Below, piece by piece: positions 1-64,000 of a DNA stretch of 64,000 bases. The DNA comes from Actinomycetes bacterium (lineage in GTDB: Bacteria; Actinomycetota; Acidimicrobiia; Acidimicrobiales; Ilumatobacteraceae). A program made the position numbers and the translations under genes. Every line of letters starts with the position of its first letter. The stretch's first letter is position 1. Where the stretch lies: NCBI GenBank assembly GCA_029782355.1, contig JAKOUY010000023.1, positions 62,001 to 126,000 on the forward strand, in the 5' to 3' direction. The notes beneath the pieces are model-generated. The model worked only from the letters and a program-made list of their open reading frames with translations. It did no database searches and was not told the origin of the DNA.

Positions 1-342
1 CGCCCATCCGTGGGTGCGGCGGCCTACGGGGCGGCCAAGGCCGGGCTGGCCAACTTCACCCGCACCGTCGGTCAGGAGTGGGCGCCGAAGGTCCGCACCA
101 ACGTGATCACCGTCGGCATGATCCGCACCGAGAACGTCCATCTGGCCTACGGCGACGAGGCGGCCGTGGCCCGGGTGGAGGCCACCATCCCCATCGGCCG
201 GCTGGTCGTGCCCGACGACGTGGCCGACGCCTGCCTGTTCCTGGCCAGCCGCCAGGCGTCGTACATCACCGGTGCCGACCTGGTCCTCGACGGCGGTGGT
301 GACCGGCCGACGTGGCTCGACGCCGTGGCCGGCCCGGCATGA
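1..342 (+). CDS. Short-chain dehydrogenase/reductase, C-terminal part
   Basis: The reading frame is open from the first base, so the N-terminus with the nucleotide-binding fold lies outside the window; 113 residues remain. The visible part starts just before the SDR active-site Tyr-x3-Lys (YGAAK) and ends with the usual SDR tail (DVADACLFLASRQASYITG, then a VLDGGG stretch). It is therefore a classical NAD(P)-dependent SDR, but the substrate cannot be read from this piece. The stop codon overlaps the start of the acyl-CoA synthetase by four bases (ATGA), which suggests one operon and a role in acyl or alcohol catabolism. Confidence 0.9.
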   Translation, partial: RPSVGAAAYGAAKAGLANFTRTVGQEWAPKVRTNVITVGMIRTENVHLAYGDEAAVARVEATIPIGRLVVPDDVADACLFLASRQASYITGADLVLDGGGDRPTWLDAVAGPA

Positions 343-1790
343 CCGTCGTCTCGCTGGGCCGGGCGTTCACCGCAGCCGCCGAACGCGATCCCGATCGGGC
401 GGCGGTGTCGGCCGACGGTCGGACCGTCACACGCGCCGAGCTGGAGCAACTGGCCAATCGCATGGCCCGAGCCTTCGCCGAACTGGGCGTGACCGAGGGG
501 CGCTACGTCACCATCGGCCTGCCCAACTCGCCCGAGTTCTACGCCGCCGTGCTGGCGACATGGCGGCTCGGGGCCGTGCCCCAACCGGTGTCACCACGCC
601 TGCCCGACCGGGAGCGCCAGGAGATCGTCGACCTGGCCGATTCGGCACTGGTCGTCGGGGCCGACGCCGACACCCATCCGGGCCGGATCTGTCTGCCCGT
701 CACGTGGCGCCCGGACGGTGCGTTGTCCGGCGAGCCGCTGGCGCAGGACCGGGTGTCACCAGCGTGGAAGGCACCCACATCCGGCGGCTCGACGGGCCGG
801 CCGAAGTTGATCGTCGCCGCCGAGCCCGGGGTGATCGACCTCGACCTGCCCGCCGGCATGGGCGTGCGCCACGACGGGGTGATGATGGTCCCCGGTCCGA
901 TGTACCACAACGCGCCGTTTAGCTACAGCACGCGCGGGCTGGTCCTCGGGAACCACGTGGTGACCATGGCCCGCTTCGATGCCGAGGCCACGCTGGCGGC
1001 CATCGCCCGGTCCCGCCCGGACTGGATGCTGGTCGTCCCGACGATGATGCTGCGGATGAGCCGCCTGGCCAACCGTCACGAGTACGACCTGTCCTCGTTG
1101 CAGGTGGTCTGGCACATGGCCGCGCCCTGCCCGCCGTGGCTGAAGCAGGACTGGATCGACTGGATCGGTGCCGAGCACCTCTACGAGCTGTACGCCGGGA
1201 CCGAAGCCCAGGCGGTGACGGTGATCCGTGGCGACGAGTGGTTGTCCCACCGCGGTTCGGTGGGCCGGCCGATCTTCGGCGAGATGCGCGTCCAGGACGC
1301 CGATGGGCGAGTGCTGCCGGCCGGTCAGCCCGGCGAGATCTACATGCGCCCACCGCCCGGCAAGGTCACCTACCGCTACGTCGGCGCCGAGGCCAAGACC
1401 AGCGTCGACGGCTGGGAGTCGCTCGGCGACATGGGTTGGATCGACGAGGACGGGTTCGTCTACCTGACCGACCGGCTCGGCGACATGATCCTGTCCGGCG
1501 GCGCCAACATCTACCCGGCGGAGGTCGAGCACGCCATCGACGAGCACCCGGCCGTGCAGTCCAGCGCGGTGATCGGCCTGCCCGACGAGGACCTCGGCAA
1601 CCGGGTCCATGCCATCGTCCACCTGCGCCCCGGCGAGACCGCCGGCGACGACGAGTTGCGCGCCCACCTGCTGGAGCGACTGGTCCGGTACAAGGTGCCG
1701 CGCACGTTCGAGTTCAGCGACGAGCCGCTGCGCGACGACGCCGGCAAGGTCCGCCGCAGTGCCCTACGCGCCGAGCGCCTCCAGCGCTGA
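339..1790 (+). CDS. AMP-forming acyl-CoA synthetase family protein
   Basis: This 483-residue protein belongs to the ANL (acyl-CoA synthetase/ligase) superfamily, which activates a carboxylate with ATP and transfers it to CoA. The phosphate-binding motif is TSGGSTGRPK near residues 147-156, YAGTEAQ stands for the YGxTE motif, GDMGWIDEDGFVYLTDR holds the ATP-ribose aspartate and hinge, and a lysine occurs in DDAGKVRR near the C-terminus. I chose the ATG that overlaps the preceding SDR stop; a start 27 bases upstream is possible but less natural. The 3' end overlaps the convergent UPF0280 gene by 27 bases. The substrate is unknown. Confidence 0.92.
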   Translation: MTVVSLGRAFTAAAERDPDRAAVSADGRTVTRAELEQLANRMARAFAELGVTEGRYVTIGLPNSPEFYAAVLATWRLGAVPQPVSPRLPDRERQEIVDLADSALVVGADADTHPGRICLPVTWRPDGALSGEPLAQDRVSPAWKAPTSGGSTGRPKLIVAAEPGVIDLDLPAGMGVRHDGVMMVPGPMYHNAPFSYSTRGLVLGNHVVTMARFDAEATLAAIARSRPDWMLVVPTMMLRMSRLANRHEYDLSSLQVVWHMAAPCPPWLKQDWIDWIGAEHLYELYAGTEAQAVTVIRGDEWLSHRGSVGRPIFGEMRVQDADGRVLPAGQPGEIYMRPPPGKVTYRYVGAEAKTSVDGWESLGDMGWIDEDGFVYLTDRLGDMILSGGANIYPAEVEHAIDEHPAVQSSAVIGLPDEDLGNRVHAIVHLRPGETAGDDELRAHLLERLVRYKVPRTFEFSDEPLRDDAGKVRRSALRAERLQR

Positions 1791-2621
1791 GGTCCGGCCC
1801 ACCAGGCGGCGGCGGCCGCGCAGGCACAGCACGGCGGCGACGATCCGGTCGTCCTCCAGGGCGCGCCGGGCGCGCAGCTCGCCATGGTCGAGGGCCCGCT
1901 CGATCTCGCCGTCGGTGAGCTCACCGACCGCGGTGGTCACGAGTCGTGACCCGAGATCGGAGTCGTCGCGCAGCTCGGTGGCTGGGCGCCGGGCAATGGC
2001 CGGGTGGCCGGGTAGGTCGACGGCGTTGGCCACCAGGGTGGCGACCACGTCGGCCGCGGCGGCGGTGGCCGCCAGGACCGTGACCGCATCGGCGATCCCC
2101 AGCGACAGGCTGCGCCCTGGTGAGCCGCTGGTGGCCACCCCGCCGATGCCCGAGTCGGCGGCGAGATGCAGCCGGCCGGCGAGGTGCCCGCTGGCCAGGT
2201 CGTCGACCACCCCGACGGTGGTCGAGCCGCGACGCTGGCGCACGGCGATGTCCCCGCCGTTGTTGACCACGAGCCGGTCGAGCGTCGTGGACGCCCAGCC
2301 GGCGTCGGCGATCTCGTCGGCCACCGCCCCGGCCACGGCGATCATCGGCGTGGCGAAGTCGCCACCAGCGTGGCGAGTGGCCGCGGCGATCATCCGGCGG
2401 GCCACCGATGTGCGTCCGGGTGCCTCGCCGGTGACGTCGGCGCGCAGCGCGGCGAGGTCGCTCACCAGCTCGTCGAGCAGCGGCACGAACCGTTCGGTCA
2501 TGGCCCGCTCGGCGTCCGCCACGGCATGATCCGGGCCGTTCGCCCCGACGAGCAGGTCGATCGGGCCGTGCTGCAGATGCAGGCGTCCGTCGGCCAGGCG
2601 GGCGACGGCGATGCCGGGCAC
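1764..2621 (-). CDS. UPF0280 family protein (ApbE-like fold)
   Basis: The 285-residue product matches the UPF0280 family, whose fold is related to the FMN transferase ApbE but whose activity is not established. Visible hallmarks are the glycine-rich segment SGIGGVATSGSPGRSLSLG and the preceding VVNNGGDIAV, the kind of motif seen in the ApbE fold. It starts with GTG two bases after the 6-hydroxynicotinate reductase stop and is the last gene of the hydroxylase operon. From memory, UPF0280 genes also accompany 6-hydroxynicotinate reductase genes in rhizobia. A part in flavin attachment or maturation of the reductase is inference only. Confidence 0.8.
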   Translation of the reverse strand: MPGIAVARLADGRLHLQHGPIDLLVGANGPDHAVADAERAMTERFVPLLDELVSDLAALRADVTGEAPGRTSVARRMIAAATRHAGGDFATPMIAVAGAVADEIADAGWASTTLDRLVVNNGGDIAVRQRRGSTTVGVVDDLASGHLAGRLHLAADSGIGGVATSGSPGRSLSLGIADAVTVLAATAAAADVVATLVANAVDLPGHPAIARRPATELRDDSDLGSRLVTTAVGELTDGEIERALDHGELRARRALEDDRIVAAVLCLRGRRRLVGRTSALEALGA

Positions 2622-2623
2622 GG

Positions 2624-4105
2624 CTAGGTCGTGCCGCCGTAGCGGTCCTGCTCGGCCACGTAGCGGACCCGCTCGCTGGCCAGCACGTCGGCCACGCTGC
2701 GGATCGAGCGATCGTGACCGCCCATGGCCAGGTAGCGGTCGCGGCGGACGGTGAACTCCAGCGGGGCGACGATGGCCGGGGTGGGAACGTGACCGAACGA
2801 CCCGGGCGGTACCCGCTCGACGTCGACCATCACGGTGATGCCGCCTCCCGGCCAGAGGTAGACGGGTGCCCCGCCGATGGTGACCACGGTCTCACCGGCG
2901 TGGATCGATCGGGTCAGCGCCACCGGGGCCCGTGTCGTCCCGGCGCGCAGGCTGCCGCCCGCACCGGCCATGAACACCACGCTGCAGCGCGCCGACTCGC
3001 AGTTGGCCCCGATCTGCTCGACCGACTCGACGACGGCGGTCGGTGCCGTGGCCGGCACCGGATGCAAGCGCTCGTCGAGCTCGTAGTAGGCCCAGTCCTC
3101 GCCGGTGGTGCTGGTCATCAGCAGGCGAAGGCCGGGCCAGGCGTGCTTCGGGCTGAACGGGAGGAGGATCTCGGCCGGGTCGTCGATGGTGGTACCGCCC
3201 CACCCGGTTCCGGGGCCGGCGACGTTGAAGATCCGCCCGGGCGTCGAACGTCGACCGCGGATCTTCACCCCGGTCGGGCGCATGCCCAGCACCGCCCCGG
3301 CCTGGTGCTCGGACAGCACCCCGGTGATGTGCTCGTCCACGACGACGACCTCGTCGACCAACTCGTGCCAGGTCCCGGCGAACATGCCGACGGTGGCCGA
3401 CCCGCAGCCGACGCGCATCCGCTGCTCCTCGACGCCGTTGATGACGGGCGCCGAGCCGGCGCGGACCACGACCTGGGCTCCGCCGTCGACGGTCAGTTCC
3501 ACGGCATCCTTCTCGCAGAGCCGCTCGAGGGCCCGCATGGTGGCCAACCCGGCATGCTTGGACAGCCCGGTGAGATGGTGGACGCCGCCGATCGACAGCA
3601 TCTGTGAGCCGTACTCGGTGGTGGTCACGTGTCCCACCGGCTGGCCGTCGTAGCTGATCGTCGCGGTCTCGTCGCCGAGGTGACGATCGGTGTCGATCTT
3701 CACCTTGACGCCGCAGTAGGAGAAGATCCCCTCGGTGACCACCGTGATGGTGTCGACGCCGTCGACCTGGCTGGAGACGATGAACGGCGCCGGCTTGTAG
3801 TCGGGGTAGGTGGTTCCGGCTCCGGAGGCGATCAGGCGGACCTCGGGCTCCTCGTCCCCGCCGCCGAACGGGACCACGGCCTCGCCCCGGTCGATGGCCC
3901 GGGTCAGGACCACCACGGGATCGACGCGCATCAGGATGCCGTCGACGTTGCCATAGCGGTCGCACGAGCCGGTCTGGCCAGGACGGATGAAGCAGCGGAT
4001 CGGGCAGGCCTCGCAGCGGACCTTGTCGTCGCCCGGGTGTCCCATGTCGGCGTCGTCGGGAGCGACGTTGGGGAGGTCGTCGACGGTCGGGCGCTCGCCG
4101 TTCAT
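2624..4105 (-). CDS. hnr: 6-hydroxynicotinate reductase
   Basis: The 493-residue protein resembles the Fe-S/flavin 6-hydroxynicotinate reductase described from Eubacterium barkeri, which uses reduced ferredoxin to make 6-oxo-1,4,5,6-tetrahydronicotinate, a dearomatising step. An N-terminal cysteine cluster C31-x2-C34-x3-C38-x9-C48 fits a 4Fe-4S site. The long central part ([43 protein letters not shown]) is the family signature as I remember it. The start ATG overlaps the hydroxylase stop (ATGA), so translation is probably coupled. No ferredoxin gene lies in the window; the electron donor must come from elsewhere. Confidence 0.85.
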
Positions 4106-6807
4106 CGAGCCCCTCCGTGGTGGTGGCGGATGGCGGCCAGCACCCGTTCGGGGGTGGCGGGGACGTCGGTCACCAGAGCGCCGGTGGCGTCGCGGATCGC
4201 GTTGAGGATGGCCGGGGCGGTGGGGATGAGCGTGTGCTCGCCGACGCCCTTCAGCCCGTACGCCCCGTGGGCGTCACCCGACTCGACAAGGATCGAGGTG
4301 ATCGGCGGGACGTCGCCGATGGTGGGGATCAGGTAGTCGTGGAGGTTGTCGCTGCGGCCGGGGACGTACTCCTCCATCAGCGCCAGGCCGATGCCCTGGG
4401 CGATGCCCCCGGCGATCTGGCCCTCGACCAGTGTCGGGTTCACCGCCCGCCCGACGTCGTAGGCGGCGACGATGCGGTCGAGCCTTACCCGCCCCGTCGC
4501 CGTGTCGACGTGCAGGTCGACCAGTTGGGCGCCAAAGCCGTACACGGCGTAGGGCTGGCCCTGACCGTCGGCGTCGAGGGCGACGGTGGGCGGGTCGTAC
4601 GTCGCCTCGGCGGCGACGACGTACCCGTGCCGATCGGTGGGCAGGCCGGTCAGCAGCCCGGCGGGGACGCGGCCGGTGTCGTCGAGCTGGATGTCGGCCT
4701 CGGCGGTGTCGCCGGACGCGCCGGACCGTGCCAGCAGCTGCTCGCGCAGGCGCGTCGCGGCCAGGACGACGGCGTTGCCGGTGACGAACGTCTGGCGGGA
4801 GGCCGACGTCTTGCCGGCGTCGGGCGTGACGGCGGTGTCGGCGCCGAGCAGGGACACCGCATCGATGGGCACGCCGAGGGTCTGGCAGAACAGCTGGGTC
4901 ATGACGGTGTTCGAGCCCTGTCCGATGTCCACCGCGCCCTGGTGGAGCACGATGCGCCCGTCCGCCCGCACCCCGCACCGGATGGTCGACGGGTTGGGCA
5001 GCGCCGTGTTGCCGCACCCGTACCAGATGCCGGCCACGCCCACCCCGCGGCGAACTCGGCCATCGCCCGGTTGCCGGGTGGTGCGTGCCTCGTCCCAGTA
5101 CGGGCGCAGGGCTTCGAGGCAGTCGACGAAGCCGACGCCGCGGTCGAAGACCTGTCCGGTCACCGTGGGCTGGCCGGCGCGCAGCGCGTTGTCGATGCGG
5201 AACTGGAGGCGATCGCGGCCGCAGGCATCGGCCAGCAGGTCGTAGACGCACTCCTGGGCGATGGCCGCCTGCGGAACACCGAACCCGCGGAACGCCCCGG
5301 AGGGGACGGTGTGGGTGTGCACGGCCACGGTGTCCGCTCGATAGTTCGGCACCTGGTACGGCCCGGAGCCGTGGACCGGGACGCGGTTGGCCACCGTCGG
5401 ACCCCACGATGCGTAGGCGCCGGTGTTGAACGTGGCGTCCAGGGTCACGCTGGTCAGCCGGCCGTCGTCGTCCGCCGCGGCGGCCACGGTGATGCGCGAC
5501 GGGTGGCGCTTGGTGGTGGTGCGCATCGACTCGGGGCGGGTGTAGCGGATCCGCGCCGGGCGGCCGAAGCGCAGCGCAGCGAGGGCGACGAACGGTTGGA
5601 CCGACAGGTCGAGCTTGCTGCCGAAGCCGCCGCCCACCGCCGTCGGCACCACACGCACCCGCTCGGCGGGGAGATCGAGGACGGCCATCAGCTCCTCGCG
5701 GTCCATCTGCGGTGCCTGGGTGGTGGCTTCGACGACCAGGCAGTCGCCGTCCAGCCAGGCCCATCCGGCCTCCGGTTCCAGGTAGGCGTGCTCGACGAAG
5801 CGGGTGGTGAACGTCCGCTCGACTCGCTGGGTGCCGAGTGCATCGGGGTGGTCGACGTCACCGCGCCGGACCCGCCCGCGCACCAGCACGTTGCCGGCGC
5901 GCTGGTCGTGCAGCGCCGCGGCTCCATCGATGGTGGCCCGGTCGGTGTCCAGCACCGCGGGGAGCTCGTGCCAGGTGATCGGGAAGTCGCGGACATCCAC
6001 CGGCGTCTCGCTGACGACGGCAGCGACGGCTTCGCCGAGGTGGCGAGCCTCGCCGCCGGCGAACACCGGCTGATCGACGAACGCCGGGATCACGCCGAAC
6101 GCGTTGCGCCCCGGAACGTCGGCGGCGGTGAGCACCCCGACCACGCTGGCGTGCTCGGCGACGTAGGCGTCGAGGTCTCCGAACGCAAAGCCGGCCCGGT
6201 GGTGCGGGGAGCGGATCACCGTCACGATCAGCGCGTCGACGGGCGGTGCATCATCCCCGAACACGTCCGTCCCGCGCAGCTTGGCGTCGCCGTCCACCCG
6301 GCGGATGCGGGCCCCGACCAGCTTGGCCGGTGGTGCCGGCGCCTCGTCGATCACCTCGTCGTTGGCCGCGACGACGGCGTCGACGATCGAGCGGTAGCCG
6401 GTGCACCGGCACAGCACCCCGGCCAGCGCGTCCGTAACCCGTTCGGCCGACGGATGCGGGTCGGCGTCGAGGAGTGCCGTCGCGGCCAGGAGCATGCCGG
6501 GGGTGCAGAACCCGCACTGCGCCGCGCCGTGGCGGGCGAACGAGTCCTGCAGGCGCCGGCCCGTTGGGATGTGGGCGAGGTGTTCGACCGTGGTCACCTG
6601 TGCCCCGTCGAGGCGGCCGATGGGGATCAGGCAGGAGCACATCGGCCGCCCGTCGACCAGGACGGTGCAGGCCCCGCAGTCGCCCGCGTCGCAGCCGACC
6701 TTCGTGCCGCGCAGACCGACGGTGGTGCGCAGCCAGCCGGACAATCGCTCGGCGCTGGGCACGAGTCGGTGCGCCGTGCCGTTGACGGTGACGGTGATCT
6801 CATCCAC
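4102..6807 (-). CDS. Molybdenum hydroxylase, fused 2Fe-2S and molybdopterin subunits (nicotinate hydroxylase candidate)
   Basis: This 901-residue xanthine-oxidase-family protein joins two subunits that are usually separate. Residues 1-150 form the two 2Fe-2S domains: C39, C44, C47, C59, then C98, C101 (QCGFCTPGM), C133, C135 (CRCTGY). From about residue 165 to the end is the molybdopterin subunit, with GGGFGSK, the AFRGFG motif and GLKGVGEHT, which supplies the active-site glutamate. With the neighbouring FAD subunit it would hydroxylate an N-heterocycle using water; the adjacent hnr and pncA genes point to nicotinate C6. The GTG start overlaps the FAD-subunit stop by eight bases. A related azaarene substrate cannot be excluded. 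Confidence 0.88.
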
Positions 6808-7654
6808 GGCGATCCACCCCGCACTGGGCCAGTGCGTCGTCGATCAGCGTCGGCACCACGTCCAGGCGGTACGCAGCCGTGGCGCGGATGTCGTCGATGG
6901 GGGAGAGCTCGCCGAGGTCGGCGGCGGTCCACGGCCGAGCAGCGCCGTCGAGGATGGCGCGTTCGACGGTCCGGAGGCGCACGGCGACCGGGCTGCAGGC
7001 GCCGACGGCCATGCGTGCGCGGATGATCCGGCCGGTGCCGTCGCGACCGATGCTGGCAGCGACCATCGCCAACGAGATCACCAGCGACGATCGCGTCGCG
7101 CACTTGACGAAGGCCGAGCGGTGGTCGCCGGGCGGGAGCGGCAGCCAGACGGCGACGACCAGCTCGTCATCGGCCAGCGCGGTCCGCCGGTAGCCGGTAA
7201 TGAACTGGTCGACGGGCAGCCGCCGGCTGCCGCGCTCGGAGCGCAGCTCGACTTCGGCGTCGAGCGCCAGCAGCACCGGGATGCCGTCCCCCGCTGGGGA
7301 CGCGGTGCAGAGGTTGCCGGCGAGCGTCCCGGCATGCTGGATCTGTGCCGCGCCCACCTGGCGCGCCGCGTCCGCCAATGCGGCGAAGCCCGGCGGGAGC
7401 GGGCCGTCGATCAGGTCGGTCCACGTCGTCGTGGCCCCGATCCGCAGCCATCGGCCGTCGATCCCGTCGACCGTGTCGACGCCGCGCAGCCCGCCGACCG
7501 AGGTGATGTCGAGCACCGCGTCCGGCACCGGTTGGCCGACCAGCGCCGGGTAGACGTCGGTGCCGCCGGCGACGACGAGGTGGTCGCGCCCGGCGAGGAT
7601 GCGGAGTGCCGACTCGATCGTGCGCGGTCGGAGATACGAGGCAGTGGCCGTCAC
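6800..7654 (-). CDS. Molybdenum hydroxylase FAD-binding subunit
   Basis: The protein (284 residues) is the medium, FAD-binding subunit of a xanthine-dehydrogenase-type enzyme, passing electrons from the 2Fe-2S domains to an acceptor. Diagnostic stretches are [12 protein letters not shown] (FAD pyrophosphate loop) and [17 protein letters not shown] (second FAD motif). I prefer the GTG at 7654, which is preceded by a GGGGA element; an upstream GTG at 7681 would fall inside the operator. It is first in an operon with the fused subunit, hnr and UPF0280. A sigma70-like promoter with the palindromic operator lies directly ahead, so the operon is probably repressed without substrate. Confidence 0.9.
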
Positions 7655-7671
7655 GAGTGTGTCCCCGGCCC

Positions 7672-7700
7672 TTCCTATCACTCGTATACGAGCAGGTCAA
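7672..7700 (-). promoter_or_regulatory. Promoter of the hydroxylase-hnr operon
   Basis: On the minus strand TTGACC (7700-7695) and TAGGAA (7677-7672) are 17 bases apart, a good -35/-10 arrangement, and the operator palindrome fills the spacer. Transcription would start near 7665, ahead of the GTG at 7654. A repressor bound here should block RNA polymerase. Confidence 0.6.
7677..7693. promoter_or_regulatory. Shared operator, copy 1 (ATCACTCGTATACGAGC)
   Basis: The centre is a perfect 12-base palindrome CTCGTATACGAG (7681-7692). The 17-base site recurs with two changes at 17123-17139, ahead of the second catabolic operon. It sits between the -35 and -10 of the hydroxylase promoter and about 34 bases upstream of the nicotinamidase start, so one protein could control both directions. 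Confidence 0.7.
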
Positions 7701-7708
7701 TGGCGGGA

Positions 7709-7714
7709 TACGAT
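7709..7714 (+). promoter_or_regulatory. -10 box of pncA (leaderless)
   Basis: TACGAT lies six bases before the ATG at 7721, the spacing expected when the transcript begins at the start codon. Confidence 0.5.
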
Positions 7715-7720
7715 GCGCGG

Positions 7721-8305
7721 ATGCGCCGAGCCCTGGTGATCGTGGACATCCAGAACGACTTCTGCGAGGGTGGCTCGCTGGCCGTGCAGGGCGGTGCCGC
7801 CGTGGCCGAACGGGTCTCGGAGTACCTCCGTGACCACGGTGACGACTATGCGGCCGTCGTCGCCACCCGCGACTGGCACATCGATCCCGCCGGCCACTTC
7901 GCCGCCGAACCCGACTACGTCGACACCTGGCCGCACCACTGCGTCGCCGGCACGCCGGGGGCCGAGTTCCACCCCAACCTCGATGCTGCCGTCGACTTCG
8001 GTGCCACGCTCGATGCCGTCGTGTCGAAGGGCAACTACACGCCGGCCTACAGCGGGTTCGAGGGCAGCACGGACGCCGGCCAGACGCTGGCCGACCTGCT
8101 GCGCCAGCGCGGCGTCACCGACGTCGACGTCGTCGGTCTGGCCACCGACCACTGCGACCGGGCCACCGCGCTCGACGCCCGCCGCGAGGGGTTCAACGTC
8201 CGCCTGCTGCTTCCCATGTGCGCCGGCGTCGCCCCCGACACCACCGACGCCGCCCTCGACCAGATGCGCGCCGCCGGCGTCGAGGTCGTCAGCGCGCTCG
8301 CCTGA
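7721..8305 (+). CDS. pncA: Nicotinamidase
   Basis: This 194-residue cysteine hydrolase would convert nicotinamide to nicotinate and ammonia. All key elements are visible: catalytic Asp in VIVDIQNDF, metal ligands in DWHID plus a further histidine, catalytic lysine in VSKGNY, and the nucleophile Cys in ATDHCDRATALDA. The start at 7721 gives the conserved N-terminus MRRALVIVDIQNDF and agrees with a leaderless -10 box; an ATG at 7700 would add seven residues. It is divergent from the hydroxylase operon and shares its operator, so here it probably feeds nicotinate catabolism as well as NAD salvage. Confidence 0.93.
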   Translation: MRRALVIVDIQNDFCEGGSLAVQGGAAVAERVSEYLRDHGDDYAAVVATRDWHIDPAGHFAAEPDYVDTWPHHCVAGTPGAEFHPNLDAAVDFGATLDAVVSKGNYTPAYSGFEGSTDAGQTLADLLRQRGVTDVDVVGLATDHCDRATALDARREGFNVRLLLPMCAGVAPDTTDAALDQMRAAGVEVVSALA

Positions 8306-8338
8306 TGTGACCGGATCGCCGGCCGGGTCGCTGATCGC

Positions 8339-9217
8339 CTAGCTCCGCCGGGCGAGCACCATGGTCTGGGTGTGCGGGCGGAACCCGACGCTGGCGTAGA
8401 GGTCGCGTGCCGGCTGGTTGTGCGGGTCGTAGCTGATCTTGATCCGCTGGGCGCCGGCTTCGGCGAGGAGTCGAACCCCCGCGGTGATCACGTGGCGGGC
8501 CACGCCGCGGCGCTGATGGTCCTCCTCCGTGCGCATCGGTTCGACCATCCCGGTGCGCGTCACCGGATCCATCCAGAACAGCCCGTAGCCCGCGACCGGT
8601 CCGTCGTCCGCCAGCACCACCAGGTCGAACTCGGGGCGGTACAGCGAGGCCTGACGAAGTCGCGCCTCCACCTCCGGACCCGACCGCGTCACCATGTGGT
8701 GTGGTGCCGGCATCGTGTCCAGACGAGTCCTGAGCCGGTACCCGTCGGCCAGCGGGCTGACCGCCGGCCGGGCTGGCGTGGCCAGCCATGCGGATTGCAC
8801 GGCGGGCGCGGCGGAGTGGTCGGCGGTGGCGAAGCCGCGAGCGGTCAGCAGCTCCCGGGACACCTCGTCGTCGACGTCGACGACAACCTCGAGCGAGTCG
8901 AATCCGCAGGCCGCAGCGTGGTCGAGCCCACGGTCGATCACCGTGGCGAGCGAAGCTGGCGAGGCGTCGGGGAGGAGCAGCGGATCCAGGGGCACGGCGT
9001 CGCCGCAGTCCGTAGCGATCACCGCGGCCACCGGTCTGCCGGCATCGTCGAACCAGAACACCTTGGGGACGTCGTCGGTGCGCACCGGCGTGCGCCACCA
9101 CCACTGGACGTCTGCGGCGTCGATCAACCCGGCCGTCGGGTGCATCAGCCGGGCCCGCTGCAGCAGCGCCGTCGCCGCGCCGAGGGCGTCCAGCCCCGCC
9201 AGCATCCGTTCGTCCAC
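8339..9217 (-). CDS. GNAT-family N-acetyltransferase, two-domain
   Basis: The 292-residue protein appears to hold two GNAT folds in tandem. The second, from about residue 160, carries the acetyl-CoA pyrophosphate motif HQRRGVAR and the late motif NQPARDLYASVGF; the first half is degenerate and lacks a clear Q/RxxGxG. The acceptor substrate is unknown. The GTG start is six bases after a TACGCT -10 box on the minus strand. It converges with pncA over a 33-base gap and is probably unrelated to the pyridine pathway. Confidence 0.85.
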   Translation of the reverse strand: MDERMLAGLDALGAATALLQRARLMHPTAGLIDAADVQWWWRTPVRTDDVPKVFWFDDAGRPVAAVIATDCGDAVPLDPLLLPDASPASLATVIDRGLDHAAACGFDSLEVVVDVDDEVSRELLTARGFATADHSAAPAVQSAWLATPARPAVSPLADGYRLRTRLDTMPAPHHMVTRSGPEVEARLRQASLYRPEFDLVVLADDGPVAGYGLFWMDPVTRTGMVEPMRTEEDHQRRGVARHVITAGVRLLAEAGAQRIKISYDPHNQPARDLYASVGFRPHTQTMVLARRS

Positions 9218-9223
9218 CGCCGC

Positions 9224-9229
9224 AGCGTA
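9224..9229 (-). promoter_or_regulatory. -10 box of GNAT gene (leaderless)
   Basis: TACGCT on the minus strand, six bases before the GTG start. Confidence 0.45.
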
Positions 9230-9242
9230 CGGCGCAGGAGCG

Positions 9243-10103
9243 TCAGGCCCGGGCCACCACCAGCGGCCGCAGCCGGGCGGCGACCACGGCGATCAGGAGC
9301 ATGATCATCTGCCCCGACACCGTGGACATGTGGAACTGCATGATGCCGAGCGAGCCCCCCAGCACCGCGGCGGCGATGACCAGGCCCTTCATCGAGCCGG
9401 GCTTGCCGAGGATCACCACCAGGAACGAGTTGACCAGGAAGCGGAGGCCGTACTGCGGGGTCAGGGTGTTCAGCGGGGCGAGCAGCGCTCCGGCCAGGCC
9501 GGCGACCCCGCAGCCGACGGCGAACAGCGCGGTGCGCGCCCGGCTGACGCTGTAGCCCATCGACTCCGCCAGGTCCGGGTTGACCACGGCAGCCCGCCAG
9601 CGGATCCCCAGCGAGGTGCGGTCGAGCAGCAGCCAGGCACCCACCAGGACGACGGCGGCGACCACGATCACCAGGCGCCACCACGGGACGTTGTAGCCGA
9701 ACAGGTGGCCGGCCCCGCCGATGGGGTCGCGCACCCGTCGTGGGTTGGGGCTGAAGCGCAGCTGGGTTCCCTGGCGGATCAGCAGCGACAGCCCGAAGGT
9801 GACCATCAGCGTGTCCAGCGGCCGCCGGTACAGGCGCCGCAGCAGCGTCCACTCGCACAGCGCTCCGACGGCCGCGGCGACGAACGGGGCGATCAACATG
9901 CCCCACACCGGCGATCCCAGCCAATCCTGGAACTGGAACGCGGCGTACCCGCCGACGAGGATGAACTCGCCGTGGACCATGTTGACCACGCCGAGGAGCC
10001 CGAAGCTGAAGTGCAGTCCCAGGGCGACCAGGACGAACGTCGCCACCAGGGCGACGACCGAGAACGAGTCCACCGGGAGAAGCGTCGCCAGCACGCCGCT
10101 CAC
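9243..10103 (-). CDS. Branched-chain/urea-type ABC importer permease (LivH/UrtB-like)
   Basis: This 286-residue integral membrane protein has about eight hydrophobic segments and the LivH-family stretch GLLGVVNMVHGEFILVGGY near residue 40. It forms the transmembrane channel with the LivM-like permease. The GTG start overlaps the LivF-like stop by four bases (GTGA). It is the last gene of the importer operon running from the binding protein. Because the binding protein is of the urea/short-amide type, the cargo may be an amide or pyridine carboxylate; that is inference from context. Confidence 0.9.
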   Translation of the reverse strand: MSGVLATLLPVDSFSVVALVATFVLVALGLHFSFGLLGVVNMVHGEFILVGGYAAFQFQDWLGSPVWGMLIAPFVAAAVGALCEWTLLRRLYRRPLDTLMVTFGLSLLIRQGTQLRFSPNPRRVRDPIGGAGHLFGYNVPWWRLVIVVAAVVLVGAWLLLDRTSLGIRWRAAVVNPDLAESMGYSVSRARTALFAVGCGVAGLAGALLAPLNTLTPQYGLRFLVNSFLVVILGKPGSMKGLVIAAAVLGGSLGIMQFHMSTVSGQMIMLLIAVVAARLRPLVVARA

Positions 10104-10792
10104 ACGGACAACCTCGACTCGATCACGCCGGAGGCGGCCAGCTCGGTGATCTGGCCGGACTCGACGATCATGCCGCGCTCGACCACCAGACAGCGCCCAC
10201 CGACGGCCAGGGCCGTGTCGAGGTTCTGCTCGACGAGCAGCACCGACGCCCGCTCGGTCACCTGGTGCAGGGCCTCGACCAACTGCTGGCGGACCACCGG
10301 GGCGACGCCCTCGGTGGGCTCGTCGAGCAGGACGAGGGTCGGCTCGCACGACAGCGCCATCACGAAGCTGAGCATCTTGCGCTGGCCGCCGCTGAGGGTC
10401 TGGGCGTCCTGGCCGAGTCGCTCGCCGAGCACGGGGAACCAGGCCAGGATCTCGTCCTGGAGGCCGCGACGGTCGGCACGGAAGTGGCGGGCCAGCTCGA
10501 GGTGGTCGGCCACGGTCAGCCCGGCGAACACGCCGTTGACCTGGGGCACATAGGCCAGCCCGGCGCGGTTGATCCGGGCGCCGCGCCACCGGCTGACGTC
10601 GTTGCCGTCGAACTCGACCCGCCCACTGCTGGGCAGCAGTCCGGCGATCGCCTTGAGCAGGGTCGACTTTCCCGCACCGTTCAGCCCGATCAGCGTGAGC
10701 ACCTCGCCGCGCTCGACGGAGAGGTCGATGCCGTGGATGATCTCGGTCGGTCCGTAGCTGACCCGCAGGTCGTGCACCGTGAGCAGACTCAC
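10100..10792 (-). CDS. ABC importer ATPase (LivF/UrtE-like)
   Basis: A 230-residue ATP-binding subunit. It has Walker A GLNGAGKST, signature LSGGQRKM, Walker B LVLLDEPTEG and the H-loop replaced by VEQN, as is normal for LivF/UrtE proteins. The start GTG overlaps the LivG-like stop (GTGA). It would energise uptake through the two neighbouring permeases as a heterodimer with the LivG-like ATPase. Confidence 0.92.
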   Translation of the reverse strand: MSLLTVHDLRVSYGPTEIIHGIDLSVERGEVLTLIGLNGAGKSTLLKAIAGLLPSSGRVEFDGNDVSRWRGARINRAGLAYVPQVNGVFAGLTVADHLELARHFRADRRGLQDEILAWFPVLGERLGQDAQTLSGGQRKMLSFVMALSCEPTLVLLDEPTEGVAPVVRQQLVEALHQVTERASVLLVEQNLDTALAVGGRCLVVERGMIVESGQITELAASGVIESRLSV

Positions 10793-11535
10793 GCCTGCCG
10801 CCCGAGGAATGCGTCGCGCACCGCCTGGTCGTGCTGCACCTCGTCGATCGTCCCGGCGGCGATGATGGTGCCGCGGTGCATCACCAGGACGTGGTTGCTG
10901 ATGTGGCGGATGAAGTCGATGTTGTGCTCGACGACCATCATCGAGCGGACCGCCTGCTGCTCGATCAGCGTCCGGCACAGATCGGCCATGCGCGCCGCCT
11001 CGGCCTTGGTCATGCCCGACGTGGGCTCGTCCAGCAGCACCACGGTGGGCTTGGCCAGCAGGACCATGCCGATCTCCAACCACTGCTGCTCGCCGTGGCT
11101 CAGCGTGGCCGCTTCGACGTCGCCCTGCTCGGCCAGGCCGACCCGCTCGAGCATCGCCTCGATCTCGTCCGGGGAGGACGGATCCGCACCAGGATGCTTG
11201 CGCAGCGCGCCGAGACGCAGGTTCTCGCGCACGCCCATGGTCGGGAAGATCGTCGTGTGCTGGAAGACCATGCCGAGTCCGCGGCGAACCCGGCGGAACG
11301 CCGGTTGGCGGGTCACGTCGGTGCCGTCCAGCAGCAGGCGGCCGTCGGTGATCGAGTTGCGCCCGTAGATCAGGTTCAGCAGCGTGGTCTTGCCGGCCCC
11401 GTTGGAACCGACGAGGCCGGTGATCTCGTGCTCGTGGAGCTCGAAGGACACGTCGTGGACGGCGCGGAACCCGCCGAACGACTTGGACAGCCCGCGGGCC
11501 TCGACCACCGCGGTGCGCACGGCGGTGGCGGTCAT
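10789..11535 (-). CDS. ABC importer ATPase (LivG/UrtD-like)
   Basis: A 248-residue ATPase subunit of the same importer. Walker A is GSNGAGKTT, the signature is a variant LSHGEQQW rather than LSGGQ, Walker B is [11 protein letters not shown] and the H-loop histidine is in VVEHNID. The variant signature with H-G-E-Q-Q-W is, from memory, common in UrtD proteins, which supports the urea/amide-type assignment. Its ATG overlaps the LivM-like stop (ATGA). Confidence 0.92.
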
Positions 11536-12503
11536 CGCGACGGCCCCCGGTCCAGCCAGCCCAGGACGCCGGCGGGGAACAGCATGACCACGACGATGAG
11601 CAGGGCGCCGATCACCAGGATCCAGGTGTCCAGCAACCTGCCCGACAGGGTTGCCGTCAAGTGCTGGAGCACGATGGTCCCGACGATCGGGCCGATCAGG
11701 GTGGCCCGGCCGCCCAGGGCCACCCACAGCAGCACCTGCGTCGACGCGGCGACGCCCACCGCGCCGGGCGTGATGATCCCCTCGTGGACGTAGAAGAGCG
11801 CGCCGGCCAGCGCGGCCAGGGTGGCCGAGAGCACGAACACGGCGATCTTCATGTTCGGCACGTGGTACCCGAGGAGGTCGACGCGTGGCTCGTTGTCGCG
11901 GATGCCGCGCACCACCAGCCCGGCGCGCGACGACACGAACCAGCGGGCGACGACGTAACAGACGATCAGCGTGGCCGCGGCCAGGAGGTAGAAGTTGCGG
12001 CCGCGGTGGACGTTGATGCCGAAGACGGTCAGGCGCGGCCCGATGAGGATCCCGTTCTGCCCACCGGTCAGCCGCCCACCGGCGCGGGCGTACTGCTCCA
12101 GCAGGTAGGCGACGGCCAGGGTGATCACCGCCAGCTCCACGCCGCGCATCGGGAACGGGCCGCGGAAGGCCAACCCGGACAGCAACACGGCGAACATCGC
12201 CACGCAGGCCACGGCCAGAGCGATGGCCGGCCAGAGCGGCAGCGGCAGGAACCATCCGCCGCGCTCCATGAAGATGGCGGCCAGGTACCCGCCGGCCCCG
12301 AAGAACGCGGCGTGGCCGAAGGTGAGCACGCCGCCCACGCCCCAGATCAGGTCGACGGAGATGGCGAACACCGCGTACAGCAGGTACCGACCGAAGCGGT
12401 CGATGGTGAACGCGTCGTGGACGACGAGCGGGGCGACGATCAGCGCGGCCAGCAGGACCAGCTCGGCGATGCGCACCCGGGTCGAGCGCGCCACGCCGGC
12501 CAA
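11532..12503 (-). CDS. ABC importer permease (LivM/UrtC-like)
   Basis: This 323-residue hydrophobic protein is the second permease, with the LivM-type stretch [22 protein letters not shown] near residues 50-72. The start is uncertain: TTG at 12503 or GTG at 12494. Both lie in or next to a strong stem-loop (12493-12539), so translation initiation may depend on opening this structure. It follows the binding-protein gene by about 50 bases and is co-oriented with the ATPases. Confidence 0.9.
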
Positions 12504-12539
12504 CCCCCGCCGACCTCGGTCGGGGGAGTTGGCCGGCGT
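12493..12539 (-). terminator. Stem-loop between binding-protein and permease genes
   Basis: ACGCCGGCCAAC (12493-12504) pairs perfectly with GTTGGCCGGCGT (12528-12539), and the stem can continue with a G/C stretch. No T-run follows on the minus strand, so it is more likely an attenuator or 3'-end stabiliser raising binding-protein mRNA over permease mRNA than a full terminator. It covers the candidate TTG start of the permease. Confidence 0.6.
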
Positions 12540-12553
12540 CTCCGGCGAGGAAC

Positions 12554-13783
12554 TCAGGACGTGCAGGTTTCCTCCGACGCCTGGTTCTCGAAGGCCTGGA
12601 CGAACTCGTGCTTCATGTCCGGGCCGACCTTGACCAGCTGGATCGTCTGGGTCAGGTGATGGCTCGGCTCCATGGTGACGGCGCCCGTCGGGCTGGTGTA
12701 GGTCTGGCCCACCATGGCCGCCGACACCGCGGCAGGGTCGGTGCTGCCGGCCTTGGCCACCGCCTGGGCGTACAGGTGGATGGCGTTGTAGGCGCCGAGG
12801 CTCTCCCCGCCGGACGGGATCTCGTTGGCCCCGAACTTCTGGTGGAAGGCGTCGAGGAACGCGGCGACCCCATCACCCTTGGCGACGGTGAAGAACGGCA
12901 GTGCGGTGTACGTCCCGACGGCGGCGGTGCTCAGGCCGGCCAGGCCCGGATCTCCGAGGAACGTCGTGCCGACGCCCACGCCCTTCAGCACGCCGGCATC
13001 GTCGAGGGCCTTCAGGGCTGCCCCCCACGCCGCCGGGTACAGCGTGTAGATGTAGTTCGGCTTGGTGTCGCGGACCTTCTGCACCAGCTCGGTGAAGTCG
13101 TCGGCGATGAGCGGCAGGTAGACCTCGCCCACCAGTTCCCCGCCGATCTCCTTGATGATCGGCTTGGCGATCTCGAAGCTGCGCCGCGGCCACACGTAAT
13201 CGGCGCCGAACAGCAGCACCTTCGGACCGAACTCCTTCTGCAGCACCGGCAACATCGGGCGGATCTGCTGGGCCGGCACCGCACCGGTGGAGAAGAACAT
13301 CGGGTCGCACTTGCCGCCCTCGTAGGTCTCCGGGTACATCAGGATGGTCTTGGCGTCCTGGGCCACGGTCTTGTACAGGGCGTCGGCGGCGTCGGAGCCG
13401 ATCGGGCCCAGCACCATGCCGACCTTGTCCTGCTCGACCAGCTTGCGGGCCTTGTCGGTGGTGACGGCGACGTCGGTCTGGGTGTCCTCGACCACCAGCT
13501 GCAGCGGGCGACCGAGCACCCCTCCGCTGGCGTTGATCTCGTCGACGGCCAGCTCGGCGCTGCGCTCCATGCTGGTGCCGTAGATGGTGAACGGCCCGGT
13601 CAGGTCGGCCGTGACGCCGATCTTGATCGGATCGCCGCTCGGCGCCGCAGCAGCGCTGCCGGCCGGTGGCGTCGTGGCCGGTGTGGTTGCCGAGGCGGTG
13701 CCCGTGGTGAGGGCGGCGCCGATCAGCGCGGTGGCGGTCAGGCCGACCGCCACCCGCCGGACACCGTGTCTGCGTTGTGCCAT
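12554..13783 (-). CDS. Extracellular substrate-binding protein, urea/short-amide type
   Basis: The 409-residue protein begins with an export signal (residues 1-33, positive start, hydrophobic core, ASA cleavage region) and then a type I periplasmic-binding fold. Segments such as LMYPETYEGGKCDPMFFSTG and DYVWPRRSFEIAKP resemble UrtA/AmiC-like proteins rather than leucine-binding proteins. It would capture the solute for the permease/ATPase genes that follow. An AAGGGG ribosome-binding site lies seven bases before the ATG. It sits directly after the semialdehyde dehydrogenase, so the ligand probably belongs to the pathway, perhaps nicotinate, nicotinamide or a ring-cleavage product. Confidence 0.88.
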   Translation of the reverse strand: MAQRRHGVRRVAVGLTATALIGAALTTGTASATTPATTPPAGSAAAAPSGDPIKIGVTADLTGPFTIYGTSMERSAELAVDEINASGGVLGRPLQLVVEDTQTDVAVTTDKARKLVEQDKVGMVLGPIGSDAADALYKTVAQDAKTILMYPETYEGGKCDPMFFSTGAVPAQQIRPMLPVLQKEFGPKVLLFGADYVWPRRSFEIAKPIIKEIGGELVGEVYLPLIADDFTELVQKVRDTKPNYIYTLYPAAWGAALKALDDAGVLKGVGVGTTFLGDPGLAGLSTAAVGTYTALPFFTVAKGDGVAAFLDAFHQKFGANEIPSGGESLGAYNAIHLYAQAVAKAGSTDPAAVSAAMVGQTYTSPTGAVTMEPSHHLTQTIQLVKVGPDMKHEFVQAFENQASEETCTS

Positions 13784-13818
13784 GTTTGTCCCCTTGTTGT
13801 GTTCGGAGGCGCCGTGCC

Positions 13819-15312
13819 TCAGATGGTTCCGGTGAAGGCCGGGTCGATGGGTTTGTGCTGCACCAGATCGCCGTGCCAGGTCGACACGATGACCTTCTTG
13901 TCGGTGTAGAAGTCGACGGCGTCGTTGGCCCGGCCGCGCAGGTCGCCGTAGAAGGACGCTCGCCGGCCACCGACGGCGTAGAAGGCGATGGGGGCCGGCG
14001 TGCCGACGTTGACGCCGATCTGACCGACGTCGCACCGCTGGCGGAACTCGCGAGCCACCCCGCCGGACTCGGTGTAGACCACCGCGCTGTGCCCGAAGTC
14101 GCTGGCGTTGACGATCTCGACCGCCTCGTCCAGCCCGGCCACCCGGGCGATGCAGCGCACCGGGCCGAACAGCTCGTCGCGGAAGATCGCCGAGTCCGTG
14201 GGGGCTTCGACCAAGGTCGGTCCCAACCAGAACCCGCCCTCGAAGCCGTCCACCGTGGCCCGCCGGCCGTCGCGGATCAGCGTGGCCCCGCCGGACTCGG
14301 CGGCGTCGACGGCGGCCACGAAGCGGTCGCGGGCCGCAGCCGAGATCACCGGCCCAAGGGTGGTGGCCGGATCCAGCGGATCACCGAGGCGCAGCTCGTC
14401 GACGGCGGCCAGGAAGGCATCGACGAACCGGTCGTATACCGAGTCGTAGACCAGCAGGTTGGAGCCGGCGAAGCAGCGCTGCGAGGCGTTGCCGTACATC
14501 GACGAGACGATGTTGGCCAGGCAGGCATCGATGCTGGCGCTGTCGGTGACCAGCAGGTGGTTCTTCGCCCCACCCTGGGCCTGGCAGCGCTTCCCGGCGC
14601 CGGTGGCCATCCGGTAGACGAGCTCGGCGATGTGCGACGAGCCGACGAAGGACAACCCGGCGACGTCGGGATGGGTGGCCAGGCGCTCGACGACCCGCTT
14701 GTCGCCGAGGACCACGTTCAGCACCCCGGCGGGCAGCCCGGCTTCGGCGGCCAGCTCGGCCATCCGGATGGTCGTCAGCGGGCACAGCTCGCTGGGCTTG
14801 ATCACCACGGTGTTGCCGGTGGCTACCGCCCAGGTGAAGTACAGCGGGATCATCGCCGGGAAGTTGAACGGGGCGACGATGGCGAACACGCCGAGCGGCT
14901 CGCGGATGTACTCGATGTCCACGCCGGTGCCGATGTTTTCGGTGACCGATCCCTTCATCGTCTCCGGCGCCGCGGCTGCGTGCTCGACGTACTGGATCGC
15001 TCGCAGCAGCTCGCCCTTGGCCTCCTCGGTGGTCTTGCCGTTCTCGGCGGTGATCAGCGCGGCGAGCTCGTCGGCGTGGGCGGTCAGCACGTGGCGGTAG
15101 CGGAACATGAACGCCGCCCGGGTCGGGACCGGGGTGCGCCGCCAGGCGGGGAACGCGGCCACTGCCGCGGCGACGGCGGCGTCGATCTCGTCGGCGGTGG
15201 ACCACGGGTGGTCGGCCAGGGCCTCTCCGGTCGCCGGGTTGCGCACGGCCGACGACTCGCCGGCCGTGCTGGTGGTCCAGTGACCGCCGATCAGGTTCTG
15301 CAACGTGCGCAT
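13819..15312 (-). CDS. CoA-acylating aldehyde dehydrogenase, MmsA-like
   Basis: This 497-residue enzyme is closest to methylmalonate-semialdehyde dehydrogenase, which oxidises a beta-aldehyde acid, releases CO2 and forms an acyl-CoA. Typical features are VAPFNFPAMIPLYF, the nucleophile region GNASQRCFAGS, DELFGPVRCIARV and the ending FYGDLRGRAND. In this operon the expected substrate is 2-formylglutarate, the enamidase product: a methylmalonate semialdehyde with a carboxyethyl side chain. The same chemistry would give glutaryl-CoA plus CO2. This assignment is my inference; ordinary valine or uracil catabolism is the alternative. The start is at the enamidase stop (TGATG). Confidence 0.87.
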   Translation of the reverse strand: MRTLQNLIGGHWTTSTAGESSAVRNPATGEALADHPWSTADEIDAAVAAAVAAFPAWRRTPVPTRAAFMFRYRHVLTAHADELAALITAENGKTTEEAKGELLRAIQYVEHAAAAPETMKGSVTENIGTGVDIEYIREPLGVFAIVAPFNFPAMIPLYFTWAVATGNTVVIKPSELCPLTTIRMAELAAEAGLPAGVLNVVLGDKRVVERLATHPDVAGLSFVGSSHIAELVYRMATGAGKRCQAQGGAKNHLLVTDSASIDACLANIVSSMYGNASQRCFAGSNLLVYDSVYDRFVDAFLAAVDELRLGDPLDPATTLGPVISAAARDRFVAAVDAAESGGATLIRDGRRATVDGFEGGFWLGPTLVEAPTDSAIFRDELFGPVRCIARVAGLDEAVEIVNASDFGHSAVVYTESGGVAREFRQRCDVGQIGVNVGTPAPIAFYAVGGRRASFYGDLRGRANDAVDFYTDKKVIVSTWHGDLVQHKPIDPAFTGTI

Positions 15313-16505
15313 CAGCGGGCCGTGTAGGAGATGGTCCGGGTGGCGGGCGGGGTGTTGCGGCTCTTGACGAAGGCGACGGCCCCGTCGATCACGGCGATGG
15401 CCACGGCGGGGGTGTCGCCGATGGCGAGGGCGCCGAGCGCGTCGGCGGCCCGCGATCCGAGCGGGGCGTCGCTGACCAGCAGGTCGGCCTCGGCGCCGAC
15501 GCGGATCACGCCGCGATCGAGGCCGTGCAGGGCTGCGGTGTTCCCGGTGGCCGCGGCAACGGCCAGCTCGGGGGCGATGCCGCCGGTGGAGGCCATGGTC
15601 GCCATCACCCGGAGGATGCCGAGCGGCTGCACACCGGATCCGGCCGGGCAGTCCGTGCCCACCACCACCCGGTGCAGCTCGTTGCGTTCCCGAGCCAGGT
15701 TGGTCATCGCTCCCAGCGTGGTCATGTTGCCGTTGTGCACGAACTCGATGCGCGCCGTGGTCCGCTCGAGGATGTCGGCGACGTCCTCGACCGCCAGGCT
15801 GGTGGGGCCGCCGTTGACGTGACCGGCCACGTCCGGCTGGACCTCGGCCACGAAGTCCGGGCCGATCACCCCGCTGCCGGGGATCGACGCGCCGCCGGTG
15901 TGGACCATGACCCTCATCTGCCGGGCCTGGGCCCAGCGGGTCATCTGCGCCGCCTCCGCCGGGTCCTTGACCCCGGAGATGCCGATCTCGCCCACCAGCG
16001 TGCAGCCCGCCGCGGCGAGGTCGTCGAAGTCGGCCTCGGTCAGCCCGTGCTCCAGCAGCACCGCGCCGGCGTGGACCTTGACCCGGGACGGTCGCAGGGC
16101 GGCGAAGGCCCGGTGGGCCAGGATCGCCAGGGCCTTGGTGCCTGCCGGATCGGTGGGACGCCCGGGCACGTGCGGCTCACCGGCCGACAGCATGGTGGTG
16201 ACCCCGCCGTGCAGGCACGAGTCGATCCAGTCGCTCTGCTTCTGGCGCGGTGTCCAGTCGCCGATCACCGGGTGGACGTGGTTGTCGTGCAGGCCAGGCA
16301 TCACCGTTGCCCCGCCCACGTCGATCACCGCTGCGCCGTCTGGCACGGGGGCGTCGGCGGCCCGGCCGACGAAGCGGATCCGCCCGTCGGCCACGATCAC
16401 CGTGTCGGCGTCGGCCAGGGGCGCGGCGAGATCGCCGGACACCAGCGTGCCGATGTTGCGCAGCACCAGCGGCGCCGCAGCGGCGGAGGTCGAGACGGGA
16501 TCCAT
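15312..16505 (-). CDS. ena: Enamidase-like amidohydrolase
   Basis: The 397-residue amidohydrolase-superfamily protein resembles enamidase of Eubacterium barkeri, which opens 6-oxo-1,4,5,6-tetrahydronicotinate to (S)-2-formylglutarate and ammonia. Metal-ligand motifs are visible: HDNHVHP in the first strand, a GEIG segment giving a bridging acid, MVHTGG, AGHVNGG and VVGTDCPAGSG with the catalytic aspartate. Its position between an hnr operon-type gene set and an MmsA-like dehydrogenase fits the ring-opening step. Start and stop overlap the neighbours by one base (TGATG). The alternative is a related lactamase or imidase. Confidence 0.78.
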   Translation of the reverse strand: MDPVSTSAAAAPLVLRNIGTLVSGDLAAPLADADTVIVADGRIRFVGRAADAPVPDGAAVIDVGGATVMPGLHDNHVHPVIGDWTPRQKQSDWIDSCLHGGVTTMLSAGEPHVPGRPTDPAGTKALAILAHRAFAALRPSRVKVHAGAVLLEHGLTEADFDDLAAAGCTLVGEIGISGVKDPAEAAQMTRWAQARQMRVMVHTGGASIPGSGVIGPDFVAEVQPDVAGHVNGGPTSLAVEDVADILERTTARIEFVHNGNMTTLGAMTNLARERNELHRVVVGTDCPAGSGVQPLGILRVMATMASTGGIAPELAVAAATGNTAALHGLDRGVIRVGAEADLLVSDAPLGSRAADALGALAIGDTPAVAIAVIDGAVAFVKSRNTPPATRTISYTAR

Positions 16506-17077
16506 CAGCGCAGCCCGTCCTGGCCGACGATCTCGTCGACGGTCAACCCGCCCACCCGCGGCAACGGCCGCCCGCCGGAGGTGACCGCCAGGGCGACGAG
16601 GATCTCGTCGTCGAAGGGGGCGTCGGTGAGGCGGAACTCGACGGCGTCGAAGTGGCTGCGGACGAAGGCGGCGTCCTTGTGGTGCAGCGGGATGTCGATC
16701 GCCGTGCCCGCCGGCCCGCGCTTCTTGGCCGACGGGATGATCGACTTGCCACCGCCGACGGCGTCGCGCAGCGGCTGGCCGAACGTCGGGTGGAGGATGG
16801 CCGCGGCGTGCTCCAGCTCACCGGCGAGGCCGACGATGGCGGCCTTGCCGTAGCTGTGCGCCGGCTGCCCGTCGAGGGCGGACACCGCCCGGGCGGCCAG
16901 TTCGCCCGAGAGCTGGGTGCCGATCTCGGTCAGCTCGGCGAGGTCCTCCACGTACCGCCCGGCGAAGGGGTTGGTGATCACCGCGGCGGCGACGACCTTG
17001 CGAACCACGGGCTGCACGGCACGCCCGGCCTCGCGCTGCAGGTCGAGGACGGTCAGTGCCGATTGCCGGATCTCCAC
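16505..17077 (-). CDS. Amino acid synthesis (AA_synth, formerly DUF1185) family protein
   Basis: A 190-residue protein of the 'amino acid synthesis' family, whose biochemical role is not known despite the name. Recognisable stretches are VITNPFAGRYVEDL, HSYGKAAIVG and the basic KSIIPSAKKRG. The GTG at 17077 is preceded by a GGGGGTGG ribosome-binding site; longer versions would run through the operator and promoter. It is first in the enamidase/dehydrogenase/importer operon. Its constant association with hydroxynicotinate-type loci, as I recall, suggests a step on the ring or on the opened chain, but no reaction can be assigned. Confidence 0.8.
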   Translation of the reverse strand: MEIRQSALTVLDLQREAGRAVQPVVRKVVAAAVITNPFAGRYVEDLAELTEIGTQLSGELAARAVSALDGQPAHSYGKAAIVGLAGELEHAAAILHPTFGQPLRDAVGGGKSIIPSAKKRGPAGTAIDIPLHHKDAAFVRSHFDAVEFRLTDAPFDDEILVALAVTSGGRPLPRVGGLTVDEIVGQDGLR

Positions 17078-17107
17078 GCGCCACCCCCATCGGTCGTGTC
17101 GGACGGC

Positions 17108-17137
17108 AGAGTACCGAGCCAGATCACTCGTATGCAA
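17108..17137 (-). promoter_or_regulatory. Promoter of the enamidase-importer operon
   Basis: On the minus strand TTGCAT (17137-17132) and TACTCT (17113-17108) are separated by 18 bases. The operator overlaps the -35 element. Transcription would begin near 17100, ahead of the GTG at 17077. Confidence 0.55.
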
Positions 17138-17139
17138 GC
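17123..17139. promoter_or_regulatory. Shared operator, copy 2 (ATCACTCGTATGCAAGC)
   Basis: This matches the site at 7677-7693 in 15 of 17 positions, in the same orientation relative to the minus-strand operon it controls. The palindrome is imperfect here (CTCGTATGCAAG). It lies just after the stop of the isochorismatase-like gene. Confidence 0.65.
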
Positions 17140-17143
17140 GGTC

Positions 17144-17779
17144 CTAGGCGTCGACGTCGTTGGCGATCGGCGCGCCGCCGAGCAGGGCCTCGACCACCGC
17201 CGCCGAGGTGGTGACCACCCCGAAGTGGGTGCCGATGTCGTACAGCGAGGACTCCTGCTCACGCGGTCCGGTCGCGGCCACACAGTCGCTCGGCACCACC
17301 ACCTGGTAGCCGAGGAAGAAGGCATCGTGCACCGTCGAACGCACGCAGATGTTGGTCACCACGCCCATCACCACGACGCGGTCGATGCGCAGGTCCTTCA
17401 GCGTCAGGTCGAGATCGGTCTGGAAGAACCCGGAGAAGCGGCGCTTCAGCACCACGTGATCGGCGTCGATCGGGGACAGCTCGTCGACCACCTGCGAGCC
17501 CCACGTGTCGGCCATGCAGTGCGGATCGCGCTTGGTGAACTCCCGCTCGCAGCGCATGCCGTGGCGATGGTTGTCGTTGACGTACACGACCACCGCTCCC
17601 GCCGAGCGAGCCGCGTCCATCACCGCCCGCTGCGGTGCGTACAGCGCGGCGCTGCCCGGGAGCACCATCAACCCGCCGGGGGTGCAGAAGTCGTTGAGCA
17701 TGTCGACCACGAGCACGGCGGTCGACGCCGGATCGAGCCGAGCGGTGGCGGCCTGGCGGTGGCTGGAGAAGCTGTCCAT
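17144..17779 (-). CDS. Isochorismatase-family cysteine hydrolase
   Basis: The 211-residue protein has the Asp-Lys-Cys triad of the family: VVDMLNDFC, VVLKRRFSGF and VVTNICVRSTVHDAFFLGY. Relatives hydrolyse nicotinamide, maleamate, ureidoacrylate, biuret or isochorismate. It is not a second PncA, because the metal-site DxH after the first strand is replaced by VNDNHRHG. Its position at the head of the second operon suggests an amide-cleaving step, but the substrate is open. A TACTGT box lies nine bases before the ATG, divergent from the MarR gene. Confidence 0.85.
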   Translation of the reverse strand: MDSFSSHRQAATARLDPASTAVLVVDMLNDFCTPGGLMVLPGSAALYAPQRAVMDAARSAGAVVVYVNDNHRHGMRCEREFTKRDPHCMADTWGSQVVDELSPIDADHVVLKRRFSGFFQTDLDLTLKDLRIDRVVVMGVVTNICVRSTVHDAFFLGYQVVVPSDCVAATGPREQESSLYDIGTHFGVVTTSAAVVEALLGGAPIANDVDA

Positions 17780-17831
17780 GCCGCGGGCACAGTACGGCAC
17801 CGCTCCGCCCCCGGTCTACGCTGCGGCGCGG

Positions 17832-18266
17832 ATGGCCAGCTACCGGTTGGACGAGCAGATCGGCTTCCTGCTGCGCAAGGCCCACCAGCGCCATCGCTCG
17901 ATCTTCTCCCAGGGGATCGGCGTCAAGCTGGCGCCGACGCAGTTCGCCGTGCTCGCCCGGTTGCGCGACGACGGCCCGACCTCCCAGAACGAGCTCGGCC
18001 GGCGCACGGCCATGGACTCGGCGACCACCGCCGGGGTCATCGACCGGCTGGTCCGCCGGCGGCTGCTCGCCATCACCACCTCGCCCCACGACGACCGCCT
18101 CAGCATCGTCGATCTCACCGCTGCGGGGCGGGCGCTGATCGACGAGCTGATCCCGCGTGCCGCGCAGATCTCCGCGGCGACGGTCGCCGGGCTGAGCGCG
18201 GCGGAGGTGACCACGCTGCTCGGCCTGCTCGGGCGCATCGCCGACGCCGAGGGCGAGGCGTCGTAG
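17832..18266 (+). CDS. MarR-family transcriptional regulator
   Basis: A 144-residue winged-helix repressor: helix-turn-helix GPTSQNELGRRTAMDSATTAG around residues 52-72 followed by the wing TSPHDDRLSIVDLT. It is divergent from the isochorismatase-like gene with 52 bases between them. MarR proteins typically sense an aromatic acid and bind palindromes, and MarR-type NicR proteins control nicotinate genes in Pseudomonas and Bordetella, so it is the best local candidate for the CTCGTATACGAG operator. No copy of that operator lies in its own promoter region, which weakens the link. A TACGCT -10 box lies nine bases before the ATG. Confidence 0.88.
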   Translation: MASYRLDEQIGFLLRKAHQRHRSIFSQGIGVKLAPTQFAVLARLRDDGPTSQNELGRRTAMDSATTAGVIDRLVRRRLLAITTSPHDDRLSIVDLTAAGRALIDELIPRAAQISAATVAGLSAAEVTTLLGLLGRIADAEGEAS

Positions 18267-18269
18267 CCT
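18264..18269 (+). promoter_or_regulatory. -10 box of the CMD-family gene (leaderless)
   Basis: TAGCCT overlaps the MarR stop codon and lies seven bases before the ATG at 18277. Confidence 0.4.
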
Positions 18270-18276
18270 CCCGATC

Positions 18277-18672
18277 ATGAGCGACAAGCCCGGAGGGTGG
18301 CCCACCGACGACGACTTCACCGCCGCGCTGCGGGTGCGCAGCGACGTCATCGGCCAGGAGTACGTGACCCGGGCCACGGCCGACTCCTCGGCCGCCAACG
18401 TCGCCTACCAGCGGTTGGTCACCGAGACGGCGTGGGGCCAGTGGACGGATCCCCGCCTCGGTCGCCGCGAGCGCAGCATGATCACCCTGGCCATGTTGGC
18501 GGCCGCCGGGCGGATGGACGAGTTCGAACTGCACACCCGTGGTGCCGTGCGCAACGGGGTGACCGTCGACGAGCTGGAGGCCCTGGTGCTGCACGTCGGG
18601 GCCTACGCCGGCGTGCCCGCGGCCGTCGCCGCTCGCCGCCACCTGCACCGCGCCCTGGCCGACGGCCGATGA
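18277..18672 (+). CDS. Carboxymuconolactone decarboxylase family protein
   Basis: This 131-residue all-helical protein is PcaC-like. The family motif appears as DEFELHTRGAVRNGVTVDEL (residues about 87-106), matching the His-x2-Gly-Ala core. PcaC decarboxylates 4-carboxymuconolactone in the protocatechuate pathway, but many stand-alone members have other or unknown roles. It is ten bases after the MarR gene and may be co-transcribed or use its own -10 box. No other beta-ketoadipate genes are nearby, so the substrate is not assigned. Confidence 0.85.
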   Translation: MSDKPGGWPTDDDFTAALRVRSDVIGQEYVTRATADSSAANVAYQRLVTETAWGQWTDPRLGRRERSMITLAMLAAAGRMDEFELHTRGAVRNGVTVDELEALVLHVGAYAGVPAAVAARRHLHRALADGR

Positions 18673-18675
18673 GTC

Positions 18676-19437
18676 TCAGGCCCGCTGGCTGCTCACGCTG
18701 ACGACCTCGCCGGTCATGTAGGTCGAGTAGTCGCTGGCCAGGAAGACCATGACCGTGGCGATCTCCCACGGCTCGGCGGCCCGGCCGAAGGCCTCGCGGG
18801 AGGTCAGCTCGGCCAGCAGATCGTCGCTGGTCACCTTGGCCAGGTTGGCGTGCATGGCCAGGCTCGGTGCCACGGCGTTGACGCGCACGCCACGAGGCGC
18901 CGCCTCGATCGCGGTGCAGCGGGTCAGCGCCATCACGCCGGCCTTGGCCGCGGCGTAGTGGGCCTGACCGGCCTGGGCCCGCCAGCCCAGCACCGAGGCG
19001 TTGTTGACGATGACACCAGCGCCCTGCTCGTACATCCGCCGCAGCATCGCCCGGGTCACTCGGAAGGTCCCGGTCAGGGTGACGTCGAGGACCACGGCCC
19101 ACTGCTCGTCGGTCATCTCGTGGACCTCGGCGGTCCCGCCGAGACCGGCGTTGTTGATCAGCACGTCGATCCCGCCCAGCTCGGTCCAGGCCTGCTCGAC
19201 CATTGCCTGCACGCTGGCCTCGTCGGTCACGTCGCAGACGATCCCGGTCACGCCCAGCTGGGCGGCCGTCTCACCCAGGCGGCGCTCGTGCTTGTCGGCG
19301 ATGACCACCCGGGCGCCCTCGTCCAGGCAGCGCGCCGCGGTGGTCGAGCCGATGCCGCTCCCGGCGGCGGCGGTCACCAAGACCCGCTTGCCGGCCAGGA
19401 GTCCGTGGGCGGGCGGGGGAGTGGGGGCGCGGCTCAC
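18676..19437 (-). CDS. ipdF: IpdF-like short-chain dehydrogenase (steroid C/D-ring catabolism)
   Basis: The 253-residue SDR closely resembles Mycobacterium IpdF (Rv3559c), which acts on a hydroxylated indane-carboxyl-CoA intermediate of cholesterol ring C/D breakdown. Shared features include the start LLAGKRVLVTAAAGSGIG, the NNASVLGWRAQ stretch before the active-site YAAAK, and the ending FLASDYSTYMTGEVVSVS. The GTG start follows a TACAGT box by six bases. It is divergent from another SDR. The match is from memory of the family; a different polycyclic substrate is possible. Confidence 0.82.
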   Translation of the reverse strand: MSRAPTPPPAHGLLAGKRVLVTAAAGSGIGSTTAARCLDEGARVVIADKHERRLGETAAQLGVTGIVCDVTDEASVQAMVEQAWTELGGIDVLINNAGLGGTAEVHEMTDEQWAVVLDVTLTGTFRVTRAMLRRMYEQGAGVIVNNASVLGWRAQAGQAHYAAAKAGVMALTRCTAIEAAPRGVRVNAVAPSLAMHANLAKVTSDDLLAELTSREAFGRAAEPWEIATVMVFLASDYSTYMTGEVVSVSSQRA

Positions 19438-19443
19438 GGCTCG

Positions 19444-19449
19444 ACTGTA
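19444..19449 (-). promoter_or_regulatory. -10 box of ipdF-like gene (leaderless)
   Basis: TACAGT on the minus strand, six bases before the GTG start at 19437. Confidence 0.45.
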
Positions 19450-19482
19450 CGACCGCGCCCGGCGCCCGATCACAATGGGCCG

Positions 19483-20271
19483 ATGATCACCTTGACCGAC
19501 CACGTCGCCATCGTCACCGGTGCCGCCCAGGGCCTCGGCGAGGCCACGGCTCGCGGGCTGGTCTCGGCCGGCGCCGCCGTCGCCGTGTGCGACCGCCAGG
19601 GCGAGCGGCTCGACCGGGTCGCCGCCGAACTGCAGGGCGCTGGCGGCGACGTGCTGGCCGTGACCCTCGACGTGCGCGACCCCGCCACGGTGGAGTCGTT
19701 CGTCACGGCAGTCGGCGAACGGTGGGGCCACGTCGACACGCTGGTCAACAACGCCGGCGGCGGCTTCGTCGCCAGCTTCACCGAGATCTCCGCCAAGGGG
19801 GAAGCGGCGCTGATCGCCGAGAACTTCACCAGCGCCACGGCCTTCATCCGCCATGCCGTCCCGCTGATGAGCCGCGGTGGGTCGATCATCAACGTCACCT
19901 CGGTCGAGGCCTACCGGGCCTCACCCGGCTTCGGGATCTACGGAGCGATGAAGGCCGCGCTCGAACACCTCACCAAGACCCTCGCCCTCGAGCTGGCACC
20001 GCGGGGCATCCGGGTCAACTGCATCGCCCCCGACGCCATCCCGACCGCCGGCGAGGAGGTCCTGTCCGGCAACTTCGGTGGCGGGTTCTACGAGTCCTAC
20101 GTCAACCGCCTGCCGCTGGGCGCCGGCGAGCCATCGGCGTTCGCCGACGTCGCCGTGTTCCTGGCCAGCCCGCTGTCGCGCTACCTCACGGGCGACTCCC
20201 TGCACGTCGACGGCGGGAGCTTCGCCGCCGGTGGCTGGTCCAAGCAGCCCGACGGCACCTACCTGCCCTAA
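19483..20271 (+). CDS. Short-chain dehydrogenase/reductase
   Basis: A 262-residue classical SDR with the NAD(P) loop TGAAQGLGEA, NNAGGG, and active-site Ser and YGAMK. It ends with a long tail (GGWSKQPDGTYLP) beyond the usual VDGG motif. Location between the ipdF-like and FadE30-like genes suggests a hydroxy- or keto-acyl step in the same catabolism. The preceding CACAAT, six bases before the ATG, may be a -10 box. The stop overlaps the convergent acyl-CoA dehydrogenase stop by four bases. Confidence 0.85.
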   Translation: MITLTDHVAIVTGAAQGLGEATARGLVSAGAAVAVCDRQGERLDRVAAELQGAGGDVLAVTLDVRDPATVESFVTAVGERWGHVDTLVNNAGGGFVASFTEISAKGEAALIAENFTSATAFIRHAVPLMSRGGSIINVTSVEAYRASPGFGIYGAMKAALEHLTKTLALELAPRGIRVNCIAPDAIPTAGEEVLSGNFGGGFYESYVNRLPLGAGEPSAFADVAVFLASPLSRYLTGDSLHVDGGSFAAGGWSKQPDGTYLP

Positions 20272-21464
20272 CGGGGGAGGCCGAGGACTCGTTCGCCGAG
20301 GATGTTGCGCTGGATCTCGTTGGAGCCGCCGTAGATGGTGTCCGCCCGGCTGTACAGGAACACCTTCTGCTCGAGGCTCAGCTCGTACGGTGCGGCACCG
20401 GTCCACGGTTCCGGGCCGACCAGGCCGGCGGCACCCTGCAGGTCGATCATCAGCTCGCCCAGGTCACGGTGCCAGGTGCCCCAGAACAGCTTGCTGATGC
20501 TCGCCTCCGGGCCGGGCACGCCCGATCCCATCGACCGCTCGGCGTTCCACTGCATCAGCCGCAGGCCGGTGTGGGCGCGCATCAGCCGCTGGCGCACCAC
20601 CGGGTCGTCGAGCCGCCCGTGACGGCGGGCCAGCTCGACGGTGCGCTGCAACTCGCGGGCGAAGCCGACCTGCTGGGCCAGGGTGGAGATGCCCCGCTCG
20701 AAGCCCAGCAGGGCCATGGCGACCTGCCAGCCCTTGCCCACCTCGCCGACCACCAAGCCGGCCTCGGTGCGCGCCCCGTCGAAGAAGGTCTCGTTGAACT
20801 CGCCGCCACCGGTGGGCTGGATGATCGGGCGGACGTCGATCCCCGGCTGGTCCATCGGGACGAGCAGGAAGGTCAACCCCTGGTGCCGGACGGAATCGGG
20901 CTCGGAGCGGGTCAGGACGAAGCACCAGTGACTGACGTGGGCCAGCGAGGTCCACACCTTCTGGCCGTCGATGATCCACTCGTCGCCGTCGAGGCGGGCC
21001 TTGGTCTGGACGTTGGCCAGGTCACTGCCGGCACTCGGCTCGCTGTACCCCTGGCACCACCGCTCGGTGCCGTTGCGGATCCCGGGCAGGAACCGGGCGC
21101 ACTGCTCGGGCGTCCCGTAGGCGATGAGCGTCGGGGCCAGCAGCTGCTCGCCGACGTGGTTGACCCGCGCCGGCGCCTCGGCCCGGCTGTACTCCTCGGC
21201 CCAGATGATCTGCTGGGCGATGGTCGCTCCGTGACCGCCGTGCGACGCCGGCCAGCCGAGGCCGATCCACCCGGCCTCGCCGAGGACCTGCTCCCAGGCG
21301 ACGCGCACGTCGAAGCCGACGTCCTCGTCGCCCGGCCCACCGCGACCGCGCAGCTCGGCAAACTCGCCGACGACGTGGTCGGCCAGCCAGCCGGTGACGA
21401 GGGCGCGGAACGCCTCGTCGTCGATGGTCGACAGATCGTCGGGGACCACGCGGCTCGCGGTCAT
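20268..21464 (-). CDS. FadE30/IpdE1-like acyl-CoA dehydrogenase
   Basis: This 398-residue flavoprotein matches Mycobacterium FadE30 (IpdE1), one subunit of the dehydrogenase that oxidises an indane-propionyl/carboxyl-CoA intermediate after steroid ring cleavage. Typical stretches are WCQGYSEPSAGSDLA, INGQKVWTSLAH-like IDGQKVWTSLAH, GEFNETFFD and the ending YGGSNEIQRNILGERVLGLPR-type motif. In mycobacteria it works with a second FadE subunit, which is not in this window. The ATG overlaps the stop of the following-strand SDR gene (ATGA), so the two are translationally coupled. Confidence 0.85.
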   Translation of the reverse strand: MTASRVVPDDLSTIDDEAFRALVTGWLADHVVGEFAELRGRGGPGDEDVGFDVRVAWEQVLGEAGWIGLGWPASHGGHGATIAQQIIWAEEYSRAEAPARVNHVGEQLLAPTLIAYGTPEQCARFLPGIRNGTERWCQGYSEPSAGSDLANVQTKARLDGDEWIIDGQKVWTSLAHVSHWCFVLTRSEPDSVRHQGLTFLLVPMDQPGIDVRPIIQPTGGGEFNETFFDGARTEAGLVVGEVGKGWQVAMALLGFERGISTLAQQVGFARELQRTVELARRHGRLDDPVVRQRLMRAHTGLRLMQWNAERSMGSGVPGPEASISKLFWGTWHRDLGELMIDLQGAAGLVGPEPWTGAAPYELSLEQKVFLYSRADTIYGGSNEIQRNILGERVLGLPR

Positions 21465-22372
21465 CCGTTCGGCGTCTCCCTGGCCGCCGCGGCCCGCTTC
21501 ATCTCCTCGACCATGTCGAGGAAGGGCAGGCGCTCGAACTTCACCGTCGACATCAGCCGCTCGTCGATGACCTCGGGCGTCCAGCGGCTGTCGGTGTACA
21601 TCGCCCGAACCTCCTTGGGCTGGCTCCACACGGCGATCTTGTTGCCGACCACGGAGTAGACCTGCCCGGTGAGGTGCCGGGCCCGGTCGCTCAACAGGTA
21701 GACGGCCATCGGGGAGATGTCCTCCGGGTCGCCGTTCTCGGCCAGCTGCATGGGCACCCCGGCGCTCATCCGGGTCCGAGCCACGGGGGCGATGACGTTG
21801 GCGCGCACGCCGTAGCGCTCCAGGCCGACCGCGGCGGAGTAGGTCAGCGAGACGATCCCACCCTTGGCTGCGGCGTAGTTGGCCTGGGCCACGGAGCCGA
21901 GGGCCCACACCCCGCTGGTGAAGCCGATCAGCGATCCGCCGCCCTCCTGCTTGCGCATGATCGCCGACGCAGCCCGGTACACCGTGAAGGTCCCCTTGAG
22001 GTGGACGCGCACGACGGCGTCGAACTCGTCCTCGCTCATGTTGAACAGCATCCGCTCGCGCAGGATGCCGGCCACGCACACGGCTCCGTCGATGCGGCCC
22101 CAGGTGTCCATCGCCGCGGCGACCACCGCATCCCCGCCCGACATGGTGCCGACGTCGCTCGCTGCCGCGACGGCCTGGCCCCCGGCAGCGGTGATCTCGG
22201 CCACCACCGAGTCGGCGATGTCGGAGGACGGCTCGCTGCCATCGGTGGTCACGCCGTAGTCGGCGACCACCACTCGTGCCCCGGCCGCCGCGGCGTCGAG
22301 GGCGATGGACCGGCCGATGCCACGTCCGGCTCCGGTGATGGCGACGACCTTGCCGTCGAGGAATGCGCTCAT
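21461..22372 (-). CDS. Short-chain dehydrogenase with C-terminal extension (Rv3548c-like)
   Basis: The 303-residue protein has an SDR core (GAGRGIGRSIA, active-site YAAAK near residue 170) and about 60 extra residues after the usual SDR end, containing GNKIAVWSQPKEVRAMY. As I recall, that tail is typical of a steroid-cluster SDR in mycobacteria. It is the first gene of the operon that includes the FadE30-like gene. The TetR-type palindrome 22413-22429 lies about 40 bases upstream and is a likely repressor site. Confidence 0.83.
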   Translation of the reverse strand: MSAFLDGKVVAITGAGRGIGRSIALDAAAAGARVVVADYGVTTDGSEPSSDIADSVVAEITAAGGQAVAAASDVGTMSGGDAVVAAAMDTWGRIDGAVCVAGILRERMLFNMSEDEFDAVVRVHLKGTFTVYRAASAIMRKQEGGGSLIGFTSGVWALGSVAQANYAAAKGGIVSLTYSAAVGLERYGVRANVIAPVARTRMSAGVPMQLAENGDPEDISPMAVYLLSDRARHLTGQVYSVVGNKIAVWSQPKEVRAMYTDSRWTPEVIDERLMSTVKFERLPFLDMVEEMKRAAAARETPNG

Positions 22373-22394
22373 GGGGGGAGTCCGTCCTGGTCAG

Positions 22395-22429
22395 TCTGAC
22401 GCGGCGCCAAGATCTGACGCCGCGTCAGA
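22395..22429. promoter_or_regulatory. TetR-style operator palindrome
   Basis: TCTGACGCCGCGTCAGA (22413-22429) is a perfect 17-base palindrome. A further TCTGACGCGGCG arm at 22395-22406 also pairs with the right arm, giving overlapping inverted repeats. TGACGC half-sites of this kind are common TetR-family targets. It lies between the steroid-type operon and the divergent PatA-like gene. No TetR gene is in the window. Confidence 0.75.
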
Positions 22430-22512
22430 AACTACCAGTCGGCGTGGAGCGGCCGGCGATCCGGAGGGCTGTGACCTTGGGCTGCCCGCCGAGCGCGCCC
22501 CGGACGGCTTCC

Positions 22513-22518
22513 TACACT
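22513..22518 (+). promoter_or_regulatory. -10 box of patA-like gene (leaderless)
   Basis: TACACT lies six bases before the GTG at 22525. Confidence 0.5.
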
Positions 22519-22524
22519 GGCGGC

Positions 22525-23568
22525 GTGATCGAAGCCGCGGAGCTGGCCCGCTTCGAGCTGTTCGACCGAGTCGACCCGCACGCCCTCGGACATCTGGCCG
22601 CCCGCTTCGCCGAGGCCGACCTCGGCGCCGGCGCGGTGGTCTTCCACCAGGGCGACACCGACGACCGCTTCGTCATCGTCCTGGCCGGCACGCTCGAGGT
22701 GGTCCGCGGCATCGGGGACCAGCAACGCCGCCTGGCGGTCTGCGGACCGGGCTCGATCCTCGGTGAGCTGTCGCTGCTGCGCCACCGGCCGCGGGTCGCC
22801 TCGGTCAGCGCCCTCAGCGCGGTCCGCCTGGCCGTCGGCGACCACCAGGCCTTCGACGAGCTGCTCTCGATCGCCGTCGTCCACGATCGCCTGGCCGACA
22901 CGACGGCGCGCCGCCTGGCCGAGGTCGCCCGCCCGCTGCCACTGGTGCTGGGCGACGGGACCGGCGCGTTCGTCCGCCCGCTGGTGCGCTCGGACCGAAC
23001 CCGGTTCGCCGCCGAGGTTCGCGCCCTGCTGCCCGAGTCCCGCCGCCGGCGGTTCTTCACCTCGGGCACCCCCTCGGACCGGCTGATCGACTACCTGGTC
23101 AACATCGACTACGTCGATCACTTCGCCTGGACGATCGGCTCCACCGACGGGCGCGGCCTGGGGACCGGCCGCTACGTGCGCGACGACGCCCACCCGGAGC
23201 GGGCCGAGGTGGCCTTCGGTGTGGCCGACGACATGCAGGGCAAGGGGCTCGGCACGCTGCTGCTCGGGGCGCTCGGGGCAGCGGCGACGCAGACGGGCAT
23301 CACCACCTTCGTCGCCGACGTGCTGGAGGAGAACCTGCCGATGCGCAAGGTCTTCGACAAGGCGGGCGCCACGTGGCGGCGCACCGATGCGGGCGTGGTC
23401 AGCGCGACCATGGACGTCGACGCCACCCGGCCGCTGATCACGGCGGAGCAGTGGGACATGTTCACCGCGGCGTCGGCCGAGATCGTCACCGGAGCGACGT
23501 TGGCCCACCATGCCGGGGCAGCGGGCGAGCGCCCGGATCAGCGATCCGGCCAGGACGCCGGGTCCTGA
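22525..23568 (+). CDS. Cyclic-nucleotide-binding lysine acetyltransferase, Mt-PatA-like
   Basis: The 347-residue protein joins an N-terminal cyclic-nucleotide-binding domain (about 1-135, with GELSLLRHRPRVASV as the phosphate-binding cassette) to a GNAT domain (about 155-315, with AEVAFGVADDMQGKGLGT). This is the architecture of mycobacterial PatA, where cAMP relieves autoinhibition and the enzyme acetylates an active-site lysine of AMP-forming acyl-CoA ligases. Several such ligases are in this window. The GTG start agrees with a leaderless -10 box. It overlaps the convergent MtfA gene by 31 bases. Confidence 0.9.
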   Translation: MIEAAELARFELFDRVDPHALGHLAARFAEADLGAGAVVFHQGDTDDRFVIVLAGTLEVVRGIGDQQRRLAVCGPGSILGELSLLRHRPRVASVSALSAVRLAVGDHQAFDELLSIAVVHDRLADTTARRLAEVARPLPLVLGDGTGAFVRPLVRSDRTRFAAEVRALLPESRRRRFFTSGTPSDRLIDYLVNIDYVDHFAWTIGSTDGRGLGTGRYVRDDAHPERAEVAFGVADDMQGKGLGTLLLGALGAAATQTGITTFVADVLEENLPMRKVFDKAGATWRRTDAGVVSATMDVDATRPLITAEQWDMFTAASAEIVTGATLAHHAGAAGERPDQRSGQDAGS

Positions 23569-24290
23569 GCGAAGTACCGGCGGAGCAACTCGTACACCGC
23601 CGGATGGTGGTGGCGCAGCGGGCCGGGACGGGTGAAGAACGTCTCGCAGGCCACGGCGAAGAACTCGCCCGGGTCGGTCCCGGCGTAGGCCCGCAGCGCG
23701 CCCGGGTCGCCGCGGCGGACACCCTGGTACTCGGCCTCGAAGACGCGCGCCCACCGGGCGTGCAGTGACGGGTCGAGCCCGGCGGGGGTCCCGTTGATGA
23801 ACCCGCCGTCCATGTCCAGCTGGTGGGCGAACTCGTGGATCACCACGTTGCGCCCGCCGAGCGGGTGGCGCGCCTCGTGCACGACCGCCGGCCACGACAG
23901 GCTGACCGCGCCCCGGAACTCGGCGTGCCCGTCGAGATGCTGGGATTCGTCGGTCATCACCCCGCCGGCACCCACCCGGTGCGTACCGGTCATGACCATC
24001 GTCCCGCCGTGGACGACCACCGAGGTGACCCGTCCGTAGCGGTCGAGGTCGAGGTGGGCCACCGGCAGGCAGGCGAGCGTGCCGATCAGCGCGGGCATCG
24101 CACCGGTCAGCTCGATGCCCTTGGCGGCCTCCCAGTGCAGCTGGCCGACGAGCCGGGGGACGAGCTCGGCCAGTCGCCCGGCGAGGTCCGGCGGCAGGCG
24201 GCGGGCGGTGGGCCAGGCCTCGGCCACCGCCTCCCACCAGCCCGCCGGCAGTTCCGGGCGTTCCCGTCCCAGCCAGCGACCGAGGACCAT
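23538..24290 (-). CDS. mtfA: Zinc-dependent peptidase, MtfA family
   Basis: A 250-residue M90-type peptidase. The zinc motif VVIHEFAHQLDMDGG (residues about 150-165) is clear, followed by a downstream acidic segment FFAVACETFF that supplies the third ligand. In enterobacteria MtfA binds the Mlc repressor; the target in actinobacteria is not known. The protein is cytosolic, with no signal peptide. The ATG is six bases after a TAGGGT box. Confidence 0.88.
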   Translation of the reverse strand: MVLGRWLGRERPELPAGWWEAVAEAWPTARRLPPDLAGRLAELVPRLVGQLHWEAAKGIELTGAMPALIGTLACLPVAHLDLDRYGRVTSVVVHGGTMVMTGTHRVGAGGVMTDESQHLDGHAEFRGAVSLSWPAVVHEARHPLGGRNVVIHEFAHQLDMDGGFINGTPAGLDPSLHARWARVFEAEYQGVRRGDPGALRAYAGTDPGEFFAVACETFFTRPGPLRHHHPAVYELLRRYFAQDPASWPDR

Positions 24291-24296
24291 CCGCCC

Positions 24297-24302
24297 ACCC
24301 TA
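24297..24302 (-). promoter_or_regulatory. -10 box of mtfA (leaderless)
   Basis: TAGGGT on the minus strand, six bases before the ATG at 24290. Confidence 0.4.
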
Positions 24303-24350
24303 GAGTCGTCCGCCCGGCGTCGTCCGGCGCGCCGGTGACATACTGATCGG

Positions 24351-25337
24351 ATGCGCTGCCGAGCGGCCCTGACCCGCGTGATGCTGGTGGTCGGGCTGAC
24401 GGTCGGCGCCACGGCGGTGGCGGTGACCGGCGGGGCGCAACCGGCCGCAGCGGTCACCTGCACCATCGCCACGACCCAACGTGCCGGTTCGGTGGGCCCG
24501 GCCGTGGTGTGCGTGCAGTCGCGCCTGGTGGAGCTGGGGTTCCGGCCCGGCCCGCTCGACGGTGCGTTCGGGTCGATGACCAAGTCGGCCGTGATCGCGT
24601 TCCAGCGCTCCCGGCGCCTGTACGCCGACGGCATCGTCGGACCGAAGACCGGGACGGCCATGGGCATCTGGTCGACGGTGGCGTCCAGCCCGGCCTGTGC
24701 CCCGCCGGCCGGCGTACCCGACAGCGCCGGCCAGGTGGTCGTGGTCACGGCGTCGGGCAGCACCGCCCGGGTCGACCTGCTGGTGCGTGGCGCCGCCGGC
24801 TGGACGTGCGCTCGCACCGCCATGCCCGGCCGGGTCGGTCGCAACGGCGTGCGCCCGCTGGCCGTGCGCCGCTCCGGCGATGGCACCACGCCCGGCGGCG
24901 TGTTCCCGTTGGCCACCATGACCGCGCCGAACGGGACCCTGTTCCAGTTCTTCGGCAACGGCACCAACCCTGGCGTGCGCGGTCGCTGGCACCAGGTGGC
25001 GTGGGGTGACTGCTGGGTGGCCACGCCGCACGTTGCCCAGTACAACACCCTGGTCCGGCGAGCACCGACGTCGTGCACCGGTGACGACGAGTACCTGGCG
25101 CACGTCACCGGGGCGTACTCCGCCGCCGCGGTGATCGGCGCCAACACCGGTCCGGACCGCTCGGGCGACCGTCCCGACGAGCCGGCCCTGGCGGCGGCGA
25201 TCTTCCTGCACCGGTTCTCCTACACCAGCACCGGCGCCACCAAGCCGACGTCGGGGTGCGTGTCACTGTCGCAGACCAACCTCAACGCCGTGCTCCGGGC
25301 GCTCGTGCCCGGCCAGGCGTGGTTCGTCATCCGCTGA
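24351..25337 (+). CDS. Secreted peptidoglycan-binding L,D-transpeptidase-like protein
   Basis: The 328-residue protein has a signal peptide (1-35, AAAV cleavage), a peptidoglycan-binding domain (about 44-105, with VQSRLVELGFRPGPLDGAFG and DGIVGPKT) and a C-terminal YkuD-like catalytic region with a histidine in FLHRFSY and the nucleophile in TSGCVSL. It would cross-link or attach to the cell wall outside the membrane. The catalytic motif is a shortened version of the usual SHGCxR, so activity is likely but not certain. CATACT six bases before the ATG may be the -10 box. Confidence 0.85.
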   Translation: MRCRAALTRVMLVVGLTVGATAVAVTGGAQPAAAVTCTIATTQRAGSVGPAVVCVQSRLVELGFRPGPLDGAFGSMTKSAVIAFQRSRRLYADGIVGPKTGTAMGIWSTVASSPACAPPAGVPDSAGQVVVVTASGSTARVDLLVRGAAGWTCARTAMPGRVGRNGVRPLAVRRSGDGTTPGGVFPLATMTAPNGTLFQFFGNGTNPGVRGRWHQVAWGDCWVATPHVAQYNTLVRRAPTSCTGDDEYLAHVTGAYSAAAVIGANTGPDRSGDRPDEPALAAAIFLHRFSYTSTGATKPTSGCVSLSQTNLNAVLRALVPGQAWFVIR

Positions 25338-26788
25338 GCGGGGCGCCGGCACCCCTGGCGAGCCTGGAGGGCTTGGTCCGCCGAGCGGTGCTCGGCGCCG
25401 ATCAGCCGGCCCTGTCCGACGACCACCAGCTGGTGACCCACGGCGAGCTGGAGCGGGCGACGCGCTGCCGCGCTGCGGCGCTGCTGGCCGGCGGGTTGGC
25501 GCCCGGCGACCGGGTGGCGCTTGCCCTGCCCAACGGAGTCGACGCCGCGCTGGCACTGCTGGCGGTGATCCGGGCCGGGCTGGTGTGGGTCGGCCTGTCG
25601 CCATCGCTGCCCGCCGCCGCCCGCCGGCGGATCGTCGAGCACGCCGACGTGGCGCTGGTCGTCGACGACCCGGCGCAACTGGCCGGTGGCGCCGACGACC
25701 GTCCCCTCCCGCCCCACGACCCCCGTGCCCTGGCGGCGATCTCCTACACCAGTGGGTCGACCGGCTCACCGAAGGGGGTCATGCACAGCCAGCACAACCT
25801 GGCCGTGGCGGCGCTGGCCGCAGCCCGCACCGGTCGCGGTGGCACGCGTGGGATGTACCTGCCGATGAGCAGTGTCAACATGCAGATCCTCGGCCCGCTC
25901 GCCGCCGTGGCCGGCCGGCACTGCTGCGTGATCACCGACGACCGTGGCGCCGACGCCGTCGCCGCCTGGGTCCGCCGCCGGGCGGTCGGCTCGCTCCCGC
26001 TGGCCCGCCCGACCGTGGTCGACTGGGTGGCCGATGCGTCGATGCCCGCGGCGACGCTCGATTCGCTTCGTGCCCCGGTGGTGGGCGGCGGTGCGGTGCC
26101 CGACGACCTGCTGGCGGCGTACGAGCGTCGCTTCGGTCACCGCCTCACGGCCGGGTACGGATTGACCGAGGGGCCCACCAGCGTGTGCCGCGAACCGCTC
26201 GATCGGCCGCACCGTCCGGGCAGCAGCGGCGTGGCCCTCGAACACCTCGACGTCGAAGTGCTCGACCCGTCGGGCGTCGTGCTCAGTCCCGGCGAGATCG
26301 GCGAGATCTGCGTCGGAGCGCGCCGCGTCGGCCCACACACCGGCGAGTACCGGACCATGCTGGGGTACTGGCGCGACCCGGCGCGCAGCGAACAGGCCCT
26401 GGCCGGGGGCCGGCTGCACACCGGCGACCTGGGTCGGCTGGATCCGGACGGATTCCTCACGGTCCTCGGCCGGCTCGACGACGTGATCGTGCGCGGCGGC
26501 AGCAACGTCTCGCCGGCCGAGATCGAGGCAGTCGTCCGCACCGTCGACGGCGTGACCGATGTCGCCGTCCTCGGCCGCGCCGACCCACGGTTCGGGCAGG
26601 TCCCCGTCGTCCTGTACACGGGGCGGGCCCAGCCGGGAGATGTTGCCGCCCGGTGCCGTCAGCAGCTGGCCGCCCACCAGCAGCCGGCGGCCTGCGTTGC
26701 GGTGGCGGCCATCCCCCGCCCGGCGCCGGGCAAGCTCGATCGCCGGGCGGCGGCAGCGCTCGTCGAGCGGCTCAGCGCTGCGGACTGA
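25319..26788 (+). CDS. AMP-dependent synthetase/ligase
   Basis: A 489-residue ANL-family enzyme with SYTSGSTGSPKGVMHS (phosphate loop), AGYGLTEG, TGDLGRLDPDG and RGGSNVSPAEIE, ending with the catalytic lysine in PAPGKLDRR. The acid it activates is unknown. The start is doubtful: GTG at 25319 overlaps the transpeptidase gene by 19 bases, while GTG at 25388 would give a shorter N-terminus; no convincing ribosome-binding site decides. It overlaps the convergent small membrane gene by 17 bases. Confidence 0.88.
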   Translation: MVRHPLSGAPAPLASLEGLVRRAVLGADQPALSDDHQLVTHGELERATRCRAAALLAGGLAPGDRVALALPNGVDAALALLAVIRAGLVWVGLSPSLPAAARRRIVEHADVALVVDDPAQLAGGADDRPLPPHDPRALAAISYTSGSTGSPKGVMHSQHNLAVAALAAARTGRGGTRGMYLPMSSVNMQILGPLAAVAGRHCCVITDDRGADAVAAWVRRRAVGSLPLARPTVVDWVADASMPAATLDSLRAPVVGGGAVPDDLLAAYERRFGHRLTAGYGLTEGPTSVCREPLDRPHRPGSSGVALEHLDVEVLDPSGVVLSPGEIGEICVGARRVGPHTGEYRTMLGYWRDPARSEQALAGGRLHTGDLGRLDPDGFLTVLGRLDDVIVRGGSNVSPAEIEAVVRTVDGVTDVAVLGRADPRFGQVPVVLYTGRAQPGDVAARCRQQLAAHQQPAACVAVAAIPRPAPGKLDRRAAAALVERLSAAD

Positions 26789-27047
26789 CCGGCAGCCGCC
26801 GGGCGGCCGGGGCGAAGCGGGCCACGTTGGCCCAGCCGAGCACCGAGGCCACGACGAACACCCCGAACAGCAGTGCCAGCTCGCTGACCCGGCCGCCCAG
26901 GAGCCCGACGATCAGCGCGGCAGCGACGCTGACGAACACGCCGAGACGGATCGAGGACTGCCACATGGAGCACTGCATACCGCACAGACGTCCGAACCCG
27001 GCGGGCAGATCCCAGAAGTCGCGAACTGTCGTCGAACTGTCATCCAC
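26772..27047 (-). CDS. Small hypothetical membrane protein
   Basis: This 91-residue reading frame encodes two hydrophobic segments (about 33-52 and 56-73) and a basic tail. I do not recognise a family. It begins with GTG overlapping the amidase stop by eight bases, which supports coupled translation, and its end overlaps the convergent ligase. The cysteine-rich start (GRLCGMQCSMW) may be non-coding if an internal Met at 26966 or 26978 is used. Confidence 0.5.
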   Translation of the reverse strand: MDDSSTTVRDFWDLPAGFGRLCGMQCSMWQSSIRLGVFVSVAAALIVGLLGGRVSELALLFGVFVVASVLGWANVARFAPAARRLPVSPQR

Positions 27048-28485
27048 CGGCCATCTCGGGGCGACGGTCGGCCCACGGAGCGGCCCGCTCCACCTGGCCG
27101 GCCAGGCGCACCAGGACGTCTTCCCGACCGTACGCGGCCACCAGTTGGACGCCGATCGGCAGGCCGTCCGCCGACCAGTGCAGGGGCAGGCTGATGGCCG
27201 GTTGCCCGCTCATGTTGAACGCCGGGGTGAACGGCACGAAGCCGCCGGCGACCACCAGCGGGGCGAACGGGTGCTCGGCGTCGTTGTCCATCGATCCGAG
27301 TGGGAGCGGCGGACTGGCCAGCGTGGGGGTCAGCAGCAGGTCCCACCCGTCGGCCCACCACTGCTGGACGGCACGGCGGAACGAGGTGGCCGCCGCCAGT
27401 GCCGCGGCATAGTCGACGCCGGTGGCGTGGCGGGCCTGGTCGGCCTGGGCCCGGTTCATCAGCTCGACGTCGTCGGGCCCCAGCTCCCGACCGAGCTGCT
27501 CGGCGATCCGGCGGATGCTCATGGCCATGTTGGTGGCCCACATCGTCCCGAAGCTGGCTGCTGCGGCGCCGTCGTCGAGCACGGCGGGGTACCCGGGCTC
27601 GACGTGGTGGCCGAGCGACTCGAGCAGGCCGGCCGCAGCATGCACGGCGTCGCGGCACGCCGGGTCGAGCTGGCCGCCGCGGGGGACGTGGTCGAGCATT
27701 CCGATGCGCAACCGTCCCGGGTCACGGTCGACCTCGGCACGGTACGGACCGGTAGGCGGCGGGGCGATGACGGTGTCGCCGACGCCCGGACCGTGTACCG
27801 CGTCGAGCAGCGCCGCGGTGTCGCGCACGGTCCGGCTGACGCACAGCTCGACGCCGAGGGCGGTCTCGTCGCGGAACGGGCCGAGGCTGATCCGGCCCTG
27901 TGACGGTTTCAGGCCGACCAACCCGCAGGCCGAGGCGGGGATGCGGATCGAGCCGCCACCGTCGCTGGCGTGGGCGATCGGGACCATCCCGGCGGCCACG
28001 GCCGCCGCCGAGCCACCGCTGGACCCGCCGGGCGTGCGCGTCGGGTCCCACGGGTTGCGCGTCCGACCCCAGGCCAGCGGCTCGGTCGTCGGGACGGTGC
28101 CGAACTCCGGGCTGTTGGTGCGTCCGAGGGTGACCAGCCCGGCAGCCCGGAACCGGCCGACCAGCACGGTGTCCTGCGTCGACACCGGCGCTGCGGTGGC
28201 CAGGGCCTGGTTGCCGTTGCTCAGCGTCTGCCCGGCGTAGTGGGCCCACAGGTCCTTCAGCAGGAACGGCACGCCGCGGAACGGCCCGTCCGGCAGCGGA
28301 CCGGCGGCGACCGCGCGGGCGTGGTCGAACCAGCGCATGGTCACGGCGTTGATCTGCCCGTCGAGGGCCTCGATCCGTTCGATCGCCGCCTCGGTCAGTT
28401 CCAGCGCAGAAACCTGACCGCTGGCCACCAGCGCGGCCTGATCGGTGGCGTCCATCCAACGGGTCTGCTCGGCCAGTGGTGTCAT
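27040..28485 (-). CDS. Amidase signature family protein
   Basis: The 481-residue protein has the Ser-cisSer-Lys triad of the family: lysine in FLLKDLWAHY, and the glycine/serine block TPGGSSGGSAAAVAAG. Members hydrolyse fatty amides, 6-aminohexanoate dimers, peptides or arylamides; the substrate here is not evident. It has no signal peptide. TACAAC six bases before the ATG could be a -10 box. It is divergent from the MFS transporter gene. Confidence 0.9.
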   Translation of the reverse strand: MTPLAEQTRWMDATDQAALVASGQVSALELTEAAIERIEALDGQINAVTMRWFDHARAVAAGPLPDGPFRGVPFLLKDLWAHYAGQTLSNGNQALATAAPVSTQDTVLVGRFRAAGLVTLGRTNSPEFGTVPTTEPLAWGRTRNPWDPTRTPGGSSGGSAAAVAAGMVPIAHASDGGGSIRIPASACGLVGLKPSQGRISLGPFRDETALGVELCVSRTVRDTAALLDAVHGPGVGDTVIAPPPTGPYRAEVDRDPGRLRIGMLDHVPRGGQLDPACRDAVHAAAGLLESLGHHVEPGYPAVLDDGAAAASFGTMWATNMAMSIRRIAEQLGRELGPDDVELMNRAQADQARHATGVDYAAALAAATSFRRAVQQWWADGWDLLLTPTLASPPLPLGSMDNDAEHPFAPLVVAGGFVPFTPAFNMSGQPAISLPLHWSADGLPIGVQLVAAYGREDVLVRLAGQVERAAPWADRRPEMAGG

Positions 28486-28524
28486 GCACCGGTTGTAGCA
28501 CCGGCCGCTAGCGTCGCTGACGCT

Positions 28525-29790
28525 GTGTCCGAGCCTGCCGCGCCGTCCTACCACGAGGTGACCACCCGGCAAGCCTGGGCTCACCCGCCGCTGCGCAACT
28601 TCCTGCTGGCCGAGTTCGTCGTCGAGATGGGCTACTTCCTGCAGGCCGCGGCGCTCGGCAAGTTGGTCTTCGACACGTCGGGGCGAGAGCTCGACATCGC
28701 CTTCATCGGCCTCGCCGAGTTCGTCCCGGCGTTCGCCCTGGTGCTGGTGACCGGCTGGGTCGTCGACCACGTCGACCGCAAGCGGGTGGCGATGGTGGCG
28801 GTCACCATGGAGTTGATCCTGGCCGGGTTCCTGGCGTGGTACGCGTCGACCCGCCCGACGCAGATCTGGCCGTACTTGATCATCGCCGGGCTGTTCGGCG
28901 CGGCCCGCTCCTTCAGCCGGCCGGCGCTGCGCGCCATGCCGCCCATGGTGGCGCCGCCCGGTGGGGTGCCCAAGGCGGTCACGCTGATGTCGGTGGCGTG
29001 GACCAGCGCCAGCATCGTCGGCCCGGCGGTCAGCGGGATGCTCTACGCCCTGCGCCCGGCGGTGGCCTTCGCCACGGCGGCCGCGGTGTTCGGCCTCGGC
29101 GTCGCCTGGCTGGCGCGCGTCGAGTTCCACGCCAGCTTCGCCCGGACCGAACCGGCCCAGCGCCCGTCGCTGCATGCCGCGGTCGAGGGACTGCGGTTCA
29201 TCCGCCGCACGCCGCTGTTGCTGGCGGCGATCTCCCTCGACCTGTTCGCCGTGCTGTTCGGAGGTGCCGTCGCCCTGCTGCCGGCCATCGCCGAGAATCG
29301 CCTGCACGTCGGCGATGTGGCCTACGGCTGGCTGCGTGCCGCCCCGGGCATCGGGGCCGCGGCCATGGGTCTGGTCCTGGCTACCGTCCCGCTGCGACGC
29401 CACGTCGGGCGGCGCCTGCTGGCGGCGGTCGGGATCTTCGGCGCGGCCACCGTGGTGCTCGGCCTGACCCGTTCGTACGCCGTCGCCTTCGTCATGCTGA
29501 TCGTCCTCGCCGCGGCGGACATGATCAGTGTCGTGGTCCGCGGCACCCTGGTCCCGCTCGTCACCCCCAACGACACCCGCGGCCGAGTGCTGGCCGTGGA
29601 GAGCGTGTTCATCGGGGCCTCCAACGAGCTCGGGGCCTTCGAGAGCGGCGTGGCCGCCCAGGCCTTCGGGGTCCCCGCGGCCGTGGTGGGTGGTGGTGTG
29701 GCCACCGTGGGTGTCGTCGCACTGTGGGCGATGGCGTTCCCCACCCTGCGCCGACTGGACCGCTACGAGGACCTCGGCGAGCCGCGCTGA
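28525..29790 (+). CDS. MFS transporter, enterobactin-exporter (EntS)-like
   Basis: A 421-residue integral membrane protein with about twelve hydrophobic segments. Typical MFS loops are GWVVDHVDRKRVAM between helices 2 and 3 and VTPNDTRGRVLAVESVF in the second half, the latter as in EntS-like/MFS_3 exporters. The cargo is unknown. The GTG start lies eleven bases after a TAGCGT box. A GGAGG-type site is not visible. Confidence 0.85.
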   Translation: MSEPAAPSYHEVTTRQAWAHPPLRNFLLAEFVVEMGYFLQAAALGKLVFDTSGRELDIAFIGLAEFVPAFALVLVTGWVVDHVDRKRVAMVAVTMELILAGFLAWYASTRPTQIWPYLIIAGLFGAARSFSRPALRAMPPMVAPPGGVPKAVTLMSVAWTSASIVGPAVSGMLYALRPAVAFATAAAVFGLGVAWLARVEFHASFARTEPAQRPSLHAAVEGLRFIRRTPLLLAAISLDLFAVLFGGAVALLPAIAENRLHVGDVAYGWLRAAPGIGAAAMGLVLATVPLRRHVGRRLLAAVGIFGAATVVLGLTRSYAVAFVMLIVLAAADMISVVVRGTLVPLVTPNDTRGRVLAVESVFIGASNELGAFESGVAAQAFGVPAAVVGGGVATVGVVALWAMAFPTLRRLDRYEDLGEPR

Positions 29791-29900
29791 CCGACGAGCC
29801 GACTCACCCAGCGTCGCCGAGTGCGCCTCGGGGATCCACGGTGCGTGGTCGGCCTCATGGTTAGATGGGAGCCCACCCCATCCAGGAGGCACTCAACCCC

Positions 29901-30317
29901 ATGCGCAACTTCATGAAGGAATTCAAGGAGTTCATCCTCACCGGCAACCTCATCGAGATCGCCGTCGGCCTGATCCTGGCCACGTTCATCGGCGCGGTCA
30001 TCAAGGCATTCGTCGAGGGCGTGGTCCTCAACCTCGTCGCCGCCATCGTCGGCAAGCCGAACTTCGACCAGGTCGCTCGCATCAAGCTCAACGACAAGGT
30101 CACCACGCTGGACGACGGCACCAAGGTGGTGGGCACCTACCTGGAGTTCGGCAAGGTCATCACGGCGTTCATCACCCTGGTCATCGTCGGCCTGGTGCTG
30201 TTCATGATCCTCAAGGCGTACAACAAGATGCGCAAGAAGACCGAGGACGTCGCCGGCCCGACCGAGCTCGACCTGCTGACCGAGATCCGCGACGAGCTGC
30301 GGCGCGGCCGCGCCTGA
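29901..30317 (+). CDS. mscL: Large-conductance mechanosensitive channel
   Basis: The 138-residue protein is MscL, which opens under membrane tension to release solutes in osmotic downshock. MRNFMKEFKEFILTGNLIEI is the amphipathic N-terminal helix, TM1 contains AVGLILATFIGAVIKAFV, a periplasmic loop follows, and TM2 is FITLVIVGLVLFMILKAY, ending in a charged bundle. An AGGAGG site (29884-29889) eleven bases before the ATG decides the start, 12 codons inside the longest frame. Confidence 0.96.
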   Translation: MRNFMKEFKEFILTGNLIEIAVGLILATFIGAVIKAFVEGVVLNLVAAIVGKPNFDQVARIKLNDKVTTLDDGTKVVGTYLEFGKVITAFITLVIVGLVLFMILKAYNKMRKKTEDVAGPTELDLLTEIRDELRRGRA

Positions 30318-30353
30318 CTTGCAACACGCCGCCCGGCTGACTGAACTGATCCG

Positions 30354-31481
30354 ATGGTCGGGCGGCGATGGGTGTTCGTGGTGGCCGTGTCGGTGCTGGT
30401 CTCCTGCGCCGACACGGCTGCCGACGACGGACGCTCCGCCACCCGGGTGAGCCACCCGCTGGCGGCAGGGCGGATGCCGGCGATCTCCGACCCGCCGGCG
30501 GTGTCCGACCCGGTTCCCACCGAGCCACCCCCGGTGACGGAGGTGGCCTCCCAGCCGTCCGGACCGGCCGCCGGCGTCACCCGCGCTGCGTCGGACGTGC
30601 CGGGCAGTGCTCCGGCTGAGCCCGAGGCCGTCGGGCGGCGCTCCCGAGGGAGTCGACTGCTGGGCCTCGGCGACTCGATCATGGCGTCGGTGTCGTCGCG
30701 CTACACCGACGACCTGTGCCGGGCACTGGTCCCGCTGGGCTGGGACGTCGAGGTCGAGGCGGAGTCCGGTCGGTTCGTCGACTTCGGTTCCACGGTCGTG
30801 TCCAAGCTGACCAAGCCACCGCTCCCGCCGGCGCCGTGGGACGTGGTGCTGGTCGGCTTGGGGTCGAACTATCGCGGCAACCCGGTGGCCTACCGGGCAT
30901 CGCTGGAGTCCCTGATCGCCTCCGTCGCACCCGCTCAGGTGGTGCTGGTGTCGGTGACGCCGTTCGAGCCCAACCGCCGTGACGTCGACGACGTGATCGC
31001 CGCCATCGCCGCCGCCCAGCCGGGACGGGTGACCGTCATGGACTGGGCAACGGCGTCGCAGGCCGACGGCCTGCTCGGCGGGGACGGGCTGCACCTCACC
31101 GATCCCGGCCGCCAGGCCTACGCCGCCCTGGCGGCCACCGTGCTCGGCGCAGCACCGCCGCCCGCACCGCCGGACGCGCTCGGCTCGGTCCCACCCACGC
31201 CCACCGTCAAGACGGTGGCCGGGACCTACACGGCGGGCACCGGGCCCGCCGGCCTGGGGCGCTGCCGGGCGTCGGCGTTCGTCGACGACTCGGCCGGTCC
31301 GGTCACCGGCTCGCCCACGGTCCGGCCACGGTCGACATCATCGTCGGTTCCTCGCTCGACCGTGACACAGACCACCCGCCGGGTGACGACCACCACCAAG
31401 CCGCGCAAGCCGCGGCCGCGCCCGACTTCGCCGCCCACCACCGCCGCCCCGAGCACCACCGCACCACCCTCCGGCACCTGA
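30354..31481 (+). CDS. SGNH/GDSL hydrolase lipoprotein
   Basis: The 375-residue protein begins with a lipoprotein signal (FVVAVSVLVSC, Cys 18). After a Pro/Ser linker the SGNH fold starts near residue 100: LGLGDSIMAS (Ser block I), GLGSNY (block III) and DGLHLTDPG (block V, Asp/His). It would be an extracytoplasmic esterase or acyl-transfer enzyme. The last ~60 residues are Thr/Pro/Arg-rich and low-complexity, probably a wall-spanning tail. It converges with the DUF2752 gene over 16 bases. Confidence 0.85.
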   Translation: MVGRRWVFVVAVSVLVSCADTAADDGRSATRVSHPLAAGRMPAISDPPAVSDPVPTEPPPVTEVASQPSGPAAGVTRAASDVPGSAPAEPEAVGRRSRGSRLLGLGDSIMASVSSRYTDDLCRALVPLGWDVEVEAESGRFVDFGSTVVSKLTKPPLPPAPWDVVLVGLGSNYRGNPVAYRASLESLIASVAPAQVVLVSVTPFEPNRRDVDDVIAAIAAAQPGRVTVMDWATASQADGLLGGDGLHLTDPGRQAYAALAATVLGAAPPPAPPDALGSVPPTPTVKTVAGTYTAGTGPAGLGRCRASAFVDDSAGPVTGSPTVRPRSTSSSVPRSTVTQTTRRVTTTTKPRKPRPRPTSPPTTAAPSTTAPPSGT

Positions 31482-31497
31482 GCAGGGCCTGCCCGGT

Positions 31498-31947
31498 TCA
31501 GGGGGCCAGCGCCCGGCCCCACGGCAGGTTGCGGGCCACGGCGAACGCCGCGGCGAGCACCCACGTGGCGCGGTGGTTCAGCACCGCGGCCGCGCTGCGC
31601 AGCACCACCGAGTCGCCCGGCGGGCGGTCGGCCCAGGCCGTGCGGGCCCACGCCACCCAGCAGGCGGCGATGGCGAGGACGACCAGCGGGGTCAGCGGGT
31701 GCATGCCCACGGCGCCGGCCAGATCGCCGTGCAGCAGCAGGCGGGTGCCACGGGTCAGCCCGCACAGTGGGCACCACCAGCCGGTGACGGCGTGGAACAG
31801 GCACGGCACCGTGGGCACGGCCGTGGCCCGCGGACCGGCCACCGCCAGCGCCCCGCCCACGGTGGCCAGGGCCGCGCCGGTGGCGGCCGCGGCCCACCTC
31901 GCCCGGCGGAACCCGCCGACCGTCAGGCTGGGCACGACTGCGGACAC
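31498..31947 (-). CDS. DUF2752 membrane protein
   Basis: A 149-residue membrane protein with three or four hydrophobic segments. The family motif WWCPLCGLTRGTRLL lies near residue 60 and puts two cysteines at the membrane edge. The function of DUF2752 is not established. The GTG start is six bases after a TACGAT box, so the gene is likely leaderless and transcribed alone. Confidence 0.85.
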   Translation of the reverse strand: MSAVVPSLTVGGFRRARWAAAATGAALATVGGALAVAGPRATAVPTVPCLFHAVTGWWCPLCGLTRGTRLLLHGDLAGAVGMHPLTPLVVLAIAACWVAWARTAWADRPPGDSVVLRSAAAVLNHRATWVLAAAFAVARNLPWGRALAP

Positions 31948-31953
31948 GACGCG

Positions 31954-31959
31954 ATCGTA
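31954..31959 (-). promoter_or_regulatory. -10 box of DUF2752 gene (leaderless)
   Basis: TACGAT on the minus strand, six bases before the GTG at 31947. Confidence 0.45.
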
Positions 31960-31999
31960 GGTCCGCCGCGGTTGGAAGCCGCGCTGCCACCCGCCAGCC

Positions 32000-33625
32000 T
32001 TGATCGACGTGCTCCAGGTGCAGGCGTTGTCGGTCGAGGTCGGGGGGCGGCTGATCGTCGACCGGGCCTCGTTCACCGTCATGGCCAAGGACAAGGTCGG
32101 CCTCGTCGGGCGCAACGGGGCCGGCAAGACCTCGCTGTTCAAGGTGCTCGGCGGTGCGGCCGAGCCGGCCGGCGGGGCCGTGGTGCGCCGCGGTGGATTC
32201 GGCTACCTACCCCAGGACCCGCGCATCGACGTGGCCATCGAGCACCGCTCGGCCATCACCCACGTCCTGTCCGGCCGGCACATCGACGCCCAGCTGGAGC
32301 GCATCGAGCGATTGCACCAGGCGATGGACGCCGACCCGTCGGAGCGCAACGTCGCCCGCTTCAGCCGGGCCCAGGAGGAGTTCGCCGCGGGCGGTGGGTA
32401 CGCCGCCGACAGCGAGGCGCGCAGCATCGCCGCCGGGCTGGGCCTCGGCACCTCCCGCCTCGAACTGCCGATCCACGTCCTGAGCGGTGGGGAGCGCCGG
32501 CGCGTCGAGCTGGCCAGGATCCTGTTCGCCGGCAGCGACGTGCTGCTGCTGGACGAGCCGACCAACCACCTGGACGTCGACGCCAAGTCGTGGCTGCTCT
32601 CGTTCATGCGTGCCTATCGCGGGGCGATGCTGGTGATCAGCCACGACCTCGATCTGCTGGACGAGGCGATCACCCGGGTCCTGCACCTCGATCGCCCGGC
32701 GGAGGACGCCGTCGGCACCCTGGTGGAGTACCGCGGCACCTACACCCAGTACCGGACGGCCCGGGCGCTGGACGAGGAGCGTCAGGCCCGCCAGGCGGCG
32801 TTGCAGAGCAAGGAGATCGCCCGCCTGCAGGCCATCGTCGACCGCTTCGGGGCCAAGGCGACCAAGGCGGCGATGGCCCACAGCAAGGAGAAGCAGATCG
32901 CCCGCCTGGAAGCCAAGCGGGTTCACGTCGGCCCCGGTGACCGCCGCCTGCACGTCCGCTTCCCCGACCCACCGCCGGCCGGCACCACCGTGATCACCGC
33001 TGAGCGGCTGTCCAAGGCCTACGGCGGTCCGCCCGTGTTCGAGGACGTCGGCTTCGACCTCGGCCGTGGCGAGCGGATGCTGGTGCTCGGCCTGAACGGC
33101 GCCGGCAAGACCAGCCTGCTGCGCATCCTCGCCGGGCAGACCGGCGCCTCGCTCGGCGACTTCCGTCTCGGCCACCAGGTGACGGTCGGCTACTACGCCC
33201 AGGAGCACGACAACCTGCGCGTCGACGACTCGCTGCTCGACAACATGCGCGCCGAGGTCCCGTCCGGGCGGGTGCTGACCGAGACCGAGCTGCGTGGCCT
33301 GCTGGGCATGATGGGCCTCAGCGGCGACAAGGTCCACCAGCCGGCCGGCACGCTGTCCGGCGGGGAGAAGACCAAGCTGGCCCTGGCGATGCTGATGGTC
33401 GGACGCAACAACCTGCTGCTGCTCGACGAACCGACCAACAACCTCGACCCGCCCAGCCGCCAGTCGGTGGCCGATGCACTGTCGGCGTGGAAGGGGTCGA
33501 TCATCTTCGTCAGCCACGACACCGACTTCGTCGAGCAACTCGAACCGACCAAGGTGCTGCTCATGCCCGACGGGCAGGTCGACTACTTCAGCGACGACTG
33601 GCTCGACCTCGTGTCCCTGGCCTGA
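32000..33625 (+). CDS. ABC-F family ATPase
   Basis: The 541-residue protein has two ABC domains and no membrane segment. Walker A motifs are GRNGAGKTS and GLNGAGKTS; signatures are LSGGERRR and LSGGEKTK; Walker B motifs are LLLDEPTNHLD and LLLDEPTNNLD. A charged linker rich in Lys/Arg/Glu (about 255-310) joins them. ABC-F proteins bind the ribosome and act in translation or antibiotic protection; which role applies here cannot be told. The start is TTG at 32000 or GTG at 32009. Confidence 0.92.
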   Translation: MIDVLQVQALSVEVGGRLIVDRASFTVMAKDKVGLVGRNGAGKTSLFKVLGGAAEPAGGAVVRRGGFGYLPQDPRIDVAIEHRSAITHVLSGRHIDAQLERIERLHQAMDADPSERNVARFSRAQEEFAAGGGYAADSEARSIAAGLGLGTSRLELPIHVLSGGERRRVELARILFAGSDVLLLDEPTNHLDVDAKSWLLSFMRAYRGAMLVISHDLDLLDEAITRVLHLDRPAEDAVGTLVEYRGTYTQYRTARALDEERQARQAALQSKEIARLQAIVDRFGAKATKAAMAHSKEKQIARLEAKRVHVGPGDRRLHVRFPDPPPAGTTVITAERLSKAYGGPPVFEDVGFDLGRGERMLVLGLNGAGKTSLLRILAGQTGASLGDFRLGHQVTVGYYAQEHDNLRVDDSLLDNMRAEVPSGRVLTETELRGLLGMMGLSGDKVHQPAGTLSGGEKTKLALAMLMVGRNNLLLLDEPTNNLDPPSRQSVADALSAWKGSIIFVSHDTDFVEQLEPTKVLLMPDGQVDYFSDDWLDLVSLA

Positions 33626-33637
33626 CGCTGCGGTTGT

Positions 33638-33643
33638 TACGGT
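33638..33643 (+). promoter_or_regulatory. -10 box of LLM gene (leaderless)
   Basis: TACGGT lies six bases before the ATG at 33650. Confidence 0.5.
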
Positions 33644-33649
33644 CGGCCC

Positions 33650-34558
33650 ATGCGACTGGGGACGATGAGCAACGCCGTCAACGACGGCTCGATCGACGAC
33701 GTGCTGGCGGAGGCCCGCCAGGCCAAGGAACTGGGGGCCCACACCTTCTGGGCCCCGCAGATCTTCGGCCACGACACGCTGACCGTCCTGGCCGTGGTGG
33801 CCCGCGAGGTGCCCGGCCTCGAGTACGGCACCGCGGTCGTGCCCACCTACCCCCGCTTCCCGGTGTCGCTGGCCCAGCAAGCCCTGACGGTGTCCCAAGC
33901 CACCGGCGGCCAGCTGGCCCTCGGCATCGGCCTGTCGCACCGGGTCGTCGTCGAGCAGATGTGGGGGATGTCGTACGACACGCCGGTCCGGCACATGCGT
34001 GAGTACCTGTCGGTGCTGATGCCCCTGCTGGAGGGCAAGCCGGCCATGCACGAGGGCACCGAGTTCAATGTGCATGTCGGGCTGTCGGTCAGCGGCATCG
34101 CCCGGCCCTCCGTCGTCGTGGCTGCACTGGGCTCGCAGATGCTGCGCGTCGCCGGGCAGCTGGCCGACGGCACCTCGACGTGGTGCGTCGGTCCACGCAC
34201 GCTCGCCGATCACATCGTGCCGACGATCCGCCAGGCCGCCGCTGATGCCGGGCGGCCCGAGCCGCGCATCGTCTGTGCCCTGCCGGTGTGCGTCACCGAC
34301 GACGTCGATGCCGCCCGGGCGCGCGCCGCCAAGGTCTTCGCCGTGTACACCAACCTGCCGAGCTACCGGGCGATGATGGACAAGGAGGGCGTCGCCGACG
34401 CCTCCGGCCTGGCCATCGTCGGCAGCGAGGACGAGGTCCGCCAGCAGATCGCCGAGCTGGCCGACATCGGGGTCACCGACTTCAACGCCGGCGTGTTCGC
34501 CAGCGACCCGGAGCTGGTCGCCCGGACGGCTGCGGTGCTCGCTGAGTGGGCCGAGTGA
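33650..34558 (+). CDS. LLM-class F420-dependent oxidoreductase
   Basis: This 302-residue TIM-barrel protein belongs to the luciferase-like monooxygenase family that uses coenzyme F420. Typical segments are KELGAHTFWAPQIFGHD at the N-terminus, GLEYGTAVVPTYPRFP and LALGIGLSHRVVVEQMWG. The substrate is unknown. The following amidohydrolase starts within its stop (GTGA), which suggests that the two act together on one compound. Confidence 0.9.
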   Translation: MRLGTMSNAVNDGSIDDVLAEARQAKELGAHTFWAPQIFGHDTLTVLAVVAREVPGLEYGTAVVPTYPRFPVSLAQQALTVSQATGGQLALGIGLSHRVVVEQMWGMSYDTPVRHMREYLSVLMPLLEGKPAMHEGTEFNVHVGLSVSGIARPSVVVAALGSQMLRVAGQLADGTSTWCVGPRTLADHIVPTIRQAAADAGRPEPRIVCALPVCVTDDVDAARARAAKVFAVYTNLPSYRAMMDKEGVADASGLAIVGSEDEVRQQIAELADIGVTDFNAGVFASDPELVARTAAVLAEWAE

Positions 34559-36231
34559 GGGATCTGCTGGTCCGCGGCGGCACCGTCGTCGACGGCAGCG
34601 GCGCGGCGCCGCAGCGCGCCGACGTGCGCGTCCGCAACGGGGTGATCGCCGAGGTCGGACCGGACCTGCAGCCCGACGGCGAGCGGCTCCTCGATGCTGG
34701 CGGGGCCCTGGTCACCCCGGGGATCATCGAGACCCACACCCACCTCGACGGGGCGATGTGGTGGAACCCGGGGCTCGACCCGCTGCCGGCCTACGGCAAC
34801 ACCTCGCTCGTGTTCGGGTACTGCGGCAACTCGCTGGCCCCGCTGGCCGGCCCGCAGCGCGACGAGATCCTCGACCTGCTCGGATTCCTCGAGGACCTCC
34901 CGGTGCGGGCCCTGGCCGAGTTGCCGCCGTGGAACTGGGAGCGCTGGCCGGAGTACCTCGACGCCGTCGCCACCCAGCCCACCGCCGTGCACGTCGGCGG
35001 ATACCTCGGGCACCTCTCGCTGCGCACCTATGTGATGGGTCCGGCAGCGTGGGAGCGGGAAGCCACGGCCGACGAGATCGGCCGGATGGTGGCGGTGCTC
35101 GACGAGGGTCTCGCTGCCGGGGCTCTCGGGTTGTCGATCAACCACTTCGACCGCGACCGCACCCTGCGTCCCGTTCCCGGCTTCTTCGCCGCAGACGACG
35201 AGTACGGCGCGCTGATCGACGTGGTGGCTCGCCACCCGCGCCGCACCGTGCAGGTCATCACCCGGTTCACCGACCTCGACCACGCCCTGGCCGACACCGA
35301 GCGCTTCGCCCGGCTGTGCGCTGCCCGCGGCGTGCGCTGCCAGTGGCCGGGGATCCCGACGGCCCTCGAGCAGGCCGGTCACGCCGAGCCCACCGCCGCG
35401 CTCCAGCAGCGGCTGCGCGCCGAGGGCGCCGACCTGTGGCCGAACATCGTCTTCAAGCCGCTGGAGCCGTTCTTCGGCTTCGAGCGCTCGATCGCCTTCC
35501 AGCGCGTCCCGGCCTGGAACGAGGTGCTGAACGGCCCCCCGGACGCCAAGCTGGCCACCCTGGCCGACCCGGCCTGGCGCGCTCGCGCCCGCCACGACTG
35601 GGACCACCGGGTCCGCGCCGCCACCTCGCGCCTCGACCGGCCCCACGAGCTGATGCTGGCGATCTCCGAGACCGGCGCCGGGCCGCTCGGCATCAGCTTG
35701 GCGGACTACGCCGCGCAGACCGGCCGGCACCTGTCGGACGCCCTGGCCGACTGGGTGGTGGCCAACGGCATCGGCTCGTCGCTGGTCGGCGCGCCCGGCG
35801 CCCTGGACGAGGAGGCGGTCGTCCGCCATCTGCGTGACCCGCACTCGCTGACCAACATCAACGACAGCGGCGCCCACCTCCAGCTGTTCTGCGGGGCCGG
35901 GCAGAACGTCTACCTGTACACCCACTACGTGCGCGACACGGGCCAGCTCGCCATCGAAGAGGCCGTCCACCTGCTCACCGGGCGCACGGCCGACTTCTTC
36001 GGCATGGCCGATCGGGGGCGCATCGCCCCCGGGCTGCTCGGCGATCTGAACGTCTTCGCCCTCGACGAGATCGAGCTGCGCCAGGAGACCCGCGTCCACG
36101 ACGTGCCCTTCGGCACCTGGCGGTTCACCCGCCCGCCCGCCGGCTTCCGCGCCACGATCGTCGCCGGCGAACCAACCTGGCTCGACGGCGCCCCCACCGG
36201 CGCCCTCCCAGCCACCCCCATCCGCCCGTAA
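34555..36231 (+). CDS. Amidohydrolase family 3 protein, D-aminoacylase-like
   Basis: A 558-residue metal-dependent hydrolase similar to N-acyl-D-amino-acid deacylases. The first metal site is IIETHTHLDGAMWW, a conserved YCGNSLAP follows near residue 90, and NINDSGAHLQLFCG supplies the catalytic aspartate. GTG at 34555 overlaps the LLM stop; a GTG nine bases earlier is possible. In actinobacteria such genes often lie beside LLM oxidoreductases, but the shared substrate is not known. It ends in a Pro-rich tail running into a C-rich tract. Confidence 0.87.
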   Translation: MRDLLVRGGTVVDGSGAAPQRADVRVRNGVIAEVGPDLQPDGERLLDAGGALVTPGIIETHTHLDGAMWWNPGLDPLPAYGNTSLVFGYCGNSLAPLAGPQRDEILDLLGFLEDLPVRALAELPPWNWERWPEYLDAVATQPTAVHVGGYLGHLSLRTYVMGPAAWEREATADEIGRMVAVLDEGLAAGALGLSINHFDRDRTLRPVPGFFAADDEYGALIDVVARHPRRTVQVITRFTDLDHALADTERFARLCAARGVRCQWPGIPTALEQAGHAEPTAALQQRLRAEGADLWPNIVFKPLEPFFGFERSIAFQRVPAWNEVLNGPPDAKLATLADPAWRARARHDWDHRVRAATSRLDRPHELMLAISETGAGPLGISLADYAAQTGRHLSDALADWVVANGIGSSLVGAPGALDEEAVVRHLRDPHSLTNINDSGAHLQLFCGAGQNVYLYTHYVRDTGQLAIEEAVHLLTGRTADFFGMADRGRIAPGLLGDLNVFALDEIELRQETRVHDVPFGTWRFTRPPAGFRATIVAGEPTWLDGAPTGALPATPIRP

Positions 36232-36305
36232 CCCCACCCGCCCGCGCCGGCCCGCCCGGGCCGTCCCGCCCCGCCCCGCCCCGGCCGGCCGGGCCGGCCC
36301 CCTAC
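36232..36305. repeat. C-rich low-complexity tract
   Basis: About 70 bases made almost only of C and G with repeated CCCGCC/CCCCG units. It adjoins the left terminal repeat of the DUF559 element, and a G-rich tract adjoins the right one. Confidence 0.8.
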
Positions 36306-37129
36306 GCCGTTCTGTGGAGGGACAGAACGCGACGTGCGGTTCTGTCCCTCGCCGATTGGGCGGCCAGCGCTTCGCGGACGGTGGCGATCACCGCACTCGG
36401 GCGCTCGACGACGTCGAGGTAGGTGAACTGCACGACCACGAAGCCGTCGAGCTGCATGCGGGTCAGCCGTTCGGCGTCGACCTGCATCTGCATCACGGTT
36501 CGGTGGAAGCGGTAGCCCAGCAGCTCCACGACGAGCTGGGTTCCGGCGAACCGGCAATCGACCCGGATGATGCTGCGGCCGCGACGACCGAGCACCTGCT
36601 GGCGCTGCGGCTCGGGGAGCCGGTGCGCTCGGAGAAGGCGAAGGAATTCGCGCTCCAGCCAGGACTCGGTCCCACGATCCAGCTCCACGCCGGCCAGTGC
36701 TTCGAGCACCCGTGGGATCCCCGCTCGGCCACGTGTGCGGAGTGCGACCAGCCGACGGTGGAGGAAGCCGACGCTGGCATCGCCCGATGCGGTCGCAGAG
36801 TACAGCAGCTCGCGGAGGTACTGAGAGGAGACCGACGGGGCCAGATCGATGATCGTCCTCGTCGGGGTCGTCGCCAGCACTCCTTCGAGCTCGCACAGAT
36901 CGACGCGATCGAGCGCGGCCGTGGCGTGGACCACGTGGCCGACCCGGCTGACTCGCCGGCCCCGGTCCACCAACACGTGGAACGGCGGCCGAAGGGTGTA
37001 GCCGTCGAAGCCGTGCAGCGCTGCAGCCGTGTCCCGACAGGCGACGACTCGCCCGCCGATGTCGTCGAGCAGCGCGGCGAGCGCGTCCCACTGGCGGGCG
37101 GTCTGGCGGAGTGGCGGCTGGCGGGTCAC
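36302..37129 (-). CDS. DUF559/AbiEi-family nuclease-like protein (element A)
   Basis: The 275-residue protein ends in a DUF559 domain, a Vsr/PD-(D/E)XK-like fold: Asp in IRVDCRF, Glu in LVVELLGYRFHR and a late FVVVQFTYLDVVE strand (about residues 190-245). The middle part resembles the body of AbiEi-like proteins (TRTIIDLA), but the N-terminal winged helix seen in the second copy at 53971 is missing or very short. The GTG start has only a weak GAGAG site. The C-terminal ~15 residues are read from the left terminal repeat, and the stop is two bases outside it. Whether it cuts DNA, moves the element or acts as an antitoxin is unknown. Confidence 0.75.
   Translation of the reverse strand: MTRQPPLRQTARQWDALAALLDDIGGRVVACRDTAAALHGFDGYTLRPPFHVLVDRGRRVSRVGHVVHATAALDRVDLCELEGVLATTPTRTIIDLAPSVSSQYLRELLYSATASGDASVGFLHRRLVALRTRGRAGIPRVLEALAGVELDRGTESWLEREFLRLLRAHRLPEPQRQQVLGRRGRSIIRVDCRFAGTQLVVELLGYRFHRTVMQMQVDAERLTRMQLDGFVVVQFTYLDVVERPSAVIATVREALAAQSARDRTARRVLSLHRTA
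36306..36350 (+). repeat. Left terminal inverted repeat of the DUF559 element
   Basis: It matches the complement of 37182-37226 at 43 of 45 positions. Inside it, GAGGGACAGAAC (36317-36328) pairs perfectly with GTTCTGTCCCTC (36339-36350) across a 10-base loop. It encodes the last residues of the DUF559 gene. Confidence 0.85.
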
Positions 37130-37174
37130 GCTCTCAAGAGGTCACCGTCCGGCGGACATCGGCATCCGACGCGA

Positions 37175-37226
37175 TTCTGTGGAGGGACAGAACCGCACGT
37201 CGCCTTCCGTCCCTCCACAGAACGGC
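37175..37226 (-). repeat. Right terminal inverted repeat and 48-base palindrome of the DUF559 element
   Basis: The terminal repeat proper is 37182-37226. The larger palindrome 37175-37222 has 18-base arms (TTCTGTGGAGGGACAGAA against its complement, 17 matches) and a 12-base centre. The centre, GAACCGCACGT, resembles that of the unrelated repeats around the second DUF559 gene. Confidence 0.85.
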
Positions 37227-37318
37227 GGGGGGCGGGGGGTCGGGGGTCGGGGGTCGGCGGGGGTCGGGGAGAAACGGCGGCGGCGGGGGGAAAGGCGGGC
37301 GGGTTGGGGCGGTGCGGG
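37227..37318. repeat. G-rich tract with short GGGGGTC repeats
   Basis: The stretch is almost purely G with several GGGGGTC units (about 37235-37268). It fills the space between the right terminal repeat and the fumarase stop and mirrors the C-rich tract on the other side. Confidence 0.8.
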
Positions 37319-38998
<1,680 letters not shown>

Positions 38999-39004
38999 GG
39001 GGCC

Positions 39005-39010
39005 AGGTTA
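39005..39010 (-). promoter_or_regulatory. -10 box of fumarase gene (leaderless)
   Basis: TAACCT on the minus strand, six bases before the ATG at 38998; it overlaps the hrpA stop codon. Confidence 0.45.
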
Positions 39011-42000
39011 GGTCCGGGTCCCCGGAGCCTCCATGCCGGCGAGGGCCCGGGCGACCTTTGCCGTGCTGACGCCCTTGGCGGGGCCGATCGGCTGGGCGAA
39101 GCCGGCCAGGCGTAGCTCCTCGAGCTGCCAACCGAGCGCGACCACCTCGGCCGGGACGGGTCGGCGGCCGAAGCGATCGAGCACGGCTCGGTAGCGGGCC
39201 TCCAATCCCTGCAGCTCCGCCATCTGGCGCAGGTCCCGGGCGGGGTGCTCGCCGACGCGCGCCAGGCGATGATCGATGCCGCGCAGGTATCGGTCGAGAT
39301 CGGCCAGCCGGGCGGTGCCGGCCGTGGCGACGATGCCCGGACGGACTAGCCGGGCCAGCTGGGTGCGGACGTCGGCCACCACCGGCGCCAGGCTGGGGGC
39401 CACCAGCTCGTCGAGCCGGCGCCGGATGGCGGCGTGTCGAGCGGCGAGCCCGGCCACGGCTCGCACCGCGGCGGTGGTGGCCGACGGCAGCTGCCGGCGG
39501 GCGGTGCCGGACAGGGCGGCGAAGGCGGCCTCGTCCCGGGGCACGCCGGCGTCGGCGAGGAGTGCGTCCGCCGCGGCCGAGGCGCACTCGCCCACCAGGG
39601 CGCCGAGCTCGAAGCCGGCTGCAGCCAGGTCGAGGCGCTGGCGGTTGCCGAGGGCGCGCTCCACGGTCGAACGCGCCGGGGCGGCGTGCACCAGCAGGAG
39701 GCGGCGGACGCCGCCGTGCATCACCCGGCGGGCGACGTCGGCCGTGCTGAAGATCCGCAGGGAGACGCCGTCTCCGTCGTCGACGAGGGCCGGGTACCCG
39801 ACGACCTCGCGGCCGTCGACGACGGATCGGATCTCCGGATCCAGCGTGCCGACCTCCCAGGTGGTCATGCCGTGACGCTCGTCCACCGGGGCCGCGGCGG
39901 CCACCGCCCGGCGGGTCGCCCCGGACAGACGCCGGCGCAGCTCGGCGAGGTCCTTGCCGAACGCCAGCTGCCGGCCGCGCCCGTCGTCGATGCTGAACCC
40001 CAGCCGCAGATGGGTGGGGGCCTCGGCGAGGCGGACCTCCCACGGCTCGACGCGCACGCCGCGTTCGGCCAGCAGGGCGGCGCTGATCGCCGCGTCGAGC
40101 GGGCCGTCGGCGGGGCCGCGGCGCAGCCGCCGGGCAACCGCCTCGGCGGTGGCGCCCAACGGCGACAGCTCGACGCGAGCATCCTTGGGCAGGTTGCGGA
40201 TCACGTGGCCGACCAGGTGGTCGAACAACCCGGGGATCGACCAGGTGAAGGGCGCCGGGTCGATCCGGTTGAGCACATCCACCGGAACGTGGACGGTGGG
40301 CCCGTCGTCGGGTGCCCCGGGATCGAAGCGGTAGGTCACGGTCAGCGCCAGATCGCCGACGGGCCAGGTGGTGGGGAACTCGACGGCGTCGGCCATGGCG
40401 TCGGCGCCGAGGGCCTCGGCGGTCATGGTCAGCAGATCGGGCGCCACCTGGCCCACCCAGCGGTCGAAGTGGCGGGTGCTGACCACGCCGTCGCCGACCC
40501 GCTGGTGGTAGAAGGCCACCATCGTGTCCTCGTCGACGGGCACGGCTCGGCGGTGGCGTTGCTGGGCGGCCGCCAGCTCGGTGAGGAACGCGGCGTTGGC
40601 AGCCAGGAACGGGTGGCGAGCCGCCCAGGCCTCGTCGACCTCGCCGCGCACGAGCGCGTGGCGGAGGAACAGCTCGCGGGCCAGGGGGGCGTCGATCCGG
40701 TCCAGCGCGACGGCTCGCCCGGCCACGATGGGCAGGCCGAACAGGCTGACCCGCTCGGTGACCACCGCTGCGCCGCGTCCGGCTTCCCATCGAGGTTCGC
40801 CGTAGGACCGCTTGGCCAGATCGCCGGCGAGCGACTCGGCCCACTCCGGTCGGATGGGCGCGCACCGCCGGGCCCACAGCCGGGTCGTCTCGACCAGTTC
40901 GCCGGCCATCACCCACCGCGGCATCGCCGTGCCGAGCGCGGATCCCGGGGCGATGGCGAACCGTGAGCCGTGGGCACCGCGGTACTCACGACGCTCGCCG
41001 TCGCGCAGGCCGAGGTGGGAGAGCAACCCGGCCAGGACCGCCCGGTGGACGTGGTCGGGGTGTGCCGCGGTGGTGCGGTGGCGGATGCCGAGCTCGCCGG
41101 CGGCCTGGCGCAGCTGGCTGTAGAGGTCCTGCCACTCGCGCACCCGCAGGTCGTTCAGGAACTCGGCCCGGCAGCGCTTGCGGAACTGGCTGTTGCTCAG
41201 CTCGGCCTGCAGGGCGCGCAGGTGATCCCACAGCCGGACCAGGGCCAGCAGGTCGCTGCCGTCGGTGGCGAAGCGGCGGTGCGACTCGTCGGCCGCCTGG
41301 CGGCGGTCGCTGGGGCGCTCGCGCGGATCGGGGATCGACATCGCTGCGGTGATCACCAGCACCTCGCGCACGCATCCCTGGCGGTGGGACTCGACGATCA
41401 TCCGCGCCAGGCGTGGATCGATGGGGAGCCGGGCCAGCTGGCGCCCCACCGGGGTGAGTCGCCGCGGCCGTCCCGGGTCGTCGTCGGGGCGCAACGCCCC
41501 GAGCTCGTCCAGCACGGCGTAGCCATCGCGCACGGCACGGCGATCCGGCGGCTCGAGGAACGGGAAGTCGGCCACGTCGCCCAGGCGGAGCGCGGTCATC
41601 TGCAGGATGACCGCGGCGAGGTTGGTCCGCAGGATCTCCGGTTCGGTGAACGTCGACCGGCCGGCGAAGTCGGCCTCGTCGTACAACCGCACGCAGATGC
41701 CCGGCCCGAGCCGTCCGCAGCGCCCGGCTCGCTGGTTGGCCGAGGCCTGCGAGACCGGTTCGATGGGCAACCGCTGGACCTTCAGGCGCAGGCTGTAGCG
41801 GGAGATCCGGGCCGTGCCGGCGTCGACCACGTAGCGCACGCCTGGGACGGTGATCGACGTCTCGGCCACGTTGGTGGCCAGCACGATCCGCCGTCCGGTG
41901 TGCGCCTGGAAGATCCGGTGCTGTTCCACGGTGGACAGCCGGGCGTACAGCGCCAGGACCTCGGTGTGCGCCAGGTCGAGACGGCGCAGGGCGTCGGCGG

Positions 42001-42781
42001 TGTCGTGGATCTCGCGCTCGCCACTCAGGAACACGAGGACGTCGCCAGGGCCCTCGTCCTGCAGCTCCTGCACGGCGTCGCAGACAGCGGCGACCTGGTC
42101 GCGGTCGTCGTCGGCGTCGACACCGTAGGGCCGGTAGCGGATCTCGACCGGGTGTGACCGCCCGCTGACCTCCACGACCGGCGCGCCGCCGAAGTGGGCG
42201 GCGAAGCGCTCCGTGTCGATGGTGGCCGAGGTGATGATCAGCTTGAGGTCCGGTCGGCGGGGGAGCAGGCGGTGCAGGTAGCCGAGCAGGAAATCGACGT
42301 TCAGCGAGCGCTCGTGGGCCTCGTCGATGATGATCACCTGGTAGCGGCGCAGCATCCGATCGCGCTGGATCTCGGCCAGGAGCAGGCCGTCGGTCATCAC
42401 CTTGACCAGCGTGTTCGGCCCGACCCGGTCGGTGAAGCGCACGGCGTAGCCGACCTCCGCACCCACCTCGGTGCCCGTCTCCTCGGCGATCCGGGCGGCG
42501 ATGGTCCGCGCCGCCACCCGCCGCGGCTGGGTGTGGCCGATCAGGCCGTCGACACCCAGCCCGAGAGCCAGGCACAGCTTGGGGAGCTGAGTGCTCTTTC
42601 CGGACCCGGTCTCGCCGGCCACGACCACCACCTGGTGGTCGCGGATCGCCCCGAGCAGTTCGTCGACCGACGCGGCGACGGGCAGGTCGCCGGGCACGCC
42701 CAGCGCTCCCCGATCGGCGAGACGTTGGCGGGCCGCGGCGCGGGCGGCAGCGCCCTCCGGGTCAGTTGCTGCCGCACCCAT
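39008..42781 (-). CDS. hrpA: ATP-dependent RNA helicase HrpA
   Basis: The 1257-residue DEAH-box helicase has motif I GETGSGKSTQLPK near residue 60, motif II IIDEAHERS, motif III ITSATID and motif VI QRAGRCGR, followed by the helicase-associated domains and the long DUF3418 C-terminal region of HrpA. It remodels RNA or stalled ribosomes. ATG at 42781 is chosen because TACTGT lies seven bases upstream; a GTG at 42787 would leave no room. Confidence 0.95.
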   Translation of the reverse strand: MGAAATDPEGAAARAAARQRLADRGALGVPGDLPVAASVDELLGAIRDHQVVVVAGETGSGKSTQLPKLCLALGLGVDGLIGHTQPRRVAARTIAARIAEETGTEVGAEVGYAVRFTDRVGPNTLVKVMTDGLLLAEIQRDRMLRRYQVIIIDEAHERSLNVDFLLGYLHRLLPRRPDLKLIITSATIDTERFAAHFGGAPVVEVSGRSHPVEIRYRPYGVDADDDRDQVAAVCDAVQELQDEGPGDVLVFLSGEREIHDTADALRRLDLAHTEVLALYARLSTVEQHRIFQAHTGRRIVLATNVAETSITVPGVRYVVDAGTARISRYSLRLKVQRLPIEPVSQASANQRAGRCGRLGPGICVRLYDEADFAGRSTFTEPEILRTNLAAVILQMTALRLGDVADFPFLEPPDRRAVRDGYAVLDELGALRPDDDPGRPRRLTPVGRQLARLPIDPRLARMIVESHRQGCVREVLVITAAMSIPDPRERPSDRRQAADESHRRFATDGSDLLALVRLWDHLRALQAELSNSQFRKRCRAEFLNDLRVREWQDLYSQLRQAAGELGIRHRTTAAHPDHVHRAVLAGLLSHLGLRDGERREYRGAHGSRFAIAPGSALGTAMPRWVMAGELVETTRLWARRCAPIRPEWAESLAGDLAKRSYGEPRWEAGRGAAVVTERVSLFGLPIVAGRAVALDRIDAPLARELFLRHALVRGEVDEAWAARHPFLAANAAFLTELAAAQQRHRRAVPVDEDTMVAFYHQRVGDGVVSTRHFDRWVGQVAPDLLTMTAEALGADAMADAVEFPTTWPVGDLALTVTYRFDPGAPDDGPTVHVPVDVLNRIDPAPFTWSIPGLFDHLVGHVIRNLPKDARVELSPLGATAEAVARRLRRGPADGPLDAAISAALLAERGVRVEPWEVRLAEAPTHLRLGFSIDDGRGRQLAFGKDLAELRRRLSGATRRAVAAAAPVDERHGMTTWEVGTLDPEIRSVVDGREVVGYPALVDDGDGVSLRIFSTADVARRVMHGGVRRLLLVHAAPARSTVERALGNRQRLDLAAAGFELGALVGECASAAADALLADAGVPRDEAAFAALSGTARRQLPSATTAAVRAVAGLAARHAAIRRRLDELVAPSLAPVVADVRTQLARLVRPGIVATAGTARLADLDRYLRGIDHRLARVGEHPARDLRQMAELQGLEARYRAVLDRFGRRPVPAEVVALGWQLEELRLAGFAQPIGPAKGVSTAKVARALAGMEAPGTRT

Positions 42782-42788
42782 CGGCACG

Positions 42789-42794
42789 ACAGTA
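42789..42794 (-). promoter_or_regulatory. -10 box of hrpA (leaderless)
   Basis: TACTGT on the minus strand, seven bases before the ATG at 42781. Confidence 0.45.
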
Positions 42795-42810
42795 GAAGAC
42801 GCTCAGCGGA

Positions 42811-43491
42811 TCAGCCGGTGGTCGTCGTCGTGCCCGGGGTGGTGCCGGCCGTCGTGCCCGGGGTGGTGCCGGCGGGCGCGCTGCCGAGGATCTTCTGCAC
42901 GGTCGGCAGCAGCGTCGGTGGCACGAGCACCGCCTTGATCACGTAGACGTTGCCGTTGGTGGCCTCCACCGGGCCGGCAGCGATCTCGTTGCCGTTGACC
43001 AGCACCTTGTCGCCTTGGTGGGTGATGGTCAGCTTCTCGCCCTGCGCAGTGGTCAGCTCGCCATCCTTCAGGTCGGCGAGGGCCAGTTTGCCGGGGACGA
43101 CGTGGTAGGTCAGCACCCCCTGCAGCAGCTTGAGGTTCTCCGGCTGGTGCAGGGCGTCGAGGACCGGGGTCAGCGCTTCGGGGAAGGCGTCGTCGGTGGG
43201 GGCGAACACGGTGAAGGGCCCGGGGCTGCGCAGCGTGTCGACCAGGCCGGAGTCGACCACCAGGCCGGCGAGTTGGGTGAACACGCCGCTCTTCAGCGCC
43301 GTGCCGACGATGTCGGCCATCGGCAGCGGCACGTTGGTGGCCGGTGTGGTGGGCGGCGTGGTGGCGTTGGCCGCTGCCGGATTGTTGTTGACGGCGTCGT
43401 TCTTGTCGTCCGAACACGAGGCGGCCCCGACGGACAGGGCGGCAGCGGAGACGAGCGCGAGCAGCTTCACGGAGCGATGGGTCCTAGACAC
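42811..43491 (-). CDS. Fasciclin (FAS1) domain lipoprotein
   Basis: A 226-residue secreted protein with a lipobox VGAASC (Cys 26), a short Asn/Thr/Pro linker and one FAS1 domain (about 60-195; GPFTVFAPTDDAFP and LTYHVVPGKL are family motifs). FAS1 domains mediate adhesion at the cell surface. The tail is a Thr/Gly/Pro repeat (TTPGTTAGTTPGTTTTTG). The GTG start is seven bases after TACCGT; a GTG at 43470 is the alternative. Confidence 0.9.
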   Translation of the reverse strand: MSRTHRSVKLLALVSAAALSVGAASCSDDKNDAVNNNPAAANATTPPTTPATNVPLPMADIVGTALKSGVFTQLAGLVVDSGLVDTLRSPGPFTVFAPTDDAFPEALTPVLDALHQPENLKLLQGVLTYHVVPGKLALADLKDGELTTAQGEKLTITHQGDKVLVNGNEIAAGPVEATNGNVYVIKAVLVPPTLLPTVQKILGSAPAGTTPGTTAGTTPGTTTTTG

Positions 43492-43498
43492 GGCTGCA

Positions 43499-43504
43499 AC
43501 GGTA
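43499..43504 (-). promoter_or_regulatory. -10 box of fasciclin gene (leaderless)
   Basis: TACCGT on the minus strand, seven bases before the GTG at 43491. Confidence 0.4.
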
Positions 43505-43549
43505 GGTCATCGGCCTGCCGATCTAAAAGTGCGCCGGAGGCGAGTGGTC

Positions 43550-43555
43550 TACGGT
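43550..43555 (+). promoter_or_regulatory. -10 box of alpha/beta hydrolase gene (leaderless)
   Basis: TACGGT lies seven bases before the GTG at 43563 and overlaps the upstream GTG at 43554, which argues for the downstream start. Confidence 0.45.
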
Positions 43556-43562
43556 GAGCCCG

Positions 43563-44324
43563 GTGGAGGGTGTCGATCCGGCGCTGGACCGGGCCTACTC
43601 GCCCAGTTCGATGGTCGGCGGGTCGGCCCAACCGTTCGTCGATCAGTACGCGGCGCGCAGCGCGCAGGCTGCTCGGACGCTGGCCGGTCGGGTCCGGGCC
43701 CTGCCCGGTGGCTCGCTGCTGGTGGCGCCGTCGGGTGGTCCGACGATGGTCTTCGTCCACGGCGGGTATTGGCAGGCCCTGTCCGCGGCCGACTCCATGT
43801 ACCTGGCGCCACCGTTCGCCGCCGCCGGGTGGGGCTTCGCCGCCGTGGAGTACACGCTGGCCCCGGCGGCGACGATCGACGTCATGGTGGCCGAGGTGCG
43901 CGCCGCAGTGGCCGCCGTGCTGGAAGTCGTGCCGGGCCCGGTCGTCCTCGCCGGGCACTCGGCCGGCGCCCAACTGGTGGCGATGATCGCCATCGCCGAC
44001 TCACCGCCGCCCGCGGTGGAGCGGATCGTGCTGATCAGCGGGGTCCTCGATCTCCGCGAGCTGCCGCGAACCTCGATGAACGCCACGCTCGGCCTGGACG
44101 CGGCCGCCGCGCAACGGCTCAGCCCGCAGCTGGCCCGGGTGCGATGCAGGGTGCCGGTGGAGGTGTGGTGGGCCGAGCGCGACACCGCACGGTTCGCCGA
44201 AATGAGCCGGGACTACCTGGCCCACCTGCGCGCCGGCGGCTGCCCGGCCACCGGCCGAGCGTTCGCCGGCCTGCACCACTTCGACGTCGTCGACCGCCTG
44301 GCGGACCTCACATCGACCCGGTGA
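43563..44324 (+). CDS. Alpha/beta hydrolase, arylformamidase-like
   Basis: The 253-residue protein has the oxyanion motif VFVHGGYWQ and nucleophile elbow AGHSAGAQL, with a late HHFDVVD histidine. HGGYW is typical of arylformamidase-type hydrolases that cleave N-formylkynurenine, but no other kynurenine genes are near, so the substrate is open. I chose GTG at 43563 on promoter grounds; GTG at 43554 would add three residues. It overlaps the convergent thrH gene by 17 bases. Confidence 0.85.
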   Translation: MEGVDPALDRAYSPSSMVGGSAQPFVDQYAARSAQAARTLAGRVRALPGGSLLVAPSGGPTMVFVHGGYWQALSAADSMYLAPPFAAAGWGFAAVEYTLAPAATIDVMVAEVRAAVAAVLEVVPGPVVLAGHSAGAQLVAMIAIADSPPPAVERIVLISGVLDLRELPRTSMNATLGLDAAAAQRLSPQLARVRCRVPVEVWWAERDTARFAEMSRDYLAHLRAGGCPATGRAFAGLHHFDVVDRLADLTSTR

Positions 44325-44928
44325 TCGCATCGAGCAGGTCGTCGTAGTGGTCGGTCGCCGGGAACTGGGGGAACTGGGCGGCGATGGCGGGCGGGGCGTG
44401 GAACCAGAAGCCGGCATCGGCCGCGCCCAGCATGGCCGCATCGTTGTAGGAGTCGCCCGCGGCGATCACCCGATAGTTCAACCCGCGCAGTGCCTCGACG
44501 GCGTGGCGCTTCTGGTCGGGCATCCGAAGCCGGTAGTCGGCGATCCGCCCGCCGTCCACCACCAGCTGGTGGCACAGGATGGTCGGCATCCCCAGCTGAC
44601 GCATCAGCGGGGCGGCGAACTGCTCGAAGGTGTCGCTGAGGATGATCACCTGGGTCCGCCGGCGGAGCTCGTCGAGGAAGGCCCGGGCGCCATCCAGCGG
44701 GGCAAGGCCACCGATGACCTCCTCGATCAGCGGCATCGTCAAGCCGTGCTGGTCGAGCAGTGCCAACCGGCCGCGCATCAGCACGTCGTAGTCGGGCTCG
44801 TCGCGAGTGGTTCGCCGCAGGTCGTCGATGCCGGTCCGCTCGGCGACGGCGATCCAGATCTCCGGGACCAGGACGCCCTCCAGGTCGAGGGTGACGATGG
44901 TCTGACGAGGGACGTCCGGCAAGCTCAC
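44308..44928 (-). CDS. thrH: Phosphoserine phosphatase/homoserine phosphotransferase, ThrH-like
   Basis: A 206-residue HAD-superfamily enzyme. TLDLEGVLVPEIWIA is the ThrH version of motif I, where Glu replaces the usual second Asp spacing; ILSDTF is motif II, and AAGDSYNDAAMLGAAD is motif IV. ThrH can move phosphate from phosphoserine to homoserine. The GTG start lies six bases after CACAAT, a weak -10 candidate. Confidence 0.9.
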   Translation of the reverse strand: MSLPDVPRQTIVTLDLEGVLVPEIWIAVAERTGIDDLRRTTRDEPDYDVLMRGRLALLDQHGLTMPLIEEVIGGLAPLDGARAFLDELRRRTQVIILSDTFEQFAAPLMRQLGMPTILCHQLVVDGGRIADYRLRMPDQKRHAVEALRGLNYRVIAAGDSYNDAAMLGAADAGFWFHAPPAIAAQFPQFPATDHYDDLLDAITGSM

Positions 44929-45006
44929 CGCAGCATTGTGGACCGCCGGAGCACGGCCGCCAAACGGCCACCGAGCGGCCGGTCGCCCGCTGCGCCCGGC
45001 GCGGGG

Positions 45007-45012
45007 TACCGT
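45007..45012 (+). promoter_or_regulatory. -10 box of acyl-CoA synthetase gene (leaderless)
   Basis: TACCGT lies six bases before the ATG at 45019. Confidence 0.5.
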
Positions 45013-45018
45013 TCGGCC

Positions 45019-46647
45019 ATGGACATCGGCGCGCTGCCCACCAGCACGATGCAGGACGATTACCAGCTGACGATCCGGCCGCTGTTCGAGCACGGCCGCC
45101 GCCAGCATGCGTCCAGCAAGGTGATCACCTTCACCGGCGACGGCTACACCGAGGCCAGCTTCGCCGAGGTCGCCGAGCGGGCCGACCGGCTGGCGGCGGC
45201 ACTGACCCGCCTCGGGATCCGCCCCGGCGATCGGGTCGGCACGTTCATGTGGAACAACCAGACCCACCTGGAGGCCTACCTGGCCGTGCCGTGCATGGGC
45301 GCGGTCCTGCACACGCTCAACATCCGCCTGTTCCCCGAGCAGCTCGACTACGTCATCAACCACGCCGAGGACCGGGTGATCATCGTCGACGCGTCGATCG
45401 CCCCGCTGCTGGGCCGGGTGCGCGACACGCTGCCGACGGTGCAGCACATCATCACCGTCGGTCAGGGCGACACGTCGAGCCTCGGCGAGACCCTCGACTA
45501 CGACGCCCTGCTGGCGGCCGAGCAGGCCGGGTTCGCCTACCCGGAGGTGCCCGAGCACGCCGGCGCGGCCATGTGCTACACGAGCGGAACCACCGGCAAC
45601 CCCAAGGGGGTCATGTACAGCCATCGCAGCACGTACCTGCACTCGCTGATGGCCACCAGCACGGCCTCGCTGGCACTGGCGGAGACCGACCGGATGCTGG
45701 TGATCGTGCCGATGTTCCACGCCAACGCCTGGGGCGTGCCGTACGCGGCGTGGCTGATCGGCGCCGACCTGGTGTTCCCCCAGCAGTACCTGCAGGCGGC
45801 GCCGCTGGCCCGGATCATCGAGGACACCCGCCCGACGTTGACGGGTGCGGTGCCGACGGTGCTGAACGACCTGCTGCACAACGCCCCCACCGCCGACCTG
45901 TCCTCGCTGCGGATGGTGATGTGCGGGGGAGCGGCCGTGCCGCGGGCGCTGATCGAGGGCTACCAGCAGACCTTCGGGGTGTGGATCACCCAGGGGTGGG
46001 GGATGACCGAGACCAGCCCGGTGTGCGCCTTCGGCACCCCGCCGAAGGACCGGGCCGACCGCTCCGAGGTCGACTGGCGGGTCAGGACCGGCCGGGTCAT
46101 GCCGGGCGTCGAGCTGCGCCTGGTGGACGACAACGGCGCCGTCCAGCCGTGGGACGGCGAATCCCTCGGGGAGATCGAGGTCCGCGGCCCATGGATCACC
46201 GGCTCCTACTACCACGTCGACGCGCCCGACCGCTTCGACGACGGGTGGTTGCGCACCGGTGACGTCGCCTCGGTGTCGGCGAACGGGTTCGTGATGATCA
46301 GCGACCGCGCCAAGGACGTGATCAAGTCCGGCGGCGAGTGGGTCTCATCGGTCGACCTGGAGAACACGATCATGGGTCATCCGGCGGTTGCCGAAGCGGC
46401 GGTGATCGGCGTGCCCGACGAGCGCTGGGACGAACGTCCGCTGGCCTGCGTGGTGCTGAAGGACGGCACCCAGGCCTCGGCCGACGACCTGCGCCACTGG
46501 CTGGCCGGTCGAACCGCCAAGTTCTGGGTGCCAGAGCACTGGTCGTTCATCGAGGCCGTGCCGAAGACCAGCGTCGGCAAGTTCGACAAGAAGGTCCTGC
46601 GCGCCCAGTTCGCCGGTGGTGACCTCGACGTGGAGACGCTCGACTAG
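45019..46647 (+). CDS. Long-chain fatty-acid-CoA ligase family protein
   Basis: The 542-residue enzyme has the phosphate loop [38 protein letters not shown] and the linker [16 protein letters not shown], with the catalytic lysine in [10 protein letters not shown]. The IKSGGEW linker groups it with medium/long-chain acyl-CoA ligases (FadD/AlkK type). Such a lysine is the known target of PatA-type acetylation, and a PatA-like gene is at 22525. It stands alone, divergent from thrH. Confidence 0.93.
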
Positions 46648-46667
46648 GTCCAGCCGCCGGCTGCCGG

Positions 46668-47213
46668 CTACTCGCCCGTCTGCCCGTCGATCGCCTCTCG
46701 CAACAGGTCGGCGTGGCCGTTGTGCCGGGCGTACTCCTCGATCATGTGCGTCAGGATCCAACGGAGGCTGGGTGCCCGACCGTCGGGCCACGGCCGCTTG
46801 GCGAGCTGATCGAGCCCGCCGTTGCCGAGCGCCTCGGCCAGGTCCTGGCGGGCTCGCTCGACACACCGGTCCCACAGCGCCAGCAGCTCGTCGGGGGTGT
46901 CGTCGGCCGCGCTGTGCCACTCCCAATCTCGGTCGGCCGCCCAGTCCACCGCGGCCCACGGTTCGCCCAACTCCCGACCGTGCAGCGACTGGGAGAACCA
47001 TCCCTCCTCGACGACCGCCAGGTGCTTGAGGATCCCGCCCAGCGTCATGGTCGAGGCAGCCGTGGTGGCCGACAGCCCGGCCGCATCGAGGCCGGCGCAC
47101 TTCCAGCGCAGCGTGGCCCGCTGGAAGTCGAGGAATCCGGTGAGCGTGGCGAGTTCGTCGCCCGCCGCGGGCGGCTCCGGGCGTCCCTGGTCGTCGATCG
47201 TCGGCTCGGACAT
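46668..47213 (-). CDS. DinB-family (DUF664) putative metal-dependent enzyme
   Basis: A 181-residue four-helix protein of the DinB/mycothiol-maleylpyruvate-isomerase-like group. Candidate metal histidines are in ILKHLAVVEEGWF and ILTHMIEEYARHNGHADLLRE, the classical DinB/DUF664 pattern. Members are thiol-dependent transferases, often using bacillithiol or mycothiol; the substrate here is not known. The ATG follows a TAGTCT box by eight bases, divergent from msrB. Confidence 0.88.
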   Translation of the reverse strand: MSEPTIDDQGRPEPPAAGDELATLTGFLDFQRATLRWKCAGLDAAGLSATTAASTMTLGGILKHLAVVEEGWFSQSLHGRELGEPWAAVDWAADRDWEWHSAADDTPDELLALWDRCVERARQDLAEALGNGGLDQLAKRPWPDGRAPSLRWILTHMIEEYARHNGHADLLREAIDGQTGE

Positions 47214-47221
47214 CGGCTCGT

Positions 47222-47227
47222 AGACTA
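47222..47227 (-). promoter_or_regulatory. -10 box of DinB gene (leaderless)
   Basis: TAGTCT on the minus strand, eight bases before the ATG at 47213. Confidence 0.4.
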
Positions 47228-47247
47228 CGGAACCCGAGGAGGTCGCC

Positions 47248-47661
47248 ATGACTGAATTGCCCCCGGCGGACATCCCCCAGACCGACGACGAGTGGCGAGG
47301 TCGGCTGACCCCGTTCCAGTACCAGGTGCTGCGCCAGGCGGGGACCGAGCGAGCGTGGACCGGGAAGTACGTCGACGAGCACGCCGACGGCACCTACCAC
47401 TGTGCCGGGTGCGACGCCATGCTGTTCGACGCCTCAGCCAAGTTCGAGTCCGGCTCCGGCTGGCCGAGCTTCTTCCAGACCGCGGCGCCCGACGCCGTCG
47501 AACTGATCGAGGATCGCAGCCATGGCATGGTTCGCACCGAGGTCCGCTGCCGGCGGTGTGGATCGCATCTCGGCCACCTGTTCGACGACGGTCCGGCGCC
47601 CACCGGCCACCGGTACTGCATGAACAGCGTCGCCCTCGACCTGCATCGTGCCGATGACTGA
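47248..47661 (+). CDS. msrB: Peptide-methionine (R)-S-oxide reductase
   Basis: The 137-residue protein repairs R-methionine sulfoxide. Two zinc CxxC pairs (HCAGCDA and RCRRCGS), the SGSGWPSFF core and the catalytic cysteine in [10 protein letters not shown] are all present. A strong GAGGAGG site (47236-47242) is five bases before the ATG, in contrast to the many leaderless genes around it. The protein is cytosolic. Confidence 0.96.
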
Positions 47662-47689
47662 CCGGACGGCCGCGCAGCGAGCTGCGAAC

Positions 47690-48700
47690 ATGGGTCGCGT
47701 GACCTCCCCCCTCACGCTCTGGAAGGCCGGCGCGCTCAGCGTGCTGGCCGTGACCGCCGCCGCCTGCACCGACTCCACCAGCCGCGTCGCCCCGGCCACC
47801 AACCCGCCCGGCCAGACCCTCCCGGCGCCGACGGACGTGCTGTCGTCGATCGCCGTCGGCACCCTTCCGGCCGTCACCGTGGTGCTCCCGCAGCAGCCCG
47901 CTCAGCCGGTCTCGTCCACCAAGCCACGCCCGTCGAGCTCGTCCACCGCCGCCACGAAGCCGGCCAAGCACTCGACCACGACGACCACTGCTGCGGCCAC
48001 GACGACCACCGCCCCGGCTCCCGCCAGCGCCTGGACGCCGATGTCGCTCGACTCGATCCAGGGTCCGGTCGCCGTGCCGTGCTGCGCCGAGAACTATCAC
48101 GGCACCGCATCGCCCCCGCTGCCGGCCGCTGGCGCCGCGCTCGCCGACGGCACCTACGTGGTCGAGGGGCGGTTCCGCAAGGTGCCGTCCAAGCCCCTCC
48201 AGTTGACGGTGTTCCGGTTGGAGGAGTGCGCCAAGATCCCCACGTCGTGTGAGGACTTCGGCAGCGACGCCACCGCCCTGGGCATCGACCGCAGCGCGTC
48301 ACTGGCACTGACCCTCCCGCTGGACAAGAAGCTGCACGTCGTCTTCACCGGCTTCGACGGCACGAGCAACAGCGCCGTGGCCGTGTCGGGCACCGGCGCC
48401 GATCTGGCGGCGTTGGCCACAGCGCTGCACGACAGCTATCAGAAGGTCATCGGCAACCGGATCGCCAAGGGCGAGAATCCGGACAAGGTCCTGGCCGACG
48501 TCGCCGCCCACCCTCGCGGCGGCTGGAGCGCCGCACCCGAGGGATCCGGCGTGCTGATGTTCTCGTCCGGGTCGCTGCCCAAGGTGCTGCTCCAGGTCGC
48601 CCCGCAGACCAACAACGGCACCGACCTGCTCGGTTTGATCGCCGTGCACGTCGAGGGCGGCGTGATCACCCTCAACACCTACGCCGGCTTCTACAGCTGA
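47690..48700 (+). CDS. Hypothetical exported protein with Thr-rich linker
   Basis: I do not recognise the family. The 336-residue form begins with a signal sequence (about 1-26, ending TAAAC, a weak lipobox), then a Ser/Thr/Pro-rich linker with TTTTTAAATTTT, then a globular part of some 220 residues with cysteines in AVPCCAENY, LEECAKIPTSCED. These cysteines suggest disulfides outside the cell. Earlier in-frame starts at 47648 and 47654 overlap msrB. It may be co-transcribed with msrB. Confidence 0.7.
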   Translation: MGRVTSPLTLWKAGALSVLAVTAAACTDSTSRVAPATNPPGQTLPAPTDVLSSIAVGTLPAVTVVLPQQPAQPVSSTKPRPSSSSTAATKPAKHSTTTTTAAATTTTAPAPASAWTPMSLDSIQGPVAVPCCAENYHGTASPPLPAAGAALADGTYVVEGRFRKVPSKPLQLTVFRLEECAKIPTSCEDFGSDATALGIDRSASLALTLPLDKKLHVVFTGFDGTSNSAVAVSGTGADLAALATALHDSYQKVIGNRIAKGENPDKVLADVAAHPRGGWSAAPEGSGVLMFSSGSLPKVLLQVAPQTNNGTDLLGLIAVHVEGGVITLNTYAGFYS

Positions 48701-48743
48701 CCGGCTCGGTGGCTGCCGGCCACGCCCGGGGAGCCGGCTCGAC

Positions 48744-51260
48744 TCAGCTCGGCGAGCCCAGCGCTCCACCCAGGCGCTCGTGCTCCCGGGCGTACAGGGC
48801 GGCGTTGACGCGTTGGCGCTCCAGCGTCTGGTCCAACGACTTGGCGGCCTGCGGGATGGGATGCTCGGCGAAGAAGGCTTGGACGTCGGCGACCGCGGCC
48901 GGCTCGACGAGGAGCTTGACGGACTCGACCATCCGCCCGATGGTGTTGCTCGGGAAGCGACGGTTGGCGTCGTCCCATCGCCGGCGGACCGCCTCCCAGA
49001 CCTGGGTGCCGCGAGCCGGGTTGCCGATCGCCCGGCCGAGCACGAACGGTGCGTCCTGGGTCCGCACCGAGCCGAACGCCAGGTCGATGACCCGCGCCAT
49101 CTGAGCCTCGGTCGGGAAGTCGGCCAGGGCGTAGAGGTAGCGGCGCTCCTCCTGCGGGGTGGCAGGGGAGCGGTAGCGGGCGATGAACCGGTCCAGGTCG
49201 GCGTCGGTGCCGTTGGCGGCGACCACCGCGGTGGATGCCGCCACCAGTTCCGGATCGGCGTCGGCGTCGTCCAACCACCGGCGAGCGGCGTCGACGACCT
49301 CGGCGTCGCCACCGACCGTGCCGAGCAGGGTCACGAGCGTGCCGCGCAGCTTGCCGGTCAGGTCGTCCTCGCCGGCGGCCGGCGACCAGCCGAGATCGTC
49401 GAGCACCGGTCGCACCAGGCGACGGATCCGCTCGGCCAGTCGGGTCCGGACGTCGCCATCGGCGAGGCGCCACACGCCGCGCAGTCCACCGGCGATCGCC
49501 TGCCACACGGCCAGGGCCCGCTCGTCGCCGAACCCCTCGGCGAATCGCACGAACGCCGCGGCCTCGAGCCGCCCGGCGACCACCTCGTTCCAGGCGTCGT
49601 CCACCAGGTTGTAGCGCTCCACGACGGTCAGCGCCGACAACGCCTCGCCGACCAGGCGGCTGCGCAGGGTCTCGTCGTAGGCGACGCGGTAGAAGCCGTG
49701 CCCGCCGGCATTGACCACCACGGCCGCTTCGGCCGAGGGCAGCTCGACGGTCGCCTCCGCCGCATCGAGCAGCACCTTGCGGGGCACGCCGTCGATCGAC
49801 AGGTGCACCGGGACGACGAACAGCGTGGCGTCGTCGGTGTCGCCGAAGCCGAACCGTTGCTGGCGCAGCACGATCCGGGTGCCGTCGAGCGAGGCCGACA
49901 CCAGCGGATAGCCGGCCTGCCAGATCCACGAGTCCATCAACCGCCGCACCGGGGTCTGCGGGTTGGCCTCCTCGATGGCGTCCCACAGGTCGCCGGTCTC
50001 GGTGTTCCCGTACTCGTGTGTCGTCAGGTAGTGGCTGACGCCGGCGCGGAACTGCTCCTCGCCCAGGTACTGCTCCAGCATGCGCAGCAACGAGCCGCCC
50101 TTCTGGTAGGTCAGCAGATCGAACATGCCCTCGCAGTCCTCGGGCGCTCCGACGGGGAACTCGACGGTCCGGGTGGAGGCCAGCGAGTCGACCTCGAAGG
50201 CCATCGAGCGCTCCAGGGCGAAGCTGGCCCAGCGCTGCCATTCGGGGCGGAAAGCGTCGCAGCAGGCCACCTCCATGAAGGTGGCGAACGCTTCGTTCAG
50301 CCAGATGCCGTTCCACCACCGCATCGTCACCAGATCCCCGAACCACATGTGGGCCAATTCGTGGGTGATCACGTCGCCGAGGTTCTGCAACTCCTGCTGG
50401 GTCGCCTGGGCCGGGTCGGCCAGCAGCAGCGTCTCCCGGTAGGTGATGCACCCGAGGTTCTCCATCGCTCCGGCGGCAAAGTCGGGCAGGGCGATCATGT
50501 CGCACTTGTCGGTCGGGTAGGGGATGCCGTAGTAGTCCTGGTACCAACCGAGGGCGAACGCCCCGGCTTCCAGCCCGAAGGCGGTGAGGTGACCCTTGCC
50601 CGGCAGGTGGATGATCCGTAGCGGGATCGACCCGCCACCGAGGCGGGGCACGTCGACGGCCTCGGTGGCCTCGAGCTTGCCGACCACGAAGGCGACCAGG
50701 TAGGTGCTCATCGGCATCGTCCGTCCGAAGCGGACCACGTCCTTGCCGTCGTGGCGGGTCCGTTCGATCTCCGGCCCGTTGGAGACCGCCAGCAGGCCGG
50801 GCTCGACGATCAGGGTGACGTCGAAGGTCGCCTTGAAGTCCGGCTCGTCGAAGCAGGGGAATGCCCGACGGCAATCGGTGGCCTGCATCTGACTGGTGGC
50901 GATGACCTGCTCGACCCCGTGGTCATCGGTGTAGGTGCTGCGGTACCAGCCGCGCAACTTGTCGTTCAGCGTCCCGGTGAAGTCGATGGCCAGCACCACG
51001 CCCGCCGGGTCGGCGGCGTGGACGACGGTCAACCGCTGGGTGGCTTCGTCGAGGCGGAACTCGGCATCGTGACCGTCGACCTGGACCCGGGCGATGTCCA
51101 GCTCGGCGGCGTTGAGGACGATCTCCGCGATCGGCTCGTTGATCACCGCGTCGATCACCACGTGGCCGGTGAAGGTGGCCGCGGTGAGATCCGGTTCGAG
51201 CGCCAGGGTGTACGCCTGGGGGACCACGGAGCGCGCCAAACGATGGGGGTTGGTGTGCAT
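48744..51260 (-). CDS. pepN: Aminopeptidase N (M1 family)
   Basis: An 838-residue zinc aminopeptidase. The exopeptidase motif GAMENLG and zinc site VITHELAHMWFGD with the downstream NEAFATFME glutamate lie around residues 255-310, and an ERAP1-like C-terminal domain fills the second half. It trims N-terminal residues from peptides in the cytosol. TACGCT lies seven bases before the ATG. It is divergent from obgE. Confidence 0.95.
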   Translation of the reverse strand: MHTNPHRLARSVVPQAYTLALEPDLTAATFTGHVVIDAVINEPIAEIVLNAAELDIARVQVDGHDAEFRLDEATQRLTVVHAADPAGVVLAIDFTGTLNDKLRGWYRSTYTDDHGVEQVIATSQMQATDCRRAFPCFDEPDFKATFDVTLIVEPGLLAVSNGPEIERTRHDGKDVVRFGRTMPMSTYLVAFVVGKLEATEAVDVPRLGGGSIPLRIIHLPGKGHLTAFGLEAGAFALGWYQDYYGIPYPTDKCDMIALPDFAAGAMENLGCITYRETLLLADPAQATQQELQNLGDVITHELAHMWFGDLVTMRWWNGIWLNEAFATFMEVACCDAFRPEWQRWASFALERSMAFEVDSLASTRTVEFPVGAPEDCEGMFDLLTYQKGGSLLRMLEQYLGEEQFRAGVSHYLTTHEYGNTETGDLWDAIEEANPQTPVRRLMDSWIWQAGYPLVSASLDGTRIVLRQQRFGFGDTDDATLFVVPVHLSIDGVPRKVLLDAAEATVELPSAEAAVVVNAGGHGFYRVAYDETLRSRLVGEALSALTVVERYNLVDDAWNEVVAGRLEAAAFVRFAEGFGDERALAVWQAIAGGLRGVWRLADGDVRTRLAERIRRLVRPVLDDLGWSPAAGEDDLTGKLRGTLVTLLGTVGGDAEVVDAARRWLDDADADPELVAASTAVVAANGTDADLDRFIARYRSPATPQEERRYLYALADFPTEAQMARVIDLAFGSVRTQDAPFVLGRAIGNPARGTQVWEAVRRRWDDANRRFPSNTIGRMVESVKLLVEPAAVADVQAFFAEHPIPQAAKSLDQTLERQRVNAALYAREHERLGGALGSPS

Positions 51261-51267
51261 GGCGGCC

Positions 51268-51273
51268 AGCGTA
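51268..51273 (-). promoter_or_regulatory. -10 box of pepN (leaderless)
   Basis: TACGCT on the minus strand, seven bases before the ATG at 51260. Confidence 0.45.
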
Positions 51274-51338
51274 CCCGTCCTCCCCGGAGCGTCGAGGCGC
51301 TCCCGGTAGCCTGCATGGGTCCCGGGAAGAGTGGTTGG

Positions 51339-52580
51339 ATGAGCGGGTTCGTCGACGAGGCCCAATTGAACGTGCGAGGCGGCGATGGCGGTGCGGGCTG
51401 CGTGGCGTTCCGTCGCGAGGGGCCGGTCGTGCTCGGTGGGCCGAACGGCGGCGACGGTGGCCGCGGCGGTGACGTCTGGCTGGTAGCCGACCGCAACGTC
51501 GCCTCCCTGCTGGCCTTCCGCGACCACCCCCACCGCCGGGCCACGAACGGCGTCCATGGGCGGGGCAAGGACCTCCACGGCAAGCGTGGCGAGTCGATCG
51601 ACGTCGCCGTGCCGGAGGGCACGGTGATCACCGACCTGTACAGCGGCGAGCTCCTGGCCGATCTCGCCGGCCACGGGGATCGGTGGCGCGCCGCGGCGGG
51701 CGGGCGCGGCGGGCGGGGCAACGCCAAGTTCCTGTCGAACAAGCGGCGGGCGCCGTCGTTCGCCGAGCAGGGCGAGCACGGCGAGGAGCGTTGGCTGAAG
51801 CTCGAGCTGAAGCTGATGGCCGACGTCGCCCTGGTGGGCTTCCCCAACGTCGGCAAGAGCACGCTGATCTCGGTGATCAGCGCGGCCAAGCCGAAGATCG
51901 CCGACTACCCGTTCACCACGCTGGAGCCCAACCTCGGCGTGGTCCGCCTCGACGAGCACACCGAGTTCGTCGTGGCCGACATCCCCGGACTGATCGAGGG
52001 CGCCGCCGAGGGGCGCGGCCTCGGTCACCGCTTCCTGCGGCACATCGAACGGGCCCGGGTGCTGTGCTTGCTCGTCGACCTGTCGGCCGCTGCCGAGGTG
52101 GCCCCGACCGAGCAGCAGCGCGTACTGCTGGCCGAGCTCGAACAGTACGAACCGGCGTTGCTCGACCGTCCCCGCCTGGTGGTCGGCACGAAAGCCGACG
52201 CCGCTGCCGAGGCGGACTGGGGCGGCGAGCGGATCTCGGCGGCGACCGGCCAGGGCGTGCGCGAGCTGGTCGGGCGGATGGCATCGCTGGTCCACGAGGC
52301 CCGCCAGGCCGAGCCGGAGCACGACGGCGTGGTGATCATCCGTCCGGAGGTCGAGGGCGCGGCGGTCGAGCGGGTCGGTGCCAACGAGTTCCGGGTCACC
52401 GGCCGTCAGGTCGAGCGGGCCGTGGCGTTGAACGACGTCACCACGCCCGACGCGCTGTCCTACATCGATCACCAGCTCGGCCGCCTCGGCGTGCCCAAGC
52501 TCCTGGCCCGCGCCGGGGCCACCGACGGCGACGTGGTGTGGGTCGGCGACTTCAGCTTCGAGTACCGCCAGGACGGGTGA
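51339..52580 (+). CDS. obgE: GTPase Obg/CgtA
   Basis: The 413-residue protein has the glycine-rich Obg domain (1-158), the G domain with GFPNVGKST, DIPGLIEGAAEG and GTKAD, and a C-terminal OCT domain (about 335-413). Obg takes part in ribosome assembly and stress control. A TAGCCT box (51307-51312) and a GGGAAGAG site before the ATG support the start at 51339 rather than 51315. In many bacteria rplU-rpmA precede obgE; here they do not, and pepN is upstream instead. proB follows after one base. Confidence 0.96.
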   Translation: MSGFVDEAQLNVRGGDGGAGCVAFRREGPVVLGGPNGGDGGRGGDVWLVADRNVASLLAFRDHPHRRATNGVHGRGKDLHGKRGESIDVAVPEGTVITDLYSGELLADLAGHGDRWRAAAGGRGGRGNAKFLSNKRRAPSFAEQGEHGEERWLKLELKLMADVALVGFPNVGKSTLISVISAAKPKIADYPFTTLEPNLGVVRLDEHTEFVVADIPGLIEGAAEGRGLGHRFLRHIERARVLCLLVDLSAAAEVAPTEQQRVLLAELEQYEPALLDRPRLVVGTKADAAAEADWGGERISAATGQGVRELVGRMASLVHEARQAEPEHDGVVIIRPEVEGAAVERVGANEFRVTGRQVERAVALNDVTTPDALSYIDHQLGRLGVPKLLARAGATDGDVVWVGDFSFEYRQDG

Positions 52581-52581
52581 C

Positions 52582-53664
52582 GTGCGCATCGTCGTCAAGG
52601 TCGGAACGTCGTCGCTCACCGACGCGCTCGGGGTGATCAACGAGCAGGCCATCGCCCAGGTCTGCGCCCAGGTGGCCGAGCTGCGCCGCACCGGGCACCA
52701 GGTGCTCCTGGTCAGCAGTGGGGCGGTCTCGGCCGGGGTCGCCGCGTTGGGCATGGACAGCCGCCCGACCGACATCCCCACCCTGCAAGCCATCGCTGCC
52801 GCCGGGCAGAGCCGGCTGATGGAGGTCTACAACCGGGTGTTCGCCGGCCACGGTCTGGTTGCCGCCCAGGTCCTGCTCGTGCCGCACGACTTCGTCGATC
52901 GTCGTCAGTACCTGCACGCCCGGCGCACCGTCACCCGGCTGCTCGAGTTGGGCTGCGTGCCCGTGGTCAACGAGAACGACGCCATCGCCAGCCACGACGT
53001 GCGCTACGGCGACAACGACCGGATCGCCGCGCTGCTCTCGCACAACGTGGCGGCCGACCTGCTGGTGCTGCTGACCGACACCGACGGTCTCTACACCGCC
53101 GATCCGCGTCTCGACCCGGCGGCCCGCCTGATCGCCGAGGTTCCGGCCGACGATCCGCTGCTGGCGGTGTCCGCCACCAGCCGCGGCTCGGCGCGCGGCA
53201 GCGGAGGCATGGCGTCGAAGCTGACCGCGGCCCGGATGGCGTCGTGGTCGGGGATCACCAGCGTCATCGCCGCCGCCCACCGACCGAACGTCCTCGTCGA
53301 TGCTGCCGCGGGGGAACTGGTCGGCACCACCTTCCGGCCCGGGCGGCGCAAGCTGCCGGCACGCAAGCTGTGGATCGGGTTCGCCACCCACCTGCACGGG
53401 GCGGTGGTGGTCGACGACGGGGCCCGCCGGGCGCTGTTGCGCAACACCTCGCTGCTCCCGGCCGGGGTCGTCGACGTCGTCGGCTCGTTCCACGAGGGTG
53501 ACGTCGTCGAGATCCGTGATCAGACGGGCGCCACCGTGGCCCGGGGGATGGCGCTGGTCGATGCCGGGGTGCTGCGCACCATCGCCGGCCGACGCACCGC
53601 TGACCTGCCCTCGCACGTCGCCCACGAGGTCATCCACCGCGACGACCTCGTCGTCCTCGCCTGA
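52582..53664 (+). CDS. proB: Glutamate 5-kinase
   Basis: A 360-residue kinase for the first step of proline synthesis. The amino-acid-kinase domain shows VVKVGTSSLT, LVSSGAVSAG, NENDAI and GTGGM-like GSGGMASKLTAA; a PUA domain fills the last ~85 residues. GTG start one base after the obgE stop, so the pair is an operon. proA is not in the window. Confidence 0.96.
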   Translation: MRIVVKVGTSSLTDALGVINEQAIAQVCAQVAELRRTGHQVLLVSSGAVSAGVAALGMDSRPTDIPTLQAIAAAGQSRLMEVYNRVFAGHGLVAAQVLLVPHDFVDRRQYLHARRTVTRLLELGCVPVVNENDAIASHDVRYGDNDRIAALLSHNVAADLLVLLTDTDGLYTADPRLDPAARLIAEVPADDPLLAVSATSRGSARGSGGMASKLTAARMASWSGITSVIAAAHRPNVLVDAAAGELVGTTFRPGRRKLPARKLWIGFATHLHGAVVVDDGARRALLRNTSLLPAGVVDVVGSFHEGDVVEIRDQTGATVARGMALVDAGVLRTIAGRRTADLPSHVAHEVIHRDDLVVLA

Positions 53665-53812
53665 CCACCGACGCCTCCCCCGCCACCCACCGACGCCCCA
53701 CCCGCCACCCACCGACGCCCCGCCCCACCATCCCCACCCACCGACGCCCCACCCGCCGACTCCCCCCACCCACCGACGCCCCACCCGCCGGCCCCCGCAT
53801 GCCCGCCCACGG
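53665..53812. repeat. C-rich tract with five degenerate tandem repeats
   Basis: CCACCGACGCC recurs at 53665, 53687, 53709, 53738 and 53770, each followed by a C-rich filler (spacing 22, 22, 29 and 32 bases). With the palindrome at 53814 it takes up most of the 307-base gap between proB and the second DUF559 gene. No gene is seen here. Confidence 0.85.
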
Positions 53813-53813
53813 C

Positions 53814-53861
53814 CCCATGGGCGCGGAAACGTGCAGGAGTGCGAGGTTCCGCGCCCACGTG
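53814..53861. repeat. 48-base palindromic repeat R1
   Basis: It begins CCCATGGGCGCGGAA and ends with TTCCGCGCCC plus a degenerate outer arm. The inner ten bases of each arm pair perfectly. The first 22 bases match R2 with one change. Confidence 0.85.
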
Positions 53862-53970
53862 CGCAGGATCGCCCAGTTCTCCACCGCCAGCGGTTGGCAG
53901 CGCGTGCATCGGGCGATACGGTCCGCTGCGCTTCCCCCAACGCGACTGCACGGAATCACTCGGAGGGCAC

Positions 53971-54900
53971 GTGTCGCCTCGTCTCTGGAAGCCTGCGGTG
54001 GACGCCTGGTTCGCCGCCCACCATGGAGCCATCACCACCCAGACCATGCGGAACCTCGGCGCCTCGGCGTCGACCATCGCCCGGATGGCCCAGCGCGGTG
54101 ATCTGGCGAGAATCGCCGGCGGTGTCTATCGCCACCCGGCCACCCCACTGACCGACCTGCCGTTGATGTCGGCGGCCTGCCAGCGCTTCGCCGATGTCAT
54201 GGTCGGGTTCACGTCGGCGTGTTCGGAGTGGGGACTGCGCGGGATCCCGGATTGTGGCGTCCGCATGCTGGCGCCCCACGGGGTGACGCCGGAGATCGAG
54301 GGGGTCATCGTCCATCGCAGTCGGCGGATCGATCCCGTCGATCGGGTCGAGCGGGTCGACGGGATCCGCCTCACGAGCCCGCCGCGCAGCCTGTGCGACG
54401 CCGCCGACCTGCTCGGGATCGCCGCATGTTCGTCCGCGCTGGAGCAGCTGATCGGCAACTACTGCACGCTGGCGACGGTCGTCGACACCTTCGTGCGCCT
54501 GGCGCACCCGCAGCGCCCCGGCACCCGGACCATGCAGGCCGTGCTGCGGAGCCGGCAGGCGTGGCGGTCGGCCTTGCAGAGCGACCTCGAGCGGCGGGTG
54601 CTCGACGAGATCCGCCGGCAGCACCTACCAATGCCGGTACCACAGTTTCGGCTGCGGCTGCCCGACGGAGCCGACATCCACCTCGACTTCGCCTGGCCCG
54701 AGGCGCGGGTGGCCGTCGAGGTCGACCACCCGGCGTGGCACGCCGGCGCGACGCAGTCCCATCGCGACAAGCACCGAGACCGCAAGGCGGCGACGGTGGG
54801 CTGGTTGACGGCGCGGGTCACCGACCTGGACGTCCGCAGTGGCCTTCCCGAGGCCATCGCCGACCTCGCAGCGATCCTGGCGCTCCGCTCCGCCGCCTGA
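53971..54900 (+). CDS. AbiEi-type/DUF559 nuclease-like protein (element B)
   Basis: The 309-residue protein has an N-terminal winged helix of the AbiEi antitoxin type (about 8-55, HHGAITTQTMRNLGASASTI and GGVYRHP), a middle AbiEi-like part (LTSPPRSLCDAADL) and a C-terminal DUF559 domain with Asp in IHLDFAWPE, Glu in VAVEVDHPAWH and a late GWLTARVTDLDV strand. This arrangement suits a DNA-binding protein with a possible nuclease end. The GTG start has a GGAGGG site four bases upstream, and TACGGT at 53917 may be its -10. No AbiEii-type toxin gene is adjacent, so a toxin-antitoxin role is doubtful. Confidence 0.83.
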   Translation: MSPRLWKPAVDAWFAAHHGAITTQTMRNLGASASTIARMAQRGDLARIAGGVYRHPATPLTDLPLMSAACQRFADVMVGFTSACSEWGLRGIPDCGVRMLAPHGVTPEIEGVIVHRSRRIDPVDRVERVDGIRLTSPPRSLCDAADLLGIAACSSALEQLIGNYCTLATVVDTFVRLAHPQRPGTRTMQAVLRSRQAWRSALQSDLERRVLDEIRRQHLPMPVPQFRLRLPDGADIHLDFAWPEARVAVEVDHPAWHAGATQSHRDKHRDRKAATVGWLTARVTDLDVRSGLPEAIADLAAILALRSAA

Positions 54901-54911
54901 CGCCCCTCGAG

Positions 54912-54959
54912 CCCATGGGCGCGGAACCGTGCACGTGCGGAAGTCTGCGCGCCCATGGG
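54912..54959. repeat. 48-base palindromic repeat R2
   Basis: Perfect 12-base arms CCCATGGGCGCG and CGCGCCCATGGG enclose a 24-base centre with GAACCGTGCACGT. It starts eleven bases after the DUF559 stop codon and could also serve as its transcription terminator. Confidence 0.9.
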
Positions 54960-55093
54960 ACTCGGGTGGCTCGGGGTAGCTGGGTGCGGGCGAGGTCCGG
55001 CCGGGACGTCGGGACACGCCTTGGCCCGGACCCGGTTCGATCGGCCGGGAGAAGCCGGGACCCGCCTGACACGGTCGCCTGACGCCCCTCGTG

Positions 55094-55141
55094 CCCATGG
55101 GCGCGGCAGCGTGCACGAGCGGGAGTTTGCGCGCCCATGGG
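55094..55141. repeat. 48-base palindromic repeat R3
   Basis: It has the same perfect 12-base arms as R2. The 16 bases before it (55076-55091, CGCCTGACGCCCCTCG) are identical to the bases before R2, which include the stop codon of the DUF559 gene, so R3 looks like a copied right end. Confidence 0.88.
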
Positions 55142-55144
55142 GCC

Positions 55145-55204
55145 GCGGTGGGCCGGGTGAGCTTGGTGGGGAGGGGCTGCGGTGGGCCGGGTGAGCTTGG
55201 TGGG
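55145..55204. repeat. G-rich direct repeat, two 26-base copies
   Basis: The same 26 bases, beginning GCGGTGGGCCGGGTGAGC, occur at 55145-55170 and 55179-55204. The G-rich character continues to about 55283. Together with R2 and R3 this accounts for the 383-base gap between the DUF559 gene and pspA; no gene is seen. Confidence 0.85.
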
Positions 55205-55283
55205 AGGCCGCGGTGGGGCCGCCGTGGGCCGGAGTTGTGGGCGCGGGTGGCGCGCGACTGGTGGCGGCGGGTGGGGGCGTGGG

Positions 55284-56099
55284 TCAGCCGGGCTGGGGCT
55301 GGTCGGAGGGGGCGGTGGCCGGCTGCTCGACGGCGGCCGGGGCGGCCTGGCCGACGGCCGGCGCGGCGGCGGTGTCCCCGTCGAGTCCGAGCTCGGCGCG
55401 CAGTTGGCTCAGGCGACTCTGGGCCTCGACGTTGGCGGTGGCCTGCTCGACCTCCAGGACGCGGGCCTCGACCGAGCTCTCGTTCAGCTCGCTGGCGGCC
55501 TTGGCCCGGGCGTAGCGGGCCTCGATCTTCTGCTGGACCTCGTTGAACGTGGGCACGTCGTCGCCGACGGTCTCGTTCAGCTGGGTCATCGCCGTGTTCA
55601 TCTCCTCCTGCATCTTGGCCTGGTCGAGCTGGGAGAGCAGCTTGGACTTCTCGGCCAGCTTCTGCTGCATCATCCGGCTGTTCTGCTGGACGGCGGCCTT
55701 GGCGGAGTCGGCGGCCTCGGTGGCGTCGAGCACCATGGTCTTCAGCCCCTCGACGTCCTTTTCGACCTGGATCAGCTGGTTGGCGATGGTCTCGGCGGCG
55801 GTGTTGTACTGGGCGGCCTTGTCGGCGTTGCCGGCCTTGGTGGCATCGGCGGCCATGATCAGCGCCTGGCGGGCGGTGGCGTTGAGCTTCTCCAGCTCGC
55901 TCATCTTGTCGTTGAGCCGCATCTGAGCGGTCTTCTGGTTGGCGATGACGTTGGCCGCCTGCTGGGTCAGCCGACGGTGCTGGGTCTGGGCCTCGGCGAT
56001 GGCCTGCTCGATCTGCACCGCTGGATCGGCGTTCTCGTCGAAGCTGCGATTGAACTTGGCGGTGACGTACTTCCACCACTTCTTGAAGACCTTGAACAT
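55284..56099 (-). CDS. PspA/IM30 family membrane-stress protein
   Basis: The 271-residue protein is mostly long coiled coil (about 25-215) with an amphipathic start MFKVFKKWWKYVTAKFN, as in PspA/Vipp1 proteins that polymerise on damaged membranes. The last ~40 residues are Ala/Pro-rich and disordered. A TAGCCT box inside the murJ stop lies six bases before the ATG, so pspA can be expressed apart from murJ. Confidence 0.9.
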   Translation of the reverse strand: MFKVFKKWWKYVTAKFNRSFDENADPAVQIEQAIAEAQTQHRRLTQQAANVIANQKTAQMRLNDKMSELEKLNATARQALIMAADATKAGNADKAAQYNTAAETIANQLIQVEKDVEGLKTMVLDATEAADSAKAAVQQNSRMMQQKLAEKSKLLSQLDQAKMQEEMNTAMTQLNETVGDDVPTFNEVQQKIEARYARAKAASELNESSVEARVLEVEQATANVEAQSRLSQLRAELGLDGDTAAAPAVGQAAPAAVEQPATAPSDQPQPG

Positions 56100-56105
56100 G
56101 GCGAC

Positions 56106-56111
56106 AGGCTA
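56106..56111 (-). promoter_or_regulatory. -10 box of pspA-like gene (leaderless)
   Basis: TAGCCT on the minus strand, six bases before the ATG at 56099; it includes the murJ stop codon. Confidence 0.45.
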
Positions 56112-57692
56112 ACGCGCCCCGTCCGCCCTCCGACCGAGGCGCTGACCGAGGTCGGTGAGCTCCGGCAGGCCGAGCACGGTGAGCACGCCGAGGTAGACGA
56201 TCACACCGACCAGCGACCCGACCGTGGCCCGGACCACCGCGCCACCCCCGGAGACGTCGCCGACCCGCTCGCTGATCAGCCAGGCGACCTCGGCCATCAC
56301 GACCGATGCCAGCACGATGCGCCACAGCGCGTCCCACACCGGTTGCAGCGGGTAGGCCGGCAGCTTGATGCGCAACACTCGCAGGGCGACGACCGAGGCG
56401 ACCACGTAGGCCAGGGCGAAGGACAGCCCGAGCCCGAGGACCCCGTAGCGCTGGTACAGGGCGATCGCCAGGACGATGTTGATCAGGTTCTCGAGGACGT
56501 TGACGACGAACGGCGTGCGCGCGTCGTGGTGGGCGTAGAAGGCTCGCAGGATGATCAGGTACAGGCTGAAGGCGCCGAGGCCGAGGGCGAAACCGGCGAG
56601 GGCTCGGCTGGTGCGCAGCGTGTCCAGGCGGTCGAAGTGGCCGTACTGGAAGCAGGCGGCGATGATCGAGCGGCGCAGGGCGAACAGTCCGAAGCCGGCC
56701 GGGATGGTCAGCATGCCCACCAGGCGGATGGCCGTCGAGCTGGAGTCGACGAACCGGGCGCGGTTGCGCGACAGCACGGCGCGGGTCATCTCCGGCATGA
56801 AGGTGGTGGCGATCGACATGGCCAGGAGGCCGTGGGGGAGCACGAACAGGGTGTAGGCCTTGGTGTAGGCGTCCTGGTTGCCGGTGCCGGCGCGGGTCAG
56901 GTTCTGGACGACGAGGATGGCCACCTGGTTGGCGATCACGTAGCCGAGCGCCCAACCCGACAGCGTGCGCAGCCGGCGCACGGCGGGGCTGCGCAGGTCG
57001 AAGCGCGGGCGCATCGGTGCGCCGACCTGGACCATCGACGGGATCAACGCCACGGCCATGACGGCGATGCCGAGGGTGGCGCCGAGGCCCAACGTCCAGC
57101 GCAGCGAGGTGTTGGTGAGCACGTCGGCCAGCACCGGGACCTTGCCGTGGACCGTGTGCGGGACCCACCACAGCGAGGCGATGATGACCACGTTGGACAG
57201 CGCCGGCACCCACGCGGCGGCGAAGTAGCGGCCGCGAGCGTTGAGGTAGGCACTGCACAGCGCGTTCATCCCGTAGAAGAAGACCTGCAGCAGGAAGATC
57301 CGCGACAGCAGCGTGCCGACCCGGTGGTACTGGTCGGCGTCGATGTCCGCCGAGGTCATCCACGAGTACATCCGGAAGATCAGCGGGGCGGCGGCCACGG
57401 AGACCACGGTCAGCGCGGCGAGTGCCGTGGTGGTCACGGTGAACACCGCCGAGGTCCCGTCGCGGTCGTCCTCCTGGTGCAGGCGGGTGAACAGGGGCAC
57501 GAGGCTGGCCGACAGCACGCCGCCGAGCAGCAGCTCGTAGATCAGGTTCGGCGTGCTGTTGGCCTGGTTGTAGGCGTCGGTCAGGCCGCCCTGGCCGATG
57601 ACCACGCCGAGCATCGCGGCACGGATCATGCCGGTCAGCCGGGACATGGCCGTCCCGCTGGCGACAGCCAGGTTGGACTTGATCAGGCTCAC
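56109..57692 (-). CDS. murJ: Lipid II flippase MurJ/MviN
   Basis: A 527-residue polytopic protein with 13-14 hydrophobic segments. Family marks are SRLTGMIRAAMLGVVIG at the N-terminus, the DAYNQANSTPNLIYELLLGG stretch and VPLFTRL. It flips lipid II across the membrane for peptidoglycan synthesis. Unlike mycobacterial MviN it lacks a pseudokinase extension. GTG start, 27 bases after the coiled-coil gene. Confidence 0.94.
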   Translation of the reverse strand: MSLIKSNLAVASGTAMSRLTGMIRAAMLGVVIGQGGLTDAYNQANSTPNLIYELLLGGVLSASLVPLFTRLHQEDDRDGTSAVFTVTTTALAALTVVSVAAAPLIFRMYSWMTSADIDADQYHRVGTLLSRIFLLQVFFYGMNALCSAYLNARGRYFAAAWVPALSNVVIIASLWWVPHTVHGKVPVLADVLTNTSLRWTLGLGATLGIAVMAVALIPSMVQVGAPMRPRFDLRSPAVRRLRTLSGWALGYVIANQVAILVVQNLTRAGTGNQDAYTKAYTLFVLPHGLLAMSIATTFMPEMTRAVLSRNRARFVDSSSTAIRLVGMLTIPAGFGLFALRRSIIAACFQYGHFDRLDTLRTSRALAGFALGLGAFSLYLIILRAFYAHHDARTPFVVNVLENLINIVLAIALYQRYGVLGLGLSFALAYVVASVVALRVLRIKLPAYPLQPVWDALWRIVLASVVMAEVAWLISERVGDVSGGGAVVRATVGSLVGVIVYLGVLTVLGLPELTDLGQRLGRRADGAR

Positions 57693-57719
57693 AGCGTGTC
57701 GGGCGGGACCGGCCGGCGG

Positions 57720-58328
57720 TCAGGTGGACGGGAGCTGGCGGGGGGCGGCGATCTGGTTGACGTCGTCGACGGCCTGGCGCAGGGCCTGCAGCTGGCGGAC
57801 GACGTCGTCGACGCCCGTGCCGAGCTCGACGCTGGCGTCCGAGCCGACCTGGACCTCGGCGGCCTCGGAGATCAACTCACCCATCTTGGTGGTGGCCAGC
57901 CGGAGTTGGCGGTCGGTGTCGTCGCGTGTCGCCCGGATCCGGGACGCACTGTCGAGCTGCGACTGCAGCGAGGCGCGCACGCCGTCGTCGGCGGCACGCT
58001 CGTGGCGTGCCCGCAGGCTCGGAGCGTCGAGCTGGCGCAGGGCGCCGTCGAGTTGGAAGCCGCGGCGAGCGACCTCGTAGCACTCGTCGACGGCCCGATC
58101 GACCTCCCGTCCGATCGTCTGCATCCGGGCGCGCAGCGGGCCGTCGGGCGTCCCGGCAACCAGCTCGCGGTACCCCCGCTGCACCGTTTGGGCCTGGGCG
58201 ACGTGACGGCGCCACGGTTCGCCGAGGGTGAACGGGTCGATGGCAGCCGGACGGGGCCCCCGCTTGATCAGTGCCACGCCGCCGGCGCTGGCTGCGACGA
58301 CGATGGCGGCGAGGATCGCCCAGATCAT
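57720..58328 (-). CDS. Hypothetical membrane-anchored coiled-coil protein
   Basis: I do not recognise this 202-residue protein. It has one N-terminal membrane anchor (WAILAAIVVAASAGGVALI) and then a charged helical region, Arg/Gln/Asp/Ala-rich, predicted as coiled coil from about 35 to 190. Similar proteins are often found beside pspA and AAA genes in actinobacteria, as here. TACCCT lies six bases before the ATG. Confidence 0.75.
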   Translation of the reverse strand: MIWAILAAIVVAASAGGVALIKRGPRPAAIDPFTLGEPWRRHVAQAQTVQRGYRELVAGTPDGPLRARMQTIGREVDRAVDECYEVARRGFQLDGALRQLDAPSLRARHERAADDGVRASLQSQLDSASRIRATRDDTDRQLRLATTKMGELISEAAEVQVGSDASVELGTGVDDVVRQLQALRQAVDDVNQIAAPRQLPST

Positions 58329-58334
58329 GCCGAC

Positions 58335-58340
58335 AGGGTA
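58335..58340 (-). promoter_or_regulatory. -10 box of coiled-coil gene (leaderless)
   Basis: TACCCT on the minus strand, six bases before the ATG at 58328. Confidence 0.4.
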
Positions 58341-58348
58341 CCCCGGCC

Positions 58349-59818
58349 CTACGCGTCGACGGGGGCGATGTCATCGGCCACCAGCGTGGCCAGCTGTTCG
58401 TTGGACGGATCGGACATCGGGGCGATGCGCATCGCCTGGTGGGCGATGGCCGTCTCGAACAGGTTGCGGACGTAGCGGGCGTTGCCGAAGCCGCGAGTGC
58501 GCGGTTCGGCCCCGATCATCTGGCGAACCTTGGCCAGACCGTCGTCGCTCAGGTCGTAGCCGTTCTTCGCCGCCAGGTTGACGAAGATCGTCACCAGTTC
58601 GTCGTCGGTGTAGTCGGGGAAGAAGATGGTCCGGGTGAATCGGCTCTTCAGCCCGGGGTTGGTGTCGATGAACGACTGCATCTCCGTCGGGTAGCCGGCG
58701 GCGACGATGGCGATGTCGTCGCGGTGGTCCTCCATGAACTTGACCAGCGTGTCGATCGCTTCGCGGCCGAAGTCGTTGTCACCGCCGCGGGCCAGCGCGT
58801 AGGCCTCGTCGATCAGCAGCATGCCGCCGAGCGCCGACGCGAGTGCCTGCTCGGTCTTCAGCGCCGTCTGCCCCACGTAGCCGGCCACCAGCTTGGACCG
58901 GTCGGTCTCCACCAGATGGCCGCGGGTGACCACGCCGATGGAGTGGTAGATCTGCGAGAGGAGGCGGGCCACCGTGGTCTTGCCCGTTCCCGGGTTGCCG
59001 GTGAACACCAGGTGATGGCTGGTCTCGATGACCGGGAGGCCGCGCTCGGCCCGCAGTTGTTGCACTTGCAACAGACTGGTCAACCGGCGAACCTCGGCCT
59101 TGACGTTGGCCAGCCCGGTCAGGGCGTCGAGCTCGGCGAGGAGCTCGGCGATCGGGCGGGCGGGCTCGGGTGCCGGCGCGTCGGGCGTGACGGTGGCCGG
59201 GGCCGCCCCGGCCGCGGCGACGGGCGGGCCTGCGGGACCACCGTCACCGGTGGACGGCCGCCCGGGTGGGGCCGGCGGGGTCGCCGTCGCCGGGCCGGCC
59301 GGCTGGCCCGGTCGGGGCACCCCGTTGGCATCGAGGCAGGACAGCATCGTCGTGCGGAACTGGTCGATGGCGGTGATCTCGTCGAGAGACGGCACCAGGT
59401 CGATGGCGGCGGCCACGTGGGCCAGGCGCAGGGCGCGCTCGTAGTACACGTGGGCCCGGGTGGTGCCGGCCTTGGCATCGGAGCGGACCAGCAGATCGAA
59501 CAGCACGCTGGGCTGGGCGAGCGTGGCCCGCTTGCCGACCAGCAGCCCGGTCTCGCGCAGATTGGCGGCGGTGGTGACGAGCGGTGGGTCGAGCAACGGA
59601 CCGATGGCGTCGAGGTAGGCGTCGAGCTCGGCCTCGGCGAATCGACCGTCGGCATCGAACGTCCCACCGACGATGTTGGACGCCTCGATCCCGGCCTCCT
59701 GCAGGTAGCTGTCGGCCCGCTTGCCGGTGAGCCCGCCCAGCTCGGCGCTCACCGCGCTGATGAACGCGGCCACCGCCGTGCTGAGCGGGGCGGAGGGGGC
59801 GTCGGATGGCCGCGGCAC
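58349..59818 (-). CDS. AAA-family ATPase, CbbX/EccA/SpoVK-like
   Basis: The 489-residue protein has an N-terminal helical part (1-170), a Pro/Ala linker (about 170-220) and one AAA domain: Walker A FTGNPGTGKTTVARLL, Walker B GGMLLIDEAYALA, and the pore/sensor region YPTEMQSFIDTNPGLKSRF, typical of CbbX and EccA. It is a remodelling ATPase with unknown client. No RuBisCO or ESX genes are present. GTG start eight bases after TACGGT, divergent from the MoxR gene. Confidence 0.9.
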   Translation of the reverse strand: MPRPSDAPSAPLSTAVAAFISAVSAELGGLTGKRADSYLQEAGIEASNIVGGTFDADGRFAEAELDAYLDAIGPLLDPPLVTTAANLRETGLLVGKRATLAQPSVLFDLLVRSDAKAGTTRAHVYYERALRLAHVAAAIDLVPSLDEITAIDQFRTTMLSCLDANGVPRPGQPAGPATATPPAPPGRPSTGDGGPAGPPVAAAGAAPATVTPDAPAPEPARPIAELLAELDALTGLANVKAEVRRLTSLLQVQQLRAERGLPVIETSHHLVFTGNPGTGKTTVARLLSQIYHSIGVVTRGHLVETDRSKLVAGYVGQTALKTEQALASALGGMLLIDEAYALARGGDNDFGREAIDTLVKFMEDHRDDIAIVAAGYPTEMQSFIDTNPGLKSRFTRTIFFPDYTDDELVTIFVNLAAKNGYDLSDDGLAKVRQMIGAEPRTRGFGNARYVRNLFETAIAHQAMRIAPMSDPSNEQLATLVADDIAPVDA

Positions 59819-59826
59819 GGCGGGTA

Positions 59827-59832
59827 ACCGTA
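59827..59832 (-). promoter_or_regulatory. -10 box of CbbX-like gene (leaderless)
   Basis: TACGGT on the minus strand, eight bases before the GTG at 59818. Confidence 0.4.
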
Positions 59833-59870
59833 CCGCGGTGCCGGATTGATCGGTGGTGCGGCCTCCCCGG

Positions 59871-59876
59871 TAGCGT
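59871..59876 (+). promoter_or_regulatory. -10 box of MoxR gene (leaderless)
   Basis: TAGCGT lies eight bases before the ATG at 59885. Confidence 0.4.
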
Positions 59877-59884
59877 CGAACGGC

Positions 59885-60751
59885 ATGTCCGACCGTTTCG
59901 AGAGCGTCCAGCAGGTTCGTGAGGGGTTGCGCTCCGTCAACTATCTGGCCGACGACGGTATCGCCGGTGTCGCCTTCCTGGCCGACCGGTTGGGCAAGCC
60001 CGTGCTGATCGAAGGCCCGGCCGGCACCGGGAAGACCCAGCTGGCCAAGAGCATCGCCGAGATGACCGGTGCCCGGCTGATCCGCCTGCAGTGCTACGAG
60101 GGGCTGGACGAGTCCAAGGCGCTGTACGAGTGGAACTACAAGAAGCAGCTGCTGCGCATCCAGGCCGACAAGAACAGCGATTCGTGGAGCGAGGTCCACG
60201 ACGACATCTTCTCCAGCGAGTTCCTGCTGACCCGGCCGCTGCTGGAGGCGATCAGCGCCGAGGACCCGGTGGTGCTGCTGATCGACGAGGTCGACCGGGT
60301 CGAGGTCGAGACCGAGGCCCTGCTGCTGGAGATCCTGTCCGAGTACCAGGTCAGCATCCCCGAGCTGGGCACGATCACCGCCAAGCAGATCCCACTCGTG
60401 TTCCTGACTTCGAACAACACCCGCGAGCTGAGCGAGGCGTTGAAGCGCCGCTGCCTGTTCCTCCACGTCGACTATCCCGACCTCGATCGGGAGAAGCAGA
60501 TCGTGCTCACCAAGGTCCCCGGCGTGACCGAGAACCTGGCCGACCAGATCGCCCGGATCGTGCGCAGCATCCGCCAGCTGGACCTGAAGAAGGCGCCGTC
60601 GGTCAGCGAGACGCTGGACTGGGCGCGCACCCTGGTGCTGCTCGGCATCGAGCACATCGATGCCCAGCAGGCCAAGGACACGCTGCACATCCTGCTGAAG
60701 TACCAGAGCGACATCGCCAAGGCGGCCAAGGAGCTCAGCGTCGACAAGTAG
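59885..60751 (+). CDS. MoxR-family AAA ATPase (CoxD-like)
   Basis: A 288-residue MoxR ATPase: Walker A EGPAGTGKTQLAK, the CYEGLDESKALYEWNYKKQ stretch typical of CoxD-type proteins, Walker B VVLLIDEVDR and sensor TSNNTRELSEALKRRC. CoxD-like ATPases insert or mature metal centres of molybdenum hydroxylases together with a von Willebrand-A partner (CoxE). No such partner is in the window. It could in principle serve the hydroxylase at 4102, but that is speculation given the 52-kb distance. Confidence 0.9.
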   Translation: MSDRFESVQQVREGLRSVNYLADDGIAGVAFLADRLGKPVLIEGPAGTGKTQLAKSIAEMTGARLIRLQCYEGLDESKALYEWNYKKQLLRIQADKNSDSWSEVHDDIFSSEFLLTRPLLEAISAEDPVVLLIDEVDRVEVETEALLLEILSEYQVSIPELGTITAKQIPLVFLTSNNTRELSEALKRRCLFLHVDYPDLDREKQIVLTKVPGVTENLADQIARIVRSIRQLDLKKAPSVSETLDWARTLVLLGIEHIDAQQAKDTLHILLKYQSDIAKAAKELSVDK

Positions 60752-60774
60752 CCGTCGCCGGGGCGCGACGACTG

Positions 60775-62418
<1,644 letters not shown>

Positions 62419-62482
62419 GTCGCCATCCTGGCGCGTCCGACGACCCGGCGTCACGCCCGCTCCGGCCGGGCCCGTGGATCGT

Positions 62483-62515
62483 CGCCACCACGTCGGCCCG
62501 GGTGACGTGGTGGCG
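62483..62515. terminator. Stem-loop downstream of the sensor kinase gene
   Basis: CGCCACCACGTC (62483-62494) pairs perfectly with GACGTGGTGGCG (62504-62515) across a nine-base loop. It lies in the 224-base gap after the kinase stop and before pgm, which otherwise shows no gene. There is no T-run, so it is a probable but atypical terminator. Confidence 0.55.
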
Positions 62516-62642
62516 GCGGTGCCGGGCGCCCCGGGTTCGTACCGTGACGAGCGCCGCCTGGGAGCGCGGGCAATCCCGGAAGCGGGGGTGGTGCGCCGGT
62601 CGCCGGCCGGTCCGGCGGGGCGGCCATCCCCGCTGCGGCACC

Positions 62643-64000
62643 TCAGCGGTCGGCCAGCGGCAGGCGGACGGTGAAGCTGGCACCGTCGATGACCTGGTCG
62701 GCGTCGAGCGACCCGCCGGCGTGCATCAGCGCGCTGCGGGAGATGGCCAGACCCAGGCCACTGCCGCCCTCGTCCAGCGAGCGGGCCTCGTCCAGGCGGT
62801 AGAACGGCTCGAAGATCCGCTCTCGCTCGGTCTCCGGGATCGGCTCGCCGTCGTTGGCCACGACCAGCGTGACGGTCTGGGTGGCGCGGCGCATGGCCAC
62901 GGTGACCGTCGATCGGGCGTGGCGCTCGGCGTTGTCCAGCAAGTTGCGGATCGCCTGGACGAGCCGCTCCCCACTGATCCGGACCGGGGCCGTGCAGGTC
63001 TGACAGCGATAGGTGACGCCGCTGGGGGCCACCCGCCGGGCGACCTCGTCGGCTACCACGGCGCCGACGTCCACGGTGTCCGCCGGATCGACCGTGGCGG
63101 GTGGTTGGGTGAGGGCGCGCAGGTCGCGGGCCAGACGCTCCAAGCGCTCGATCTCCACCAGGGAGTCGGCGGCGATCGCCGGCCAATCGGCATGGTCCGG
63201 GTACGCCAGACCGACCTCCAGCTCGGTGCGGATCGCCGACAGCGGGCTGCGCAGCTCGTGCGATGCCGCGGCACCGAACAGTTGCTGGCGCTTGGCGTCG
63301 TCCTCCAGCCGGGCGAGCATCCGGTTCAGGGTGGTGCCGAGGTGGCTGAGCTCACCGTCGCGCTCGGTCACCCGCAACCGTCCGGACAGGTCCTGGGCCT
63401 CGATCCGGTCGACCTCGGCGCGCATCCGCTCGACCGGGGCCAGGGCGCGGCCGACGAGCACGAAGATCCCGAGGGCGGTGATCGCGGCGAGGACGGGCAG
63501 GGCGAAGAGCAGGCCGTTGCGCAGGTAGCGCTCGGCCCGGCCGGCTGCGTCGAGCGAGGTCACCCCGTAGATCGTCGCCCGGCCGCCGGCGCCGGCCACG
63601 GTGCGGGCGACGACGTGGTACTGCTCACCGGGCTCGCCGTCGATCACCCCGCCGTCGACGGTGGCGCTGACCTCGGTCCCCGCCGGGGGCGCAGCAATCA
63701 CCGACAGGCGGGTCGTGGTGGCCAGGCCGGGCGTGCGGGCCAGCACGTGACCGTCGGCCGTGACCACCTGGATCTGGCCGACGTCACGCCCGACGGCGTC
63801 GAGCACGGGTCGTAGCGTCCCGTCGACGATCGACTGCTCCACCGCGGCAACCCGGTTGTCGAGGATCGTGGCCTGGTCCCGCTCCAGGCTGCGGCGCAGC
63901 AGCGCCGAGGTGGCCAGGGCGGCGACGGCGAAGGCCAGCGACAGGACGAGGACCGCGCCCAGGGTGATCCGGTAGCGCAGCGAGGTCCGGCGCTCGGTCC
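62643..64000 (-). CDS. Sensor histidine kinase, N-terminus cut by window end
   Basis: The frame stays open to the window edge, giving 451 visible residues. In order: a first membrane helix ([19 protein letters not shown]), an extracellular sensor part of about 100 residues, a second helix ([18 protein letters not shown]), HAMP, the HisKA box [14 protein letters not shown], the N box [10 protein letters not shown] and the G box GSGLGLAI. It would autophosphorylate on that His and signal to a response regulator that lies beyond the window. The stimulus is unknown. Confidence 0.92.

Follow-up and report, generated by a model that had tools for sequence, protein, structure and literature searches.

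The window, a stretch of 64,000 nt, covers bases 62001-126000 of contig C1 in the source genome, here called G000 (3.79 Mb in 40 contigs). It carries an element at 36305-37227 in which a single gene, encoding a predicted DUF559 nuclease, lies between inverted repeats, and the neighbouring genes match the Pfam families amidohydrolase and fumarase. The features of this locus are the following:

36246..36304, no strand: C-rich flank on the left side, with a 60-nt G-C skew of -0.30
36302..37129, minus strand: DUF559 nuclease gene (275 aa/codons), with a predicted AbiEi-like part that lacks the N-terminal winged helix, and a predicted EDxHD/PD-(D/E)XK-type domain
36305..36350, no strand: left terminal repeat, with an arm at 36310-36327, a loop containing CGACGT at 36330-36335 and a truncated second arm at 36340-36350
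37175..37222, no strand: right terminal palindrome, 48 nt long, with arms of 18 nt each; 37182-37227 match the left end in inverted orientation
37228..37286, no strand: G-rich flank on the right side, with a 60-nt G-C skew of +0.62

The two ends are inverted copies of each other over 46 nt with 2 mismatches (44/46; 36305-36350 and 37182-37227), where the original prediction had given 43 of 45 bases and coordinates that are within one base of ours. This pair of arms is nested in an 82-nt pair, which is 79% complementary and takes in the C-rich and G-rich flanks, and the flank-to-flank inverted match reaches a score of 40. Each end can also fold on its own, as had been proposed: the left one forms a perfect 12-bp hairpin (36317-36328/36339-36350) and the right one is part of the 48-nt palindrome, whose 18-nt arms contain one mismatch. 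The gene, read on the minus strand from 37129 to 36302, runs into the left repeat, which encodes the final residues of the DUF559 protein, and this too agrees with the first reading of the locus. At the window locus no AbiEii nucleotidyltransferase partner was found inside the element. Rfam gave no match anywhere in the window, and a DNA match was not found in plasmids. A clean empty site for the element in genome G009 was considered and rejected, as G009 is missing the amidohydrolase gene as well as the element (window 34489-37392 compared with L118) and a luciferase-like gene directly adjoins the fumarase gene; because the amidohydrolase gene is absent together with the element, the difference is not specific to the latter.

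The identity of the lone gene was confirmed by Pfam, where the window protein matches DUF559 (PF04480) with an E value of 3.8e-5 and 24 bits, compared to a curated cut-off of 20.6. Over 43 aligned proteins Pfam assigned DUF559 to 36/43, AbiEi_4 to 19/43 and MTES_1575 to 17/43. PADLOC labelled 42/43 of them as AbiEi, a homing endonuclease model was matched by 4/43, and NCBIfam gave just two weak hits with single members each. In an alignment of 11 proteins most relatives have an N-terminal winged helix, which is missing in the window protein and in L016. The proposed AbiEi-like DUF559 protein is corrected in one point, as the window protein does not have the winged helix of most of its relatives. 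Fifteen columns are invariant among the 43 aligned proteins, including E159, D191 and E202, which, judged from this conservation, form a candidate nuclease centre with a putative catalytic role. The window protein was modelled with a pLDDT of 92.8 and its relative L066, from Desertimonas flava SYSU D60003, with 93.9, and the fold matches come from L066. This model matches AbiEi (6y8q, E 1.7e-4), Rv2827c (1zel, E 1.5e-4) and the catalytic domain of the homing endonuclease I-Bth0305I (3r3p, E 1e-3, TM 0.74-0.75 on target); as modelled, the relative resembles both AbiEi and I-Bth0305I. No HUH Y1 (IS200/IS605-like) transposase was found among the Pfam matches, which are DUF559, MTES_1575 and AbiEi, or among the folds, which are those of AbiEi and the homing endonuclease. 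In seven pairs of relatives, to which the window gene does not belong, dN/dS is 0.05-0.22, and the genes of these relatives are therefore maintained under purifying selection. The window also contains a second AbiEi/DUF559-like gene at 54046-54900 on the plus strand (MTES_1575, E 1.6e-5, below the family cut-off), and the flanks of this gene (L010) show no inverted match at a score of 12.

To what extent related genes are flanked in the same way was scored at loci from several sets of genomes. The protein search gave matches at E <= 1e-10 in 36 of 61 genomes, and by hand count the flank-to-flank inverted match is at least 12 in 20/34 loci, with sequences that differ between the elements. Another 55 loci came from named genomes, whose titles give Acidimicrobiia, Acidimicrobiaceae, Ilumatobacter or unplaced Actinomycetota, with Desertimonas flava as the one isolate; 40/54 of these loci reach 12 (hand count; L055 is invalid as it lies at a contig edge). 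For the comparison with controls 45/55 loci were scorable, 10 being at contig edges, and a few near-identical loci were kept in. A match of at least 12 was found for 36/45 DUF559-related genes compared to 5/92 neighbouring ORFs, and a match of at least 15 for 30/45 compared to 1/92, while 10/45 genes scored below 13. With the same scoring, 26/45 relatives reach at least 18 and none of the 92 control ORFs does, and the repeats of the window are therefore not due to chance. In G000 itself, three DUF559 genes each have a unit of their own palindrome type on both sides. Units stand on either side of a gene, and often one touches or overlaps the 3' end. At loci without the winged helix (the window element and nine others assigned by reading, viewed together with L054), many ends have by eye the form P-loop-P, where P is itself a dyad, e.g., TTCTGTG..CACAGAA, and the loop often contains ACGT.

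In a sample of the phylum, DUF559 is present in 74/197 genomes, and 30 loci were taken from these; Caulobacter vibrioides, used as a control genome, also has a DUF559 match. Nine of the 21 longer loci exceed all 60 shuffles (L196, L197, L198, L202, L207, L208, L211, L215 and L217), of which L207, L208 and L211 share their class or order with the window, and the other 12/21 longer loci of this sample are not above their own shuffles. The short DUF559 loci L188-L195 were scored at their own start, and 3/8 exceed all 60 shuffles, with scores of 18 for L189, 14 for L192 and 22 for L195 and a shuffle maximum of 11 each. L195, a short DUF559 gene between copies of TGTTTCACGTGAAACA, was set aside as evidence, as we take this palindrome to be the parS consensus and its copies to be parS sites. 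The link to palindromes may reach DUF559 genes without an AbiEi part (L189, L192). Both of these are short stand-alone genes from one genus with CCCCTCAAGGGG-like palindromes on both flanks, and L192 has three more copies of CCCCCCTCAAGGGGG on one side.

The palindromes are also dispersed as units away from the genes. A search with the window motif gave 14 matches, 4 of them inside the element, compared to 1 for the control, and across genomes this motif was found 10 times in G000 (2 in the element) and 0-2 times in each of the 60 others. The motif of the L007 gene is present at 46 places in G000, compared to 0 for the reversed control, in a search that at <=1 mismatch also picks up the similar L008 type; when read out, these sites are mostly whole 41-nt hairpins. 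A survey of 37 regions of G000, for which the gene caller was trained on five window genes, yielded 34 units, of which 30 are solo and 4 border the L007 and L008 genes, whereas 7/37 regions had no two-armed unit at the criteria applied. The solo units comprise 15 of the L007 type, 8 of the L008 type and 7 of the window type, and with these last seven sites the repeats are, as expected from the original prediction, not confined to the window locus. In the single-contig genome G011 the L021 motif occupies 43 places, some of them beside the gene, with 0 for the reversed control; it was found 5 times in G033, which is of the same genus and has no protein match at 1e-10, and 0-2 times in the other 59 genomes. 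The units of this type in G011 are largely doublets, frequently directly behind a stop codon, and the gene itself stands between two such doublets. The motif of the L044, L046 and L047 genes is present at 49, 46 and 41 places in the carriers G061, G066 and G068, respectively, own gene flanks included, and in non-carriers once in G063 and not at all in five other congeners and in G000. The proposed relation between palindromes and DUF559 genes is borne out, as the families follow particular DUF559 genes across G000, G011 and G061/G066/G068.

The 34 units of G000 lie between same-direction genes in 19 cases, between convergent genes in 6 and between divergent genes in 3, and 6 are inside called genes. 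Divergent placement accounts for 3/28 classified units and 22/131 gene pairs at the same loci, which is at most suggestive of an avoidance of divergent pairs. A C-rich 5' flank together with a G-rich 3' flank was found for 79/90 units from G000, G011 and G061 (19/28 in G011), compared to 17-21% of random places and 10/27 unit-free intergenic midpoints; as a speculation, repair may have left such flanks behind. The units were not taken for simple terminators, because they share their arms over 20-28 copies.

For the G061 units with both flanks located in G020 (within 635 kb), all sites (4/4) are without the unit in G020. At three of them G020 has 16, 38 and 103 nt between the aligned flanks, compared to 169, 262 and 264 nt in G061, and at the fourth G020 has 1.7 kb of other DNA. 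At the sites displayed, the additional DNA of G061 exceeds the unit in length and contains C-rich and G-rich stretches; the difference may be a gain in G061 or a loss in G020. The suggested check for empty sites in relatives gave these four sites without a solo unit; for the window element the comparison with G009 gave no clean one. Among G061, G066 and G068 no polymorphic unit was found, as the unit is there in every comparison that had both flanks in one locus, in regions that were chosen around units and thereby favour shared sites. Likewise, four close pairs of similar loci show no gain or loss of a unit, and their one indel of at least 18 nt (38 nt) is free of hairpins. In the comparison of G011 with G033, about 1.2 kb in G033 stands for a whole 11.2 kb holding three solo sites, which is therefore uninformative on single units. 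Separately, a difference of ~900 nt between L272 (around 1033) and L288 (3382-4287) and L300 (646-1504) ends at the edge of a G061 solo unit, as if a rearrangement had stopped at the palindrome.

The inheritance of the gene can be followed at a chaperonin site (Pfam Cpn60), where a DUF559 gene is present in G020, G061, G066 and G068 and absent in G067 and G062; the left flank in G067 is 94% identical to that of G020. The gene-less loci L152 and L153 at this site have hairpins of other sequence, with scores of 13 and 15 compared to shuffle maxima of 9 and 8. The DUF559 genes of G020 and G061 are in the same place and have unrelated palindromes. The type belonging to G020 has one solo unit in 635 kb, and its family is therefore small. 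Over the 39/43 elements with a hairpin, the similarity of the proteins and that of the palindromes are correlated with a Spearman coefficient of 0.158, a value reached by 2/2000 permutations. Since same-site orthologues have unrelated palindromes and this correlation is weak, the palindromes change faster than the gene, apparently turning over at both ends together, and a rapid shift of specificity for the palindrome would be required. In its behaviour the gene is closer to a resident locus than to a mobile element. An independent inheritance of gene and repeats applies in part: the gene and the repeat sequence are not always inherited together, but a pair is present each time.

The association of the genes with palindromes, the dispersal of the latter, their lineage specificity, the maintenance of the genes and the absence of units at four congener sites are direct observations. 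We read them, with a probability of roughly 0.6, as a partnership of protein and palindrome that acts in the manner of REP/RAYT without belonging to it. Such a partnership on a different nuclease fold had been suggested from the window, and is supported by the flanking pairs, the dispersed gene-linked families and the resemblance to AbiEi and I-Bth0305I. We also favour, a little less firmly, that this is an undescribed class of palindrome generators, in which a DUF559 nuclease, usually fused to an AbiEi-like module and unrelated to RAYT, makes and spreads its own lineage-specific REP-like hairpins; it would be common in Acidimicrobiia and probably wider, represent a second, independent invention of REPs and be a candidate agent for REPs that have no known transposase. 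According to this proposal, the host-maintained gene would encode a DUF559 nuclease of the EDxHD/Vsr-like type joined to a DNA-binding module that resembles AbiEi. This module would bind the imperfect palindromes of its own family (about 41-51 nt), as a duplex inverted repeat or an extruded hairpin, since AbiEi binds an inverted repeat according to the parts of PMC7319586 covered here. The nuclease would then nick or cut at the palindrome, and repair or copying would place new units elsewhere, mostly at intergenic sites. Comparison shows that the gene has a unit or doublet on each side and at several sites is inherited in place; its palindromes are replaced rapidly, so that each gene lineage has families of its own. 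Within this picture, the window element is a member with few copies and a protein that lacks the winged helix.

An AbiEi-like fold (L066 model; PADLOC label in 42/43) would also suit a DNA-binding regulator that has the palindromes as operators and a nuclease domain of secondary importance. AbiEi binds inverted repeats and autoregulates through them (PMC7319586, in the parts covered), and divergent placement is not clearly avoided. However, the units flank the gene on both sides, often at its 3' end, and most of those in G000 are between same-direction or convergent genes or inside genes. They are also long, with partly conserved loops, form doublets in G011, and are absent as whole units at the G020 sites, and we consider such a regulon unlikely. 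Nearly the same holds for the idea that the palindromes are spread by something else, either an unseen RAYT or a host process, and that DUF559 genes just happen to be trapped between them often. The DUF559 protein was not seen to move anything, and RAYT-REP pairs are known from the covered parts of PMC3733652 and PMC8266576, but three DUF559 genes of one genome each have their own palindrome type, neighbouring genes are rarely so flanked (5/92), and congeners that lack the cognate gene have few or no palindromes of its family.

It is quite improbable that DUF559 is the transposase of an ordinary insertion sequence, of which the whole 0.9-1.3-kb element moves and the solo units are remnants. 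The long terminal inverted repeats are those of an insertion sequence and the gene at the chaperonin site is present in some relatives and absent in others, whereas no target-site duplication is apparent by eye at the window element and the listed units, and G000 contains no near-identical gene-bearing copies. The window gene is single-copy, its next paralogue being 38% identical, the solo units outnumber the gene copies, and same-site orthologues and low dN/dS point to a resident gene. Folds of the AbiEi and Vsr/homing types are known from defence and repair, and the PADLOC matches, including the 4/43 to the homing endonuclease model, would fit a nuclease that polices palindromes or foreign DNA, with the chromosomal palindromes as self marks or tolerated targets. 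This explanation is very improbable, as the window element has no partner gene and the multiplication of units alongside the gene would stay unexplained.

The favoured protein-palindrome pair shares with REP/RAYT systems (REPtrons; TnpA_REP, GTAG REPs) an enzyme gene between inverted palindromes of the same kind, lineage-specific palindromes that are dispersed in the genome of the enzyme's host as single units and doublets, and a placement of units mostly between same-direction or convergent genes. In difference to REP/RAYT, the protein is AbiEi-like with an EDxHD/PD-(D/E)XK domain and no HUH transposase was found, the units are 41-51 nt long, and GTAG or CTAC is present in the unit or its 12-nt flanks in only 1/81 units (0/27, 1/28 and 0/26). 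CGTC REPs, according to the covered parts of PMC3733652, are dispersed palindromes apparently without a dedicated transposase; they resemble our units in their dispersal and differ by stems of 8-9 bp, loops of 4-5 nt, a terminal CGTC and mostly alphaproteobacterial hosts. With the AbiE type IV toxin-antitoxin system the proteins would share, by analogy, the AbiEi-like fold (L066 model, PADLOC) and probably the binding of inverted repeats, whereas here a lone gene encodes a fused nuclease domain and the window element has no AbiEii. The EDxHD/Vsr-like I-Bth0305I (3r3p) is similar in the modelled nuclease fold and the conserved acidic residues, but the genes described here lie between palindromes in intergenic DNA, and no intron or intein was seen.

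Novelty was judged on open-access literature, including the covered parts of PMC3733652, PMC8049555, PMC8266576 and PMC7319586. Among the matches listed from open-access sources, which hold no preprints, no paper links DUF559 or AbiEi-DUF559 proteins to palindromic repeats, and the single kind of enzyme that the literature covered connects with REP palindromes is the HUH RAYT. If an unrelated enzyme indeed shares this genomic signature, the REP strategy arose twice. It would also suggest a function for genes that currently carry the label AbiEi or DUF559, and open a practical route to how short palindromes arise, get copied and get replaced as a set.
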